In this document: one piece after another, positions 1-64,000 of the stretch
How positions within the stretch are numbered: the stretch's first letter is position 1
Layout: each line of letters opens with the position of its first letter
Origin: Aeromonas molluscorum 848
GTDB lineage: Bacteria > Pseudomonadota > Gammaproteobacteria > Enterobacterales > Aeromonadaceae
Length of the DNA: 64,000 nucleotides
Assembly: GCF_000388115.1 (NCBI RefSeq)
Contig: NZ_AQGQ01000002.1
Location: forward strand, 1-64,000
Direction of reading: 5' to 3'
Program-made: the position numbers and the translations under genes
The notes under the pieces: generated by a model
What the model was told of the DNA's origin: nothing
What the model saw: the letters and a program-made list of their open reading frames with translations, nothing else
Database searches by the model: none

Positions 1-51
1 CAGTCGCAGCGATGTGACTGGCCAGAAGAAGCGGATGCTTCTTATTGGTAG
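1..51 (+). CDS. possible 3' end of an upstream gene
   Basis: Reading frame 1 is open from the window edge to a TAG at 49-51 and gives a 16-residue tail ending EEADASYW. A strong terminator begins ten bases later, which fits a gene entering from the left. The tail is too short to assign to a family, and its start lies outside the window. Confidence 0.35.
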   Translation, partial: QSQRCDWPEEADASYW

Positions 52-60
52 CAAGACCTT

Positions 61-90
61 AAAAGCCCGCTCTCACGAGCGGGCTTTTTT
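61..90 (+). terminator. rho-independent terminator
   Basis: GC-rich stem AGCCCGCTC / GAGCGGGCT with a short TCAC loop, preceded by As and followed by six Ts. It closes whatever gene enters from the left edge. Confidence 0.85.
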
Positions 91-324
91 GATGCCTGCG
101 ATTTGGGAAAGAATAGATCCGTCATGTTACCTTCTGCTTACTTCCTCTTTCCAAATCATATGTTTACTGGCAAGACCTCTGGCGTTAGCACGCAATAGGC
201 TTGTATCTGTCATATAACTCGGTAGAGTAAAGACATGTGATGTTCGCCTGCTTTTCCGATGATAGTCTTTCGCATCAGGTGTAACCTTCCCCGCTTTTAT
301 CAACCTTGAGTCAGTGGTATCGAT

Positions 325-642
325 ATGGAACAAGTAAATAAATCTACTTTTAGCGATGTATTGGAATACGTGCGTATGTCTCGTCGTCAGAACAAGCTCA
401 AGCGCGAGATCACCGATAATGAGAAAAAGATCCGTGATAACCAGAAGCGGGTACTGCTGCTCGATAACCTGAGTGACTACATTAAACAGGGCATGAGCAT
501 CGATGAAGTTCAGGCCATCATTGCCAACATGCGCACCGACTATGAAGAGCGGGTTGATGATCATATCATCAAGAATGCAGAGCTCTCCAAGGAGCGCAAA
601 GAGCTGAGTACCAAGCTGAAAGCGATGAGCTCGCATAAATAA
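325..642 (+). CDS. tmaR: PTS system regulator TmaR (YeeX, DUF496)
   Basis: Small coiled-coil protein of 105 residues. In E. coli TmaR clusters at the cell pole and recruits PTS enzyme I there, so it controls sugar uptake. The sequence is close to E. coli YeeX over its whole length, including the blocks [20 protein letters not shown] and [11 protein letters not shown]. Tyr73 in DYEERVDD aligns with E. coli Tyr72, the phosphorylated residue needed for localisation. The ATG at 325 has only a weak ribosome site. The gene stands alone between two terminators, with about 230 non-coding bases upstream in which I see no convincing promoter. Confidence 0.93.
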
Positions 643-664
643 TCCATCCAGGATAGATATATTG

Positions 665-690
665 AACACCGGCTTATCGCCGGTGTTTTT
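665..690 (+). terminator. rho-independent terminator of tmaR
   Basis: Stem ACACCGGC / GCCGGTGT with a five-base loop, followed by TTTT. It lies 23 bases after the tmaR stop. Confidence 0.85.
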
Positions 691-774
691 GCATGAGTAG
701 AGAGGGTTGGCGCGAGACAATTGACTCCCATTTTGGAAGTAGGCTTGTTACCATCGGCACGAAGCGGTGAATAG

Positions 775-797
775 TTTTCAAGCCATTGACTTGAAAA
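775..797. repeat. perfect inverted repeat upstream of the PBP-like gene
   Basis: TTTTCAAG, seven bases, then CTTGAAAA. The right arm overlaps a TTGACT hexamer at 786-791 that could be a -35 element. It lies 50 bases before the start of the PBP-like gene and could be an operator or an RNA hairpin; nothing in the sequence decides which. Confidence 0.45.
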
Positions 798-847
798 GAC
801 TAAGCTTGAGTGAAACACAATAAATTGCGTAACCATGGTGGGCAAAT

Positions 848-3800
848 ATGGGCGCATTACAACGGACGGATCTGGATACAGTGGCACCTCAAGAGTTTCC
901 CGTCCCGCCAGAGGGCGGTTCCAAAAAGCGCAAGCGTCGCCCCTGGTGGCGTTGGTTGCTTTGTCTGTTCATCTTGCTCTGCCTGATAGCGGCAGGCCTG
1001 TTGATCGCTTACGAAATGAAAACCTCCAAGTTGCAGTCGCAAGAGATTTCCCGCTATGCGACTAGGCTGACCTATCAGGTCGAACCTGGGCCGAGCAAAC
1101 AGATTATCTTCCCGGACGATGGTCCCTTTGATAAACGGTTAGGCTATGTCTTGTTGCCCATGATGCAGGAGCGTTTGCTTCAGCGGGGCTATGAGGTGAG
1201 CGCACAGGTACGTTTCTCCGATGCGCTCTACGACTATGCCAAGCGCGGTTTCTTTGTGCCATATACCGAAAAGGTGCAGGCTGGTCTGACCTTGCATGAC
1301 TGCCGAGCCGAAGCTTTCTACGATTTCCATTATCCCAGTTATTACTACCCGGATTTTGCCTCGATCCCGCCTCTGGTCGTGCAGTCTTTGTTGTTTATTG
1401 AGAATCGCGATCTGCTTAGTAATGAGGAGCCTTTGGCTAATCCCGCCGTTGACTGGCCACGTTTTACCAAGGCGGCCGTCTCCCAACTTGGCAAGGCGCT
1501 GGATATGGAAGGGCAGTCTGCGGGTGGCAGTACCCTGGCTACCCAGGTGGAGAAATACCGGCACTCACCCGATGGCTTGACGGTCTCGCCGACCGAGAAG
1601 ATCCGTCAGATGATTTCAGCCAGCGTGCGGGCTTATCGCCTGGGTCCCGAGACGCTGGAGGCGCGCAAACTGGTTGCCTGGGCCTACCTCAACTCTGTTC
1701 CCTTGTCGGCGGCGCCTGGCCATGGCGAAGTGCATGGGCTGGGAGATGGTCTCTGGGTATGGTTTGGTGCCGATGTGGCCGAAGTGAATCGTCTGCTCGA
1801 CCCCTCTCTCAATCAGGATGCCTCTCTGGACGATAAGGGGTTGGCGCTGCGTCAGGTGGTCTCCTTGATGATCGCTCACCGTCGCCCCTCCTACTACCTA
1901 GCCCAGGGGCGTGATGCCCTGTCCACTCTCACCGACAGCTATCTGCGTCTCTTTGTGCAAGAGGGCATGATTACCCCGGATCTGATGGCTGCCGCGTTGA
2001 AGGCCAACATCAAATACCGGGATTTCCTGCAGTCTCCGGCCATTACCAAAGTCAACAACAACAAGGGATTGCAAGTCGCTCGCACTCGCTTGAGCCGCCA
2101 GCTCGGGGTACAGCTGTACGATCTGGATCGTATGGATTTGACCGCCGAGACCAGCCTTAACATGCCACTGCAAAAAGAGATCACGGGCTACCTGCATCAG
2201 CTGGCCGATCCTGTCTTTGCCGAGAAGGTTGGTTTATTTGGTGAGCGGTTACTCTCGCCGGAGAAGACGGGGGATGTGCGTTATAGCTTTACCTTGTTCG
2301 AAAAATCCCAGGATGGTTTCAAGGTTCGGGTACAGACGGACAACACGGATCAGCCTTTTGACATCAACGAAGGCAGCAAGCTGGAACTGGGCTCTACCGC
2401 CAAGTTGCGGGTGCTGACGACCTATCTGCAGATAGTTGCCGAACTGCATGACAGCTATGCGACTATGCCGGTCGAGAGCCTGCGCAAGCTGGATCTATCT
2501 CCTCAGGACAATATCAGCCGCTGGGCTGTATCCTATCTGGCCTCGGCCAAGGATAAGAGCCTGCCCGCCATGCTGGAGGTCGCACTGGACCGCAAATATT
2601 CAGCCAGCCCCTATGAAGGCTTCTTCACCGGCGGCGGCATGCACACCTTCAACAACTTCAACAAGTACGATAACAATCGCAATCCCTCGATCCGTGATGC
2701 GCTGCGCGAGTCTCTCAACTTGCCATTCGTGCGTCTGATGCGCGATCTAGTGCGCTACACCCTTTACAAGGAAGGTAACCGTACTCAGCTGCTCAAGGAT
2801 GACCGGGATCCGCGCCGTACCGAGTACCTCACCCGGTTTGCCGACAAAGAGGGGCAGACCTATCTGTTGCGCTTCTGGCGCAAATATCGCGGCAAGACGC
2901 CGACCGAGCAGATAGATACCTTCCTGGACGGCTTGAGGCCCAGCGCCAGCCGTCTGGCGGCGGTGCATCGCTATCTCTATCCGAATGCGGATCTGCCGAC
3001 CTTTACCGCCTTCCTGGATGCCCGTCTGCCCAAGGTGCTGCGCATCAAGCTCAATGACAAGCGTATCGCCCAGCTCTATGACTCTTATGGTCCTGGTCAG
3101 TATTCACTACCGGATCAGGGCTATATCGCTCGGGTGCATCCCCTCGAGCTCTGGCTGGTTTCCTATCTCAAGGCCTATGAGAAGGCGACCTTCGCCGATG
3201 CGGTCATGGCGAGCCGGGATGAGCGTCAGGAGGTTTATAGCTGGCTGTTCAAGACCCGTCATCGCAGCGCTCGGGATACCCGGGTTCGCACCATGCTGGA
3301 GGTGGAGGCCTTCCTCGATATCCATCAGCGTTGGGTCAAGCTCGGCTATCCGTTTGATCACCTGGTGCCCTCTCTGGCCACAGCGTTGGGCAGCTCGGGC
3401 GACAGGCCAGCGGCTCTGGCCGAGCTGATGGGCATCATTCAGAATGATGGTATCCGGGCACCTACCTTGCGCATCGACCACCTGTCGTTTGCCAAGGGCA
3501 CGCCATTCGAGACCGAGTTCGAGCCACTCCATACTCAAGGTGAGCGAGTACTACCCTCAGAGGTGGCGACAGCCCTGCGAGGAGCCTTGTCCAGGGTCGT
3601 GGAAGGCGGTACGGCCCGGCGCATCTCGGGTGCTTTTACCCTGGCCGATGGCACTGTACTGACGATGGGGGGCAAGACGGGGACAGGGGACAACAGGCTC
3701 GAAACCGTAGGGCGCTATGGCAATGTCACCAGCTCTTTGGCTCGCAACCGCACGGCAACCTTCGTGTTCTACATAGGAGAGGATCACTTCGGTACCCTGA

Positions 3801-3946
3801 CCGCCTATGTACCCGGCAGTCAGTCAGACAAGTTCCGCTTCACGTCGGCGCTGCCGGTACAGGTACTCAAGGGCATGGCTCCCTTGCTCACACCGTATCT
3901 GGTGCCTGGAACCCAGACCCAGTGTCTGGCGCCAGTGCCTGGTTGA
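848..3946 (+). CDS. class A penicillin-binding-like protein (GT51 + transpeptidase)
   Basis: Predicted bifunctional peptidoglycan synthase of 1032 residues, anchored in the inner membrane. A Lys/Arg-rich cytoplasmic tail is followed by one membrane helix (about residues 34-56). The glycosyltransferase 51 part has the catalytic Glu185 in IENRD and the GGSTLATQ block near residue 225. The transpeptidase part keeps all three motifs: S516-T-A-K519, S622-L-N624 and K943-T-G. It is longer than E. coli PBP1a/1b and diverges between these motifs, so it is not clearly mrcA, mrcB or pbpC. It is monocistronic, and its terminator faces darP. The family call is firm; the precise role is unknown. Confidence 0.85.
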   Translation: MGALQRTDLDTVAPQEFPVPPEGGSKKRKRRPWWRWLLCLFILLCLIAAGLLIAYEMKTSKLQSQEISRYATRLTYQVEPGPSKQIIFPDDGPFDKRLGYVLLPMMQERLLQRGYEVSAQVRFSDALYDYAKRGFFVPYTEKVQAGLTLHDCRAEAFYDFHYPSYYYPDFASIPPLVVQSLLFIENRDLLSNEEPLANPAVDWPRFTKAAVSQLGKALDMEGQSAGGSTLATQVEKYRHSPDGLTVSPTEKIRQMISASVRAYRLGPETLEARKLVAWAYLNSVPLSAAPGHGEVHGLGDGLWVWFGADVAEVNRLLDPSLNQDASLDDKGLALRQVVSLMIAHRRPSYYLAQGRDALSTLTDSYLRLFVQEGMITPDLMAAALKANIKYRDFLQSPAITKVNNNKGLQVARTRLSRQLGVQLYDLDRMDLTAETSLNMPLQKEITGYLHQLADPVFAEKVGLFGERLLSPEKTGDVRYSFTLFEKSQDGFKVRVQTDNTDQPFDINEGSKLELGSTAKLRVLTTYLQIVAELHDSYATMPVESLRKLDLSPQDNISRWAVSYLASAKDKSLPAMLEVALDRKYSASPYEGFFTGGGMHTFNNFNKYDNNRNPSIRDALRESLNLPFVRLMRDLVRYTLYKEGNRTQLLKDDRDPRRTEYLTRFADKEGQTYLLRFWRKYRGKTPTEQIDTFLDGLRPSASRLAAVHRYLYPNADLPTFTAFLDARLPKVLRIKLNDKRIAQLYDSYGPGQYSLPDQGYIARVHPLELWLVSYLKAYEKATFADAVMASRDERQEVYSWLFKTRHRSARDTRVRTMLEVEAFLDIHQRWVKLGYPFDHLVPSLATALGSSGDRPAALAELMGIIQNDGIRAPTLRIDHLSFAKGTPFETEFEPLHTQGERVLPSEVATALRGALSRVVEGGTARRISGAFTLADGTVLTMGGKTGTGDNRLETVGRYGNVTSSLARNRTATFVFYIGEDHFGTLTAYVPGSQSDKFRFTSALPVQVLKGMAPLLTPYLVPGTQTQCLAPVPG

Positions 3947-3963
3947 GAAGATGCTAGATATGA

Positions 3964-3990
3964 AAACGGGGCCTTTCGGCCCCGCTTTTT
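3964..3990 (+). terminator. terminator between PBP-like gene and darP
   Basis: Stem CGGGGCC / GGCCCCG with loop TTTC and a run of five Ts after one C. It is preceded by four As, so it may also work weakly for the convergent darP. Confidence 0.8.
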
Positions 3991-4016
3991 ATGGTGCTAC
4001 TCGTCCAGCAGTCAGC

Positions 4017-4541
4017 TTACAGCTGGTCTTCTATCTCGCCACGCAGGTACTGATAGATCTCGCGAAACGCCGCAGGCGGCTTGTTATGTTCGCGCTCTTT
4101 CTTGGCATTGCGGATCAACTGACGCAGCTTCTGGCGATCCAGTTCATGGAACTGTGACATCAGCTCGTTGAGTGCCTCGTCCCCTTCATTGATCAAGCGC
4201 TCGCGCCACTGCTCGAGACGGTGCAGGCGAGCATTGATGGTGGAGTGGCGATTCTTGAAAATCGACAGCGCTTCAGTGATGGGCGCAATGTCGCGACTGC
4301 GCATCAGTTTACCGATGAACTGCAGGTGACGGCGGTATGACTCATCCTTCTTGGGCTTGAGTTTACGACCCAGTTCGATGGCGTCGGCCAGCTCTTCGTC
4401 CAGTGTGATGCGTTCCAGCTCACTGTGGCTGAGATCGACGAGATCATCACCCATTTGCTGCAGTATCTCGGCCTCGCGCTTCAACTGGCTCTTGCTGGGG
4501 CCCCAGTCATCCAACTCTTGCTCATCGTTAAAGTGGCTCAT
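4017..4541 (-). CDS. darP: ribosome biogenesis factor DarP (YjgA, DUF615)
   Basis: 174 residues, highly charged and helical, matching E. coli YjgA/DarP in length and in blocks such as KRHLQFIGKLMR-like (YRRHLQFIGKLMR) and WRERLINEGD. DarP binds late 50S assembly intermediates and promotes 23S rRNA folding. The ATG at 4541 is about 110 bases from the divergent pmbA, an arrangement also seen in E. coli and Vibrio, where yjgA and pmbA are neighbours. Confidence 0.93.
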   Translation of the reverse strand: MSHFNDEQELDDWGPSKSQLKREAEILQQMGDDLVDLSHSELERITLDEELADAIELGRKLKPKKDESYRRHLQFIGKLMRSRDIAPITEALSIFKNRHSTINARLHRLEQWRERLINEGDEALNELMSQFHELDRQKLRQLIRNAKKEREHNKPPAAFREIYQYLRGEIEDQL

Positions 4542-4653
4542 TATTCTTCATATCCTGTCATTCGCGTTTGGTTGATATGTTACCAGTTTCTCCCGCTGGG
4601 CGCAGGGGTCTGATATGCTTAGCCCCCTTCCTTTCTTCACGCAGACTTGAGTT

Positions 4654-5997
4654 ATGACGCAGCAAGACGAAATCCGCCAGGATCAGACGCAACTGGAGGC
4701 CGTGGTGGCCGAGGCGCTTGAGATTGCCAAAGGGCTGGGCGCCTCGTTGGCGGAGGTCTCTATCAGCAAGCAGACCGGTTTGTCGGTCAATACCCGCGGC
4801 TGCGAATTGGAAAGCATCGAATTCAACAAGGACGGGGCCTTGGGCATCGCCGTTTACCGCAATGGCTGCAAGGGCTCCTCCTCGACCACGGATCTGAGCA
4901 AGTCAGCCATCCGCGCGGCTGTCGAGGCGGCCATCGAGATTGCCCGTCACACCTCGGCCGATGATTGTGCTGGCCTGGCCGAGCCCGATCTGCTCGCCTG
5001 GGATGCCCCGGATTTGCAGCTCTGCCACCCCATAGAGCTGGATCCCCAGCGCGGCATCGCGCTGGCAATCGAGTGCGAGCGTCTGGCCCTGAATCGCGAC
5101 AGCCGGATCAAGCACTCCGATGGCGCCGGTTTCTCCAGTCACCTCGGCATCAAGGTCTATGGCAACAGTCACGGTTTTGTGAAGGGTTATGCGGCCTCGC
5201 GCAATTCCCTGAGCTGCATGCTGATCGGCGAGCAAGATGGCGACATGCAGCGCGATTATGGTTACTCCTCCAGTCGTGATCTTGCCGGGCTCTGGAGCCC
5301 GCAGCGCATCGCGGACGAGGCGGTAGAGCGAACTGTCGCCCGCCTTGGTGCCCGCAAGATAACGACCCGCCATGCCCCCGTGCTCTTTCACCCCGATACC
5401 GCAGCTGGCCTGTGGGGGCATTTGGTCATGGCCATCAGTGGCGGCAATCTCTATCGCAAGTCGAGCTTCCTGCAAGGTCGGCTGGGCGAACAGATCCTGC
5501 CTGCGTGGCTCAGGATCCAGGAGTTCCCTCATCTGCTGGGTGGCTTGGCCAGCTCGCCCTTCGATGGTGAGGGGGTTCGAACCCAGGATCGCGACATCAT
5601 CCGCGATGGCAGCCTGATGAGCTGGTTGCTCACCTCCTACTCCGCGCGCAAGCTGGGATTAACCACCACGGGCCATGCCGGTGGCATCCACAACTGGCAG
5701 GTGTCAAATACGGGTCAGGATTTCCAGACACTGCTCAAGGAGATGGGCACGGGTCTGCTGGTGACCGAGCTGATGGGGCAGGGCGTCAATATCGTCAATG
5801 GTGACTACTCTCGTGGTGCGGCAGGGTTCTGGGTCGAGAATGGCGAGATAGCCTACCCGGTCGAGGAGATCACCATCGCGGGCAACCTCAATGACATGTA
5901 CCGCCAGATAGTGGCGGTCGGTACCGACGAGGATGAACGTTCCAGCCTCAAGACAGGTTCAGTGCTGGTTGAGAATATGAAGCTGGCCGGCCACTGA
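4654..5997 (+). CDS. pmbA: metalloprotease PmbA/TldE
   Basis: 447 residues, full length for PmbA (TldE). With TldD it forms the heterodimeric protease that matures microcin B17 and degrades CcdA. Family features seen are the N-terminal NTRGCELESIEFNKDG region, HTSADD, and the C-terminal block GVNIVNGDYSRGAAGFWVEN. TldE subunits lack the HExxxH zinc site of TldD, and none is seen here, so this is the regulatory partner rather than TldD. It is divergent from darP and is closed by a bidirectional terminator shared with murA. Confidence 0.95.
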   Translation: MTQQDEIRQDQTQLEAVVAEALEIAKGLGASLAEVSISKQTGLSVNTRGCELESIEFNKDGALGIAVYRNGCKGSSSTTDLSKSAIRAAVEAAIEIARHTSADDCAGLAEPDLLAWDAPDLQLCHPIELDPQRGIALAIECERLALNRDSRIKHSDGAGFSSHLGIKVYGNSHGFVKGYAASRNSLSCMLIGEQDGDMQRDYGYSSSRDLAGLWSPQRIADEAVERTVARLGARKITTRHAPVLFHPDTAAGLWGHLVMAISGGNLYRKSSFLQGRLGEQILPAWLRIQEFPHLLGGLASSPFDGEGVRTQDRDIIRDGSLMSWLLTSYSARKLGLTTTGHAGGIHNWQVSNTGQDFQTLLKEMGTGLLVTELMGQGVNIVNGDYSRGAAGFWVENGEIAYPVEEITIAGNLNDMYRQIVAVGTDEDERSSLKTGSVLVENMKLAGH

Positions 5998-6017
5998 GTC
6001 TTGCCCAGCACGGCAAA

Positions 6018-6056
6018 ATAAAACGGCCCCCTCGCCAGGCGAGGGGGCCGTTTTTG
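6018..6056. terminator. bidirectional terminator between pmbA and murA
   Basis: Near-perfect 16-bp inverted repeat AAACGGCCCCCTCGCC with its complement, with As on the left and Ts on the right. It can end transcription from both convergent genes. Confidence 0.88.
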
Positions 6057-6072
6057 TTGGCCGAAAGAGCGT

Positions 6073-7603
<1,531 letters not shown>

Positions 7604-7604
<1 letters not shown>

Positions 7605-7876
7605 TATGCGTCCTCGGTTTGTTGCGCAATGGGTTGAAAAAGACCGACGACCCCGTACAGGGTCGCCAGGGTATATATGTCGGCGGTGGCGTTGATCAAC
7701 TGAGGTTGACTACCCCTTGCCAGTGCGGCCTTGGCCCACTTGACCAGCAGTGCCAGTCCGGCGGAGTCGAGCCGCTCGACCCGGCTCAGGTCCAGACTAT
7801 CTTGCTGCCACCACTGGTCGCGGCTCTGCCACAGAGTGATGACCTGCTCGGATTGCAGGTCGGTACCGAACATCAT
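7604..7876 (-). CDS. mlaB: MlaB, STAS subunit of the Mla phospholipid transporter
   Basis: 90 residues with the STAS signature [17 protein letters not shown]. MlaB binds the MlaF ATPase on the cytoplasmic side and is needed for assembly and activity of MlaFEDB. The open frame runs further upstream inside mlaC, but the start is the ATG at 7876, which overlaps the mlaC stop as ATGA. A second ATG follows directly. Confidence 0.92.
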
Positions 7877-8505
7877 GATTTGAGGGCCAGCGGCTTGGCA
7901 TTGTGGGCCTGCAGCTGGGCAATCACGGCGTCTATGCCATTCTGGCGGATCAGGCCACCGAGCTCGCTCTGCTTGGCGGAGAGCAGGCTGATGCCTTCGG
8001 CCACCATGTCGAATGCTTTCCACTCACCGGTCTTGTTGTTCTTGCGCAGCTTGAATTCGAGGAAGAGATCGGGCTTGCCACTCTCCTTGACGCTGACGCT
8101 GACCGCCGTGATGCTGCCGGTCGCGGGCTTGCCCGGTTCGACCTTGACCACTTGTTTGTCAAAATGGGCAAGGGCATCGGCATAGGAGCTGACCATGTAT
8201 TCGGTGAACACCTGCACGAAGGCATCACGCTGGGCCGGGGTGGTCTCTTTGATCTGGTTGCCGAGCACCTTGTAGGCGGCAAAGCGGGTATCTATGTAAG
8301 GCAGCAGCTCTTCACGAATGATGACCCGCAGATGATCCGGGTTCTGCTTGATCTGACTCTGATCGGCCTTCAGGCGAGCGAACGTCTGCTTGGCGGCGGT
8401 ATCGACCAAGGCGTAGGGGTCGCTCGGGTAGCTCTCTGCCTGGGCAACCAAGGAGAACAGTATGCTGGCCATCAGCCCGAACAGCAGGGTCATTTTTTTC
8501 AACAT
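7873..8505 (-). CDS. mlaC: MlaC, periplasmic phospholipid carrier
   Basis: 210 residues with a cleavable signal peptide (MLKKMTLLFGLMASILFSLVAQA). MlaC ferries phospholipid between the outer-membrane MlaA-porin complex and MlaFEDB in the inner membrane. Family blocks seen are RDAFVQVFTEYMVSSYADAL and FDMVAEGISLL. It starts two bases after the mlaD stop, with the ribosome site AAGGAG inside the mlaD end region. Confidence 0.95.
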   Translation of the reverse strand: MLKKMTLLFGLMASILFSLVAQAESYPSDPYALVDTAAKQTFARLKADQSQIKQNPDHLRVIIREELLPYIDTRFAAYKVLGNQIKETTPAQRDAFVQVFTEYMVSSYADALAHFDKQVVKVEPGKPATGSITAVSVSVKESGKPDLFLEFKLRKNNKTGEWKAFDMVAEGISLLSAKQSELGGLIRQNGIDAVIAQLQAHNAKPLALKS

Positions 8506-8507
8506 GG

Positions 8508-9005
8508 TTACTCCTTGTTGGTATCGTCTTTGCTATCGGAAGACTGGCTGTACAGGAATTTGCCAATCAGGTCCTCGAGCACTATGGCGGACTTGGTGTC
8601 TTCTATGGTGTCGCCATTCTTGAGCATGCCCGTTCCCATCTCCTCGTCGGAGAAACCGGGTACCAGACCAATATACTGCTCGCCGAGCAGACCAGAGGTC
8701 AGGATGGAGAGCGTGCTGGTTTCAGAGAATTCTCCGGCGCTCTTTTGCATCTCCAGAGTGACAACGGGCACCTGGTTTTTGCTGTCCAGAGTGATATCAC
8801 TGACTCGACCGACTACCACACCGCCCACCTTGACCGGCGAACGTACTTTCAGGCCGCCGATATTATCGAAATGGGCGCGCAGGGTATAGGTTTCTCCCTC
8901 CGGTTTAAAGCTCAAACCTGCGACTTGCAGTGCCAAAGCCAGAATGGCTGCGATGCCGGCCAGCATGAAGGCGCCAACCAGGAATTCTACTTTGCTGAAC
9001 TTCAT
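8508..9005 (-). CDS. mlaD: MlaD, MCE-domain subunit of the Mla transporter
   Basis: 165 residues with one N-terminal membrane helix and one MCE domain (ADFDNIGGLKVRSPVKVGGVVVG-like block, here FDNIGGLKVRSPVKVGG). It forms the periplasmic hexameric ring on MlaE. The frame can be read from a TTG at 9020, but the ATG at 9005 gives the usual MKFSKVEFLVG and has AAGG six bases upstream. That choice also removes an overlap with mlaE. The C-terminus keeps VLEDLIGKFLY, which contacts lipid in the family. Confidence 0.94.
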   Translation of the reverse strand: MKFSKVEFLVGAFMLAGIAAILALALQVAGLSFKPEGETYTLRAHFDNIGGLKVRSPVKVGGVVVGRVSDITLDSKNQVPVVTLEMQKSAGEFSETSTLSILTSGLLGEQYIGLVPGFSDEEMGTGMLKNGDTIEDTKSAIVLEDLIGKFLYSQSSDSKDDTNKE

Positions 9006-9012
9006 CTTTACC

Positions 9013-9795
9013 TTATCCAAACATGATTGCGGTGAGTATAAAATCCAGGCCGAGCACGGCCAGGGAGGAGTTGACCACGGTGCGGGTCGTGGCCTGGCTT
9101 ATCCCAGCCGAGGTGGGCTTGGCATCATAGCCGTTAAAGAGCGCAATCCAGGTGACGACCAAGGCGAAGATCACACTCTTGATGGCGCCCTGCATTATGT
9201 CGTCCTGCCAGTCTACCGCGGCCTGCATGGCTGACCAGAAGCCACCCTCATCGACTCCTAGCCAGTCTACACCGACTAATTTGGCACCCATGATGCCGAC
9301 CAGGCTGAACATGAAGGCCAGCAACGGCATGCTGATGACGCCTGCCCAGAAACGGGGCGCTACCACACGGCGCAGGGGATCGACCGCCATCATCTCCAGG
9401 CTGGAGAGCTGTTCGGTCGCCTTCATCAAGCCTATCTCGGCGGTGAGCGCTGAACCGGCTCGCCCTGCGAACAGCAGAGCCGTCACCACAGGACCCAGTT
9501 CACGGAGCAGGGAGAGGGAGACCAGCGGCCCCAGACTGCCTTCCGCACCGAAGTCTTTCAGTACGTTGTAACCCTGCAAGGAGAGCACCATACCGATGAA
9601 GAGACCGGAGACCAGGATGATGGCGACCGATTGCACCCCCACTACATAGAGCTGCTGGATAAGCAGCGGGAAGTGTTTGCACGGTTGCGGGCGACCAGCC
9701 AGGGCGTGAAACAGCATGATGGTCGCTCGTCCCATGGCGGTCAGAGACTGGATCCCGGATCGCCCCAACTGGGTTATTTGACTTATCAACATCAT
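9013..9795 (-). CDS. mlaE: MlaE, permease of the Mla transporter
   Basis: 260 residues, polytopic ABC permease of the MlaE/TTC class. It has the amphipathic N-terminal helix, five to six hydrophobic segments and the conserved [17 protein letters not shown] and [14 protein letters not shown] blocks, which couple to MlaF. The ATG at 9795 overlaps the mlaF stop (ATGA); a second ATG follows immediately. Confidence 0.95.
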
Positions 9796-10592
9796 AGATC
9801 CTGTAGCAGTTCGCCAGCCGGGAAATGAAATGGAACCGGACCATCGGGCAGCCCCTGCAGGAACTGTTCGACCTCTGGGTTGCTGTCTTCCCGCAGCTGT
9901 TGGGGGGTGCCCTGGGCCACTATCTTGCGATTGGCGATGATATAAGCGTAATCGGCAATGCTCATCACCTCGGTGACATCGTGAGTGACGATCACGGAGG
10001 TGATGCCGAGGGCGTCATTGAGCTCGCGGATGAGTTTGACCAGCACCCCCATGGTGATGGGATCCTGGCCGACAAAGGGCTCATCGAACATGATGAGGTC
10101 CGGATCCAGGGCGATCGCTCTGGCCAGGGCCGCACGTCTGGCCATGCCGCCAGATAGCTGGGAAGGCATCAGGGATGCTGCACCGCGCAGGCCGACCGCT
10201 TCCAGCTTCATCATGGCGATGGTGTGGATCAGCTCCTCGGGCAATCCGGAGTGCTCACGCAGGGGGAAGGCCACGTTGTCAAACACCGTCATACCGGTAA
10301 AGAGGGCACCACTCTGGAACAGCATGCTCATCCGCTTGCGCAGGGTATAGAGGCGGCTGCGCGACAGGCTGGGCACATCCTCACCGTCAAACAATATGGT
10401 ACCGGCATCGGGTTTGAGTTGACCGCCGATCAGCCGCAGCAGCGTGGTCTTGCCGATCCCGCTTGGCCCCATCACAGCAGTCACCTTGCCACGGGGTATG
10501 GTGAGGCTGATGTTGTCGTAGAGCAGGCGATCGCCGTGACTGAAGCTGAGATCGGAGATGGTGATCAGATCGTTGTTCAAACAATTGTCCAT
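9792..10592 (-). CDS. mlaF: MlaF, ATPase of the Mla transporter
   Basis: ABC ATPase of 266 residues that powers lipid transport through MlaE. It has Walker [10 protein letters not shown], signature [14 protein letters not shown], Walker B LIMFDEP and switch His in VTHDV. The C-terminal tail [17 protein letters not shown] matches the MlaF extension that clasps the neighbouring subunit. A TTG at 10601 is in frame, but the ATG at 10592 is the better start. It is the first gene of mlaFEDCB-ibaG-murA and is divergent from kdsD. Confidence 0.95.
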
Positions 10593-10757
10593 CGGGTGCA
10601 AATGAAGAGCGAATTTTATGGGCTAGTCTAGGTCTAAGCAACAGTAAGGAACAACTATTGAGCAGGCAGGCCCGCTTTGTCGGTGACAGTTTCCGGCCTT
10701 TACTCCCCATCATGTTCGCCAGAAACCATCAGATTCGCTTATCTGGGCAGACTTTTT

Positions 10758-10763
10758 TATAAT
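10758..10763 (+). promoter_or_regulatory. likely -10 element of the kdsD operon
   Basis: Perfect TATAAT 34 bases before the kdsD ATG in the mlaF-kdsD divergent gap. No good -35 is present at 17-18 bases (TTCGCT is the nearest), so the promoter call rests on the -10 alone. Confidence 0.45.
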
Positions 10764-10797
10764 CCCGCAGCTAATTTCGGCCCGGAGCTGTCCCTAT

Positions 10798-11793
10798 ATG
10801 TCTGTCAAGCCTGAAAACCTGTCTGAAATGTTCGATTTTCGTCGCAGTGCCAAAGCGGTGCTGAACATAGAGAAACAAGCCATTGAGGGCTTGCATCAGT
10901 ACCTGGATGAGACGTTCGTGCGAGCCTGCCAGCTGATGCTGAGCTGCGCTGGCAAGATAGTCGTCACTGGCATGGGCAAGTCCGGCCATATAGGCAACAA
11001 GATTGCCGCCACCCTTGCCAGCACTGGCACTCCCGCCTTCTTCTTACACCCCGGTGAAGCCAGTCATGGCGATCTTGGCATGATCTCGGCTGGGGATCTC
11101 ATCATCGCCATCTCCAATTCAGGGGAGAGCGACGAGATCCTGGCCCTGCTGCCGGTACTCAAGCGCCGTGGTATACCGCTCATTTGCATGACCGGTAACC
11201 CGACCTCTACCATGGCCAAAGAGGCGAATGTGCATCTCTGCGTCAGGGTCGAGCAGGAGGCCTGTCCCCTGGGACTGGCTCCCACCTCCAGCACCACGGC
11301 TACGTTGGTGATGGGGGATGCCCTGGCGGTTGCTCTGCTTGAAGCCAGGGGGTTCACCGCCGATGACTTCGCGCTCTCCCATCCGGGGGGATCCCTGGGC
11401 AAGCGTCTGCTGCTGCGGGTTGGCGATTTGATGCATGCCGGAGATCTGTTGCCCCAGGTGGGGATAGATGCCACCATCAGTCAGGCCTTGCTGGAGGTGA
11501 GCAGCAAGGGTCTCGGCATGACGGCCGTAGTCGATGCCGATGGTCTGCTGGCTGGCCTGTTCACCGATGGAGACCTGCGCCGCATTCTGGATTTGCGGGT
11601 GGATATCCACAGCACGTCTATCGCGCAGGTGATGACAGCCAACTGTGTTACCGTAAGACCAGAGATGATGGCTGCCGAGGCGGTAAAGCTGATGGAAACC
11701 AAAAAAATCAATGGCTTGTTGGTAGTTGATGCGGACAAACGACCGCTCGGTGCCTTCAACATGCACGATCTGCTTAAGGCGGGAGTGATTTGA
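10798..11793 (+). CDS. kdsD: D-arabinose 5-phosphate isomerase KdsD
   Basis: Converts ribulose 5-phosphate to arabinose 5-phosphate for Kdo, the inner-core sugar of LPS. 331 residues: an SIS domain (about 40-180) with GMGKSGHIGNKIAAT, HPGEASHGDLGM and ISNSGESDEI, then two CBS domains (about 205-330). The ATG at 10798 has GGAG ten bases upstream. It leads a tight plus-strand operon with kdsC, lptC, lptA and lptB and has the canonical gammaproteobacterial gene order. Confidence 0.96.
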   Translation: MSVKPENLSEMFDFRRSAKAVLNIEKQAIEGLHQYLDETFVRACQLMLSCAGKIVVTGMGKSGHIGNKIAATLASTGTPAFFLHPGEASHGDLGMISAGDLIIAISNSGESDEILALLPVLKRRGIPLICMTGNPTSTMAKEANVHLCVRVEQEACPLGLAPTSSTTATLVMGDALAVALLEARGFTADDFALSHPGGSLGKRLLLRVGDLMHAGDLLPQVGIDATISQALLEVSSKGLGMTAVVDADGLLAGLFTDGDLRRILDLRVDIHSTSIAQVMTANCVTVRPEMMAAEAVKLMETKKINGLLVVDADKRPLGAFNMHDLLKAGVI

Positions 11794-12347
11794 TGCAACA
11801 GATTGCGACGCCTTATGGTCCAGTGACGGCAGGCCAGTATGAGAAGGCTGCCCGTATTCGCCTGCTGGTGTGCGATGTGGATGGCGTACTCTCCAATGGC
11901 CTCATCTATATGGGCAATGATGGCGAAGAGCTCAAGACCTTCTGTACCCGGGATGGGGCAGGCATGAAGGCCCTGATGAAGGCGGGGATTGAGATAGCCA
12001 TCATCACCGGCCGCAACTCGCGGATCGTCAGCAACCGGATGGCGAGCCTCGGAGTCAAGCATCTGGTACAGGGGGCGGAGCAGAAGTTGCCCCATTTTGA
12101 AGCCCTACTGGTCAAGCTGGGTCTGGATGCCACCCAGGCAGCTTATATGGGGGATGACACCATAGACCTGCCCGTGATGCAGGCTTGTGGTTTGGGGGTT
12201 GCGGTTGCCGATGCCCATCCGCTGGTGACCTCCCGCGCCGATCTCGTCACCCGTTTGGGAGGCGGTATGGGGGCTGTACGCGAGCTGTGCGATCTCATCT
12301 TGCAAGCTCAGGGTCATGCCGATGAGCTGGCTGAGGTATCGGCATGA
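11793..12347 (+). CDS. kdsC: Kdo-8-phosphate phosphatase KdsC
   Basis: HAD-family phosphatase of 184 residues that releases Kdo from Kdo-8-phosphate. The nucleophile motif is DVDGVLSNG (Asp-x-Asp), followed by TGRNSRIV and the Mg-binding MGDDTIDLPVM. A TTG one codon upstream is in frame, but the ATG at 11793 overlaps the kdsD stop as TGATG and is preferred. The next gene, lptC, overlaps by four bases. Confidence 0.96.
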   Translation: MQQIATPYGPVTAGQYEKAARIRLLVCDVDGVLSNGLIYMGNDGEELKTFCTRDGAGMKALMKAGIEIAIITGRNSRIVSNRMASLGVKHLVQGAEQKLPHFEALLVKLGLDATQAAYMGDDTIDLPVMQACGLGVAVADAHPLVTSRADLVTRLGGGMGAVRELCDLILQAQGHADELAEVSA

Positions 12348-12907
12348 TCAATCGCCAGACCCTGCTGTTCGCCGTGCTCTTCCTGGTTACCTTGGCCATC
12401 TGGCAGCTGGGGGACGTCACCCTGGCGCCGCCGGCCGCGACCAAGACAGAGCATTATCAGCCGGACTTCATTGCCAAGGATCTGGTGACTACCCGCTTCG
12501 ACGAGACAGGCAAGCGTAGCGAGCGGCTGGAATCTGTCTATGCAGAGTATTTTCAGCTGCTCGAGCAGGCTACGTTCGACAAGCCCATCGTCTATCTGTT
12601 CGATGACAAGGGCAAGGAAGAGTGGAAGGTGACCGCCGAGACAGGAGTGCTCAACACGGACGACAACGTGATACTGCGCGACAAGGTGCATCTCGATGGC
12701 CTCTTGCCTACCTCCTTCATTTCCACTCTGGATACACCCTATCTGGAACTGGACTTGGTGACTCAGGATGTGAGAAGTAATCGGCAGGTCAACATAGTTG
12801 CCAAAGAGTTCCAGACCGAGGGCGTAGGCCTGAAGGGCCATCTGGATCGCAAATATTTCGAATTACTGGATCAAGGTCATGCCATCTATTTCAATGAAAA
12901 ACGTTAA
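12344..12907 (+). CDS. lptC: LPS export protein LptC
   Basis: Bitopic inner-membrane protein of 187 residues: one N-terminal helix (LFAVLFLVTLAIWQLG), then a periplasmic beta-jellyroll. LptC takes LPS from LptB2FG and hands it to LptA. It overlaps kdsC by ATGA and overlaps the beginning of lptA. Divergent in sequence, as LptC usually is, so position in the operon and topology weigh heavily in the call. Confidence 0.92.
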   Translation: MINRQTLLFAVLFLVTLAIWQLGDVTLAPPAATKTEHYQPDFIAKDLVTTRFDETGKRSERLESVYAEYFQLLEQATFDKPIVYLFDDKGKEEWKVTAETGVLNTDDNVILRDKVHLDGLLPTSFISTLDTPYLELDLVTQDVRSNRQVNIVAKEFQTEGVGLKGHLDRKYFELLDQGHAIYFNEKR

Positions 12908-13418
12908 CCTGGCCGTCCTGGCGCTGCTGCTGTGTGGCGGCGTCCATGCTAAAGAGTCCGACTTCGCCGAGAAGGTGTATGTGGATGCAGTCAAGCAGAT
13001 CGCCGAGATGCAAGACAACCGTGTCACCTTCAGTGATGATGTGATCATTACCCAGGGCACCATCAAGATTAAGGCCGACAAGGTCGTGGTGATCCGCTCC
13101 GGCGAGCGGGGGGCCGAGGTGATGACAGCCTATGGCAAGCCAGCCACCTTCTTCCAGATCCTGGACAACGGCAAGCCGGTCAATGCGCACGGTGACAGCA
13201 TTCGCTATGAGCTGAAGAACCGTCTGGTGACCATCACTGGCAATGGCGAGCTCAAGCAGGAGGACAGCCAGGTCAACGGGGACCTCATCCGCTATGACAT
13301 CGTCAAGCAGAAGATGATTGCCGAGAGCAAGGGTGAGACCAATCGTGTCAAGACGGTGTTCCTGCCTGACCAGGTTGAGAACTTCGACAAGCCCGCCGAC
13401 AAGAAGCAGGACAAATAA
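12879..13418 (+). CDS. lptA: periplasmic LPS bridge protein LptA
   Basis: Up to 179 residues with signal peptide (MKNVNLAVLALLLCGGVHA) and the OstA/LptA beta-jellyroll: VTFSDDVIITQGTIKIKADK and YGKPATFFQI are diagnostic. It polymerises into the bridge that carries LPS across the periplasm. Two ATGs are possible: 12879 and 12894. The second gives a compact classic signal peptide, while AAGG lies too close to the first, so the start is uncertain by five codons. The gene overlaps lptC. Confidence 0.93.
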   Translation: MPSISMKNVNLAVLALLLCGGVHAKESDFAEKVYVDAVKQIAEMQDNRVTFSDDVIITQGTIKIKADKVVVIRSGERGAEVMTAYGKPATFFQILDNGKPVNAHGDSIRYELKNRLVTITGNGELKQEDSQVNGDLIRYDIVKQKMIAESKGETNRVKTVFLPDQVENFDKPADKKQDK

Positions 13419-13421
13419 ATC

Positions 13422-14147
13422 ATGGCCGTGTTGAAAGCAGCAGGGCTGCAGAAGAGCTACAAAAAGCGCATGGTGGTCAGTGATGTCAGCCTGGAAGTTG
13501 GTACCGGTCAGATAGTGGGCCTGCTCGGTCCTAACGGTGCGGGCAAAACCACCTCTTTTTACATGATCGTCGGCCTGGTGCAGCGCGATGCGGGCCTCAT
13601 CACCATAGATGAGCAGGATATCAGTCTGCAGCCCATGCATATCCGTGCCCGCAATGGCATCGGCTATTTGCCTCAGGAAGCGTCCATCTTTCGCCGTCTC
13701 TCCGTCTATGACAACCTCATGGGGGTCATGCAGACCCGCAAGGAGTTGAGTCGGGAGGAGCGCGAAGACAAGGTTGAGCAGCTGCTGGAAGAGTTCAGCA
13801 TCACCCACATTCGCGACAACCTGGGCCAGAGCCTGTCCGGTGGCGAGCGCCGCCGGGTCGAGATTGCCCGTGCCCTGGCCGCCGAACCGCGCTTCATCCT
13901 GCTGGATGAACCCTTTGCCGGGGTGGATCCCATCTCAGTCATCGACATCAAGAAGATCATCCAGCACCTCAAGGAACGGGGCTTGGGTGTGCTTATCACG
14001 GACCACAACGTGCGAGAGACGCTGGACGTATGTGAGAAGGCCTATATCGTCAGCCATGGCCAGATGATAGCGGAAGGCACCCCTGCCGAGATCCTGGCCG
14101 ATGAACAGGTCAAGCGTGTCTATTTGGGCGATCAATTCAGTCTATAG
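13422..14147 (+). CDS. lptB: LPS export ATPase LptB
   Basis: ABC ATPase of 241 residues that drives LPS extraction with LptFG. Walker [10 protein letters not shown], signature [15 protein letters not shown], Walker [13 protein letters not shown] and switch His in ITDHNVRET. It starts three bases after the lptA stop and is followed by rpoN after 65 bases. Confidence 0.97.
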
Positions 14148-14212
14148 TAAGGGGAAATTGCCCTTTGCTTGCTGATGACCGCCTCGCTGAATATAAGGAT
14201 ATCCCGACGTAG

Positions 14213-15652
14213 ATGAAGCCGACACTCCAGTTGCGCCTCGGTCAGCAATTGACCATGACGCCACAGTTACAACAAGCGATTCGTCTGCTCCAGCTCTCCA
14301 CATTGGAACTTCAGCAGGAGATCCAGCAAGCCCTCGACAACAACCCCCTGCTCGAGCAAGAAGAGGCCGAGCTTCAGGAGACCCATGCAGAGGTCAAGCA
14401 AGACGAGAGTCAGCTCGACAGCAGCGATGCCATGGCCCAGGAACAGATGCCCGATGAGTTGCCGGTCGACAGCAGCTGGGATGACGTCTACTCCGCTGGT
14501 ACCGGTCAGAGTGCGGGTCCTGTCTTTGAGGGAGAAGACAGCGTCTACCAAGGTGAAACCACCGAGAACCTGCAAGATTACCTGCTGTGGCAGATGCGAC
14601 TCACCCCTTTTAGCGATGTTGATGCCGCCATCGCCCTGGCCATCATCGATGGCATTGACGAGTCCGGTTACCTGACCAGTACCCTGGAGGATATTCGGCA
14701 GGCGGTGACCAGCGAAGAGGTTGAGGTCGAGCTCGACGAGGTTGAAGCCGTGCTCAAGCGGGTGCAGCATTTCGATCCGGTTGGCATCGCCGCGCGCTCT
14801 GTGCAAGAGTGTCTGTTGATCCAGCTTGGCCAATTCAGCCCAGATCTGCCCTGGCTGGCCGAGGCGCAGGAGGTGATTGGCGAGCACATGGATTTGCTGG
14901 GCAATCGTGACTATCGCACCCTGGCGCGCAAGACCCGTCTCAAGGAGGGGGATCTCAAGGAGGTCATCGACCTTATCCAGCAGCTCGAGCCGAGGCCCGG
15001 CAACAGGGTAGTGCAGAGTGACTCTCAATATGTGATCCCGGATGTGTCTGTCATCAAGCGTCAGAATCGCTGGGTGGTGGAGCTCAATCCGGATTCGGCA
15101 CCGCGCATTCGGGTCAACGAGACCTATGCGGCCATGGCCCGCCAGGCGCGTACCAGTCAGGATACCCAATTCATTCGCTCCCATCTGCAAGATGCAAAAT
15201 GGTTCATCAAGAGTCTGGAGAGCCGCAATGAAACTCTGCTGAAAGTAGCCACTTGCATAGTGGAGCAGCAGCAGGGGTTCTTTGAATATGGCGAAGAGGC
15301 CATGAAACCCATGGTGCTCAACGACATCGCCGAGGCGGTCGAGATGCATGAATCGACTATTTCCCGGGTGACGACCCAGAAGTACATGCATACCCCGCGC
15401 GGCATCTTCGAACTGAAATATTTCTTCTCAAGTCACGTCAATACCGAAGGAGGAGGTGAATGCTCATCGACTGCAATTCGCGCCTTGATCAAGAAGCTGG
15501 TGACGGCGGAGAACCCGGCGAAACCGTTAAGTGATAGCAAGATCGCGGATTTGTTGGCCGAACAGGGTATTATGGTGGCACGACGCACGATCGCCAAATA
15601 CCGTGAATCCTTGTTGATACCACCGTCCAATCAGCGCAAATGCCTGGTTTAG
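14213..15652 (+). CDS. rpoN: RNA polymerase sigma-54 factor RpoN
   Basis: 479 residues. Region I is Gln-rich ([32 protein letters not shown]), region II is acidic, and the C-terminal RpoN box [11 protein letters not shown] recognises the -24 element. It directs enhancer-dependent transcription (nitrogen use, motility, virulence). Its position after lptB and before hpf-ptsN-rapZ-ptsO is the standard arrangement and links it to the nitrogen PTS. Confidence 0.97.
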
Positions 15653-15673
15653 GCAAAACAAAAGGAAGACGTT

Positions 15674-15961
15674 ATGCAAATTAACTTGACCGGACACCAC
15701 GTAGAGATCACCGAAGCGCTACGTGATTATGTGAATACCAAGTTTGCCAAACTCGAGCGTCACTTTGACCAGATCAACAATGTTCACGTGGTATTGAGCG
15801 TAGAAAAACTGAACCAGATTGCCGAAGCCAAGCTACACGTCAACGGGGGCGAAGTGTTCGCCAACTCACAGCATGCAGACATGTATGCCGCGATAGATAC
15901 CCTGATCGACAAACTTGATCGACAGATCATCAAGCACAAAGACAAGTTAAATCAAAAATAA
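15674..15961 (+). CDS. hpf: ribosome hibernation promoting factor HPF
   Basis: 95 residues, the short form of HPF. It binds the 30S decoding centre and helps form inactive 100S dimers in stationary phase. The sequence MQINLTGHHVEITEALRDYV and the C-terminal DTLIDKLDRQIIKHKDK are typical. The ATG at 15674 has AAGGA nine bases upstream, 21 bases after rpoN. Confidence 0.96.
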   Translation: MQINLTGHHVEITEALRDYVNTKFAKLERHFDQINNVHVVLSVEKLNQIAEAKLHVNGGEVFANSQHADMYAAIDTLIDKLDRQIIKHKDKLNQK

Positions 15962-15963
15962 CT

Positions 15964-16410
15964 ATGCAACTTGAACACATACTGAGTCGGGACTGCACCA
16001 AGAGTGCGGTCCCTTGTACCAGCAAGAAACGCGCCCTGGAAATCATCAGCGAACTGGCCGCCGAGCGGCTGGGGACCTCACGCCAGGCTCTGTTCGAATG
16101 CCTGCTTGCCCGCGAAAAGATGGGCAGTACCGGCATCGGTGCCGGGATCGCCATTCCCCACGGCCGTATCGGTGACGAGTTTCCGCCAACGGCTGTCCTG
16201 ATGACCTTCGCAGACCCCATTCCCTTCGATTCCATCGACAATCAGCCCGTCGATCTGCTCTTTGCCTTGCTGGTGCCGGAGAGTGAGTGCAAGCAGCACC
16301 TCAAGACTCTCTCCCTGATGGCATCCAAACTTGGTGACAAGGCGGTATGCCGCCAGTTGCGCCAGGCCAGCAGCGATGATGATCTCTATCAGATCATGAT
16401 CTCCGCCTGA
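15964..16410 (+). CDS. ptsN: nitrogen-regulatory PTS EIIA component PtsN
   Basis: 148 residues, EIIA of the fructose/mannitol type. His66 in AIPHGR is the phosphorylation site (His73 in E. coli). EIIA-Ntr is not a transporter part: it regulates potassium transport, the phosphate response and sigma-54-linked processes, depending on its phosphate state. It starts two bases after the hpf stop. Confidence 0.96.
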   Translation: MQLEHILSRDCTKSAVPCTSKKRALEIISELAAERLGTSRQALFECLLAREKMGSTGIGAGIAIPHGRIGDEFPPTAVLMTFADPIPFDSIDNQPVDLLFALLVPESECKQHLKTLSLMASKLGDKAVCRQLRQASSDDDLYQIMISA

Positions 16411-16457
16411 TGGGCATCACTCAGCTCTAATCATTCCTTGTTGTGGGAGGGCGCAAG

Positions 16458-17324
16458 ATGCAGCTCATCGTAGTCAGTGGCCGATCCGGGTCGGGCAAGA
16501 CAGTCGCCCTGCGGGTACTGGAAGATCTCGGGTATTACTGTGTCGACAACCTGCCGGTCAATTTGTTACCCCAGCTGATCGTCTCGGTACAGAGTCAGTA
16601 CGACAGGCTGGCGGTCAGCATAGATGTGCGTAATTTGCCCAGCGATCCGGAGCGGCTCGATACGCTACTGGCGCAGGTGCGCAATGATGGTCGGGTGCAG
16701 TACAGCAGCTTCTTCTTCGATGCGGAGAACAGCACCCTGCTCAAGCGTTACGGCGAAAGCCGCCGGCTGCACCCGCTGTCACGCAAGAGTCTCTCGTTGG
16801 ACGAGGCGATCCGTGAGGAGACCCACCTGCTGGCGCCGATCTCGGCCAGTGCCGATCTGCGCATCGACACCACAGGGCTCAGCATTCATGACCTGAGTGA
16901 ACTCATCAAGACCCGGGTGCTTGGCAAGAAAGAGAACGAGCTGGTGCTGGTGTTCGAGTCGTTTGGCTTCAAATACGGGATACCCAAGGATGCCGACTTC
17001 GTGTTCGATGCCCGCTTCCTGCCCAACCCGCACTGGATCCCTGAGCTCAAGCCTTTTACCGGCAAGGATGAGCCGGTGGCTCGCTACCTGGCCAGCCAGC
17101 CGGATGTGATGCAGTTCACCCTGCAGATAGAGAATATGCTGGCGACCTGGCTGCCAGCCCTGGAGCGCAATAACCGCAGCTACCTCACGGTCGGCATTGG
17201 CTGTACCGGTGGTCAGCACCGATCGGTGTTTATCGCCGAGCAGCTGGCCCGCACCTTCGAGGGGCTCGGCAAGAACGTGCAGATCCGCCATCGCACTCTG
17301 GACAAGCGCGACCCGCAACATTGA
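16458..17324 (+). CDS. rapZ: RNase adapter RapZ
   Basis: 288 residues. Walker [19 protein letters not shown] and the C-terminal [11 protein letters not shown] and RHRTLDKR blocks match E. coli RapZ, which guides RNase E to GlmZ and so sets GlmS levels for amino-sugar synthesis. A GTG at 16443 is in frame, but GGGAGG lies between it and the ATG at 16458, which makes the ATG the start. It sits between ptsN and ptsO as usual. Confidence 0.95.
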
Positions 17325-17343
17325 TGGCCCAACGGGAGGTCAG

Positions 17344-17616
17344 ATGACAGTTTCCGCCTCGGTAGAAGTGAAGAACAAGCTGGGCATGCATGCGCGTCCG
17401 GCCATGATGCTGTTCGAGCTGGTACAGGGTTTCGATGCCCATGTGCTGCTGCGTAACGAAGAGGGGGTCGAGGCCGATGCCGACAGCGTCATCGGCATGC
17501 TGATGCTCGATTCTGCCCAGGGCAAACAGGTGGAAGTGCAAGCCGAAGGGCCCCAGGAAGAGGCGGCCTTGGCCGCAGTGGTGGCGCTGTTCACCTCGGG
17601 TTTCAACGAGGAGTAG
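17344..17616 (+). CDS. ptsO: nitrogen PTS phosphocarrier NPr
   Basis: HPr-like protein of 90 residues. His16 in GMHARPA is the phosphorylation site; it passes phosphate from EI-Ntr to PtsN. The open frame extends far upstream inside rapZ, but GGGAGG before the ATG at 17344 fixes the start. It is the last gene of the rpoN-ptsO group and faces the accessory operon. Confidence 0.95.
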
Positions 17617-17620
17617 GATT

Positions 17621-17642
17621 GCCCCCTTTAGCTAGTGGGGGC
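17621..17642. terminator. hairpin between convergent ptsO and the PRD regulator
   Basis: Stem GCCCCC / GGGGGC with a ten-base loop that contains the stop codon of the minus-strand regulator. No T run on either side, so it is at best a weak terminator. Confidence 0.35.
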
Positions 17643-19566
17643 CTGTGCGTGCCAGCGCCTTGAAACTGGCGAAGTTTTCACAGGCCAGCAGACTCTTGCT
17701 GGCTTTCTCGTTCATCAGGCTGATGAAGAGATCATACAGGCCCATTGCCTCCTCATAGTCCCCCTTACTGATGGCCAGCACGAAGATGAGGCCGGCACTC
17801 TCGCCATTACCCCACTCTATGCCTTGTGGCGCCAGCACCGTATAGACGCAGGTTCGCTTGGCCAGCAGTCCGAGGGAGTGGGGCAGGGCTATGCCTTCCC
17901 CCAGCATGGTGGAGACGATGGCTTCACGCTCGAACAGGGAGGCGCGAAAGCCGGTCTCGACCATCTCTTCCGCTTCCAGCTGTTCACAGACTCGCGCCAG
18001 CAGCTGATGTTGGCTCATGGGCTCATCGAGGATGAGAAAGTGGCGCTCGCTGAAGTATTTGTCGAGCAGGTAGGGGCGGGTGCGGTCGATCAGCACCAGC
18101 TTGCCAAGCTGCTCCAGCTGATACTGGGTAGGGAAAGGATTGACCTGTACCACGGGGATGCCCTTCTCGCTCACCCGTACCGTGCTTATCACGAAATCCT
18201 GCTCCAGCTTGCCCAGCATCTCGTAGTCGCGCACCGAATCCAGAGTGGTAAACCTCAGTTGGGGGTATTCACGTCTGATGCTGGCTTCCAGTACCCGGAA
18301 GGTCGCGTTGCCTGCATCGCATAGCAGCAGGGCATGCGGGCGCCGCTCGTAGCCAATGTCGTAGTGACGTTCCAGTCCGACCCCTATGTGGATCACCAGG
18401 TAGCCTATCTCGTGGTCGGTGAGGCGATAGGGCGTTTGCCTGATCCACTCGGAGATGGCGGCAAGGGTGATGTCGTAGGCGAGGGGGTAGTGCTGCTTGA
18501 TGTGCTCGGCCAGCGGATTATGGCTGCCTACCTGGTATTTGACCCGCAGCAACATAGTGCTGATGTGGGTGAGCAGATCCCCGCGTAATTGGGGATCGTG
18601 ACGAAGGTCGTAGGGGAAATGCTGGTGGATATAGTCGAGCAGGTGGCTGACGAGCCGCTGACTCTCTGCGGTCATGGCTGGATTGAGCAGGGGGTTGTCG
18701 GCAATGACCCGCGCCTGGATCTGGATGGCCAGACAGGCCAGCTCGCTCGCACCTGGCGGCGTAAGGCTGGGCAGTTCCGCGAAGATGTCTCCGGCCGCCG
18801 CCAGCATGCTGTCGGTCAGGTCTTCGGTATCGAATTGAGCCAGTTCATGACCTGCGGCCAGCCGCAGCAAGGCGACGGCGCAATAGATGGTCAGCTGCTG
18901 CAGCCCCTCATCGGTCAGTCGTAACCGGTGGCGACCGAGCTGCTCGTGGATGCGATTGCCGAGCACCTCCAGGGTCTTGCTGGGACACAGGGTTGGCAGC
19001 AGACTCTGCAACTGGGTGTTATGAAGCAGCTCTTGAGAAAGCAGCTGGGTCAGGCAGGCGCGGATCGCCGTCTCCTCGCCCTGGATGCGCATGCCCAGAC
19101 GGGCCTTGCTCTCTATGGTCAGTCCGAAATGAGCCAGTCGCTCGCGTACCTCCGCCATGTCCCCCTGCAATGCCGCCCGGCTCAGATACCAGGTATCGGC
19201 CAAGTCCTCCAGCCGGATCCCCTGTTCGGCACTGAGCAGCATGACCTGCAGGTGCAACACCCGCTCCCGGCTGGTCCGTGGCAGGCTCGCCTCTTGCTGG
19301 CGGCTGGCAAGCAACGCATCGAAGAGCGCCTGGTTGTAGATCTTGAGCTGATAACCGGCCCCACGTTGATGAATGAGGTGAGCGCCGTGGTTGGCGATCA
19401 GCTCATTGAGGGTCGAGACATCGGTGCGTACTGTGCGGGTCGAGACCTGCAGGCGGCGCGCTAGCTCCTCCTGGGGCAAGGCTTGATCGCGCAGGGCATC
19501 CAGCAACTGGTTCAGACGGGGAGTAGGAAACTTCATAAGGGGACTGGGTCGCTCCGATCTGGCCAT
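17632..19566 (-). CDS. PRD-containing PTS-type transcription regulator (MtlR/LicR-like)
   Basis: 644 residues. Domains in order: winged HTH (about 12-72), second HTH (105-160), PRD1 (195-290), PRD2 (300-400), EIIB-like domain with Cys416 in LLLCDAGN, and EIIA domain with His563 in ALPHSL. Often labelled BglG antiterminator, but it has DNA-binding HTH modules and no RNA-binding CAT domain, so it should act on a promoter. PRD2 keeps His334 and His393; PRD1 has Gln282 and Tyr228 where the family has His. It is the last gene of the minus-strand operon and probably senses phosphate flux from its transporter. Start ATG 19566 or 19536; neither has a clear ribosome site. Confidence 0.85.
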   Translation of the reverse strand: MARSERPSPLMKFPTPRLNQLLDALRDQALPQEELARRLQVSTRTVRTDVSTLNELIANHGAHLIHQRGAGYQLKIYNQALFDALLASRQQEASLPRTSRERVLHLQVMLLSAEQGIRLEDLADTWYLSRAALQGDMAEVRERLAHFGLTIESKARLGMRIQGEETAIRACLTQLLSQELLHNTQLQSLLPTLCPSKTLEVLGNRIHEQLGRHRLRLTDEGLQQLTIYCAVALLRLAAGHELAQFDTEDLTDSMLAAAGDIFAELPSLTPPGASELACLAIQIQARVIADNPLLNPAMTAESQRLVSHLLDYIHQHFPYDLRHDPQLRGDLLTHISTMLLRVKYQVGSHNPLAEHIKQHYPLAYDITLAAISEWIRQTPYRLTDHEIGYLVIHIGVGLERHYDIGYERRPHALLLCDAGNATFRVLEASIRREYPQLRFTTLDSVRDYEMLGKLEQDFVISTVRVSEKGIPVVQVNPFPTQYQLEQLGKLVLIDRTRPYLLDKYFSERHFLILDEPMSQHQLLARVCEQLEAEEMVETGFRASLFEREAIVSTMLGEGIALPHSLGLLAKRTCVYTVLAPQGIEWGNGESAGLIFVLAISKGDYEEAMGLYDLFISLMNEKASKSLLACENFASFKALARTGPH

Positions 19567-19609
19567 GAGGGGATGAGGGATGGGATCATATCGACAAATC
19601 GTTCAATAG

Positions 19610-19638
19610 CCCAACCCGACCAGCTGAGTCGGGTTGGG
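19610..19638. repeat. strong hairpin ahead of the regulator gene
   Basis: Perfect 11-bp arms CCCAACCCGAC / GTCGGGTTGGG with a seven-base loop, between the aldolase stop and the regulator start. No T run follows on the minus strand, so it may damp or process the mRNA rather than terminate it fully. Confidence 0.55.
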
Positions 19639-19662
19639 TGCTCGCCAGCGTCTACCGCGATA

Positions 19663-20403
19663 TCAAGCCAGCAAGCGCTTGACGGTGGCTAGCAGGGTGC
19701 GCACATCCTCTGGCCGGGTCTCACCACTGGCCTGGTCGATGATGGAGCTGTAGATGTGCGGTATCACCTTTGCCACCCCCGCCTCCAGGGCAATGCGCAC
19801 TATCTCCTCGAAGTTGTCGAGATCGATGCCGCCGGTGGGCTCCAGCCAGAAGTCATGGCGGGCGCACGCCTCGGCCACAGCCACATACTCATCCCGGCAG
19901 GCGAGACCATTCATGGGGAAGAACTTGACCGAGCTGCCGCCCATGTCTTTCAGCAGGGCGATGGCGGTAGCGATGGGGACTATGCCATCGGCCTGCTGGG
20001 CACTGAGGGCGCCGGTGGAGATCTTCACCATGCCGGGGATGCCAGTCGGGGAAATGAGACCATTGACCAGGCTCTCGCTCTGACCAAGCAGCGCCCGGCT
20101 GGCGCCGACACCGGTAAACACCTGATTGACGTGTTGAGGCTGCAACTGGCCTGCCAGCTCGGCGACCATGGCCGACTGTTTGGGATCGCCCGCCCCCAGA
20201 CCGATGGAGAGGGCATTGTTGATGCGGCCCGCATAGTCGCACATGTCTGCCACCGCACTTGGGACATCGGGGTAGCTCTTGGAGAGGACGCCGACCAGCA
20301 CGTGGCCCTCGGCGGCTTCATAGACATCGACGGCATTCTGCTTGGAGCCCGCCAGCACATTGAGGCAGACGCGGTCACGGTAGTAGTTGGGGGTGAGGGA
20401 CAT
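19663..20403 (-). CDS. KDGP aldolase family protein (DgaF-like, EF_0839/AHA_3917 type)
   Basis: 246 residues. Predicted class I aldolase that splits 2-keto-3-deoxygluconate 6-phosphate, or a close analogue, into pyruvate and glyceraldehyde 3-phosphate. Lys160 in VKFFPMNG matches the Schiff-base lysine block of KDPG aldolases, and PTGGIDLDNFEEI forms the phosphate-binding end. In Salmonella, DgaF does this step for D-glucosaminate. The gene overlaps the preceding PLP enzyme by one base (TAATG), so the two are translated together. The exact substrate is inferred from the neighbour. Confidence 0.85.
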   Translation of the reverse strand: MSLTPNYYRDRVCLNVLAGSKQNAVDVYEAAEGHVLVGVLSKSYPDVPSAVADMCDYAGRINNALSIGLGAGDPKQSAMVAELAGQLQPQHVNQVFTGVGASRALLGQSESLVNGLISPTGIPGMVKISTGALSAQQADGIVPIATAIALLKDMGGSSVKFFPMNGLACRDEYVAVAEACARHDFWLEPTGGIDLDNFEEIVRIALEAGVAKVIPHIYSSIIDQASGETRPEDVRTLLATVKRLLA

Positions 20404-21518
20404 TAACGGGTCTCCTGGACAAGGTGAGCGATGGCGGTATGGATCTGGTCGAGCTGGGCTGCGCTGACGCTGCGTACGTCTATCTCGATATGGCCTTCAT
20501 TGGCTTTGTAGCCGCGACAGTAGATGGCCGGATTGCCCCCTTGCAGGCGCTGCACCAGCTGGGTCGTATTCATTGGGAGTCTGGCATGGTCGAAGGCAAT
20601 GTCGGTGCGGGCTATGTCTCGTCCGGCACTGTCCCAGATCACGCTGGCGCTGACGCCCGGCAGTTGATTCAACTGCTCGATGAAAGGGGTCATCTTGGCG
20701 ACCATGGCGGCGCCGCTCTCCTTCTCGCGGGCTAGGTAGCGCTCTATGGCATGGGTCAGGCCGAGGATCCCCTCCTTGCCGACCTTCATGGCACGGCCGA
20801 TGCCGTTGCTTTGCTGCTTGACCCACTCCACATACTGATGCTTGCCGAGTACCAGGCCACTGGTTGGGCCCTCGATGGCCTTGGCGCCACTGTAGATGAC
20901 CAGGTCGGCCCCGAGTCGATAGTAGAGCTGCAGATCCTCCTCGGCCGCCGCATCGACGATGAGCGGCAGCTGGTGGGCCTGGGCCACGTCGACCGCCTCT
21001 GCGACCGACAGCATGCTCTTCTGCACGCAGTGGTGGGATTTGATATAGAGGATGGCGGCGGTATTGGGCGTAATGGCCGCCGTCAGCTGGGCCGGACTGC
21101 ATTCGTTGGCATAACCCGCCTCGACCAGCTTGCCGCCGCCGAGGTTGATCATGGTGCCAACCGGGGCGCCGAAGTTCACGTTATGGCCCTTGGCCAACAC
21201 GATTTCGCTTGGCACCTGATGCGGGTGGGCATGCAGCTGTTCCAGACGGTAGGGATCGCCGCGCACTATCATGGCGGCCACCGATTGGGCGATGCCAGCG
21301 GAGGCGCAGGAGACCACTACGGCATCCTCTACGTCCAGCAGGCGGGCGATATAGGCGCCGGTCTTGTTGACCAGATCCTTCACCTCGAAGTAGTGATCCA
21401 GGCCGAAGTTGACCGCCTCGACCACCTCATGTTCCGGGGTGGATACCCCGAGGATGGTCATGCGGCCGGAGGCGTTGATCACCGGCTTGAGGTCATATTT
21501 TTCATAGACGGAAGACAT
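20403..21518 (-). CDS. DgaE-family PLP-dependent ammonia-lyase
   Basis: 371 residues from the ATG at 21518. SelA/cystathionine-like PLP fold: Lys213 in YSGAKAIEGPTSG binds PLP, and Asp189 in IVDAAAEED pairs with the ring nitrogen. Salmonella DgaE turns D-glucosaminate 6-phosphate into KDGP plus ammonia; this protein probably makes the keto-deoxy acid used by the next gene's aldolase. A longer start at 21533 exists, but GGGGA sits before 21518. The start lies inside the end of the amidohydrolase gene (17-base overlap). Confidence 0.85.
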   Translation of the reverse strand: MSSVYEKYDLKPVINASGRMTILGVSTPEHEVVEAVNFGLDHYFEVKDLVNKTGAYIARLLDVEDAVVVSCASAGIAQSVAAMIVRGDPYRLEQLHAHPHQVPSEIVLAKGHNVNFGAPVGTMINLGGGKLVEAGYANECSPAQLTAAITPNTAAILYIKSHHCVQKSMLSVAEAVDVAQAHQLPLIVDAAAEEDLQLYYRLGADLVIYSGAKAIEGPTSGLVLGKHQYVEWVKQQSNGIGRAMKVGKEGILGLTHAIERYLAREKESGAAMVAKMTPFIEQLNQLPGVSASVIWDSAGRDIARTDIAFDHARLPMNTTQLVQRLQGGNPAIYCRGYKANEGHIEIDVRSVSAAQLDQIHTAIAHLVQETR

Positions 21519-22638
21519 GATGAGATTCCCCATATTGAGTCAGAGTCAGTTTGCCGGCCACCAGAGCGGCGACAGGCATCAGCTGGTGGTCGCCGCTGCG
21601 GTGCTGCGCCTCGGTATCGGCGAACAGGTGCGGCTGGTGGGCCAGCTCGAACAGGGTCAGGTCGGCATCGGCCCCCACCGTCAGCCGCCCCTTGTCATGG
21701 AGGCGCAGGGCATCGGCGGCTCGGTCGGTGACGCAAGCGATGACCCGATCCAGAGGCAGGCCGATGGCCAAAAATTTGGACATGACGTGGGCCAGGCTGT
21801 AGACGGGGCCCTTGATGCGGTTTTTGCAGTAGATATCCGAGCTGATGGTGTCCGGCAGCACGCCTGCCTTGATGGCCTGCTCTGCCACCTCGAAGCTGAA
21901 GCTGGCGCCGCCGTGGCCTACGTCCATCAGCAAGCCGCGAGTCATGGCACTGCGCACTGAATGCCTGAGCTCTCCGGCAGGAGTCAGAATGCGATTGGGC
22001 TTGCCGTTATAGCAATGGGTCAGCAGATCGCCCTGGCCGAGCAGGGCGACCAGCTCATCCAGATCCGGCGGGGTGTTGCCCACATGCACCATGAGCGGCA
22101 GATTGCCGTTGTCGCGCTGGATCTGCTTGGCGATGCGCAGCGGCGCCAGGCCGTTCTCGCCCACCACGCTGCCACTCATCCGAGCCTTGATGCCGACGAT
22201 GAAGCCGGGGTGACGGCGGATGGCCGCCTGGGCCAGGTCCGGATCGATGTCGGTGCGGTTAGCCAGCTCATTTTGACGCAGCAGACCGATGCGGGAGATG
22301 TTGAGCAGGGCATGGACCCGGGTCTGGCATTGCTCCGTCAGTTCCTTGAACTCGTCCACATCGTCGGCGCCGGTGCTGCCGGCGTCGATGACGGTGGTGA
22401 CGCCGGCTTCGACTCCTATCTTGTCCGGCTCATCCTGATAGATGGGGGACTTGGAGTAGCAGTGGGTGTGGGAGTCTATCCAGCCGGCGCTGAGATAGAG
22501 GTTGCCAGCGAGATCCAGTTCGCGGCTGGCCTGGGCCGTGCCGAGTTGGCCGAGGGCGGCAATCTTGCCCGCTGCAATGGCCACATCGGTCAGCTCGCCG
22601 CAGGCCAGGCGTGCTCGCCTGAAGATGATGTCGTACAT
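21502..22638 (-). CDS. amidohydrolase/deacetylase family metallohydrolase (EF_0837/AHA_3915 type)
   Basis: 378 residues, TIM-barrel amidohydrolase related to D-aminoacylases and dihydroorotases. Metal ligands seen: His57 and His59 in DSHTHC, the carbamylated-Lys region VGIKARMSG, the His in MVHVGNTPP, LTHCYNG, and the catalytic Asp in TISSDIYCKN. It is cytoplasmic, with no signal peptide. Predicted to remove an N-acyl group before the DgaE-type lyase acts. The ATG at 22638 has GAGG five bases upstream, just past a long hairpin. Substrate unproven. Confidence 0.83.
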   Translation of the reverse strand: MYDIIFRRARLACGELTDVAIAAGKIAALGQLGTAQASRELDLAGNLYLSAGWIDSHTHCYSKSPIYQDEPDKIGVEAGVTTVIDAGSTGADDVDEFKELTEQCQTRVHALLNISRIGLLRQNELANRTDIDPDLAQAAIRRHPGFIVGIKARMSGSVVGENGLAPLRIAKQIQRDNGNLPLMVHVGNTPPDLDELVALLGQGDLLTHCYNGKPNRILTPAGELRHSVRSAMTRGLLMDVGHGGASFSFEVAEQAIKAGVLPDTISSDIYCKNRIKGPVYSLAHVMSKFLAIGLPLDRVIACVTDRAADALRLHDKGRLTVGADADLTLFELAHQPHLFADTEAQHRSGDHQLMPVAALVAGKLTLTQYGESHHVFRL

Positions 22639-22653
22639 AGGATGCCTCGCAGG

Positions 22654-22685
22654 TTCTGTTCGCCACCTTGGGGTGGCGAACAGAA
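22654..22685. repeat. 14-bp hairpin inside the accessory operon
   Basis: Perfect arms TTCTGTTCGCCACC / GGTGGCGAACAGAA with a four-base loop. It starts three bases after the DUF4310 stop and ends 15 bases before the amidohydrolase ATG. There is no T run, so it looks like an mRNA-stability or processing element separating the membrane genes from the enzyme genes. Confidence 0.7.
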
Positions 22686-22688
22686 GGG

Positions 22689-23339
22689 TCAGGAGATGGC
22701 GATCGGGAAGAAGGCTCCCAGCAGCATGGCGCCGAGTATGGCTCCGCCGGTGATGGGTTTGCCCCAGAGGTAGAACAGCAGGGCACCAAACAGGGATCCG
22801 AGTCCAATGGGGATGGAGGCCCCGATGGCGGAGAGGATGATCAAGGGGCCCAGGAAGCGGCCTGAGCTGTTGCCTGCCCCCATCATCACATCTGCCCCGT
22901 AGGTCGAGTCACTCTGGTTCACGGTAAATTTGCGCGCCAGTATGATGAGGCCGCCGATGGCGAGACCAATGACCATGCCGGTTGCAAGCGCGGCGCCAAA
23001 GTTCTCCACCGGGTACATGATGCCTGCGCCCATCAGCAGGGCAGGGATCCCCAAACCAACCCCGGTCTGGATGGCCCCGCCTATGTCGAGTATCCCCACC
23101 AGGGAGCCCTCGATGATGCGGGCAAACAGGAAGCTGGCCCCGAAGGCGGCGACGGCACCATAGACGCCGGTATCCATGCCAGCGCGCAGCATGGAGACGA
23201 AGGCCACTTCGTTGAAGGCACCCACGCCATAGAGGTAGTACATGTGGGTACCGGCAAAGACACCGGCCGAGAGCAGCCCGATGAAGATGGGGAAGGACCA
23301 GTCGGCATACCAGAAGTTGTTTCTCAGTTTCTCATCCAT
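22689..23339 (-). CDS. DUF4310 family membrane protein (EF_0833/AHA_3914 type)
   Basis: 216 residues from the ATG at 23339; an upstream in-frame start lies inside DUF4311 and is not needed. Mostly hydrophobic with about five to six membrane segments and Gly-rich helices (DIGGAIQTGVGLGIPALLMG). In other bacteria it always sits with DUF4311, DUF4312 and the SFCGS protein. I see no ATPase or binding protein in the operon, so these membrane proteins may form a secondary or PTS-like permease. Function not established. Confidence 0.8.
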   Translation of the reverse strand: MDEKLRNNFWYADWSFPIFIGLLSAGVFAGTHMYYLYGVGAFNEVAFVSMLRAGMDTGVYGAVAAFGASFLFARIIEGSLVGILDIGGAIQTGVGLGIPALLMGAGIMYPVENFGAALATGMVIGLAIGGLIILARKFTVNQSDSTYGADVMMGAGNSSGRFLGPLIILSAIGASIPIGLGSLFGALLFYLWGKPITGGAILGAMLLGAFFPIAIS

Positions 23340-23349
23340 GGGATAGCCC

Positions 23350-24126
23350 TTATTTGCTGCTAAGCAGGTTATGGACGTTATCCAGCCACAGGGGGATGCC
23401 CAGGTGGAAAGACTCAATCAGTTTCATGTCGAAGCCGCGGAAGAATCCGCTCAGCACGAACAGCAGCACGATGGCGGTCATCATTACCTTGGTGACATGG
23501 TTCCAGCCGCTCTCTTCCACGCCTTTACCGATCAGGATGCCAAGCACCAGGCCCGGTACTGCGTTACCCATGATGAGCTGGGCCAGCCCTCCGAAGATGG
23601 TGGCCCAGAAGCCGGACTTCTTGCCCGCTTCTATGGCCGCCAGCCAGAAGATCACCGGCATGATGGTGTTGACCAGCAGGTTTGCGGCGGGGACCAGCAC
23701 CTTGACCGCGGTCACCTGCAGCGCCTCTGGTACGGCGGCTGCCGTACTGTTGAGGAAGGCAACCACGATGGCACCAATGATGCCGCCAGCGATCGCCATC
23801 TTCTTGGGATCGTGCAAGGTCGTGGCCAGATCCCGGTTCTTGATCATCAACACGGCCGTGGCCCAGTGGGGGATGATGCGGTGATCCACGTCCTGGGTGA
23901 AGGCACCGGCCGCCACGGTTGAAGCCCAAGCGTTGAAGAAGAAGCCCAGACCGAAGGAGAAGTGGGAGGCAGGATCCCCTTCACAGGAGTTGAGCTCCCC
24001 CAGGGTACGAAATGCCCCCATGCCCTGTACTGTCGGTGCATGGAACATGCGGGCCGCTCCGGCCCCAACCCCGACCCCCACCAGGCCGCCGATGATCAGC
24101 GACTTGATAAAAATGATTAGAAACAT
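23350..24126 (-). CDS. DUF4311 family membrane protein (EF_0832/AHA_3913 type)
   Basis: 258 residues with about six to seven membrane segments. A conserved-looking soluble loop GELNSCEGDPASHFSFGLG follows the first helix, and NTIMPVIFWLAAIEAGKKSG and MGNAVPGLVLG occur between later helices. It starts 24 bases after DUF4312 and ends ten bases before DUF4310; with that protein it is the likely membrane channel of the system. The family has no assigned function that I know of. Confidence 0.8.
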   Translation of the reverse strand: MFLIIFIKSLIIGGLVGVGVGAGAARMFHAPTVQGMGAFRTLGELNSCEGDPASHFSFGLGFFFNAWASTVAAGAFTQDVDHRIIPHWATAVLMIKNRDLATTLHDPKKMAIAGGIIGAIVVAFLNSTAAAVPEALQVTAVKVLVPAANLLVNTIMPVIFWLAAIEAGKKSGFWATIFGGLAQLIMGNAVPGLVLGILIGKGVEESGWNHVTKVMMTAIVLLFVLSGFFRGFDMKLIESFHLGIPLWLDNVHNLLSSK

Positions 24127-24150
24127 GCAACCTATCCTTTTTGAATCGCG

Positions 24151-24447
24151 TTACACCCGGGTGAAGTCCACCTGTCGGGTATCGATCGCGTTGATGCTGA
24201 CCTGGATCTCGAGTTCGACCCGAAATTCGTGGCGTGTCCGTGGCAGGAAGAAGAACAGGAACTTCTCGACCCGGGTCGACTCCTCTGCCTTGAGCACCTT
24301 GACCGCGAGCGGTTCGACCCGCAGCAGCACCTGCTCTGTCTCCTTGAGCAGGTTTTGCTGCACCTTGCTGAGCGCGGCGGCAAAGGCTTGTTGCCGAGTG
24401 GAACCCTTTCCGCTCACGACCACCTGGCTGGTGAACTGGTGCTGCAT
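24151..24447 (-). CDS. DUF4312 family protein (EF_0831/AHA_3912 type)
   Basis: 98 residues, soluble, with alternating amphipathic strands and one helix (QQAFAAALSKVQQNLLKE). No catalytic motif, Cys or conserved His stands out. Its start overlaps the SFCGS stop by one base (TGATG), so the two small proteins are probably made in equal amounts and act together. It may be a cytoplasmic component of the DUF4310/4311 transporter; this is inference from gene order. Confidence 0.78.
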   Translation of the reverse strand: MQHQFTSQVVVSGKGSTRQQAFAAALSKVQQNLLKETEQVLLRVEPLAVKVLKAEESTRVEKFLFFFLPRTRHEFRVELEIQVSINAIDTRQVDFTRV

Positions 24448-24812
24448 CAGGCGCGCCCGTGCTTCTTGGCGAAGGCTTCGATCAGCTTCTGACCCAGCTC
24501 TTCCTTGTCCATGAAACCGAAGCCGAGCACCACACAGCCATCATTGATGGCGGTGACGCCCTCTTCGACGGAGCGCATGCCATAGCGGCACTTATAGCCG
24601 TATTTGGTCTGGGCCGTGATGGCGCCAGCGCCGCCGCTGCCACAGAAGGAGATGCCAAGATCCGCCTGCTCCTTGTTCATCACATCGCCAAGTTTCATGT
24701 CCGCGGCCATGCCGGGGATCACGGTGACCTCGGCCCCGGCCGCACTGGCACCGGCTCCTACTTTCTGACCTTTACCGAGACGATCGCCGATCACGAGTTT
24801 GATAGCTGACAT
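24447..24812 (-). CDS. SFCGS family glycine-rich protein (EF_0830/AHA_3911 type)
   Basis: 121 residues, soluble. The name-giving motif is ISFCGSGGAGAI, with Cys57; a second Cys75 lies in YKCRYGMRS. The N-terminus KLVIGDRLGKGQKVGAGASA could be a nucleotide- or phosphate-loop-like turn. Size and a reactive Cys recall PTS EIIB proteins, but the Cys position differs, so I do not call it EIIB. AAGGAG lies seven bases before the ATG, which directly follows the PRD-gene stop. Confidence 0.8.
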   Translation of the reverse strand: MSAIKLVIGDRLGKGQKVGAGASAAGAEVTVIPGMAADMKLGDVMNKEQADLGISFCGSGGAGAITAQTKYGYKCRYGMRSVEEGVTAINDGCVVLGFGFMDKEELGQKLIEAFAKKHGRA

Positions 24813-25169
24813 TTAGTGGTCTCCTTTGACTGAGCTGAGTTCATTTTCTTTGGCCACTTCGAAGTGGACAGATAACAGATGGGCTTCTTCATAGGCCAGG
24901 TTGTCTAGCCAGGCGACGACCTGTTCGGCCAGCCGCAGTGACAGGGGGGAGATCTCGTCAAACAGAGAGAGATCCACTTCCGGCAGGGCTTCGCCACTGT
25001 AAGAGCGCCACACCATGGCCTTGACGTGGGAGGCGAGCATCTGCTGCTGCACGTCATTGGGTACTATTCCGCGCTCGGCGAGCAGGGGATAGATGCGGGC
25101 CAGGGTATCGGTACTCTTGCGCGCTATCTGCGGGCTGCTGGGGGTGAGGCCGTGATTACTTGCTTGCAA
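24813..25169 (-). CDS. stand-alone PRD domain protein (EF_0829/AHA_3910 type)
   Basis: 118 residues. A single PTS regulation domain with the two expected histidines: His48 in LASHVKAM and His102 in LLSVHFEVAKE. No DNA- or RNA-binding domain is attached. The frame is open further upstream, but AGGAG lies eight bases before the TTG at 25169, and that start gives the usual length. First gene of the operon. It may be phosphorylated by PTS proteins and act on the transporter or on the PRD regulator at the other end; that role is inference. Confidence 0.78.
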   Translation of the reverse strand: MQASNHGLTPSSPQIARKSTDTLARIYPLLAERGIVPNDVQQQMLASHVKAMVWRSYSGEALPEVDLSLFDEISPLSLRLAEQVVAWLDNLAYEEAHLLSVHFEVAKENELSSVKGDH

Positions 25170-25350
25170 AGTCTTCTCTCCTGATGACGACGAGATGGTG
25201 ACGACGAGATATGGGATTACCCTATTCCTCCCCGGGAGGGACAGGGAGGCAGGCTTTTTCCACAAGCAAATGGAAATTCGGCGTCAGCGGTGCTGAGGGA
25301 GGGATTTTCTTGACCTGGATCCGGTGATTGGGTGTCAAGGGGGCTGAGGA

Positions 25351-25366
25351 TGTGAGCAACCTCACA
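25351..25366. promoter_or_regulatory. CRP binding site, promoter-proximal
   Basis: Perfect TGTGA-N6-TCACA. Centre at 25358.5, about 190 bases upstream of the PRD-gene start. A GAAAAT -10-like hexamer at 25309-25304 (minus strand) would place the centre at -61.5, the classic class I activation position. Confidence 0.8.
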
Positions 25367-25375
25367 GCTCGGTGG

Positions 25376-25389
25376 CGCAAGCGCTTGCG
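25376..25389. promoter_or_regulatory. 14-bp palindromic operator, LacI-family type
   Basis: CGCAAGCGCTTGCG, a perfect palindrome. The core AAGCGCTT fits the AAnCGnTT pattern of LacI-family operators. It lies between the two CRP boxes. No LacI-family gene is in the window, so the binder is unknown; the PRD regulator is the other candidate. Confidence 0.6.
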
Positions 25390-25406
25390 AAGCCAGGTGC
25401 AGGAAG

Positions 25407-25422
25407 TGTGACCTTGTTCACA
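25407..25422. promoter_or_regulatory. CRP binding site, distal
   Basis: Second perfect TGTGA-N6-TCACA, centred 56 bp from the first. It lies close behind degS, whose stop is at 25498, but points to control of the accessory operon because degS is transcribed towards it. Confidence 0.75.
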
Positions 25423-25459
25423 TCAGGGAAGGAGGGCAGTGGGGGCGTGGGAGTCAGAT

Positions 25460-25485
25460 GGCGGACGGAATGAGTCCCGTCCGCC
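25460..25485 (-). terminator. hairpin after degS
   Basis: Arms GGCGGACGG / CCGTCCGCC with an eight-base loop, 12 bases after the degS stop. No T run follows, so termination may be incomplete. Confidence 0.5.
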
Positions 25486-25497
25486 TCAGGGTCAGGG

Positions 25498-26622
25498 TCA
25501 GCTGGCGCTGGCCGCACTGGTGGCGTCTTGCTGGTTCTGGTAGCGCAGGTCTTCTTCTATGGTCACCGTCAGTTCGAGAGGCTTGCCGTCGCGGATCACC
25601 GAAATCTTCATCTGGGCGCCGGGTCGGCTCTCGACAATCCTATCCATGGCGGCCCGGACGCCGCTGATGGCCTCGCCATTGATCTTGAGCAGCACATCCC
25701 CTCGTTGCATACCGCCCTTGGCGGCAGGGCCGGCAGGATCCAGGCTTTCGACCACCAGGCCACGCAGATCACCCAGGTTCATCATGCGCGCCACTATGGG
25801 ATTGATCTCGACGCTGGAGATGCCGAGATAGCCACGGATGACCCGGCCATTGGCGATCAACTCGTCCATGATGCGTTTGGCCAGGCGATAGGGGATGGCG
25901 AAGCTGATACCGTAGCTCTCCTGGTTGCCGTTCAGGTGATAGGCGGCGGTGTTGATACCGACCAGGTTGCCATTGGTATTGACCAGGGCCCCCCCTGAAT
26001 TGCCCTCGTTGATGGCGGCATCGGTCTGCAGCAGATCCTGACGGCCATTGCTGTCAGGCCCCATGCTGGAGAGACCGAGGCGACCCGTGGCGCTGATGAT
26101 GCCCTGAGTGATGGTCTGACCGACGTTATAGGGGTTGCCGATGGCGAGCACCACATCCCCGACGTCTGGGCGAAGATCGGGATCCTGGGGGATCACCGGC
26201 AGGTTGTCTGACTCGATATAGAGTACGGCCAAGTCGGTGAGCTTGTCGGTACCGACCAGCTCCGCGCTGTACACTCGGCCATCTTGCAGTGCGACTATGA
26301 TCTGGTCCGCATCGGCGATGACATGGTAGTTGGTCAGCACATGGCCACGCTGGTTCATGATGACCCCGGAGCCCAGCCCCTGGGGCCTGAGTTCGGCTTT
26401 CTCGCCACGATTTCCGGCGAAACTGCGGGTGTAGATATTGACCACGGCAGGACCTGCGCGGTGGGCGGCATAGGAGAAGCTCATCTCCCGGCTGTTACTG
26501 ATGAGGTCGGGCAGCAGGGCGCCGCCTTTGAGGCTGGGGAAGAACAGCAGTAATAGGGCCGCGACCATGAGGCCAAAGGCGATTGACTTACCCAAGTAGC
26601 TGATCAGAGGTGGGATTTTCAT
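25498..26622 (-). CDS. degS: site-1 envelope stress protease DegS
   Basis: 374 residues. One N-terminal membrane anchor (SIAFGLMVAALLLLFFPSL), a trypsin-like domain with catalytic His in TNYHVIADADQ, Asp in TDLAVLYIE and Ser in GNSGGALVN, and a single PDZ domain (about 265-355). DegS senses misfolded porin C-termini through the PDZ and cuts RseA, releasing sigma-E. It follows degQ on the same strand but a terminator lies between them, so it probably has its own promoter. ATG at 26622. Confidence 0.95.
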   Translation of the reverse strand: MKIPPLISYLGKSIAFGLMVAALLLLFFPSLKGGALLPDLISNSREMSFSYAAHRAGPAVVNIYTRSFAGNRGEKAELRPQGLGSGVIMNQRGHVLTNYHVIADADQIIVALQDGRVYSAELVGTDKLTDLAVLYIESDNLPVIPQDPDLRPDVGDVVLAIGNPYNVGQTITQGIISATGRLGLSSMGPDSNGRQDLLQTDAAINEGNSGGALVNTNGNLVGINTAAYHLNGNQESYGISFAIPYRLAKRIMDELIANGRVIRGYLGISSVEINPIVARMMNLGDLRGLVVESLDPAGPAAKGGMQRGDVLLKINGEAISGVRAAMDRIVESRPGAQMKISVIRDGKPLELTVTIEEDLRYQNQQDATSAASAS

Positions 26623-26670
26623 TTCATTCTCATTGCGGCTCGCTGCCAGCAGAGAATAACACTAACGGTG

Positions 26671-26705
26671 AATAAAAATCACCCGCGACCTGAGTCGCGG
26701 GTGAT
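26671..26705 (-). terminator. terminator of degQ
   Basis: 12-bp stem ATCACCCGCGAC / GTCGCGGGTGAT with a four-base loop, followed on the minus strand by TTTTATT. Confidence 0.88.
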
Positions 26706-26737
26706 TGGGGTGACGGCTCGGCTCGATCAGGACGGGA

Positions 26738-28096
26738 TCAACGGATCACCAGGTAGAGAGAGGAATCGCCGCGCTGGATGTTGAGGGCCAGTACATCCGG
26801 CTTGTTCTTCAACGCCTTGGTCAGGTCGGCGAGGGCATTCACCCGCAGCCGGTTGACCCCGATGATCACATCCCCCTTCTGCAAGCCGGTAGCGGCTGCC
26901 GGGGAGCGCGGATCTATCTCGGAGACGGCCACGCCAGCCACGGGATCCGTGGTGGTGCTCAGCTTGGCGCCTTCCAGTGCCGGATGCAGGGCGCTGGCAC
27001 GCACCTCGCTGTCATCGGCCTGTTTCAGGGTAACCTTGACGCTCTCCTCTTTGCCGTCGCGCACTATGCCGAGGGTGACTTGCTTGCCGGCGCCCATGGT
27101 CGCGATTTTGGCACGCAGTTCCCCAAACGAACGTATGGCCTTGCCATCAATGCTGGAGATGATATCACCGGCCTTGATGCCAGCCTTGTCGGCTGAGGAG
27201 CCCGGCATGACCTGGTTGACGAAGGCGCCATTTTGCTTGGTGGAGCCGAAGGTCTTGGCGAGATCGGAGGTCAGTTCGGCGCCTGTGATACCCAGTTGGC
27301 CACGGCGTACCTCGCCGAACTTGATGATCTGCTCGGACAGGTCGCGCACCATGTTGGATGGAATGGCAAAGCCAATGCCAATGTTACCGCCGTTCGGACC
27401 CAAGATGGCGGTATTGATACCGATCAGCTCGCCACGCAGGTTGAGCAAGGCCCCACCTGAGTTACCCGAGTTGATGGCTGCGTCAGTCTGAATAAAGTTT
27501 TCGAAGTTCTCTATGTTCAGACCGCTCCGTCCCAGGGCGGAGACGATGCCAGAGGTGACCGTCTGACCCAGGCCGAAGGGGTTGCCGATGGCCAGGGCAT
27601 AATCCCCGACTCTCAGCTCGTCGGAGTCAGCCATCTTGATGGCAGTCAGGTCATCAGCCTTGATCTGCAGCAGAGCGATATCGGACTGCTTGTCCTCGCC
27701 AATCTTCTTGGCCGTAAACTCGCGGCCATCCTTGAGGCTGACCTTGATCTCGTCCGCCTCGTGGATGACGTGAGCATTGGTGATCACATAGCCTTTCTTG
27801 GCATCAATGATGACCCCGGAACCGAGTGCCTGGAAGGGTTGCTCGCTGACCTGTTCGTCAGGCATGTTGGGGCCGAAGAAGAAGCGGAATTGCTCGGGTA
27901 GACGCTGTCTGGTGACTTTCTTGCCAGAGACAGAGATGTTGACCACCGCAGGGGTCACCTGTTCCAGCACGGGGGCCAGACTCGGGATATCCTGGTTTCC
28001 CATCAGGGAAGGCAGTGCCGCCTGGGCAGGGGCCGCAGACATGGCGATACCGACGCTGAGGGCTAGTACGCTGAGCAGAGAAAGAGGTTTACGCAT
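26738..28096 (-). CDS. degQ: periplasmic serine protease DegQ (DegP/HtrA family)
   Basis: 452 residues from the ATG at 28096, which opens a clean signal peptide (MRKPLSLLSVLALSVGIAMS); earlier in-frame codons are not used. Protease domain with His in NAHVIHEADE, Asp in SDIALLQIK and Ser in GNSGGALLNL, followed by two PDZ domains (about 255-345 and 365-450). It degrades and refolds damaged envelope proteins. The short Q-linker is nearer to DegQ than DegP, and the neighbour degS supports DegQ. Confidence 0.94.
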   Translation of the reverse strand: MRKPLSLLSVLALSVGIAMSAAPAQAALPSLMGNQDIPSLAPVLEQVTPAVVNISVSGKKVTRQRLPEQFRFFFGPNMPDEQVSEQPFQALGSGVIIDAKKGYVITNAHVIHEADEIKVSLKDGREFTAKKIGEDKQSDIALLQIKADDLTAIKMADSDELRVGDYALAIGNPFGLGQTVTSGIVSALGRSGLNIENFENFIQTDAAINSGNSGGALLNLRGELIGINTAILGPNGGNIGIGFAIPSNMVRDLSEQIIKFGEVRRGQLGITGAELTSDLAKTFGSTKQNGAFVNQVMPGSSADKAGIKAGDIISSIDGKAIRSFGELRAKIATMGAGKQVTLGIVRDGKEESVKVTLKQADDSEVRASALHPALEGAKLSTTTDPVAGVAVSEIDPRSPAAATGLQKGDVIIGVNRLRVNALADLTKALKNKPDVLALNIQRGDSSLYLVIR

Positions 28097-28177
28097 ATGA
28101 ATAACAGCTCCCAGTTGATTGACAGTGCTTTCGCCAAGAATCTGACTACGGATCAAGGCATTAGTTCAAAGAAAGTG

Positions 28178-28558
28178 TCAGCTGGATTGCTTCAACAGGC
28201 CTGAGGCACTGCCGGCATAGTCCCGTGGAGGCAGACCTTGGCTCTCTTCATCAGGGGCAGGCGTTTCTTCGACCTCAGATTCACGGAACAGTGGCTCCTC
28301 GGCCTTGGCCAGGAACTTGCTCTGCTCGGCCATGTGGCGGTAGAGAGTCTGGTACTGCTCGGCCAACTGCTCCATCAGGGCGGCGCTGTCGGCAAAGTGG
28401 TTGTTGATCTGGCCTTGGTAACTTTCCATGTCCTTGCGGGCAGTGTTGAGTTCGCGCTCGAGGCGACCGGCATCACGGCTACGCACCGAGAAACGACCAA
28501 TCAGGACTCCGATAATCAGGGCGGCAACGGCCAGCAGGATCCCATTTAACAGACTCAT
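28178..28558 (-). CDS. zapG: cell division protein ZapG (YhcB, DUF1043)
   Basis: 126 residues: an N-terminal membrane helix (ILLAVAALIIGVLIGRFSV) then a long cytoplasmic coiled coil and a Pro/Glu-rich tail. ZapG/YhcB links the divisome, elongation and LPS synthesis in E. coli. The order zapE, zapG, degQ, degS is shared with E. coli. It is divergent from zapE; both start within about 140 bases. Confidence 0.92.
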   Translation of the reverse strand: MSLLNGILLAVAALIIGVLIGRFSVRSRDAGRLERELNTARKDMESYQGQINNHFADSAALMEQLAEQYQTLYRHMAEQSKFLAKAEEPLFRESEVEETPAPDEESQGLPPRDYAGSASGLLKQSS

Positions 28559-28697
28559 AGATGCTCCTTGTTACAGCTAATTCAACATGTGGATGAAGGC
28601 CCGGAATGGCCGTCAACCCTGGAGGCACTATACCGTGCGCCCCGGGGCCGTGATACTCTTTTGTCCTCTATTCAGGGACTTGGAGACGTTTGACAGG

Positions 28698-29791
28698 ATG
28701 ACCCCGCAGCAAAAATATCAGCAAGATCTGCAACGTTCTGATTTTCAGGCCGATCCGGCCCAGGCGATGGCAGTGGCACATCTGGAGCGACTCTATCAGG
28801 ATTTGTGCGCTCCCCCGACTCCGACCAGATCCCGTGGTTGGTTGGGCTGGTTGCAAAAACCGCCAGCCGTCATACCTGTTCGGGGATTATATATGTGGGG
28901 TGGTGTTGGTCGGGGCAAGACCTGGCTGATGGATATTTTTTTGATGCCTTGCCTGGTCATCGCAAGTTGCGGGTGCATTTCCACCGCTTCATGCACAGGG
29001 TACATGATGAACTCAAAGGCTTGACCGGTCAGGCCGACCCCCTCAATCTCATTGCCAGCAAGCTGGCCAGTGAGACAGACATCATCTGTTTTGATGAGTT
29101 TTTCGTCTCCGACATCACGGATGCCATGTTGCTTGGCACCCTGTTCCAGGCTCTGTTTGGCCACGGCGTCGTGTTGGTGGCGACCTCCAATATCCCCCCG
29201 AAGGATCTCTATCGCAATGGTCTGCAACGGGCACGTTTTTTGCCGGCGATAGCGCTTATCGAGCAGCACTGCGAGATCCTCAATGTCGATGGGGGAGTCG
29301 ATTACCGGTTGCGGACCCTGGAGCAGGCCGAGATCTATCACCACCCCCTCGACGGGGAAGCAAGATCCAATCTGGAGCGTTACTTCCAGCAATTGACCGG
29401 CCAGAAACAGGCATTGCCATCGGCCATAGAGGTGAATCATCGTCAGTTGCAGACATTGGGGGCCGAGGAGGGGCTGCTCTACATTAGCTTCGAGCAACTC
29501 TGCCGCAGCGCCCGCTCCCAGGGGGATTACATCGAACTGTCACGACTATTCCATACCGTGCTGCTGGCCGAGGTGCAGCCGATGGGGTCTTCATCCGAGG
29601 ATGCGGCGCGGCGCTTCATTGCCATGGTCGACGAGTTCTATGAGCGTCACGTCAAGCTCATCATTTCGGCAGCTGTCCCCATGACGGAGCTCTATAGCGG
29701 AGGTCTGCTCAGCTTCGAGTTCAAACGTTGTCTTTCACGCCTGCAGGAGATGCAATCGCACGAATACCTTGCCAGAGTGCACCTTCCTTAG
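28698..29791 (+). CDS. zapE: cell division ATPase ZapE (frameshifted in this sequence)
   Basis: AFG1-type ATPase that associates with FtsZ rings. The first frame gives MTPQQKYQQDLQ through PVRGLYMWGGVGRGKTWLMDIF (Walker A). The rest, from DALPGHRKLRVHFHRFM with Walker B IICFDEFF to the C-terminus, is in the -1 frame. The switch is at the T7 run 28936-28942; eight Ts would restore about 365 residues and FFDALPG. This is a one-base loss in a homopolymer, either an artefact or a mutation. T TTT TTG is also a valid -1 slippery heptamer. The ATG at 28698 follows CAGG. Confidence 0.88.
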
Positions 29792-29903
29792 TCACAATAC
29801 CCGCGCCTGCCAGTCGATGGGCATCTGCGGCAGGTAGGGTCGGGCGACATTTGCAAACTTCATGGCAGTGAAATTAGCAGGTGATATTTAAGGCAACTTC
29901 ACT

Positions 29904-29909
29904 TATAAT
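29904..29909 (+). promoter_or_regulatory. likely -10 element of rplM-rpsI, with long leader
   Basis: Perfect TATAAT 150 bases before the rplM ATG. No good -35 was found. The 29792-30058 gap holds no gene. The leader of about 140 bases contains a TGGG / CCCA hairpin near 30006-30019; in E. coli, L13 represses its own mRNA leader. Confidence 0.5.
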
Positions 29910-30058
29910 CGCCCGGCCCACGTTACAGCTGTCGATAAGACAGCAATACTTTAAAGCTTTACTTGTATTCGAAGGGGTACAGGTAGGCCATCGTTTGTTG
30001 TTTGTGGGAGAGCCCCCATAAGCAATTGGGTCTGTAACAGGTAATTGGGTTTAACTTA

Positions 30059-30487
30059 ATGAAAACTTTCGTTGCCAAGCCAGAAACCGTAAAACGTGAC
30101 TGGTACATTGTGGACGCAGAAGGTAAAACTCTGGGTCGTATCGCAACTGAGATTGCTGCTCGCCTGCGTGGCAAGCACAAAGCTGAGTATACTCCGCACG
30201 TTGACACCGGTGATTACATCATCGTTGTAAACGCTGAGAAGGTGCATGTTACCGGTAAGAAATTTACCGATAAAATCTACCATTCTCACTCCGGTTTCCC
30301 GGGTGGTATCAAGTCAATCAGCTTCGACAAGCTGATCAAGCGTAAACCGGAAATGGTAATCGAAGCTGCTATCAAAGGCATGCTGCCGAAGGGTCCTCTG
30401 GGCCGTGCCATGTTCCGTAAACTGAAAGTTTACGCAGGCGCCGAGCATGCTCATGCTGCTCAGCAACCTCAAGTACTGGATATCTAA
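30059..30487 (+). CDS. rplM: 50S ribosomal protein L13
   Basis: 142 residues, full length. [20 protein letters not shown], the HSGFPGG-type block [11 protein letters not shown] and [11 protein letters not shown] are typical of bacterial L13, an early 50S assembly protein. Codon use is strongly biased (Lys AAA, Gly GGT), as in highly expressed genes and unlike the GC-rich neighbours. It forms a two-gene operon with rpsI, 15 bases downstream. Confidence 0.98.
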
Positions 30488-30502
30488 TCGGGAACTGGCA
30501 AC

Positions 30503-30895
30503 ATGGCAGAAAATCAATACTACGGTACCGGCCGTCGCAAAAGCTCCACTGCTCGCGTCTTTATCAAAGCGGGTAGCGGTAAAATCGTAATCAACCAGCG
30601 CTCCTTGGAGCAGTACTTCGGTCGTCCGACTGCCCGTATGGTAGTTCGTCAGCCGCTGGAACTGGTTGAAATGACCGAGAAACTGGATCTGTACATCACC
30701 GTTAACGGTGGTGGCATCTCCGGTCAAGCTGGTGCGATCCGTCACGGTATCACTCGTGCTCTGATGCAGTACGATGAAACCTTGCGCGGTGAACTGCGTA
30801 AAGCAGGCTTTGTTACTCGCGATGCCCGTAAGGTTGAGCGTAAGAAAGTCGGTCTGCACAAAGCTCGTAAGCGTCCGCAGTACTCCAAGCGTTAA
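30503..30895 (+). CDS. rpsI: 30S ribosomal protein S9
   Basis: 130 residues ending in [11 protein letters not shown], the S9 tail that reaches the P-site tRNA. The N-terminus [19 protein letters not shown] is typical. Highly expressed codon bias like rplM. A strong terminator follows. Confidence 0.98.
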
Positions 30896-30910
30896 TTCGC
30901 TTTTGGTACT

Positions 30911-30957
30911 CACTCTTTCGAGTGTTAAAAAAGCCTGGCAGCCGCCAGGCTTTTTTT
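30911..30957 (+). terminator. rplM-rpsI terminator
   Basis: Stem GCCTGGC / GCCAGGC with loop AGCC, flanked by six As and seven Ts. A smaller hairpin CACTC / GAGTG lies just before it. Confidence 0.92.
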
Positions 30958-31122
30958 ATTGGTAACATTTTAATGGCCATTGCTAACCTCACGTCACAAA
31001 AGACAAAAAATTGTGTCTTTATTGTTTTTGCCCTTCGCTTCTCTTTCTTGTCAATTTGTTATCTTTTCTTTAAAATTTCCTCGATTTTTCTGTGACAATT
31101 GTAACTCCTGCTTCCGCCACTG

Positions 31123-31151
31123 TTGTCACAGGGGAACAGGGACATTATAAG
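31123..31151 (+). promoter_or_regulatory. near-consensus promoter of petABC
   Basis: TTGTCA, 17-base spacer, TATAAG: five of six matches in each hexamer. The start point would be near 31158, 26 bases before the petA ATG. The AT-rich stretch 30961-31120 before it holds no gene. Confidence 0.7.
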
Positions 31152-31183
31152 AATGCGCCGAGTCCACATGGGAGAGTTTTTGG

Positions 31184-31774
31184 ATGAGCAATGCGCCAGT
31201 TGATACCGGCCGCCGCAGATTTCTTACCTGGTCAACGATAGCCGTTGGTGGGGTAGGGGCTGCTTTTACCGCAGTGCCGTTTATAAAATCATGGAACCCG
31301 AGTGCCAAGGCCAAGGCTGCTGGCGCTCCGGTTGAAGTCGACATTAGCAAGTTGGAGCCGGGTCAACTCATTCGTGTTGAATGGCGCGGCAAACCGGTCT
31401 GGGTGGTCAATCGTTCCAAGCAGATTCTGGATGGCCTGCCGACGCACGACAACCTGTTGCGCGATCCAAAATCCGATGAGCCCCAACAGCCTGACTATGC
31501 CCACAACGGATACAGGTCCATCAAGCCGGAAATCTTTGTGGCTGTTGGTATCTGTACCCATTTGGGCTGCTCCCCAACCTATCTGCCAGACAGTTTCGGT
31601 GAGCAGGTTGAAGGGGTCAGCTCTGGCTTTTTCTGCCCCTGTCATGGTTCCAAATTCGACATGGCCGGTCGCGTGTTTCAGGGGGTACCTGCCCCACTGA
31701 ATCTGGTGATCCCGCCGTACCAGTATCTCAGCGACACCACCATCCTGGTCGGTGTCGATGGCAAGGAGGCCTGA
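31184..31774 (+). CDS. petA: ubiquinol-cytochrome c reductase Rieske iron-sulfur subunit
   Basis: 196 residues. The twin-arginine leader RRRFLTWSTIAVGG stays as the membrane anchor. The [2Fe-2S] ligands lie in CTHLGC and CPCHGS. It takes the first electron from ubiquinol at the Qo site of the bc1 complex and passes it to cytochrome c1. First gene of petABC; the ATG at 31184 has GGGAG ten bases upstream. Confidence 0.97.
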   Translation: MSNAPVDTGRRRFLTWSTIAVGGVGAAFTAVPFIKSWNPSAKAKAAGAPVEVDISKLEPGQLIRVEWRGKPVWVVNRSKQILDGLPTHDNLLRDPKSDEPQQPDYAHNGYRSIKPEIFVAVGICTHLGCSPTYLPDSFGEQVEGVSSGFFCPCHGSKFDMAGRVFQGVPAPLNLVIPPYQYLSDTTILVGVDGKEA

Positions 31775-31776
31775 CC

Positions 31777-32994
31777 ATGTTTGCCAAATTGATGGGCTGG
31801 ATCGATTATCGTTTTCCGCTCACGGCCATGTACAACGACCATATGGCCAAGTACCCGGCCCCGAAAAACCTGAATTTTTGGTACTTCTTCGGATCCCTTG
31901 CCATGTTGGTGCTGGTCAACCAGATCATCACAGGCATCTGGCTGACCATGAACTACAACCCGTCGGCTGAGGGTGCCTTTGCCTCCGTCGAGTACATCAT
32001 GCGGGACGTGGATTACGGCTGGCTGTTGCGCTACATGCACAGTACCGGTGCCTCCGCCTTCTTCGTGGTGGTCTATCTGCACATGTTCCGTGGTCTCATT
32101 TACGGTTCTTATCAGAAACCCCGTGAGCTGCTGTGGATCTTCGGCATGCTGATCTTCCTGGTGTTGATGGCTGAAGCCTTCATGGGATATTTGCTGCCCT
32201 GGGGACAGATGTCCTTCTGGGGGGCTCAGGTCATCATCTCCCTGTTTGGCGCCATCCCGGTGATTGGTGACGATCTGACCCTGTGGATCCGGGGTGACTA
32301 TGTTATCTCGGGGGCAACCCTCACCCGCTTCTTTGCGCTCCATGTCATCGCACTGCCGTTGGTACTGGTGCTACTGGTCGCCATGCATATCCTGGCGTTG
32401 CATGAGGTGGGATCCAACAACCCGGACGGGATCGAGATCAAGACGCACAAGGACGAGAATGGCTGGCCACTGGATGCCGTTGCCTTCCATCCCTATTTCA
32501 CCGTCAAAGACATGATTGGTGTGGCCGGTTTCCTGTTCTTCTTCTGCGCCATCATCTTCTTCAAGCCGGACATGTGGGGTTACTTCCTCGAGAAGCCGAA
32601 CTTTGAAGTGGCGAATGGCCTGAAGACGCCAGCGCACATTGCTCCGGTTTGGTACTTCACGCCCTTCTACGCCATCTTGCGTGCGGTACCGGACAAGTTG
32701 CTCGGCGTCATCATGATGGGGCTCTCCATCGTCGTGCTGTTCTTGCTGCCCTGGCTGGATCGTTGCAAGGTGCGTTCGGTACGCTATCGCAGCATGCTGC
32801 ACAAGCTGAACATTGCTCAGTTTGTGGTCTGCTTCGTCATCCTCGGAGTATTGGGGGTCTTGCCTTCCACGCCGACCTTGACGTTGGTTGCGCAGATCTG
32901 TTCACTCGGCTACTTCGGATTCTTTGTCCTGCTCTATTTCTATAGCAAGAACGAAAATACCAAGCCGCTGCCGGAGAGGATCACATTCAAATGA
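31777..32994 (+). CDS. petB: cytochrome b subunit of the bc1 complex
   Basis: 405 residues with eight predicted membrane helices, full-length cytochrome b (not split into b6 and IV). Heme-ligand His pairs are in the helices around YMHSTGASAFFVVVYLHM and FFALHVIALPLVLVLLVAMHI, and the Qo motif is PVWYFTPFYAILR, where many families have PEWY. It starts two bases after petA and overlaps petC by ATGA. Confidence 0.97.
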   Translation: MFAKLMGWIDYRFPLTAMYNDHMAKYPAPKNLNFWYFFGSLAMLVLVNQIITGIWLTMNYNPSAEGAFASVEYIMRDVDYGWLLRYMHSTGASAFFVVVYLHMFRGLIYGSYQKPRELLWIFGMLIFLVLMAEAFMGYLLPWGQMSFWGAQVIISLFGAIPVIGDDLTLWIRGDYVISGATLTRFFALHVIALPLVLVLLVAMHILALHEVGSNNPDGIEIKTHKDENGWPLDAVAFHPYFTVKDMIGVAGFLFFFCAIIFFKPDMWGYFLEKPNFEVANGLKTPAHIAPVWYFTPFYAILRAVPDKLLGVIMMGLSIVVLFLLPWLDRCKVRSVRYRSMLHKLNIAQFVVCFVILGVLGVLPSTPTLTLVAQICSLGYFGFFVLLYFYSKNENTKPLPERITFK

Positions 32995-33725
32995 AAAGGA
33001 TAATCTTTGCTGTGCTCGCTCTGCTGCCAGGGTTGGCCATGGCAGCGGGTGCCAGTGTACAACTGGACAAGGCTGACTATGACCTGAGCGACAAGGCGTC
33101 TTTGCAGCGTGGCGCGACCACCTTCATGAACTACTGTGCGGGTTGCCACTCGACTCAATATCAGCGTTACAACAGGGTGGCTGAGGATCTGGGGATCCCC
33201 GAAGATCTGATGCGGGATAACCTTATCTTCAACGGTGCCAAGGTGGGGGATCTGATGAAGAGCTCCATCTCCGAGAAGGATGCTGCCCGCTGGTTCGGCG
33301 CATCACCACCGGACTTGACGCTGGTCGCCAGGGTGCGTGGTGCAGACTGGGTCTACACCTACCTGCGTTCTTTTTACGTGGATCCGACTCGCCCGTTTGG
33401 AGTGAATAACCTGGTGTTCCCCTCTGTGGGCATGCCCCATGTATTGGAGCCGCTGCAGGGTACTCCGCGCCTGGAGCAGGAGACTCGTCTGGTCGATGGG
33501 CAAGAGGTGCACGAGACCATCGGCATCAAATCCGATGGCAATGGCGAAATGACGAACGAAGAATATGATCAGACGGTGCTGGATCTGGTAAACTTCCTGG
33601 TCTACTCGGCTGAGCCGGTCAAACTGGAGCGCGAACGCATGGGCTTCTGGGTGCTGGGCTTTATCGCTATCTTCTTCATCTTCACTGTGCTGTTGAAGAA
33701 GGAATTCTGGCGCGACGTTCACTAA
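32991..33725 (+). CDS. petC: cytochrome c1 subunit of the bc1 complex
   Basis: 244 residues. Signal peptide (MKRIIFAVLALLPGLAMAAG), one c-type heme site CAGCH, an axial Met likely in VGMPHV, and a C-terminal membrane anchor (MGFWVLGFIAIFFIFTVLL). It carries electrons from the Rieske centre to soluble cytochrome c. It ends the petABC operon. Confidence 0.96.
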   Translation: MKRIIFAVLALLPGLAMAAGASVQLDKADYDLSDKASLQRGATTFMNYCAGCHSTQYQRYNRVAEDLGIPEDLMRDNLIFNGAKVGDLMKSSISEKDAARWFGASPPDLTLVARVRGADWVYTYLRSFYVDPTRPFGVNNLVFPSVGMPHVLEPLQGTPRLEQETRLVDGQEVHETIGIKSDGNGEMTNEEYDQTVLDLVNFLVYSAEPVKLERERMGFWVLGFIAIFFIFTVLLKKEFWRDVH

Positions 33726-33753
33726 GCGACCAGATCCGAGTAATATAATGCAC

Positions 33754-33795
33754 GGCAATGAGGTCCAAGTTACTTCATTGCCGTTTCTGCTTTTT
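33754..33795 (+). terminator. hairpin between petC and sspA
   Basis: Stem GGCAATGA / TCATTGCC with a 13-base loop, then GTTTCTGCTTTTT. It looks like the petABC terminator. A TATAAT at 33744-33749 lies just before it, so it could also sit in the sspA leader. Confidence 0.6.
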
Positions 33796-33812
33796 AATGA
33801 CGGGAGGGTTCA

Positions 33813-34442
33813 ATGGCTGTAGCTGCCAATAAGCGTTCGGTAATGACGCTGTTTTCCGGTGCCAACGATATGTTCAGCCATCAGGTGCGCATTGTCCTGG
33901 CGGAGAAGGGTGTTAGCGTAGATATCTGCCAGGTTGACCCGAGCAACTTGCCGGATGAACTGGCTGAGCTGAACCCGTACAACTCAGTGCCGACTCTGGT
34001 TGATCGTGAGCTTGCACTCTATACCTCACGCATCATCATGGAGTATCTGGACGAGCGCTTCCCTCATCCGCCACTGATGCCTGTTTACCCGGTTGCCCGT
34101 GGTAACAGCCGTCTGATGATGCATCGCATCGAGCTGGACTGGTACAGTCTGGCCGACAAGATCATGGCAGGCACCGATGTCGAGGCGGCACGCAACGAGT
34201 TGCGTGACAATCTGCTGGCCATCGCCCCTATCTTTGGTGAAATGCCTTATTTCATGAGCGAAGAGTTCGGTCTGGTCGACTGCTACATGGCCCCGTTGCT
34301 GTGGCGTCTGCCAAGTCTGGGCATCGATCTGGGTGGTCGCGGCGCTAAAGAGCTGAAGGCCTACATGGTTCGTCTGTTCGAGCGCGAGTCCTTCCAGGCA
34401 TCCCTGACCGAAGCTGAGCGCGAGATCCGCTCCGGTATATGA
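33813..34442 (+). CDS. sspA: stringent starvation protein A
   Basis: 209 residues, glutathione-transferase fold without transferase activity. SspA binds RNA polymerase and sigma-70 and changes promoter choice in starvation and acid stress. [24 protein letters not shown] and the [10 protein letters not shown] block are diagnostic. GGGAGG precedes the ATG at 33813. It overlaps sspB by ATGA, the usual pair. Confidence 0.96.
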
Positions 34443-34867
34443 GTATGGAACCGACAATGACCCCGAGTCGCCCGTATCTGTTGCGGGCGTTCTTTGACTG
34501 GCTGCTGGACAATGACCTGACGCCTCACCTGGTGGTGAACGTCAACATTCCCCATGTGCAGGTGCCACTGCAATTTGCCCAAGATGGGCAGATCGTGCTG
34601 AACATCGCGCCGCGAGCGGTAATGCAGTTCCACATGGATAATGATGCCATCAGCTTCAGCGCCCGCTTTGGTGGCGTGTCCCAGCAGGTTTATATTCCCA
34701 TGGCGGCCATCATGGCCATCCATGCCAGAGAGAACGGTGTTGGTACCTTGTTCCCGCCGGAGCCAGCGTATGACCTCTGGCTGGAGCAGGCTGATGAGGA
34801 GCAGGTACAGCCTGATCCTGAACCGCCGCGCCCCACTGGCAGGCCGAGTCTTACTGTCATCAAGTAA
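34439..34867 (+). CDS. sspB: ClpXP protease specificity factor SspB
   Basis: 142 residues. The folded N-terminal part (to about 110) binds the ssrA tag; an acidic, Pro-rich linker leads to the C-terminal RPSLTVIK, which docks on the ClpX zinc domain. This delivers ssrA-tagged proteins and RseA fragments to ClpXP, and so links to DegS in the same window. It ends in a bidirectional terminator. Confidence 0.96.
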
Positions 34868-34881
34868 TCTCATGGACCAAT

Positions 34882-34912
34882 AAAAAACGCAGCCAATCGG
34901 CTGCGTTTTTCT
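34882..34912. terminator. bidirectional terminator between sspB and dolP
   Basis: Stem ACGCAGCC / GGCTGCGT with loop AATC, six As before and five Ts after. Serves both convergent genes. Confidence 0.9.
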
Positions 34913-34933
34913 ATTTAGGAGTTGAGAGTGGCG

Positions 34934-35512
34934 TCACTCCTGAGCGTACTCGAACGCCTTGATGACCCGGGTCACGCCGCTGACGTGGCGGGCAATCTCG
35001 ACAGACTGTTCTGCTTCCTTGCGGGTCACCAGACCGATCAGAAAGACCTCGCCGTTCTCTGTCACTACTTTGACCTTGGTGCTGTCAAAGCCCTTGGCGG
35101 CCAACATGTCGGCACGCACCTTGGAGGTGATCCAGGAATCATTGCTGCGAGTACCTATGCTGACGGGTTTGCCGAGGCGCAACTCGTTGTAGACGTGGCG
35201 TACCCCTTCAATGCGGCCAACCGTCTGCCCCGCACTCTGCTTGTAAGCATCGGTCGGTGTCTGGCCGACTAGCAGCACGCGGCCATTGTTGCTATAGACG
35301 CTGATCTTGCTGGCGGCAGAGAGTGCCTTGTTGTCTGCCAGTAGATTGGCTGCTTTCAGCTCTATGGCCTGATCGTCCCACTGGGTACTCAGGGTGCGGC
35401 GGTCACCAGCACTGTTGGCCGTACCGGCAGCTCCACCAACGACCACGGCAGCGCAGCCTTGCAGCAGCAGGGAACCGGTCACCAGGACCATGATTAGGGG
35501 CGTCTTGTTCAA
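34934..35512 (-). CDS. dolP: outer-membrane lipoprotein DolP (YraP), two BON domains
   Basis: 192 residues from a TTG at 35512. Lipobox LLLQGC, then two BON domains (about 45-115 and 125-190). DolP sits at division sites on the inner face of the outer membrane, binds anionic lipid and supports BamA. No ATG gives a sensible leader: GTG 35560 lies inside diaA and ATG 35491 leaves no basic residues, whereas AAGAGG lies nine bases before the TTG. It follows diaA by four bases. Confidence 0.9.
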   Translation of the reverse strand: MNKTPLIMVLVTGSLLLQGCAAVVVGGAAGTANSAGDRRTLSTQWDDQAIELKAANLLADNKALSAASKISVYSNNGRVLLVGQTPTDAYKQSAGQTVGRIEGVRHVYNELRLGKPVSIGTRSNDSWITSKVRADMLAAKGFDSTKVKVVTENGEVFLIGLVTRKEAEQSVEIARHVSGVTRVIKAFEYAQE

Positions 35513-35516
35513 GATG

Positions 35517-36107
35517 TTAATCCTCTTGTTGCGGGAAGAGCGTCTGATCGATGAGATCACACAGACAATGAAGGGTCAACAGGTTGACTTCCAAAATACG
35601 CGGTCGACGGGCAGATGGTACCCGGATCTCGACATCGTTAGGGCCGAGCAGGCCTGCCATCTCGCCGCCGTCACCACCGCTCAGCACCACTATGGTCATG
35701 TCACGGGAGAGGGCAGCTTCGGCCGCCTTGATCAGACTGCGGCTGTGGCCAGAGGTGGTAATGACGACCAGGATGTCGCCGGGTTGACCCAAGGCACGGA
35801 TCTGTTTGGCATACACCTCTTCGAAGCCGTGGTCGGTGGCAATGGCACTGATGGTTGCCATGTCGGCGGTCAGGGCCATGCCGGGCAGGGAGGGACGCTG
35901 GGTTTCGTAACAGTTGACCAACTCACTGATGAACAGCTGGGCCAGGGCTGCGGAGGGACCGTTGCCACAGGCGAGTACCTTGTGGCCATTGAGCAGGCAG
36001 ATGGTGATCATCTGCGCCGCAGTATGGATAGCATCCGGCAGCGCCTCCGAAGCGGCGATCTTGGTTTGAATGCTTTCTGTGTAGTTCTCTTTGATGCGAT
36101 CTGTCAT
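35517..36107 (-). CDS. diaA: DnaA initiator-associating protein DiaA
   Basis: 196 residues, single SIS domain (GmhA-like). DiaA tetramers bind DnaA and help load it at ori[31 protein letters not shown] and [12 protein letters not shown] are typical. Neighbours yraN, lpoA and dolP reproduce the E. coli yraM-yraN-diaA-yraP order, which separates it from the LPS enzyme GmhA. Confidence 0.93.
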
Positions 36108-36116
36108 GGGACCCTC

Positions 36117-36518
36117 TTAAAAGGCGTTCTGGATCCAGTCTGGCTGGTTGCCCTCGAACGCCAGCACATCGAATCGACAGGCCTGGCTGGCCTCGTTGAT
36201 GCCATGGTGCGTCAAATAGTGGCGGGCGGCTAGCATGAGCTTGCGTTGTTTGGCCGGAGTGACCGAGGCGGCGGCGCCGCCATGGTCGTTATCGGCCCGA
36301 TATCTGACCTCGACAAACACCAGGGTATCACCCTGGCGCATGATGAGATCCAGTTCGCCGCCACGGCAGTGATAGTTGCGTTCAATCAGTTGCAGACCCC
36401 GGGCCTGCAACCAGTTGGCGGCGACTAACTCAAAGTGCTGTCCCGGACGCGGTGGTGTCGCTGCTGTCTGAAACAGGTTCAGGCAATGCTGTATCAGGGG
36501 CTTGAGTCTGCTCTTCAT
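36117..36518 (-). CDS. yraN: YraN family endonuclease-like protein (UPF0102)
   Basis: 133 residues from the ATG at 36518. Predicted nuclease fold with RGGELDLIMRQG, VFVEVRYR and the C-terminal CRFDVLAFEG; the exact role is unknown. The start lies 89 bases inside lpoA in another frame. Further upstream starts exist, but no later in-frame start keeps the conserved region. diaA follows after nine bases. Confidence 0.88.
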   Translation of the reverse strand: MKSRLKPLIQHCLNLFQTAATPPRPGQHFELVAANWLQARGLQLIERNYHCRGGELDLIMRQGDTLVFVEVRYRADNDHGGAAASVTPAKQRKLMLAARHYLTHHGINEASQACRFDVLAFEGNQPDWIQNAF

Positions 36519-38373
36519 CACTGGGCTCCGAGGGCGCAGGAACGGCCTCCTGTTCCATGCCGATGGGGTTGCCTGTGGCGTCGAGTAGCTTGCCATTCTG
36601 GTAGGTGGCCCAGCTCTGCTCCCGTTGCACTACGCCATCCTGGCTGATGCTGAGCTGACCGCTCAGACCCGGCTGTTTCATGGCGCCGACGGCGCGCATC
36701 TGTATCAGATTGGGGCTCAGGCTAACCGCATCATAACCCAGGGCAAACAGGCGCAGCAGGTCACCTTGGGTCTGTGGCCAGAGCAGTTGGGCCTTGCCAC
36801 GCAGCTCGTTGAACTCGCCCAGCATCAACGGCATATCGCCGATGCGCAGACCATTGAGCTCCGAGGCTACCTCGGTAGCGCCACTGTCATAACCGCGGGG
36901 CCCAGTGAAGATAGGGAGACTGCCCATGGGATTGACCGAGATATCCACATAGGGTTTGACCATCCGGGTCTCCAGGTTATTGGCGATCAGATAGACGACA
37001 TCGATGCTGCGCGGCGTCTCATCGGCGAGCTGCATGATCTCGCCCGCCCGGGCAGTGGAGCGACCGCTCAGGGCATTTTTCACCATGCCCGGTACCTCTT
37101 TGCGGGAGGTAAAGGTCGCGACCACGGGTTTATCCTGACTCAGACCGCTCCAGGTCTGCTCGAACGCCTTGATGCTGCCATAGCCAATGCGGCCCTGGGT
37201 GGCTATCAACAGCGGCTTGCGATAACCCTGGCCGAACAGGTAGTTGGCGGCCTGGCTCGCATCAGCGGCGGCGGAGAGGGAGAAGTAGAAGGTGCTGTCA
37301 TTGACTACTGGCTTGTCCAGCTCGTTCAAGGCGAGCACGGGCACGGTCGGATTGAGCTTGAGCAGCTCTTCGACCCTGTCCTTGAGCAAGGGACCGATGA
37401 TCATGTCGGCACCATCCTTGATGGCCTGCTGGTAGAGCTCGCTGACCGATTTGGTCTGGGTGTCGTAGAAGTTCAGGCTGTACTGGCCGTGATGCTCCTT
37501 GTAGGACATCAGCATGCCGTTGCGGATTGCCGAGCCCTGCGACTCCAGATTGCCGGACAGGGGCAGGAACACGGCTATCTGCTGCGGGGCCAAGCCAGTG
37601 GTACTGGCCAGATCGCCAAGACCGGCCGGCATGTCCTGCTGGGCCGGATGATTCGGGAAGTCACGCTTCCAGCCATCCAGCTGGCGAGCAAGCTGGCTCG
37701 GTTGGGCCCCAAACTCGTTGACCAGGGCCGCCAGGCGCAGCCAGCCGGTGGTCACATCGGGTGCCGGAGCTTCTTCCAGTGCTTGCAGGGTCGTGGGGGT
37801 CATGCTCTTGAGCAGGGACCAGATCTGCTGATGATTGGTGGCGATCTCCTCTTTGACCAGATAGGGCTCCAGCAAGATGAGAGACTTGGCGGCACCAAAC
37901 TTGTTGTTGATGTCGAGCTGCAACACTGTGCGTTGGCGATACCAGTCACGCTGGGTATCGGCGTCGAGTTCCACGGCGGGCTTGCCTTCGAGCAAGATCA
38001 GCGCCTGATTGGCATTGCCCTGGGCGAGGAGCACATGAGCCTCAAGCAACTGTGCCTGTGCCTGCTGCTGTGGTGTCTTGGCCTGCTTTTGCAACTGTTG
38101 CAGCAAGGCCTGAGCCGGATTGAGCTGGCCTTGAGCCAGATAGCTGCGCGCAGCCAGGGTTTGCCAGACGAAGGCTTCATCCGGCTTGGCCGGATCCACC
38201 TTGGCCAGATAGGCCTCCGGATTCTGGGTCAGTTTGGCAAAGCCAGAAAGGCCCCCTTCCTGTCCAGAGGGTTGATTGGATTCCGACGCGCAACCCGCCA
38301 GCAGGATAGCTGCGAGTAGGATGCCGAAGAGTCGTGATACACTTAGCTGCTTTGTAACCCGGTTCAAGTTCAT
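36430..38373 (-). CDS. lpoA: outer-membrane lipoprotein LpoA, activator of PBP1a
   Basis: 647 residues from the ATG at 38373. Lipobox ILLAGC, an N-terminal TPR-like helical domain (about 35-250), then a periplasmic-binding-protein-like domain (about 255-600). LpoA crosses the periplasm and stimulates PBP1a. The last 40 residues are acidic and low in complexity, overlapping yraN. Upstream in-frame ATGs at 38400 and 38463 lie over or near the rsmI start and are less likely. Confidence 0.94.
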   Translation of the reverse strand: MNLNRVTKQLSVSRLFGILLAAILLAGCASESNQPSGQEGGLSGFAKLTQNPEAYLAKVDPAKPDEAFVWQTLAARSYLAQGQLNPAQALLQQLQKQAKTPQQQAQAQLLEAHVLLAQGNANQALILLEGKPAVELDADTQRDWYRQRTVLQLDINNKFGAAKSLILLEPYLVKEEIATNHQQIWSLLKSMTPTTLQALEEAPAPDVTTGWLRLAALVNEFGAQPSQLARQLDGWKRDFPNHPAQQDMPAGLGDLASTTGLAPQQIAVFLPLSGNLESQGSAIRNGMLMSYKEHHGQYSLNFYDTQTKSVSELYQQAIKDGADMIIGPLLKDRVEELLKLNPTVPVLALNELDKPVVNDSTFYFSLSAAADASQAANYLFGQGYRKPLLIATQGRIGYGSIKAFEQTWSGLSQDKPVVATFTSRKEVPGMVKNALSGRSTARAGEIMQLADETPRSIDVVYLIANNLETRMVKPYVDISVNPMGSLPIFTGPRGYDSGATEVASELNGLRIGDMPLMLGEFNELRGKAQLLWPQTQGDLLRLFALGYDAVSLSPNLIQMRAVGAMKQPGLSGQLSISQDGVVQREQSWATYQNGKLLDATGNPIGMEQEAVPAPSEPSDEEQTQAPDTALPEPVSDSSDTTASGTAL

Positions 38374-38452
38374 TCCCCGACCAGTGTTGAAGTTACCCAT
38401 AGTGTAAACGGGCCAATATGGCGACACAATTGTCGGGATGCTCGGAGATCCC

Positions 38453-39295
38453 ATGAGTGACATCCCAACCCTCTATATAGTCCCCACTCCCATCGGTAAT
38501 TTGGCAGATATCACCCAGCGTGCCCTCGATACGCTGCGCCGGGTCGATCTGGTGGCGGCCGAGGATACTCGCCACACCGGCATACTGCTCAAACACTACC
38601 AGATATCGGTGAGCAGCTTCCCTTTGCATGATCATAACGAGCAGCAGAAGGCCGAGGTGTTGATAGCGAAAATCAAGGAAGGCAAGAGTGTAGCCCTGGT
38701 ATCGGATGCGGGCACACCGCTGATCAGCGATCCCGGTTATCACCTGGTCACCCGCTGTCGCGAAGCCGGGGTCAAGGTAGTGCCACTGCCGGGTCCCTGT
38801 GCCGCCATCACGGCGCTCAGTGCCGCAGGTCTGCCGACCGATCGGTTTGCCTTTGAAGGTTTCCTGCCAGCCAAGAGCAAGGGCCGCGATGACAGGTTGC
38901 AGGCCGTGATTGAGGATACCCGCACCCTGGTGTTCTACGAATCACCCCGCCGGGTTCAGGACACAGTGGAAGCGATTGCTCGCATCCTCGGGGAACGCCA
39001 GGTTGTGGTGTGCCGCGAGTTGACCAAGACCTTTGAGTCCATTCACGGTCTGCCTGCCTCCGAAATGCTGGTCTGGCTGGGCGAGGATGAAAACCGTTGC
39101 CGCGGTGAAATCGTGCTGGTGGTGGCCGGGGCGAGCAAGACGGAAGAGGATTTGCCCGCCGAGGCGATCCGTACCCTGGGTCTGTTGGTGGCCGAGTTGC
39201 CGCTCAAGAAGGCGGCCGCGCTGACAGCCGAGATCCATGGGGTGAAGAAGAACGCACTTTACAAGTACGGACTGGATCACCACCAGAAAGAATAA
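38453..39295 (+). CDS. rsmI: 16S rRNA 2'-O-methyltransferase RsmI
   Basis: 280 residues. Methylates the ribose of C1402 in 16S rRNA. The tetrapyrrole-methylase-like fold shows [21 protein letters not shown] and [13 protein letters not shown]. An ATG at 38438 is in frame, but GGAG lies six to seven bases before the ATG at 38453. Divergent from lpoA, as in E. coli. Confidence 0.96.
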
Positions 39296-39465
39296 ATAGC
39301 ATCGTCGGTTCGGGTCACAGGGTCATCCTCACCATGAGGGGCTATGACGAAGGTCGCATCTACCAACCTGACCTGGCAGCCCATCGATGGGGGCGGCTTG
39401 ATGGCAGTATTACTCTAGAATGGGTCACCATATCGTGAATAAATGCCACAATCGGCAATTGCCGG

Positions 39466-39495
39466 TTTACCCCGGGCTGCGGACAGGGCTATAAT
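39466..39495 (+). promoter_or_regulatory. rnpB promoter
   Basis: Perfect TATAAT at 39490-39495 with TTTACC 18 bases upstream. The start would fall at the 5' end of the RNase P RNA. The stretch from rsmI to here (about 170 bases) holds no gene that I can see. Confidence 0.75.
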
Positions 39496-39503
39496 CCGCG
39501 CCC

Positions 39504-39890
<387 letters not shown>

Positions 39891-39897
39891 AATTTCA

Positions 39898-39928
39898 GAA
39901 AGCCCTGTGTATATGCACAGGGCTTTTT
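39898..39928 (+). terminator. rnpB terminator
   Basis: Stem AGCCCTGTG / CACAGGGCT with a six-base loop, then TTTT. Confidence 0.9.
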
Positions 39929-39930
39929 AT

Positions 39931-40161
39931 TTTATCTACCTCATAAGAATAATGGCGTGAGGTAAATTGCTAATCTGCTTGCGAGATAACATGGCCTTTC
40001 TATAAGCAAACGGGGTTGCTGGCAAGACAGCAAGCTTGATCTCGGGTTGTATGGAATTATTCTGCTTATTTTTCCAGCAAATAACTTGTGGAAAATCAAC
40101 TCACTTAATCTGCCCTCGCCAAACACTGCGTCAATATGTTCCCCGCCGCAAGGATCCTTGC
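39931..40161. other. non-coding gap before the dcw cluster
   Basis: From the rnpB terminator to the mra promoter. It is moderately AT-rich. I see no reading frame with family similarity, RNA gene or clear repeat in it; a GCTGGCAAGACAGC imperfect hairpin lies near 40018-40031. Confidence 0.4.
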
Positions 40162-40190
40162 TTGAAAAGCACTTTACTCGTCCTTAAACT
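40162..40190 (+). promoter_or_regulatory. candidate dcw cluster promoter (Pmra)
   Basis: TTGAAA, 17-base spacer, TAAACT. The start point would be near 40197, at the edge of the MraZ repeat boxes, which fits autorepression by MraZ. Confidence 0.6.
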
Positions 40191-40195
40191 TCACA

Positions 40196-40230
40196 GTGGA
40201 GAAAAGTGGATCAAAGTGGTTTTTCTGGGC
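40196..40230 (+). promoter_or_regulatory. MraZ operator: 10-bp spaced direct repeats
   Basis: GTGGA-N5-GTGGA-N5-GTGGT-N5-TGGGC. MraZ of E. coli binds TGGGN repeats at 10-bp spacing just upstream of its gene; here the boxes read TGGA/TGGT but keep number and spacing. Confidence 0.65.
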
Positions 40231-40265
40231 AGAGACCCACCATTTATTCATTGGGGATGGCTAAT

Positions 40266-40723
40266 TTGTTGCGTGGTGCTCACGCCATCAGCCTGGATGT
40301 CAAAGGGCGACTGGCGATTCCGACCAAATACCGTGATTGGCTGCGCGACGAATGCGACGGCCAGCTGGTCTGTACCATCGATATTGCCCACCCCTGCCTG
40401 CTGCTCTACCCCCTGCACGAATGGGAGGAGATAGAGCGCAAGCTGAAGACACTCTCCAGCATGGATCCGGCACAGCGCCGTCTGCAGCGTTTATTGCTTG
40501 GCCATGCGACCGAATGTGAACTGGACGGCAATGGCCGTCTTTTGCTCTCCCAGCCACTGCGCAGTCATGCCGGGCTGGATAAAAAATCATGCTGGTGGGT
40601 CAGCTCAACAAGTTTGAGTTGTGGGACGAATCCCGCTGGCAACATCAGATAGATACCGATATCGCGAGCCTGCCCGAGGATGACTGGGCAGGTTCGGATC
40701 GTTTACAGGATTTCTCGCTATAA
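40266..40723 (+). CDS. mraZ: transcriptional regulator MraZ (frameshifted in this sequence)
   Basis: Two swapped-hairpin AbrB-like domains; represses the dcw operon. The first frame runs to HAGLDKK and the rest, [20 protein letters not shown] to DRLQDFSL, is one frame over. The change is at the A6 run 40581-40586; seven As would give DKKIMLVGQ and a normal length of about 152 residues. Start: the TTG at 40266 gives [10 protein letters not shown] with GGGGA eight bases upstream; an ATG at 40257 adds three residues. Stop TAA at 40721, immediately before rsmH. Confidence 0.9.
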
Positions 40724-41662
40724 ATGAGCCAAGCCGCTGAACACATCACAGTGCTGTTGCACGAAGCCGTCGAAGGTCTGGCCATCCAGCCGGACGGCAT
40801 CTACGTCGACGGCACCTTTGGCCGTGGCGGTCATTCCCGTCTCATCTTGGAAAAGCTCGGCCCCCATGGCCGCTTGATTGCCATCGACCGCGATCCTCAG
40901 GCCATTGCCGAAGCCGCCAAGATCCAGGACACCCGCTTCGAGATAGTCCATGGCCCCTTCTCCGGTATCACCGACTATCTCAACGAGCGCGGTCTGCTCG
41001 GCAAGGTCAACGGCTTCCTGCTGGATCTGGGAGTCTCTTCCCCCCAGCTTGACGATGCAGAGCGGGGCTTTAGTTTCATGAAAGACGGCCCCCTCGACAT
41101 GCGCATGGACCCCACCTCGGGGCAGAGCGCTGCGCAGTGGCTGGCCAAGGCGGATGTCGATGACATCGCCTGGGTATTGAAGACCTTCGGTGAAGAGCGT
41201 TTCGCCAAGAAGATAGCCCGCGCCATAGTGCACGATCGCGCCACCGAACCCTATGTGCGCACCCGCCCACTGGCGGAGATGATTGCTAGGGTCAACCCGA
41301 GCAAAGAGAAGGGCAAGCACGCCGCCACCCGCAGTTTCCAGGCGATCCGCATCTATATCAACAGTGAGTTGGATGAGATAGAGACGGCCCTCGATGGTGC
41401 CTTGCAGGCGCTGGCCCCGGAAGGCCGTCTGTCGGTCATCAGTTTCCACTCGCTAGAAGATCGCCTCGTGAAGCACTTCATCCGCAAACATGAGAAGGGT
41501 CCGGAAGTTCCCCGTGGCATCCCCCTGACCGAGTCCCAACTGGCCGGTGGTCGCAAGTTGAAGTCGGTTGGCAAGGCACTCAAGCCGTCTGACCATGAAG
41601 TCAGCGAAAACAGCCGTTCACGCAGCTCTGTGCTGCGGGTTGCCCAGCGGCTGGCGGATTAA
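40724..41662 (+). CDS. rsmH: 16S rRNA (cytosine-1402-N4)-methyltransferase RsmH
   Basis: 312 residues. SAM site [13 protein letters not shown], catalytic region [20 protein letters not shown] and [13 protein letters not shown]. Acts on the same nucleotide as RsmI, which also lies in this window. The ATG directly follows the mraZ stop; ftsL starts three bases after its end. Confidence 0.97.
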
Positions 41663-41665
41663 ATC

Positions 41666-41980
41666 ATGAGCGAGCCCCGCGTTCACCTCGGCAAGGAGAT
41701 AGTCCAGGACCTCTGGCGTCACAAGTTGCAGATAGCGTTGGCGGTTGCCGTGCTGCTGACCTCCTTTGCGGTGATCCTGGTGACCAACATGACTCGGGTC
41801 ATGACGTCGACCCAGAACGATCTCATGGCCGAGGAAGACAGGCTCAATATCGAATGGCGTCACCTGTTGCTGGAGCAGGGCACCCTGGCCGAGCACTCCC
41901 GCGTGGCGGCTCTGGCCATGGACAAGTTACAGATGGCTCGCCCATTGGTGACCACTGAGAAGGTAATTAACCAACCATGA
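41666..41980 (+). CDS. ftsL: cell division protein FtsL
   Basis: 104 residues: short cytoplasmic part, one membrane helix (ALAVAVLLTSFAVILVTNM), then a periplasmic coiled coil. FtsL joins FtsB and FtsQ to activate FtsWI. Poorly conserved in sequence; the call rests on topology, length and its place between rsmH and ftsI, which it overlaps by ATGA. Confidence 0.92.
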   Translation: MSEPRVHLGKEIVQDLWRHKLQIALAVAVLLTSFAVILVTNMTRVMTSTQNDLMAEEDRLNIEWRHLLLEQGTLAEHSRVAALAMDKLQMARPLVTTEKVINQP

Positions 41981-43722
41981 AACGCAAGACGCCAGCCAAG
42001 GCGCAGGCCAAAGCCCCGTCACTCTATCCGTGGCGTTTTCGCACCCTGGTGTTCTTCATCGGGATCGCGTTTGTCGGGCTGATCTTGCGTCTGGCCTGGA
42101 TCCAGGTGATTAACCCGGACCGGCTGCGTCAGGAGGGAGACATGCGCTCCCTGCGCACCACCTCCACCCAGGCGGTGCGCGGCATGATCACGGATCGCAA
42201 CGGCGAGCAGCTCGCAGTGTCCGTGCCGGTTGAGGCAGTCTGGGCCGATCCCAAGACGGTATACGAATCCGGCTCCATCCATAACGAACGGGCCTGGCTG
42301 GCACTCTCCGCCGTGCTGAAGGTCGACATCGATGTGCTCAAGCGCCGTATCTCCAATCCCAAGAAGCGTTTTGTTTACTTGCAGCGTCAGGTGACACCCG
42401 CGGTGGCCGAGTACATCAAGGGTCTCAAGCTGGGAGGCGTCTTCCTGCGTCCCGAATCCCGCCGTTTCTATCCCACAGGAGAGATCAGCTCTCATCTGGT
42501 TGGGGTGACCAACATTGACGGTCACGGCATCGAAGGCATAGAGCGTAGTTACGACCAGTGGCTGACGGCAACCGCAGGCGAGCAGCGGGTACGCAAGGAT
42601 CGTCAGGGCCGGGTCATCGAGCGGCTCGGTGTGGTCAAGGAGGGCAAGAATGCCAACAACCTGACCCTGAGCATCGATCAGCGGGTGCAGGCGCTGGCAT
42701 ACCGCGCCCTCAAGCGTGCCACTGACGAGAACAAGGCTACATCTGGATCTTTGGTCATGCTGGACGTCAAGACCGGCGAGGTGCTGGCCATGGTCAACAC
42801 GCCCTCCTACAACCCGAACAACCGCGGTCAGTATCAAAGCTTCCGGGTGCGCAACCGAGTCGTGACCGATACCTATGAACCGGGCTCCACCATCAAGCCG
42901 CTGATCCTGCTCAGCGCCCTGCAGGCCGGTGTGACGAGCTGGAAGGATCACATCCAGGGTGGCCCGCTCTACATTGGCGCCAAGCAGATCCGAGATGTCA
43001 GCATCCACAGCGCCAACAACCTGTTCGACATACTGCGTTACTCCTCCAACATCGGCATGTCGCGCATCGCCCTGCGCATGCCGGCTCAGGAGATGATCAA
43101 TACCCTCAGCCTGTTCGGCCTTGGCAATGACACCGGCAGTGGCCTGATCGGGGAGAGTCTGGGGATGTTGCCCCAGCGCCGGCGCTGGTCCGATATCGAG
43201 CGTGCCACCCTGTCGTTCGGTTATGGCCTGCGGGTGACGCCGCTACAACTGGCTTCCGCTTACGCCACCCTGGCCAATCAGGGCAAACGGGTGCCCATCT
43301 CCACCATCAAGCTGGACAAGGCACCCAGGGGAGAGCAGGTCATCGATCACAACAACGCCAAGGCCATGATGCAGGCGCTTGAGTTCGTGGTCGACAATGC
43401 CATCCCCAAGGCCAAGGTGCCCGGCTACCGCATCGGCGGCAAGAGTGGTACCGCCAAGGTGGCGGTCGCCGGTGGCTATGGCAAGGACTACATGGGCTGG
43501 TTCGCTGGCTTCGCGCCGGCCAGCGATCCCCGCTTCGTTATGGTGGTGGTGATCAACGAGCCCAAGGGTAGCGCCTATTACGGCGGCGCCGTCGCGACAC
43601 CGCCCTTCGCCGAAGCCATGGGCGGCGTACTGCAGCTCTACAACATTCGTCCCGATGCGGTGCCCAATGCGCCGCCCCCTTCGCTCGCCCAGATGGAGGC
43701 CGCCGTTGTCCCTCACACTTGA
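41977..43722 (+). CDS. ftsI: septal transpeptidase FtsI (PBP3)
   Basis: 581 residues. One membrane helix (LVFFIGIAFVGLILRLAWI), a pedestal domain, then the transpeptidase with SxxK in PGSTIKP, SSN in YSSNIGMS and KSG in GGKSGTAK. It cross-links septal peptidoglycan with FtsW. Its last 17 bases overlap the TTG start of murE, whose ribosome site lies inside ftsI. Confidence 0.97.
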   Translation: MKRKTPAKAQAKAPSLYPWRFRTLVFFIGIAFVGLILRLAWIQVINPDRLRQEGDMRSLRTTSTQAVRGMITDRNGEQLAVSVPVEAVWADPKTVYESGSIHNERAWLALSAVLKVDIDVLKRRISNPKKRFVYLQRQVTPAVAEYIKGLKLGGVFLRPESRRFYPTGEISSHLVGVTNIDGHGIEGIERSYDQWLTATAGEQRVRKDRQGRVIERLGVVKEGKNANNLTLSIDQRVQALAYRALKRATDENKATSGSLVMLDVKTGEVLAMVNTPSYNPNNRGQYQSFRVRNRVVTDTYEPGSTIKPLILLSALQAGVTSWKDHIQGGPLYIGAKQIRDVSIHSANNLFDILRYSSNIGMSRIALRMPAQEMINTLSLFGLGNDTGSGLIGESLGMLPQRRRWSDIERATLSFGYGLRVTPLQLASAYATLANQGKRVPISTIKLDKAPRGEQVIDHNNAKAMMQALEFVVDNAIPKAKVPGYRIGGKSGTAKVAVAGGYGKDYMGWFAGFAPASDPRFVMVVVINEPKGSAYYGGAVATPPFAEAMGGVLQLYNIRPDAVPNAPPPSLAQMEAAVVPHT

Positions 43723-45198
43723 TGCACTTGTGCGCCCCCTTGGCATTGCAGCCCAGGCGCTCCCTCTGACCGACATGCAACTCGATAGCCGACGGGCGGG
43801 CCCGGCTGTCTGTTCGTGGCGCTCAAGGGTCATCAGGTCGACGGCAGGCAGTTTATCGAGAAGGCGGTTGCCCAGGGGGCGAGCGCCGTGCTGTTTGAGG
43901 AGGATGGGGAGTTCACACCGCCTGCGCTGAATGTGCCGTGCATCGGTATTCGCGATCTGCCCGCCAGGCTATCGGGTCTGGCCGGGCATTTCTTCGGCGA
44001 GCCGGCGGCGGTGCTGGATTTGATCGGCATCACTGGCACCAATGGCAAGAGCACCACCGCCCTGCTGGTCGCCAACTGGCATAGCCTGTTGGCCAGCGAT
44101 CGGGGCGGCAAGGCCGCCGTCATGGGCACCATAGGCAATGGTCTGTTTGGTGAGCTGATTGAAGCTGCCAACACCACCGGTAGCGCCCTCGAGGTGCAGG
44201 CCAATCTGGCGGCCTTGCGGGATAAAGGCGCCAGTCTGGTTGCCATGGAGGTCTCCAGCCACGGTCTGGTTCAGCACAGGGTCGCCGACCTGCATTTTGC
44301 CGCCACTGTTTTCACTAATCTGAGTCGGGATCACCTCGATTATCACGGCACCATGGCCGCCTATGGCGAGGCCAAGGCGCTGCTGCTCAAGCAGGTCGAC
44401 GCAGCGAATGCCGTTATCAATCATGATGACCCGCTCGGGTGCGAATGGTTGAACCTGTATCCCCAGGCGGTGGCCTTCGGCACCAATGGCCCGATTGAAA
44501 ACCATCCTGGGCGACAGTTGACGGCGCAGGATCCCCAATTTCATCAGCAGGGATTCAGTTCTGCCATTAACTCCAGCTGGGGGAATGGTGTATTATCCGC
44601 ACCCTTGCTCGGCCGCTTCAACGTCAGCAATGTGCTGGCCGCCATGGGGGTCATGCTGGTGCTCGGCCATGAGCTCGAGCAGCTGCTGGCGACCGCTCCC
44701 CGCTTGCAGGGAGTCACGGGGCGCATGGAGTGCTTCGGTGGTGGTCAGGTGCCGCTTGCTGTGGTCGATTATGCCCATACCCCGGATGCGCTGGAGAAGG
44801 CATTGCAGGCCCTGCGGGTGCACTGCGAGGGTCGTCTGTGGTGCATCGTCGGTTGCGGCGGTGACAGAGACAGCGGCAAGCGTCCCATGATGGCTGCCAT
44901 GGCAGAGCAACATGCGGATTGCGTGATCCTGACCGATGACAATCCCCGTACCGAATCGCCGGCCCGCATCATGGCTGACATGGTGGCGGGTCTTGCCGAT
45001 CCTGACGCCGTGACCATAGAGCACGACAGGGTCAAGGCCATCGAATTCGCGTTGGCGCAGGCGAGCAAAGAGGACATCATCCTGGTGGCCGGTAAGGGGC
45101 ACGAGGATTATCAGATCATTGGTACCGACAAGCGGCACTACAGCGATCGGGAGACCGTCGCGGCCGCCTTGCACACTTTATTGGAGTCATTCACATGA
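43706..45198 (+). CDS. murE: UDP-MurNAc-tripeptide synthetase MurE (frameshifted in this sequence)
   Basis: Adds meso-diaminopimelate; the DNPR motif (TDDNPRTESP) marks DAP specificity and GTNGKSTT is the ATP loop. The N-terminal part SLTLDALVRPLGIAAQALPL to DSRRAGP is read from TTG 43706, with GGAGG six bases upstream. From CLFVALKGHQVDGRQ on, the frame changes. One G is missing at the GG 43804-43805; GGG would give DSRRAGPGCLFVALKG and a protein of about 497 residues. murE is essential, so this is most likely a sequence error. It overlaps murF by ATGA. Confidence 0.93.
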
Positions 45199-46550
45199 TG
45201 ACCCTCAGGCTTGCCGAACTGGCGCAGGCACTCGATGCCCGGTTACTGGGTGAGGACGCAGAGATCACCGCGATCAGCACGGATACCCGTACCCTGGGTC
45301 CGGGCGCACTTTTCGTTGCCTTGCGCGGTGAGCGTTTCGACGCCCATGATTTTTGTGAGCAAGCCATGGCGGCAGGCGCCAGCGCCTTGCTGGTTGAGCG
45401 CGAGCTGCCCTTGGCCATTCCCCAGTTGATAGTGACGAACAGCCTCAAGGGGTTGGGTCTGCTCGGTCGACTGGTGCGCGAGCGCGTCAATCCCAAGGTG
45501 CTGGCCATCACCGGCAGTTGCGGCAAGACCACGGTGAAAGAGATGGCGACCGCCATACTGCGCCATGAAGGCGAGGTGCTGGCCACCGCTGGCAACTTCA
45601 ACAACGAAGTGGGCGTACCGCTCACCCTGCTGCGCCTCGAGGCGCAGCACCAGTTTGCGGTGATGGAGCTGGGTGCCAACCACCCGGGGGAGATCGCCTG
45701 GACCACCTCCCTGGCCCGGCCCGATGCCGCCATCATCAACAACGTGGCGGCGGCTCATCTAGAAGGTTTTGGCTCCCTGGAAGGGGTGTTCCATGCCAAG
45801 AGCGAGATTTTCCAGGGCCTGGGCGAGGGTGGCACCGCCATCGTCAATGCCGACAACGAGTTCTGGCCCCAGTGGCGGGAACGGGGCATTCGGTGCGCCT
45901 TCTCCCTCGAAGATCAGAGCCAGCCCTTCCATGCCCGTGACATAGCGCTCAACGGGCAAGGCTGCGCCGAATTCGTGATGGTGACCCCGCAGGGAGAGTT
46001 GACCCTGACCCTGGCCATTCCCGGTCGCCACAACGTGGCCAATGCCCTGGCCGCCGCCGCGGGCTGCCTGGCACTGGGGGCGTCGCTTGCCTCGGTCAAG
46101 GCGGGGCTGGGGCAGATGGCGCCGGTCAAGGGCCGCTTCTGCGTGCGGCGCTGGGGTGAACTGACCCTGATTGATGACACTTACAACGCCAGTGTGGAGT
46201 CCGTACTGGCCGGCATCGATGCCCTGACCGCCATGGGTGGCTACAAGGTGCTGGTGTTTGGTGACATGAAAGAGTTGGGTGAGGAGTCTGCCGCGCAACA
46301 TGCCCGGGTTGGACGCCACGCCCGCGAACGCGGCCTCGACGCCGTGCTGACAGTGGGTGAACAGAGCCGCCACACCGCGGATGCCGCGGGCGGCCGACAT
46401 TTTGACAACAAGGCGTCCTTGTATGACGCGCTGGCACAGATGATAAACACAGAGCAAACCATCTCGATTCTGGTGAAAGGGGCGCGCGGTTCGCGCATGG
46501 AAGAGATAGTCAACATGGTCGCCGACCATCAGGAGCAAGCCTCATGCTAG
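45195..46550 (+). CDS. murF: UDP-MurNAc-pentapeptide synthetase MurF
   Basis: 451 residues. Adds D-Ala-D-Ala to the UDP-MurNAc tripeptide, the last cytosolic ligase step. ATP loop [24 protein letters not shown] and TYNASVESV are typical. Two ATGs (45195, 45198) are possible; the first overlaps the murE stop. The last seven bases overlap mraY. D-Ala-D-Ala must come from a ligase encoded elsewhere, since ddl is absent here. Confidence 0.97.
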
Positions 46551-47626
46551 TCTGGCTGGCGGAATTACTCACCCCGCACTTCACCTTCTTCAATGTCTTC
46601 TCCTACCTGACGCTGCGTGCCATCTTGTCGATCATCACCGGTCTGACAGTGGCGCTCTGGATGGGGCCGCGCCTCATCCGTCGCCTGCAAATCATGAAAT
46701 TCGGCCAAGTGATCCGCAACGACGGTCCGGAATCCCATCTGAGCAAGAAGGGTACCCCGACCATGGGCGGGCTGATGATCATTGCCGCCATCTTCATCTC
46801 CGTGCTGCTCTGGTGCCGTCTCGACAATCCTTATGTCTGGCTGGTGCTATTCGTGCTGGGCGCCTATGGTGCCATCGGCTTTGCCGATGACTACCTCAAG
46901 GTGGTGCGCAAGAATACCGACGGCCTGATCGCCCGCTGGAAGTACTTCTGGCAGTCGGCGGTCGCCCTGGCGGTGGCGATCTTCCTCTATGCCACGGCGA
47001 CCCATGACGGCCAGACCCAGCTGGTGGTGCCCTTCCTCAAGGATGTGATGCCCCAGCTCGGCCTGATGTTCATCGTGCTGACCTATTTCGTCATCGTCGG
47101 CACCTCCAACGCGGTCAACCTGACCGATGGTCTGGATGGTCTGGCTATCATGCCGACCGTGATGGTGGCAGGGGGCTTTGCCTTGATCGCCTGGGCGACC
47201 GGCAACGTCAACTTTGCCAGCTACCTGCACATCCCTTATGTGCCCTATGCCTCCGAGCTGGTGATTGTGTGTACCGCCATCGTAGGGGCGGGTCTGGGCT
47301 TCCTCTGGTTCAATACCTATCCGGCCCAGGTCTTCATGGGGGATGTGGGCTCACTGGCCCTGGGCGGCGCCCTGGGTACCATAGCCGTACTGGTGCGCCA
47401 GGAGTTTCTGCTGGTGATCATGGGAGGCGTCTTCGTGATGGAGACCGTCTCGGTGATCCTGCAGGTCGGTTCCTACAAGCTGCGCGGGGTACGCATCTTC
47501 CGCATGGCGCCCATCCATCACCACTACGAGAAGAAGGGCTGGCCCGAGCCGCGCGTCATAGTGCGCTTCTGGATCATCACTCTGATGCTGGTGCTGCTGG
47601 GTCTCGCCACCCTGAAGGTGCGTTAA
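46544..47626 (+). CDS. mraY: phospho-MurNAc-pentapeptide transferase MraY
   Basis: 360 residues with ten predicted membrane helices. Makes lipid I from UDP-MurNAc-pentapeptide and undecaprenyl phosphate. Catalytic Asp motifs GFADDYLKV and [10 protein letters not shown], and the His-rich HHHYE loop, are present. It overlaps murF by seven bases and is followed by murD after two. Confidence 0.98.
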
Positions 47627-47628
47627 TC

Positions 47629-48912
47629 ATGGTCATCATCATAGGTCTGGGGAAAACCGGTCTCTCTTGTGTCGATTATTTCCTCGGCCGTGGTGTGACC
47701 CCCCTGGTGATGGATACCCGTCGCAATCCCCCTGGTCAGGATCAGCTCCCGGCCGGGGTTGAACTCATTGAGGGCCTGGATGAGGCCTTGCTCACCCAGG
47801 CGCATCTGATAGTGGCAAGTCCTGGTATCGCCCTGGCGACGCCCGAACTCAGGGCTGCCGCCGAGCAGGGTGTGGACATAGTCGGCGACATCGAGTTGTT
47901 CGTGCGTGAGACCCATGCCCCCGTCATCGCCATCACCGGCTCCAACGGCAAGAGCACAGTCACCACCCTCGTGGGTGAGATGATTGCCGAAGCGGGCCTC
48001 AAGGTTGGTGTGGGGGGCAACATAGGTACCCCTGCGTTGACCTTGCTCAAGCAGCCGATGGATCTTTGTGTGCTGGAGCTCTCCAGCTTCCAGCTGGAAA
48101 CGACCCACAGTCTGCGGGCCGTCGCCTCCGTGGTGCTGAACCTCTCGGAAGATCACATGGATCGCTACACAGGCATGGCCGATTACCGCGCCGCCAAGCA
48201 AGAGATCCATCAGCACTCACAACACATTCTGGTCAATCGGGATGATGCCCTGACGCTGCCCGACGTGGGCGAGCTATGGCAGAGTTTTGGTCTGGATGAC
48301 AAGAGTTATGGCCGCACCCTGTGCGAGGGGCGCTTGTGGCTGAGTCTGCATGGCGAGCCGCTGCTGCCCGTGGACGAGATGAAGATCGTCGGTGCCCATA
48401 ACCAGGCCAATGCCCTGGCCGCCATGGCCCTGTGCGATGCGGTGGGTATTCCCCGTGAGCCGCAACTGGCCGTGCTGCGGCGTTTTGAAGGCCTGCCCCA
48501 CCGCGCCCACTTCGTGCGTGAGGTCGGGGGAGTACGCTGGATAAATGATTCCAAGGCCACCAACGTGGGCGCGACCCTGGCCGCGGTGGCAGGCGTGCGT
48601 GAGTCGGTCAAGGGTCGCCTGCTGCTGCTGGTCGGTGGCCAGGGCAAGGGCCAGGATTTTGGCCCGGTGCAAGACCTGCTCGGCAGCCAGATAGATAAGA
48701 TGTACTGCTTTGGTCAGGATGCCGACATACTGCTGGCGCTGGGTGAACAGACTGAACGGGTCGCTGACCTTGAGGCCGCCGTCGCCAAGGCCGCTGCCGA
48801 TGCCAAGCCCGGTGACTGGGTGCTGCTGGCCCCGGCCTGCGCCAGTCTGGATCAGTTCAAATCCTTCGAAGCACGGGGCGATCGCTTCACCGAACTGGTG
48901 CTGGCCCTATGA
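47629..48912 (+). CDS. murD: UDP-MurNAc-L-alanine:D-glutamate ligase MurD
   Basis: 427 residues from the ATG at 47629; the open frame extends back into mraY but [18 protein letters not shown] is the normal N-terminus. ATP loop [19 protein letters not shown] and [10 protein letters not shown] are conserved. It adds D-Glu to UDP-MurNAc-L-Ala. It overlaps ftsW by ATGA. Confidence 0.97.
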
Positions 48913-50093
48913 ACGCCCTGCGCGCAACCCTGGCTTTCCTGCAACGGATCCTGCTCCCGGCCCGGCCCGGTGCGCTCTACGATCGCCAGTTGGTGGTACT
49001 GGGGTTCTCCCTGATGGCGGTGGGACTGGTCATCGTGGCCTCGGCCTCCATCCCGGAAGGGATTGCGCTGGCCAACGATCCCTTCATGTTTGTGAAGCGT
49101 CACGGCCTGTTTCTGGTGATGGCGCTCGGTATCTCCTGGTTTGTCCTGCAGGTGCCCATGGCTCGCTGGCAGCAATACAACGGTCCCATGCTGCTGCTCG
49201 CCATCCTGATGCTGGTGCTGGTATTGCTGGTGGGGCGCAGCGTCAACGGCTCAGTCCGTTGGTTGCCCCTGGGCCCGTTCAACCTGCAACCGGCGGAATT
49301 TGGCAAGCTGGCCCTGTTTGTCTATCTGGCGGGTTATCTGGTGCGCCGTCAGAACGAGGTGCGCGAGCGCCTCATCGGCTTTATGAAGCCGATGGCCGTG
49401 CTCTTCCTGGTGGCCGTATTGCTGCTGGCCCAGCCGGATCTGGGCTCTGTGGTGGTGATGTTTGTGACATCCCTGGGCATGCTGTTCCTGGCTGGGGCCC
49501 GTATGGGTCAGTTTATCGCCCTCATTTTGGTCGGCGTCAGTGCCGTGGTGACCCTGATCATCGCCGAGCCTTATCGGATGCGGCGGGTAACCTCCTTCCT
49601 CGACCCCTGGGCCGATCCCTTCGGCAGTGGTTATCAGCTGACCCAGTCGTTGATGGCGTTTGGTCGTGGTAGCTGGCTTGGCGAGGGGCTCGGCAACTCC
49701 ATCCAGAAGATGGAGTACCTGCCGGAGGCCCACACCGACTTCGTGTTCGCCATCCTGGGGGAGGAGCTCGGTTATCTCGGCGTGCTCGGTGCACTCTTCC
49801 TCATCTTCGCCCTGGCGTACAAAGCGCTCAAGCTGGGCCATCAGGCGCTGGTGGCCGACAAGCTCTATGAGGGTTATCTCGCCATCGGTATCGGCATCTG
49901 GTTCAGTTTCCAGACCTTCGTCAACGTCGGAGCCGCCAGCGGCATGATGCCGACCAAGGGGCTAACCCTGCCGCTAGTCAGCTATGGCGGCTCGAGTCTC
50001 ATCATCATGACGGTCGCGGTGAGCATGTTGATCCGGATCGATTTCGAATTGCGCCAGGCCAGTGCCCAGGCGCGTGTGCGGGAGGTTGCGTGA
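48909..50093 (+). CDS. ftsW: septal peptidoglycan glycosyltransferase FtsW
   Basis: 394 residues, SEDS family, ten membrane helices. It polymerises lipid II at the septum together with FtsI. Conserved blocks are [27 protein letters not shown] and the C-terminal [11 protein letters not shown]. It overlaps murG by GTGA, and GGAGG for murG lies within its end. Confidence 0.97.
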
Positions 50094-51184
50094 GTAGCAA
50101 GACGTTGTTGGTGATGGCCGGTGGTACCGGTGGCCATGTGTTCCCCGGCTTGGCGGTCGCTGACCGGCTCAAGGCCCAGGGCTGGACCATACATTGGCTC
50201 GGTACGGCGGATCGCATGGAGGCCGAGCTGGTGCCTGCTCATGGCTACCCCATCTCCTTCATCGACATTCAGGGGGTGCGTGGCAATGGCATCAAGCGTT
50301 TGCTGGCCGCCCCTTACCGCATCGTCAAATCCATACTGCAGGCTCGCCAGGTACTGAAAGAGATCAAACCCGATGTGGTACTCGGCATGGGGGGCTTCGC
50401 CTCGGGGCCGGGCGGCGTGGCGGCCTGGCTGTCCGGTATTCCTCTGCTGCTTCATGAACAAAACGCCGCAGCCGGCATGACCAACAAGCTATTGGCACGC
50501 CTCGCCAAGCGGGTGTTGATGGCTTTCCCTGGCGCGTTTGCTCCCAGCAGCCGCACCGCAGTGGTCGGTAATCCAGTGCGACCGGAAGTGGTGGCGTTGC
50601 CGGAACCGGCCAATCGGATCAGCACTCAGCCTGCCCCTCTTCATCTGCTCATCATTGGTGGCAGCCTGGGTGCCAAAGTGCTTAACGAACAGGTCCCTGC
50701 CGCGGTCGCCGCCGCCGGGGTGCCCATCGAGGTGCGTCACCAGACCGGCAAGGGGAACAGGGATGCCGTGGCCAATGCTTATGCAGCCCTGGGCCAGGCG
50801 GCGGAGGTGAGCGAGTTTATCAAGGAGATGGCCGATGCCTATGCCTGGGCCGATCTCGTGGTGTGTCGCGCGGGGGCCCTGACCGTCTCCGAAGTGGCCG
50901 CTGCCGGTGTGGCCGCCATCTTTGTGCCACTGCCCCATGCGGTGGACGATCATCAGACCCGTAATGCCCTGACCCTGGTCGATGGCGGTGCAGCCGAATT
51001 CCTGCCCCAGACAGAGCTGAGCCCCGCTACCCTGGGTGCCCGCCTCAGCTGGTTGGCCGGGCGCAGGGAAATCCTGTTGAACATGGCCAAGGCGGCGCGG
51101 CGCGTCGCCATTATCGATGCCGCAGAGCGTGTTGCCGATGAGTGCAAGCGGCTCGCAACTGGGCAGAGTGAGAAAGCATGCTGA
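50090..51184 (+). CDS. murG: lipid II synthase MurG
   Basis: 364 residues, GT-B glycosyltransferase on the inner face of the membrane that adds GlcNAc to lipid [27 protein letters not shown] and the donor-site [10 protein letters not shown] and [10 protein letters not shown] blocks are present. GTG start at 50090. The C-terminus ends [21 protein letters not shown]; a diverged copy of the bases for AAERVADEC is repeated just downstream. Confidence 0.97.
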
Positions 51185-51262
51185 TCAAGATTGCACAGGC
51201 CAAGCCATGCAGTCTTACCCCTCAATGTATTGAGGCCGCAGAGCGCGTTGCAGATGAGTGCA
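51116..51262 (+). repeat. direct repeat of the murG 3' end in the murG-murC gap
   Basis: Copies at 51116-51146 and 51232-51262, 28 of 31 bases identical, 116 bases apart. The first codes for the MurG tail ([11 protein letters not shown]). The second lies in the 108-base gap before murC and could be read as [20 protein letters not shown]. It looks like a partial tandem duplication now decaying. Confidence 0.75.
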
Positions 51263-51292
51263 CGGGACTGGCGGCAGAGTTAAGAGAGAATT

Positions 51293-52747
51293 ATGAACAA
51301 GGTTGAACTGGCAAAACTGCGTACCGTGATCCCCGAAATGCGCCGCGTGCGTCGCATCCACTTTATCGGAATAGGTGGTGCGGGCATGGGGGGCATTGCC
51401 GAGGTGCTGGCCAACGAAGGCTATCAGGTCTCCGGCTCTGACTTGGCCACCAATGCCGTGACCGAGCGTCTCGCCAGCCTGGGCGCCCAGATCTTTGTCG
51501 GTCACAGTGCCGAGCATGTAGATGGTGCCAGCGTGGTGGTAGTCTCCACCGCCATCCATACCGACAACCCCGAGTTGCTGGCTGCCCGCGAACAGCGCAT
51601 CCCCGTGGTACGCCGTGCCGAGATGCTGGCCGAGCTGATGCGTTTTCGCCATGGTATCGCCATTGCTGGCACCCATGGCAAGACCACGACCACCAGTCTG
51701 GTGGCCAGCATCTATGCCGAGGCGGACCGGGATCCCACCTTCGTCATCGGTGGCCTGCTCAATAGTGCCGGTACCAATGCCCGTCTGGGGAGCAGCCGCT
51801 ATCTGATCGCGGAAGCGGATGAGAGCGATGCCTCCTTCCTGCATCTGCAACCCATGGTTTCCATCGTGACCAACATCGAAGCGGATCACATGGACACCTA
51901 TGGCGGCGACTTCTCCAAGTTGAAAGCAACCTTCATCGAATTCCTCCATAACCTGCCTTTTTACGGTTTGGCTGTGGTATGTGTTGACGATCCCGTTGTC
52001 CGTGGCATGCTGCCTGAGATAGCACGTCCGACCCTGACGTATGGTTTGAGTGACGATGCCGATGTGCAGGTGCTGGACTTCGTGCAAACCACTCATCGCA
52101 GCAGCTTCCGCGTACGCCGTAAAGATGCCGGTGAGCTGCAGGTCGCCCTGAACCTGCCGGGTGTGCACAATGCACTCAATGCCGCTGCCGCAATCGCGGT
52201 TGCGACCGAAGATGGTGTCAGTGATGAGGCCATCATCAATGCCCTGTCCAAGTTCGAAGGGGTGGGGCGCCGCTTCCAGCAATATGGCGAATTTGAGACC
52301 GGGCGTGGCAAGGCCATGCTGGTGGACGACTATGGCCATCACCCGAGCGAAGTGAAGGTCACCATCAATGCCGCGCGGGCCGGCTGGCCCGAGAAGCGGC
52401 TGGTGATGGTGTTCCAGCCTCACCGTTACAGCCGTACTCGTGATCTCTATGAAGATTTTGCTGACGTGCTCTCCAAGGTGGACGTCTTGATGATGCTGGA
52501 GGTCTACGCCGCCGGTGAAGAGGCGATCCCGGGGGCCGATGGTCGCGCCCTGTGCCGTTCCATCCGTTCCCGTGGCAGCCTGGAGCCGGTTTTTGTCGCC
52601 ACGCCGGATGATGTGCCGGCCGTGCTGGCGGATCTTATCGGCGAGGGGGATCTGGTGCTGACCCAGGGGGCTGGCAACGTGGGGGCGTTGGCCCGACGTC
52701 TCGGCGAGATGAAATTGAGCATAGAGAGCATGAAATCCGGCGCCTGA
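51293..52747 (+). CDS. murC: UDP-MurNAc-L-alanine ligase MurC
   Basis: 484 residues. First Mur ligase; joins L-Ala to UDP-MurNAc. [15 protein letters not shown] binds the substrate, [11 protein letters not shown] binds ATP, and EADESDASF and [10 protein letters not shown] are conserved. ATG at 51293 follows AAGAGAG. ddl, which follows murC in E. coli, is missing; ftsQ comes next after 96 bases with its own promoter. Confidence 0.97.
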
Positions 52748-52763
52748 GGGCCTAATGAGTATT

Positions 52764-52791
52764 TTGACCGCCAAGCCGGGGCCTATATAAT
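52764..52791 (+). promoter_or_regulatory. near-consensus promoter for ftsQAZ
   Basis: TTGACC, 16-base spacer, perfect TATAAT. The start point near 52798 lies about 45 bases before the ftsQ GTG. It occupies the place of ddl and lets ftsQAZ be transcribed apart from the mur genes. Confidence 0.75.
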
Positions 52792-52843
52792 GGCGCACCC
52801 GGCCCGGCAGGCGGTCTGGTCACGTTTTACGGGGATATGACGG

Positions 52844-53596
52844 GTGGAGGCAAGGGCACAAGGGCGCACCAAGGGTGGCTTCATCATCGGGGTGGCATTT
52901 TTCCTCCTGGTGATGGCGGGTCTCTACCAGAGTGCGCTGGACGTAAAGGATTGGCTGACAGATGCCAACCGGTTGCCCATCAGTGCCTTGCTGGTACAGG
53001 GGCAACACCAATATATCAAGGCGGAGGAGTTGCGCAGTGCCGTGCTGGATGGCGATGCGCCACGCAACTTCTTCGAGATGGATGTGAATGCACTGCAGGC
53101 GCGCCTGACGGCGTTGCCTTGGGTCGCCCAGGTGTCGGTACGCAAGAAGTGGCCCGACAAGATCAAGGTCTACCTCACAGAGCAGAAGGTGGCGGCTCGC
53201 TGGAATGGCAGCCGTTTCGTCAATGCCAAGGGTGAGGTGTTCAGTGCACCAAATCGGGTGAAGAGCCCCCTGATGCAACTGTCAGGCCCTGATGACCAGG
53301 CTGCCAAGGTGCTGGAGAACAGCCGCCAATTTGAGGCGCAGCTGGCAGAGCGAGGTTACAAGCTCAGTGCGGTCAATCTGACCCCACGTTACGGCTGGGA
53401 ACTGACGCTGGATAACAATATTCAACTGTTTGTGGGGCGTTCGGATATGGCGCTCCGTCTACAGAGATTTATCGATGTCTTCCCGATCATCGAACCCCGT
53501 GAGCAAGTGGCTTATGTGGATCTTCGATACGACACCGGGATGGCGGTTGGCTGGAAGAAGAACGAAGAGAAAGCGCATGACCAAAACCGCAGATAG
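52844..53596 (+). CDS. ftsQ: cell division protein FtsQ
   Basis: 250 residues from a GTG start. Short basic cytoplasmic tail, one membrane helix (GFIIGVAFFLLVMAGLYQ), the POTRA domain starting at LPISALLVQGQHQYIKAEEL, and the beta domain. It scaffolds FtsBL. GGGGAT lies upstream, and no ATG is available in frame nearby. It overlaps ftsA by 20 bases. Confidence 0.94.
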   Translation: MEARAQGRTKGGFIIGVAFFLLVMAGLYQSALDVKDWLTDANRLPISALLVQGQHQYIKAEELRSAVLDGDAPRNFFEMDVNALQARLTALPWVAQVSVRKKWPDKIKVYLTEQKVAARWNGSRFVNAKGEVFSAPNRVKSPLMQLSGPDDQAAKVLENSRQFEAQLAERGYKLSAVNLTPRYGWELTLDNNIQLFVGRSDMALRLQRFIDVFPIIEPREQVAYVDLRYDTGMAVGWKKNEEKAHDQNRR

Positions 53597-54836
53597 AAAT
53601 CTGATTGTCGGGCTGGATATCGGCACCACCAAGGTGGCGGTTCTGGTGGGCGAAGTGCTGCCGGACGGTGAACTCAATGTCATCGGCATGGGCAGCCATA
53701 CCTCTCGCGGCATGGACAAGGGCGGGGTCAACGATCTGGATTCCGTGGTCAAATCCCTGCGCCGTGCGGTGGAAGAGGCCGAGATGATGGCCGACTGCCA
53801 GATTAGCTCCGTCTATCTGGGCTTGTCTGGCAAGCACATTGATTGCCGTAACGAGACCGGCATGGTGCCCATCTCCGATGAGGAAGTGACCCAGGAGGAC
53901 GTGGATAACGTCATCCACACCGCCAAGTCGGTGCGTTTGTCTGATGAGCTAAGGGTGCTGCACGTGCTGCCCCAGGAGTTTGCCATCGACTACCAGGAGG
54001 GCATCAAGAACCCGGTTGGTCTGTCCGGTGTGCGGATGGCCGCCAAGGTGCACCTGATCACCTGCCACAACGACATGGCTCGCAATATCGAGAAGTGTGT
54101 CGAAAAGGTGGGACTGAAAGTCGATCAACTGATCTTCTCTGCGTTGGCGTCCAGCTATGCCGTCTTGACTGAAGACGAGAAAGAGCTGGGAGTCTGTGTG
54201 GTCGATATCGGTGGTGGCACCATGGACATGTCGCTGTTTACTGGCGGCGCCCTGCGCCATACCAAGGTGATCCCTTACGCCGGTAGCACTGTCACCAGCG
54301 ATATCGCCTATGCCTTCGGCACGCCGCCGCTGGATGCCGAGGCTATCAAGGTGCGCTACGGCTGCGCCTTGGGCCGCCTGGTCAGCAAGGAAGACAATAT
54401 TGAAGTGCCCAGCGTCGGTGGACGCCCGGCCCGCAGTCTGCAACGACAGACCCTGGCCGAGGTGATAGAGCCGCGCTACACCGAGCTGCTCTCCATGATC
54501 AATGACGAGCTGGTGAAGGTACAAAGCGAATTGAAACAGCAGGGGGTCAAGCATCAGCTGGCCGCCGGTTTGGTACTGACCGGTGGTGCGGCCCAGATCG
54601 AAGGCATAGTGGAGTGCGCAGAGCAGGTATTCCAGTGCCAGGTCCGGGTCGGGGAACCCATGAATGTGCGCGGATTGAGCGATTACGTGCAGGCACCAGT
54701 CTACTCGACCGCGGTCGGGTTGCTGCAATACGGCCGTACCCATCAATCCACAGGCAGTAGCAACGATTATACCGCCAAAGCAAGCGTCGGTGGGCTGGTC
54801 AAACGGGTCAGCAACTGGTTGCGTGGCGAGTTCTAA
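53577..54836 (+). CDS. ftsA: cell division protein FtsA
   Basis: 419 residues, actin-like. It ties FtsZ filaments to the membrane through a C-terminal amphipathic helix, here VKRVSNWLRGEF. Phosphate loop GLDIGTTKVAVLVGE and VVDIGGGTMDMSLF bind ATP. The frame is open further upstream inside ftsQ; the ATG at 53577 gives the usual MTKTADRNLIVG. Confidence 0.97.
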   Translation: MTKTADRNLIVGLDIGTTKVAVLVGEVLPDGELNVIGMGSHTSRGMDKGGVNDLDSVVKSLRRAVEEAEMMADCQISSVYLGLSGKHIDCRNETGMVPISDEEVTQEDVDNVIHTAKSVRLSDELRVLHVLPQEFAIDYQEGIKNPVGLSGVRMAAKVHLITCHNDMARNIEKCVEKVGLKVDQLIFSALASSYAVLTEDEKELGVCVVDIGGGTMDMSLFTGGALRHTKVIPYAGSTVTSDIAYAFGTPPLDAEAIKVRYGCALGRLVSKEDNIEVPSVGGRPARSLQRQTLAEVIEPRYTELLSMINDELVKVQSELKQQGVKHQLAAGLVLTGGAAQIEGIVECAEQVFQCQVRVGEPMNVRGLSDYVQAPVYSTAVGLLQYGRTHQSTGSSNDYTAKASVGGLVKRVSNWLRGEF

Positions 54837-54876
54837 AAGATTTTGCTGAGTCAGGCAAATAAAGCGGAGAGACAAC

Positions 54877-56028
54877 ATGTTTGAATTTATGGATAGCCAC
54901 ACGGACGAAGCTGTCATCAAGGTGATAGGCGTGGGTGGCGGCGGCGGCAACGCAGTCGAGCACATGGTTCGTCAAAACATCGAAGGTGTTGAGTTCATCA
55001 CGATCAACACCGACGCCCAGGCACTGCGCAACTCCAGTGCCAACACCACATTGCAGATCGGTAGTGGTATCACCAAGGGATTGGGCGCAGGTGCCAGTCC
55101 GGATGTGGGTCGTGAAGCTGCCCTGGAAGACCGCGAAGCGCTGCGTGAGCTGCTGACCGGTTCCGACATGGTGTTCATCGCGGCTGGCATGGGCGGTGGT
55201 ACCGGTACCGGTGCCGCTCCCGTCGTGGCCGAAGTGGCCCGCGAGATGGGCATTTTGACCGTCGCCGTGGTAACCAAGCCATTCTCGTTTGAAGGCAAGA
55301 AGCGGATGGGCTTTGCCGCCCACGGCATCGAAGAGCTTTCCAAGAATGTCGACTCCCTGATCACCATCCCCAACGACAAGTTGTTGAAGGTACTGGGTCG
55401 TGGCATCTCCCTGCTGGACGCCTTCAAGGCGGCCAACGATGTGCTGCTGGGTGCCGTACAGGGCATCGCCGAGCTGATCACCCGTCCGGGCCTCATCAAC
55501 GTCGACTTCGCGGATGTGCGTACCGTGATGCGCGAGATGGGTACCGCTATGATGGGTACTGGTTCTGCCTCCGGTGATGACCGTGCCGAAGAAGCTGCCG
55601 AGAAAGCCATCTCCAGCCCGCTGTTGGAAGACGTGGATCTGGCCGGTGCCCGTGGCATCCTGGTCAACATCACCGCCGGCATGGACATGACCATCGAAGA
55701 GTTCGAAACCGTGGGTAACGCGGTCAAGGCCTTCGCCTCCGAGAATGCTACCGTGGTGGTGGGTACCGTTATTGACCCGGAGATGCAAGACGAGCTGCGG
55801 GTGACCGTGGTTGCGACCGGTATAGGCGCAGATCGCAAGAGCGACATCACCCTAGTCAAAAACAACATGGTACAAGAGCGTCCGGCCCGTCAGCCCCTGA
55901 TCAGCGAAGCCCTGCAGTCTCGCGTGATGGAAGAGGCCCCGGCCAAGGCGGTGAATGCCGAGCCACAAGCTCGTCGTGAGCCTGATTATCTGGATATTCC
56001 GGCTTTCCTGCGCAAGCAGGCAGACTAA
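54877..56028 (+). CDS. ftsZ: cell division GTPase FtsZ
   Basis: 383 residues. Tubulin signature GGGTGTGAAPVVAE, N-terminal GVGGGGGNAVEHM and a T7-loop block DVRTVM. The variable linker is short, and the C-terminal peptide DYLDIPAFLRKQ binds FtsA, ZipA and ZapD, the last of which is also encoded in this window. Start ATG 54877, 40 bases after ftsA. Confidence 0.98.
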   Translation: MFEFMDSHTDEAVIKVIGVGGGGGNAVEHMVRQNIEGVEFITINTDAQALRNSSANTTLQIGSGITKGLGAGASPDVGREAALEDREALRELLTGSDMVFIAAGMGGGTGTGAAPVVAEVAREMGILTVAVVTKPFSFEGKKRMGFAAHGIEELSKNVDSLITIPNDKLLKVLGRGISLLDAFKAANDVLLGAVQGIAELITRPGLINVDFADVRTVMREMGTAMMGTGSASGDDRAEEAAEKAISSPLLEDVDLAGARGILVNITAGMDMTIEEFETVGNAVKAFASENATVVVGTVIDPEMQDELRVTVVATGIGADRKSDITLVKNNMVQERPARQPLISEALQSRVMEEAPAKAVNAEPQARREPDYLDIPAFLRKQAD

Positions 56029-56046
56029 GCCTCTAACGGGGCTGGT

Positions 56047-56076
56047 TTGTTTGTTGTTTAAGGAATGTGCTAAGAT
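56047..56076 (+). promoter_or_regulatory. candidate lpxC promoter
   Basis: TTGTTT, 18-base spacer, TAAGAT, 48 bases before the lpxC ATG. Moderate match; E. coli lpxC also has its own promoter in the ftsZ-lpxC gap. Confidence 0.45.
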
Positions 56077-56123
56077 GGCCCGTCAACGACCATCTGGTCC
56101 GGAATTTAGCTGTGGATACGCCC

Positions 56124-57047
56124 ATGATTAGACAAAGAACCTTGAAAACGAGTGTCCAGGCCACTGGTGTGGGCCTGCATTCGGGTCGGAAAGTCACAAT
56201 GACGTTCCGTCCGGCACCTGTGAACACAGGGATCGTTTACTTGCGTACCGATCTGGATCCTGTGGTGGAATTGCCAGCAAATGCCGACCAGGTGCGCGAT
56301 ACCGTACTCTGTACCGCGTTGGTCAACGAAGCTGGTGTGCGTGTTTCCACCATAGAACACCTCTCCGCCGCTTTGGCCGGGATGGGGATAGACAACCTTT
56401 ATGTCGAGGTTGATGCCCCCGAGATCCCGGTAATGGATGGCAGTGCGCACCCCTTCATCTACCTGTTGCAGGAAGTTGGCATCCGCGAACAAAATGCGCC
56501 CAAGCAGTTTGTGCGGATCAAAAAGAGCATCCGGGTTGAGGACGGTGACAAGTGGGCGGAGTTCCACCCCTATCGCAACGGCTTCAAGATGGATCTCGAG
56601 ATCGACTTCCAGCACCCGGTATTCGAAGGCCGCAATCAGCGTTGCGTACTGGATTTCTCCGGCGCCTCTTTCGTGAAAGAGATCAGCCGTGCCCGTACCT
56701 TCGGCTTCATGCGTGACATCGAGTACCTGCGTTCCCAGAATCTGGCCTTGGGTGGAAGCCTGGAGAATGCCGTGGTTCTGGATGACTATCGGGTGCTGAA
56801 CGAAGATGGTCTGCGCTACGAAGATGAGTTCGTCAAGCACAAGATGCTGGATGCTATCGGTGACCTTTATATGTGTAACCGCAGCATCATAGGCGAGTTC
56901 CGCGCTTACAAAACGGGCCATGCCTTGAACAACAAGTTGCTGCGTGCCTTGCTGGCCCAGCAGGAAGCATGGGAACTGGTGACCTTCGAGGGTAAGGGCG
57001 AAAAATCGCCAATCACTTACTACGACAACGGTCTGGTTCTAGCCTGA
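56124..57047 (+). CDS. lpxC: UDP-3-O-acyl-N-acetylglucosamine deacetylase LpxC
   Basis: 307 residues. Zinc enzyme for the committed step of lipid A synthesis. His79 in [10 protein letters not shown] is a zinc ligand; the second His and the Asp are in [10 protein letters not shown]. The ATG at 56124 gives [21 protein letters not shown], the normal N-terminus; the frame is open upstream but not needed. A C-terminal FtsH-degradation tail (NNGLVLA-like, here DNGLVLA) is present. Confidence 0.97.
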
Positions 57048-57057
57048 TAGTTGTGCA

Positions 57058-57105
57058 ACAGGACGTCGGTCACCTCTCCGCGCCGGCGTCCTGTCATTCT
57101 TGTTT
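57058..57105 (+). terminator. lpxC terminator
   Basis: 12-bp stem ACAGGACGTCGG / CCGGCGTCCTGT (one G-U pair) with a 13-base loop, then CATTCTTGTTT. Confidence 0.65.
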
Positions 57106-57184
57106 ACATCCCGATACCGATACTCTCCCGGTTTTATTTTCGTGGTGGCAACTAGCCTCACCCGACCGAGCAGATTGAATTTCT

Positions 57185-58090
57185 ATGAGCATTACCCTGA
57201 TCCTCAATGGCAAGCAGCGGCGCAAGCTGCACTTCCCCAAACAACGTCTGGCCTGGGTCGGCGGTCTCTTTCTTTCTATTCTGGTGTTAGGGTCTGTCCT
57301 GCTATGGCAGAGCTGGCATCAAAAAATGGCTGCCCTCGAGCTGGCGCTGGTTCAAGCAGAGCAGCAGCAGACGAGTCAAACTACCGAGCAGGCCCGCGAA
57401 CAACTCGCCATGCTGGCTGCCCAGGTCGGCACCATGCAGGGCCAGCTTGGCAGGCTCAATGCCCTCGGTGAGCGATTGACCGAGCAGGCGGATCTCGATC
57501 CCGACGAATTCAACTTCAAAGAGCTGCCTCCCATGGGCGGCCCCTCCTATGATGCCGATCTGGAAGTGAACCTCGACGAGCTGCAAAGCTCCATGGCTCA
57601 CCTCAGCAAACAGCTCAGTAGTCGCGAAGAACAGCTGTCGGTACTTGAATCTTTCATGCTCAATCACCATATCACTGACGCAGGCTTTATTTCCGGATCG
57701 CCGGTCAAGCAGGAGCGGGTCTGGATTAGCTCTGGCTTCGGCGGCCGGGTCGATCCCTTCAATGGTCGTGCCAAGATGCACAAAGGCGTCGATTTTCGCG
57801 GCAAGCCGGGCACGCCCATATTGGCAACCGGGCCCGGCATAGTGAGCTGGGCGGGTCGCCATCCTGAATTTGGCAACATGATTGAGATTAATCATGGTAA
57901 TGGCCTGGTGACTCGCTATGCCCACAACGCCAAGTTGTTGGTGGAGGTGGGTACGTTAGTGGATCAGGGTCAGCAGATAGCCCTGATGGGACGCACCGGT
58001 CGCGCGACCGGGGTCCATTTGCATTATGAAGTGTTGAAAGACGGTCGTCAGGTCAACCCCAGTCAATTCCTTACTGCCAGACGGGGTTAG
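57185..58090 (+). CDS. membrane-anchored M23 (LytM-type) metallopeptidase
   Basis: 301 residues: basic N-terminus, one membrane helix (VGGLFLSILVLGSVLLW), a coiled coil (about 46-160) and a C-terminal LytM domain. Zinc ligands His199 and Asp203 in HKGVDF and His280 in HLHYE, with His247 in YAHN; all catalytic residues are kept, so it may cleave peptide cross-links. The layout resembles MepM and EnvC-type proteins. It lies between lpxC and secA, where enterobacteria have secM. No established name. Confidence 0.88.
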   Translation: MSITLILNGKQRRKLHFPKQRLAWVGGLFLSILVLGSVLLWQSWHQKMAALELALVQAEQQQTSQTTEQAREQLAMLAAQVGTMQGQLGRLNALGERLTEQADLDPDEFNFKELPPMGGPSYDADLEVNLDELQSSMAHLSKQLSSREEQLSVLESFMLNHHITDAGFISGSPVKQERVWISSGFGGRVDPFNGRAKMHKGVDFRGKPGTPILATGPGIVSWAGRHPEFGNMIEINHGNGLVTRYAHNAKLLVEVGTLVDQGQQIALMGRTGRATGVHLHYEVLKDGRQVNPSQFLTARRG

Positions 58091-58147
58091 GTTTTTTTCT
58101 CTCCAGTTCCAGTGACGGAACCTTATAACCAGAAACAGTTGGTACCC

Positions 58148-60865
58148 ATGATTAGCACACTGCTTACCAAGATTATCGGCAGCCGGAACGACAGAACGCT
58201 CAAGGCCCTGCGCAAAATTGTAAAACAGATCAATGCAATGGAGCCTCAGTTCGAGGCCTTGTCTGATGCTGAGTTGCAGGCCAAGACGGCCGAGTACCGT
58301 CAGCGCCTGGATCAGGGGGAGACCCTGGAGCAGTTGCTGCCGGAAGCCTTCGCCACAGTACGTGAAGCGTCCCGTCGTGTGTTCGGCATGCGCCACTTCG
58401 ACGTCCAGCTGATCGGCGGCATGGTACTCAACTCCAACCGCATCGCGGAGATGAAGACGGGTGAAGGCAAGACCCTCACTGCGACCCTGCCTGCCTATCT
58501 GAACGCCTTGGCGGGTCACGGTGTGCACGTGGTGACGGTGAACGACTATCTGGCCAAGCGTGATGCCGAGGCGAACCGCCCGCTGTTCACCTTCCTTGGT
58601 CTGACCGTGGATTGCAACGTGCCGGGCATGGATGCGTCCCAGAAGCGTGATGCTTATGCCGCCGACATCACCTACGGTACCAACAACGAATTCGGTTTCG
58701 ACTACCTGCGCGACAACATGGCGTTCTCGCCAGAGCAGCGGGTACAGCGCCCTCTCAACTATGCCCTGGTGGATGAGGTGGATTCGGTGCTGATTGATGA
58801 GGCGCGTACGCCACTCATCATCTCGGGCCCGGCGGAGGACAGCTCCGCCATGTATATCCAGATCAACAAACTGATCCCGCTGCTGGTCAAGCAGGACAAA
58901 GAAGACTCTGAAGAGTACACCGGTGACGGTCACTACACGGTCGACGAGAAGAACCGCCAAGCGCTGCTGACCGAAAACGGCCAGATCTTCGTGGAAGAGT
59001 TGCTCAAGAAAGAGGGCTTGCTGGCCGAGGAGGACTCTTTGTTCTCCGCCACCAACATCAGCCTGCTGCATCACGTCAATGCCGGTCTGCGTGCTCACAC
59101 CCTGTTCGAGCGCAACGTCGATTACATCGTGCAGAAAGACGAAATCGTCATCGTCGATGAACATACCGGTCGAACCATGCCGGGTCGTCGCTGGTCCGAT
59201 GGCCTGCACCAGGCGGTCGAGGCAAAAGAAGGGGTCAAGATCCAGAACGAGAACCAGACCCTGGCCTCCATCACCTTCCAGAACTACTTCCGCCTCTATG
59301 ACAAGCTGGCGGGCATGACGGGGACCGCGGATACCGAGGCCTTCGAATTCCAGCAGATCTATGGCCTGGATACTGTGGTCATCCCGACCAACCGCCCCAT
59401 GGTACGTAAAGACATGGGTGACCTGGTATATCTCACCGCCCTGGAGAAGTACGACGCCATCGTCGAAGATATCCGTGGTTGCGTCTCCCGCGGCCAGCCG
59501 GTACTGGTCGGTACTGTCTCCATCGAGAACTCGGAACTGCTCTCCGGCATCCTGACCAAGCAAGAGATCCCCCACAAGGTATTGAACGCCAAGTTCCATG
59601 CCATGGAGGCGGAGATCGTCGCCCAAGCGGGCCAGCTCGGCGCCGTCACCATCGCCACAAACATGGCCGGTCGGGGTACCGACATCGTGCTGGGTGGCAA
59701 CTGGCAGGCCGAAATCGCCCAGCTTGACAATCCGAGCGACGCGCAGATCAGCGAAATCAAGGCCGCCTGGCAGGTTCGTCACGATGCTGTGCTGGCCGCA
59801 GGTGGCCTGCACATCATAGGTACCGAGCGTCACGAATCACGCCGCATCGACAACCAGCTGCGTGGCCGTTCCGGTCGCCAGGGGGACCCGGGTTCTTCCC
59901 GCTTCTACCTCTCCATGGAAGATCAGCTGATGCGTATCTTCGCCTCTGACCGTGTCACTGGCATGATGAAGAAGCTGGGCATGGAAGAGGGCGAGGCCAT
60001 CGAACACCCTTGGGTCACCAAGGCCATCGAGAATGCCCAGCGCAAGGTGGAGGGTCGCAACTTCGACATCCGTAAGAACCTGCTCGAATTCGATGACGTG
60101 GCCAATGATCAGCGCAAGGTGGTCTACGAGCAGCGCAACGAGCTGCTGGAGACCAACGATATCTCCGAGACCATTCACATCATCCGTGATGACGTCTATG
60201 GCGCCGTGATTGACGAATACATTCCGCCCCAGTCTCTGGAGGAGATGTGGGACGTGCCCGGCCTGGAGACCCGTCTGGCCGCCGATTTTGGCCTGGTTCT
60301 GCCCATTCAGCAGTGGTTGCGCGATGACGACAAGCTGTATGAAGAGAAGCTGCGTGAGCGCATTCTGGACGAAGCCAACCAGCTCTATGCTCGCAAAGAA
60401 GAGCTGGTCGGCGTCGATGTGCTGCGCAATTTCGAGAAAGCCGTGATGCTGCAGACTCTGGATGGCCTCTGGAAAGAGCATCTGGCCGCGATGGATCATC
60501 TGCGTCAAGGCATTCATCTGCGCGGTTATGCCCAGAAGAACCCCAAGCAGGAGTACAAGCGCGAATCCTTCGATCTGTTTACCCAGATGCTGGAGACCCT
60601 CAAGCGCGATGTGGTCAGCATATTGAGCCGAGTCCAGGTACAGGAGCGGGATGTCGAGGTGATGGAAGAGCAGCAGCGCCAGCAGGCAGAAGCGGCTCCC
60701 CGCACCTACACCCACGCCACTGCCGACGATCAGCTGGCGGACGAGGGCGAAGAGACGAGTACACAGACAACCTTCGTGCGGGACGAGCAGAAGATCGGTC
60801 GCAACGATCCTTGTCCCTGCGGATCCGGCAAGAAGTACAAGCACTGCCACGGTCAGTTGACCTGA
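58148..60865 (+). CDS. secA: preprotein translocase ATPase SecA
   Basis: 905 residues. Motor of the Sec pathway. Walker [13 protein letters not shown]-like [17 protein letters not shown], motif VI region [18 protein letters not shown], and the C-terminal zinc tail [14 protein letters not shown] that binds SecB. A GTG at 58112 is in frame, but the ATG at 58148 gives [19 protein letters not shown] as in the family. Confidence 0.98.
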
Positions 60866-60880
60866 TAGCGCTATGCTAGT

Positions 60881-60911
60881 GAATGCACCGCCTCCGGGCG
60901 GTGCATTCATT
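60881..60911 (+). terminator. secA terminator-like hairpin
   Basis: 12-bp stem GAATGCACCGCC / GGCGGTGCATTC with loop TCCG, then only ATTTC. The weak T run suggests partial read-through into the next gene. Confidence 0.6.
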
Positions 60912-60939
60912 TCAGGGGCATAAGGGAGGAGGGCTGAGG

Positions 60940-62124
60940 ATGAGCAAGGTGCCGACGGGGTGGGATGGGCAGGCGCATGCCAGCTGGCTGCTGGAGCGGC
61001 GGCAGGAGGCCGTCCAGCGGGTGCTGGCTCTGCTGAACGGGGAGCGGCTCAAGCCGGTTCCCCTGCAACTGCAGTTTGCCTATTACCTCTTTCTGTCTGG
61101 CGATCCGGCCTCAGCCGCGCAAGTACTGACGCTGGCGCATCAGGCCACCCCCGAGAATGATGAAGTGCTGCGCAATCTCTGCGTCTGCCTGTCGCGCTCG
61201 GGCCAGCATGAACGTGCTGTGGCGCATCTGACCGAGCTGGCGGCCCGTGACCCGGCAGACGCTCTGGCACAGGATGGACTCTGCACCTCCCTCGCCAGGC
61301 TAGGACGCCATGCCGAGGCGGCGCAGGCGGGGACCAGAGCACTGTGCCTCAAAGACGAGGCTGCCGGGCAACTCGTCGAGGGGTGGGTGCTGCCGGCAGA
61401 GGGGCCGGATGCTTGGCTGGCCAGCCAGGACGGCAAGCACTCCATCATTGCCTTTTCCTTGTGGGGGACAAACCCCCGCTACCTGAGAGGGGCGCTCGAC
61501 AACGTACTGGCCGCCGCCTATCTCTACCCCGGCTGGCAGCTGCGTTTCTATGTGGATGAGAGTGTGCCCGCGGACCTGCTGGCCTGCCTGCAGGCCCATG
61601 GTGCCGAGCTGTGTATGCAACCCGCGGATCACTCGCTGCGTCAGCGTCTGTGCTGGCGTTTTCAGGTGGCCAATGATCCATGGGTTGGCCGCTTCCTGGT
61701 GCGGGATGTGGATTCGGTACCGAGTGTGCGCGAACGCGTCGCCGTCGATGGCTGGCTTGCATCGGGGCGCTGGTTTCATATCATGCGTGACTGGTGGAGC
61801 CACACTGACCTGGTGCTGGCGGGCATGTGGGGTGGCGTGGCCGGGGTGCTGCCACCACTGGCGCCCCTGCTCGGAGCTTATCAGCCCGGCCTCATGGAGA
61901 CGCCGAACATCGATCAGTGGTTTCTGCGGGACTGTCTGTGGCGCTATATTCGCCAGAGCAGCCTCATCCAGGATCGCTGCTTCAGCCCCCCTGGGGCCCA
62001 GCCATGGCCACTGCCCGCCCCGGCGGGGAGCGAGCATGTGGGTCAGGATATGTTTACGGCGCAGGGGGAACGTCAGGCGCTGCGTCTGGCCCCCTGGATC
62101 GCCAAGTTACCGTGTTTAGGTTGA
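60940..62124 (+). CDS. TPR-like protein with glycosyltransferase-like domain, unnamed
   Basis: 394 residues from the ATG at 60940, preceded by GGGAGGAGGG. Residues 1-150 form TPR-like helical repeats (QVLTLAHQATPENDEVLRNL, HLTELAARDPADALAQDGL). The C-terminal half starts HSIIAFSLWGTNPRYLRGAL and has a DxD-type motif in LVRDVDSVPS plus MRDWWSHTDLVLAGMWGG, suggesting a nucleotide-sugar transferase. No signal peptide or membrane helix. I do not know a characterised homologue. It lies between secA and mutT on the same strand. Confidence 0.75.
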   Translation: MSKVPTGWDGQAHASWLLERRQEAVQRVLALLNGERLKPVPLQLQFAYYLFLSGDPASAAQVLTLAHQATPENDEVLRNLCVCLSRSGQHERAVAHLTELAARDPADALAQDGLCTSLARLGRHAEAAQAGTRALCLKDEAAGQLVEGWVLPAEGPDAWLASQDGKHSIIAFSLWGTNPRYLRGALDNVLAAAYLYPGWQLRFYVDESVPADLLACLQAHGAELCMQPADHSLRQRLCWRFQVANDPWVGRFLVRDVDSVPSVRERVAVDGWLASGRWFHIMRDWWSHTDLVLAGMWGGVAGVLPPLAPLLGAYQPGLMETPNIDQWFLRDCLWRYIRQSSLIQDRCFSPPGAQPWPLPAPAGSEHVGQDMFTAQGERQALRLAPWIAKLPCLG

Positions 62125-62132
62125 GGACAAAG

Positions 62133-62543
62133 ATGGAACAGAAGAAGCGGATATGGGTGGCGGTTGGCGTCATCGAGAACGAGCGGGGTGACATCTTCAT
62201 TGCCAAACGCGCCTCAAGCAGCCACCAGGGCGATCGCTGGGAGTTCCCGGGGGGCAAGGTCGAGGCTGGCGAGGATCTGCTGGCAGCCTTGGACAGGGAG
62301 CTCTGGGAAGAGATAGGCATCCGGGTCGAGGATTGCGCCCCCTTTATGGAGCTGCATCATGACTATCCCGAGAAGCAGGTGCTGCTGGATATCTGGAAGG
62401 TGACCCGTTTTCGGGGTGAGCCGTTTGGCAAGGAGGGACAGGAGTGTCTGTGGGTTCCCCTGGCTGAACTGGATAACTACCAGTTCCCCGATGCCAATGG
62501 CCCCATAGTCGCTCGGCTACAGGGCCTGGTAGCTAAAAGCTGA
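62133..62543 (+). CDS. mutT: 8-oxo-dGTP diphosphatase MutT
   Basis: 136 residues, Nudix hydrolase that clears oxidised dGTP. The Nudix box runs from GGKVEAGEDL to RELWEEIG with all catalytic Glu residues. VAVGVIENERGDIFIAKR and the C-terminal YQFPDANGPIV resemble E. coli MutT. The frame is open upstream inside the previous gene; the ATG at 62133 has GAGGA upstream. It lies after secA, as in E. coli. Confidence 0.95.
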   Translation: MEQKKRIWVAVGVIENERGDIFIAKRASSSHQGDRWEFPGGKVEAGEDLLAALDRELWEEIGIRVEDCAPFMELHHDYPEKQVLLDIWKVTRFRGEPFGKEGQECLWVPLAELDNYQFPDANGPIVARLQGLVAKS

Positions 62544-62567
62544 CAACGAATGCGGCAGCGAAACGTT

Positions 62568-62604
62568 GATAACAAAAAAGGGCCATTGGCCCTTTTTTGT
62601 TATC
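62568..62604. terminator. bidirectional terminator between mutT and yacG
   Basis: Perfect 18-bp inverted repeat around one central T: GATAACAAAAAAGGGCCA and its complement. A and T runs lie within the arms, so it works for both convergent genes. Confidence 0.92.
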
Positions 62605-62615
62605 ACGGGAAGGAG

Positions 62616-62810
62616 TCAGCGCCACTCTTCTCCGGCATCCGGGTCTGGCAACAGGTCCGGATTGATCTCTCCCGGGATCCGCTTCTCTTCGTCGGCCCAT
62701 TCGCCGAGATCGATCAGCTGGCAGCGTTTGCTGCAGAAAGGGCGGAACGGGCTCTGTGGACCCCATTCCACTGGCGTTTGGCAATTTGGGCAGTTGACCT
62801 TGGTGACCAT
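62616..62810 (-). CDS. yacG: DNA gyrase inhibitor YacG
   Basis: 64 residues. Zinc ribbon with CPNC and CSKRC; binds GyrB and blocks DNA binding by gyrase in E. coli. The ATG at 62810 gives [16 protein letters not shown]; the frame extends further upstream without need. Acidic C-terminal tail. Order coaE-zapD-yacG is that of E. coli. Confidence 0.94.
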
Positions 62811-62871
62811 GGATTCCTCCGCAGGCAAGAGATAAATGGCGTAGGGCGGGAGCCTGGCTCCCATCCCTTCG

Positions 62872-63594
62872 TTAGCAGCAGGCGAGCTGGAAGGGCACAT
62901 CGCCTATGGGTTGTTCCTGGGTTGGCAGGAAGCGCAGGGCAAAGCGGTTCTTGTGGCCACTGAGAGTCGGATAGCAGCCCATGGCATGGGGCAGGCGGAT
63001 ACGGATCAGTTCCGCATTCTCCGCCGTGTCCTGATAGAAGCCGTTGGTGGCGACCTGATCGCTGAAGTGGGACGCATCGCGCCACAGTCGCAGCAAGAGG
63101 CCGATGGCGCCCATCAGCAACTGGATATCACTGAGCCAAGCCTCCATTTGCGGGTGTCGCAGGGATGCCGGGGTCGTCAGCCAGTGGTGCAGTTGAGGCA
63201 CATCAAAGGCGCAGAGTCCGCCGGGAATGGAGAAGCGCTGGCGGATGGAGCTAAGCAGCTTGTCTTCCTTGAGACGAGCGCCGGGGCGCGGAGCACCCAG
63301 CAGCTTGCGGGAAAGCTGGCTGCTCTCCTGTTGCATTGCGCGGATCTGATCGAGATCGACATCAGGCAGTTCTGCCCAGTGGCCGAGGCGCTGACTCAGG
63401 CGCTCAAGATCCTTGATGAGATCCGAGCGCAGATCTCCCCGCTCGAGCAGTTCCTGCAGATCAAACAGCCCCTTGAAGAAGGCGATATGAGACCAGGGGT
63501 GATCACTCCCCAGATTGTTGTGGATCTGGTTGAACAGTGATTCCAGACGAAGATAGGTCCGGCTTTTTTCGTTGAGAGGGAAATCGTAAATCAT
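62872..63594 (-). CDS. zapD: cell division protein ZapD
   Basis: 240 residues from the ATG at 63594 ([20 protein letters not shown]). It cross-links FtsZ filaments through the FtsZ C-terminal peptide. [20 protein letters not shown] and the Arg-rich RIRLP region match the family. It lies 37 bases after coaE and 61 bases before yacG. Confidence 0.95.
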
Positions 63595-63631
63595 GCCTAA
63601 TCCTGGCCAGCCATAAACCGGCCTAGTGTAC

Positions 63632-64000
63632 TCACAGTTGCCGGGCTTGTTGAGTGGCAAATGCCAGATATGTTTGGTGCAGCGCCAAAATTCGCCCACG
63701 CAAGAGCTCAGGAGTGCCATCCCGGTTCTCAATGATGTCGTCAGCGGCGGCCAAGCGAGCCATACGACTCGCTTGAGCGGCGACAATCGCCTTGGCCTGC
63801 TCACGACCGACCCCGTCACGTCGACAGGTGCGGGTGATCTGGGTCTCCTCGTCCACATCGACCACCAGTACCCGGTTAGCCATGGCGGTGAGCCGGTTTT
63901 CAACCAGAAGGGGCACGACCAGCAGACAATAAGGGGAGCGTGCCGCGGCACATTGACGCTGCATCTCCTGACGGATCAAGGGGTGGAGCAATGCATTGAG
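63632..64000 (-). CDS. coaE: dephospho-CoA kinase CoaE, C-terminal part
   Basis: The frame stays open to the window edge, so the N-terminal Walker A region is outside. The visible 122 residues start [13 protein letters not shown] and include [22 protein letters not shown] and the adenine-site R-xx-A-R block [17 protein letters not shown]. CoaE phosphorylates dephospho-CoA in the last step of CoA synthesis. Confidence 0.95.

Follow-up and report, generated by a model that had tools for sequence, protein, structure and literature searches.

What does a nine-gene operon in this Aeromonas genome take up and break down, and how does its substrate cross the membrane? The protein families involved are listed in NCBIfam as conserved hypothetical proteins. 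A preliminary description, made from the DNA letters, proposed uptake and breakdown of an N-acylated amino-sugar acid, an interpretation that as a whole is partly supported by the present analysis. Our preferred reading, held at a little under even confidence, is PTS-coupled uptake of an N-acyl-2-amino-2-deoxy-aldonate, most likely N-acetyl-D-glucosaminate, followed by breakdown to pyruvate and glyceraldehyde-3-phosphate. In this reading we infer both the transporter type and the substrate.

The nine-gene cassette and its distribution

Within the window, the whole 64,000-nucleotide stretch of DNA analysed, nine reading frames extend from 17632 to 25265, all on the minus strand and with the order and identities first noted. 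The features are as follows.

17632..19566, minus strand: transcription regulator with HTH_11, Mga, PRD, EIIB-like (Cys416) and EIIA-2 (His563) parts (Pfam, alignment rows)
19663..20403, minus strand: KDGP aldolase of DgaF type (TIGR03581, NF047796, solved relatives)
20403..21533, minus strand: DgaE-family PLP-dependent ammonia lyase (TIGR01437, conserved residues)
21502..22638, minus strand: amidohydrolase/deacetylase (TIGR03583, putative metal-site residues, solved relatives)
22689..23339, minus strand: DUF4310 membrane protein (TIGR03579 and PF14187)
23350..24126, minus strand: DUF4311 membrane protein (TIGR03580 and PF14188)
24151..24447, minus strand: DUF4312 small soluble protein, predicted beta-alpha-beta-beta (TIGR03578 and PF14189, predicted model)
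24447..24812, minus strand: SFCGS protein with predicted RpiB/LacAB fold and invariant Cys57 (TIGR03577, predicted model)
24813..25169, minus strand: small PRD-domain protein with probable TTG start (TIGR03582, ribosome site)
25257..25276: operator-like palindrome TTTCC-N10-GGAAA (conservation across loci)
25351..25366: perfect CRP-type site (window scan)
25407..25422: perfect CRP-type site (window scan)

Two gene starts are corrected: that of DUF4310 to the ATG at 23339 and that of the small PRD gene, most likely, to the TTG at 25169, which the sequence places after a GGAGAG ribosome site. Genes were first described as overlapping or nearly touching over 17632-25422. The start of that span holds; at its other end, 25422 is the outer limit of a CRP-type site, and no gene ends there. 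Gaps run from -32 to +24 bases (computed with the DUF4310 start two codons late), except for 50 bases before the amidohydrolase gene and 96 before the regulator gene. The first assignments to the EF_08xx/AHA_39xx TIGRFAM set or the DgaE family are borne out for eight of the nine proteins, which pass the curated NCBIfam cut-offs of TIGR03582, 03577, 03578, 03580, 03579, 03583, 01437 and 03581; the ninth, the long regulator, has no NCBIfam model over its curated cut-off. In positions 17300-25700, an Rfam search returns no family, and promoter-like and terminator-like sites are not more numerous than expected by chance.

All nine genes occur in order in 11 of 11 other genomes of a phylum sample, and the complete set is present in 76 of 80 related genome loci by reading frame and in 77 by tblastn. 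Among 398 sampled genomes, DUF4311, TIGR03583 and TIGR01437 over cut-off pick out the identical 12. The membrane genes and the enzymes thus travel together, as the preliminary description expected, and the nine-gene set is a true unit, far beyond chance. Weak DUF4311 matches in two further genomes (L014 and L015) were discounted, since by eye the protein that they hit is DjlA-like. Two Bartonella plasmids carry the nine genes plus their own HPr-EI fusion. Since the cassette moves whole among distant bacteria, plasmids included, it probably serves a real nutrient need. An extra lactonase gene in 23 of the 80 relatives suggests a lactone as the source of the acid, which may form outside the cytoplasm.

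Enzymes and candidate substrate

Judged by families and residues, the enzyme set agrees with the route first proposed, which runs from deacylation through ammonia elimination to aldol cleavage. The amidohydrolase scores 544.7 bits against the TIGR03583 cut-off of 432.15, retains its putative metal-site residues His57, His59, Lys151, His185, His208 and Asp268 in 82 of 82 alignment rows, and has solved relatives (8wzy, 2ics and 2ogj). Its family and its pairing with the lyase gene suggest that it would remove the acyl group; deacylase-like and lyase-like genes also occur together in three clusters that lack the cassette. Related amidohydrolases are (R)-selective, a point for which the literature searched offers no support.

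The lyase matches TIGR01437 at 611.7 bits and reaches 389.7 bits with the D-glucosaminate-6-phosphate lyase equivalog NF047797, below the cut-off of 600. Its putative PLP lysine, Lys218, is found together with Arg309, Arg340 and Arg354 in 82 of 82 alignment rows. These arginines align with Arg301, Arg332 and Arg346 of the Salmonella lyase, which a manual docking places close to the phosphate (PMC9529869). All three are present in two true DgaE lyases, while a cysteine replaces the third in four lyases from clusters without the cassette, a comparison of only four sequences. This difference indicates that the lyase substrate is probably phosphorylated. From its family and active-site residues, the enzyme would remove ammonia to give 2-keto-3-deoxygluconate-6-phosphate. 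The DgaF-type aldolase, which scores 386.6 bits with TIGR03581 and 378.4 with the KDPG-aldolase equivalog NF047796 (cut-off 300), would then cleave this intermediate; its solved relatives are 3m0z, 3lm7 and 3nzr.

Two cassette genomes, G370 and G166, also encode a separate true DgaE (708.9 and 710.9 bits against the cut-off of 600), which in G370 lies beside mannose/sorbose-family IIB, IIC and IID genes. Together with the score of the cassette lyase under the NF047797 cut-off, this coexistence points to acylated rather than free glucosaminate. The same shortfall would also suit an N-acylated 2-amino acid phosphate of another kind, for instance one derived from peptidoglycan or an N-acyl-hexosaminate that differs in acyl group or stereochemistry, an alternative we regard as somewhat unlikely. 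Ammonia elimination erases the stereochemistry at C2 and C3, so the product is uninformative on it, and the Enterococcus faecalis cluster holds a MupG-family gene and a lactose/cellobiose-family IIC. Against such a substrate, MupG and the extra IIC have no match in the 80 related loci, and the aldolase passes the KDPG model.

Regulation and a possible PTS link

The regulator combines a PRD part with an EIIB-like cysteine, Cys416, conserved in 77 of 83 rows (3 Thr, 3 gaps), and an EIIA-2 histidine, His563, conserved in 79 of 83 (4 gaps, E. faecalis among them). PRD, EIIB-like Cys and EIIA His together are the mark of PTS-responsive PRD regulators, and the presence of PRD, EIIB-like and EIIA-2 parts supports a PTS link. 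The palindrome TTTCC-N10-GGAAA is found upstream in 79 of 80 related loci with at most two mismatches, against 5 of 1485 background stretches. The copy at 25257..25276 is the sole such site in the 64-kb window; outside the genus, 10 of 11 cassette genomes have it at one place each, which by coordinates is just upstream of DUF4311. With the sites recognised by conservation and their pairing with the protein presumed, the PRD regulator would sense PTS phosphorylation and act at this palindrome.

Two perfect CRP-type sites occur in the window against 0.11 expected, and an upstream site with at most one mismatch is present in 17 of 17 Aeromonas loci, a conservation consistent with CRP control added in Aeromonas. 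Another palindrome, at 25376-25389 between the CRP-type sites, occurs once in the window; it was set aside because the aligned upstream sequences of 17 other Aeromonas loci do not conserve it.

Bacteria of the class that includes Bartonella have been described as lacking PTS permeases (PMC2937029). The HPr-EI fusion carried with the cassette on the two Bartonella plasmids hints that the cassette uses PTS phosphate; against this, the fusion could serve the PRD regulator alone.

Putative transport proteins and the route of uptake

In the PTS-coupled reading, DUF4311 and DUF4310 would build the membrane portion, with SFCGS and DUF4312 as its cytoplasmic partners, and the phosphate needed by the lyase would pass from PEP through EI and HPr to the substrate during uptake. 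DUF4311 shows 74% identity to the Bartonella protein and 69% to that of E. faecalis. Pfam assigns no PTS family to DUF4310, DUF4311, DUF4312 or SFCGS; its scans recognise neither EIIB nor EIIC domains in the transport genes, and EIIA-2 in the regulator only. The DUF4311/DUF4310 pair matches no known transporter, profile searches of solved structures return no significant match (DUF4311 reaches E 2.3 at best, and DUF4310 has no hit), and a tandem model of the membrane proteins has a mean pLDDT of 46. DUF2232 is matched by seven of seven DUF4311 members (best E 0.0079). DUF4312, whose predicted fold comes from a tandem model with SFCGS, has no invariant His or Cys among six sequences. No paper in the literature searched names DUF4310, DUF4311 or DUF4312, and a search on substrate names yields no evidently related title.

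SFCGS is predicted to have the RpiB/LacAB fold. Its model (pLDDT 85) matches RpiB with a Foldseek E of 3.5e-5 and a VIA Z of 13.1 (115-117 residues aligned, rmsd 2.6-2.9). Cys57, present in 83 of 83 rows, aligns with the catalytic cysteine of RpiB. At RpiB position 99, the place of the ring-opening histidine, SFCGS has Asn90; the solved chain used is itself an H99N mutant. LacAB_rpiB is matched by five of six SFCGS members with E up to 5, and SFCGS reaches 14.7 bits with this Pfam family, under the gathering score of 24.7. The idea of SFCGS as an ordinary EIIB was set aside, as no EIIB appears among the 50 best structural matches listed, although that listing does not prove that none exists. 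With its fold and aligned catalytic cysteine, SFCGS might instead catalyse an isomerase or epimerase step of the pathway, as a relative of RpiB and LacAB that stands outside the transporter. We judge this improbable given Asn90 at the His99 position, the absence of any step in the proposed route that requires an isomerase, and the location of a possible relative, DUF2620 (YhfU), also beside a membrane protein.

The absence of PTS families from the four transport-associated proteins, together with a predicted SFCGS fold that is isomerase-like and not EIIB, counts against PTS-coupled uptake. It would favour an ordinary importer, for example ion-coupled, in which DUF4311/DUF4310 admit the unphosphorylated acid for deacylation and deamination, and a KDG kinase encoded elsewhere phosphorylates the product before the aldolase acts. 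A KDG kinase equivalog is over cut-off in 14 of 17 DUF4311-bearing genomes, where such an unphosphorylated route may operate, and the E. faecalis cluster encodes a PfkB protein whose matches are of KDG-kinase type. We nevertheless consider an ordinary importer rather unlikely: the third phosphate-site arginine is kept in all 82 rows and replaced by cysteine in the four lyases of other clusters, three Aeromonas genomes (G630, G639 and G644) encode DUF4311 but no KDG kinase that passes the cut-off, and HPr-EI accompanies the cassette in Bartonella.

A bolder version of PTS-coupled uptake, which we hold to be quite improbable, is that DUF4311, DUF4310, DUF4312 and SFCGS make up a PEP-dependent group translocator of a new class. 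The role of enzyme IIB would fall to an RpiB-fold protein phosphorylated on cysteine, the donor would be the EIIA of the adjacent PRD regulator or some other EIIA, and a relative of this class may be encoded by the E. coli yhf operon. If true, it would give a novel kind of PTS permease, one built on the fold of an isomerase. The substrate class, the operator and the possible PTS link make the long-unassigned transporter directly testable.

Comparison with known systems

The E. coli yhf operon has a similar layout, with a small PRD protein (YhfY), a small protein (YhfU, DUF2620), a membrane protein (YhfT) and a PLP enzyme (YhfS), but no KDGP aldolase. In profile comparisons only DgaE-YhfS (probability 73) and small PRD-YhfY (30) rise above noise, and SFCGS-YhfU reaches 4.5. 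HMM scores between SFCGS and YhfU exceed decoys in one of seven cases one way and none of seven the other; DUF2620 is matched by two of six SFCGS members (best E 0.0047), and YhfU matches LacAB_rpiB with E 0.065. We do not claim DUF4311 and DUF4310 as halves of YhfT: motifs look alike by eye, but HMM scores stay at the level of shuffled or reversed decoys and profile alignments are poor. With RpiB/LacAB, SFCGS shares the predicted fold and catalytic cysteine, and differs in its score under the Pfam gathering threshold and its asparagine at the His99 position.

The EF_0829-EF_0839 / AHA_3910-AHA_3917 set (TIGR03577-TIGR03583) comprises the same families, with every curated cut-off passed. Gene order in E. 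faecalis equals that of the cassette except that the regulator leads the operon and that genes for a MupG-type protein, a PfkB kinase and a lactose/cellobiose-family IIC are added. In NCBIfam the PfkB protein is closest to models of KDG-kinase type but passes the cut-off of none. Its regulator has no alignable EIIA part and its stretch no TTTCC-N10-GGAAA operator at up to two mismatches; given these differences and the PfkB, second PTS IIC and MupG-type genes, the E. faecalis substrate may differ.

Compared with Salmonella dga (DgaABCDEF), the cassette lacks mannose-family PTS genes and adds an amidohydrolase and four SFCGS/DUF431x genes; its lyase fails the DgaE equivalog, and a true DgaE is separate in G370 and G166. 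The two systems share a PLP ammonia lyase of the same family with all three phosphate-site arginines, an aldolase of the same family and, likely, 2-keto-3-deoxygluconate-6-phosphate as intermediate.

Organization and spread of the cassette

The nine cassette genes form a unit.

about 25169 to 17632, minus strand: nine cassette genes (small PRD protein, SFCGS, DUF4312, DUF4311, DUF4310, amidohydrolase, DgaE-type lyase, KDGP aldolase, PRD regulator)

Most of the genes overlap or lie a few bases apart, the two exceptions being gaps of 50 and 96 bases. Eight of the nine proteins score above the curated NCBIfam threshold of their family. Seven of them bear the EF_08xx and mostly AHA_39xx family names that the preliminary description had correctly given. 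The ninth, the regulator, has HTH, Mga, PRD and EIIA-2 domains in Pfam, together with an EIIB-like stretch whose cysteine is conserved in 77 of 83 aligned sequences. The window comes from an Aeromonas-like genome, its DUF4311 sharing 99% identity with the Aeromonas rivuli protein. Beside the operon, at 14213-17616, lie genes resembling by eye rpoN, ptsN, rapZ and HPr; RapZ-, PtsN- and RpoN-looking clusters each occur downstream in 30 of the 80 related loci, and this position beside nitrogen PTS genes is therefore repeated in other genera.

An evenly drawn phylum sample of 398 genomes, including the window's own, contains DUF4311 over its cut-off in 12. The amidohydrolase (TIGR03583) and lyase (TIGR01437) families score over their cut-offs in exactly these 12 of the 398, counts that exclude weaker relatives present in about half of the sample. 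All 11 other cassette genomes keep the identical order of all nine genes, some with additional genes ahead of the regulator. A separate scan of named genomes found at least 497 stretches encoding a relative; the best 80 comprise 17 Aeromonas loci, many from other Gammaproteobacteria and one labelled Xenophilus, with more distant relatives outside the set. Reading frames give the complete set in 76 of these 80, and tblastn in 77, adding a Pantoea brenneri record whose SFCGS is split over two frames at 9207-9562, through either a frameshift or a sequencing error. Two further loci (L040 and L109) run into contig ends, and in the last (L095) tblastn found no regulator in the 1.4 kb remaining after the aldolase. 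The preliminary description had named a failure of membrane genes and enzymes to travel together as grounds for abandoning it; the phylum-sample and 80-locus counts both uphold the unit.

The cassette also occurs on two Bartonella plasmids and one E. faecalis plasmid record, and thus reaches Alphaproteobacteria and Bacillota. In the E. faecalis record (L028) the KDGP aldolase frame is interrupted at 16573-17315, where tblastn finds two frames; this could explain the missing gene entry at that place. The aldolase is intact in the other loci. Four loci from Leminorella, Budvicia and an Enterobacteriaceae MAG (L061, L084, L095, L108) show a short N-terminal extension of DUF4311.

Enzymes and substrate

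The aldolase exceeds the cut-off of the KDPG-aldolase equivalog NF047796, and the lyase falls below that of the D-glucosaminate-6-phosphate lyase equivalog NF047797. In the Salmonella lyase, manual docking placed the phosphate near Arg301, Arg332 and Arg346 (excerpt of PMC9529869). These align with Arg309, Arg340 and Arg354 of the cassette lyase, which are present, with the putative PLP lysine, in 82 of 82 rows; the position of Salmonella His162 is histidine in 81, Bartonella being the sole exception. A solved chain of unstated function, 8t7j, also has all three arginines. Four lyases from clusters lacking the cassette (L205, L206, L207, L210) fall below both lyase cut-offs and have the first two arginines and a cysteine at the third. 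From these alignments, the third arginine would track members with a phosphate-type context, in a small sample of four lyases without it, and the cassette lyase seems to require phosphate.

Three of these clusters (L205-L207) encode an amidohydrolase relative within a few kb of the lyase, a recurring association of deacylase-like with lyase-like genes. Family-5 solute-binding proteins are encoded in L205 and L206, the former of which also has genes for a permease and a RidA-type protein; such clusters perhaps represent a second, non-phosphorylated pathway type.

Two genomes, G370 and G166, encode a true DgaE besides the cassette (708.9 and 710.9 bits against a cut-off of 600); in G370 its gene neighbours encode the mannose/sorbose-family proteins IIB, IIC and IID and a PRD activator of the sigma-54 type. 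This separate enzyme makes an N-acylated acid a likelier substrate than free glucosaminate. The amidohydrolase retains its putative metal-site residues in 82 of 82 rows; its relatives prefer acetyl-(R)-mandelate. A beta-propeller lactonase gene lies inside the cassette, ahead of the regulator, in 23 of 80 loci; the Klebsiella copy belongs to PF10282, and several copies have, by eye, a signal-peptide-like start. Such a gene fits a route in which a lactone would be opened to an aldonic acid and then taken up.

Source of phosphate

The PTS was considered as a phosphate source because the lyase seemingly needs phosphate, Pfam finds no kinase family among the nine genes, and the regulator has PTS-responsive domains. 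On both Bartonella plasmid records, an HPr-EI fusion directly follows the nine genes; one copy has HPr and EI domains in Pfam, and the other is 99.7% identical to it. An excerpt of PMC2937029 describes Alphaproteobacteria as having no PTS permeases and a regulatory relay only. However, the fusion may feed only the regulator. Further points against PTS coupling are the E. faecalis regulator, which has no alignable EIIA part, a PfkB protein with KDG-kinase-type matches in the E. faecalis cluster, and a KDG kinase over its cut-off in 14 of 17 DUF4311-bearing genomes, the three without it being Aeromonas. On balance, PTS coupling of uptake stands at about even odds. Large replicons in Caballeronia and Paraburkholderia also encode HPr-EI proteins, which share about 54-55% identity with the one from the Bartonella plasmid.

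Membrane proteins and SFCGS

Of the nine proteins, only DUF4311 and DUF4310 have several membrane-length hydrophobic stretches. Together with SFCGS they are best conserved towards Bartonella (72-77%; aldolase, 67%), and no Pfam PTS family matches DUF4311, DUF4310, DUF4312 or SFCGS. The DUF4311/DUF4310 tandem model reached a pLDDT of only 46. The SFCGS model, built in tandem with DUF4312, has a mean pLDDT of 85; Foldseek ranks ribose-5-phosphate isomerase B and galactose-6-phosphate isomerase highest among its structural matches (lowest E 3.5e-5). VIA-align gives Z 13.1 against RpiB-family structures over 115-117 residues at 2.6-2.9 angstrom, and 8.3 for the first row outside the RpiB/galactose-6-phosphate isomerase family. 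SFCGS is accordingly predicted to have an RpiB fold. Pfam LacAB_rpiB is matched below cut-off by 5 of 6 SFCGS members (best E 0.011). SFCGS Cys57, present in 83 of 83 rows, aligns with the RpiB catalytic cysteine, and Asn90 with RpiB position 99; in RpiB, the cysteine is catalytic and His99 acts in ring opening.

Operator and CRP sites

25257-25276: operator-like palindrome TTTCC-N10-GGAAA, 20 bases, upstream of the operon
25351-25366: perfect CRP-type site
25407-25422: perfect CRP-type site

When at most two mismatches are allowed, 79 of 80 loci contain the consensus TTTCC..TT..AA..GGAAA, compared with 5 of 1485 background stretches; the Klebsiella and Bartonella records contain it as well, and none was found in the E. 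faecalis stretch. Of 11 cassette genomes outside the genus, 10 have its strict form at a single place, by coordinates directly upstream of DUF4311; within the genus 16 of 19 genomes have it, 15 at one place and G639 at a second as well. Only 12 bases separate that second copy from the end of its contig. The strict form was found in 0 of 12 other relatives searched, cassette status being checked in few of them. It misses the window's operator, whose altered core has two mismatches to the consensus. We infer that the operator is paired with the PRD regulator.

The two CRP-type sites are the only perfect ones in the window (0.11 expected). With at most one mismatch, such a site lies upstream in 17 of 17 Aeromonas loci but in only 24 of 80 overall (background, 7 of 1496 stretches), making CRP control mainly an Aeromonas feature. 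Between the two sites, at 25376-25389, lies a perfect palindrome, CGCAAGCGCTTGCG, unique in the window and not conserved in 17 other Aeromonas loci.

Comparison with known systems

Among the papers searched, none names DUF4310, DUF4311 or DUF4312; dgaF is mentioned for urinary E. faecalis isolates in an excerpt of PMC10746210. New here are the operator, the predicted RpiB fold, the phosphate-site argument, the Bartonella link and the linkage counts.

A relation between SFCGS and DUF2620 is possible: two of six SFCGS members match DUF2620 in Pfam (best E 0.0047), and YhfU, a DUF2620 protein, weakly matches LacAB_rpiB. However, the profile alignment is weak, and the HMM scores surpass the top-scoring of 217 decoys in only 1 of 7 comparisons in one direction and in 0 of 7 in the opposite one. 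Scores against decoys do not support a relation of YhfT to DUF4311 or DUF4310. The E. coli yhf operon (L110, 1936-9345) and a Cetobacterium plasmid (L143, 6294-14657) share a layout similar to that of the cassette, in which a small PRD protein is clustered with DUF2620, PLP enzymes and the membrane protein YhfT.
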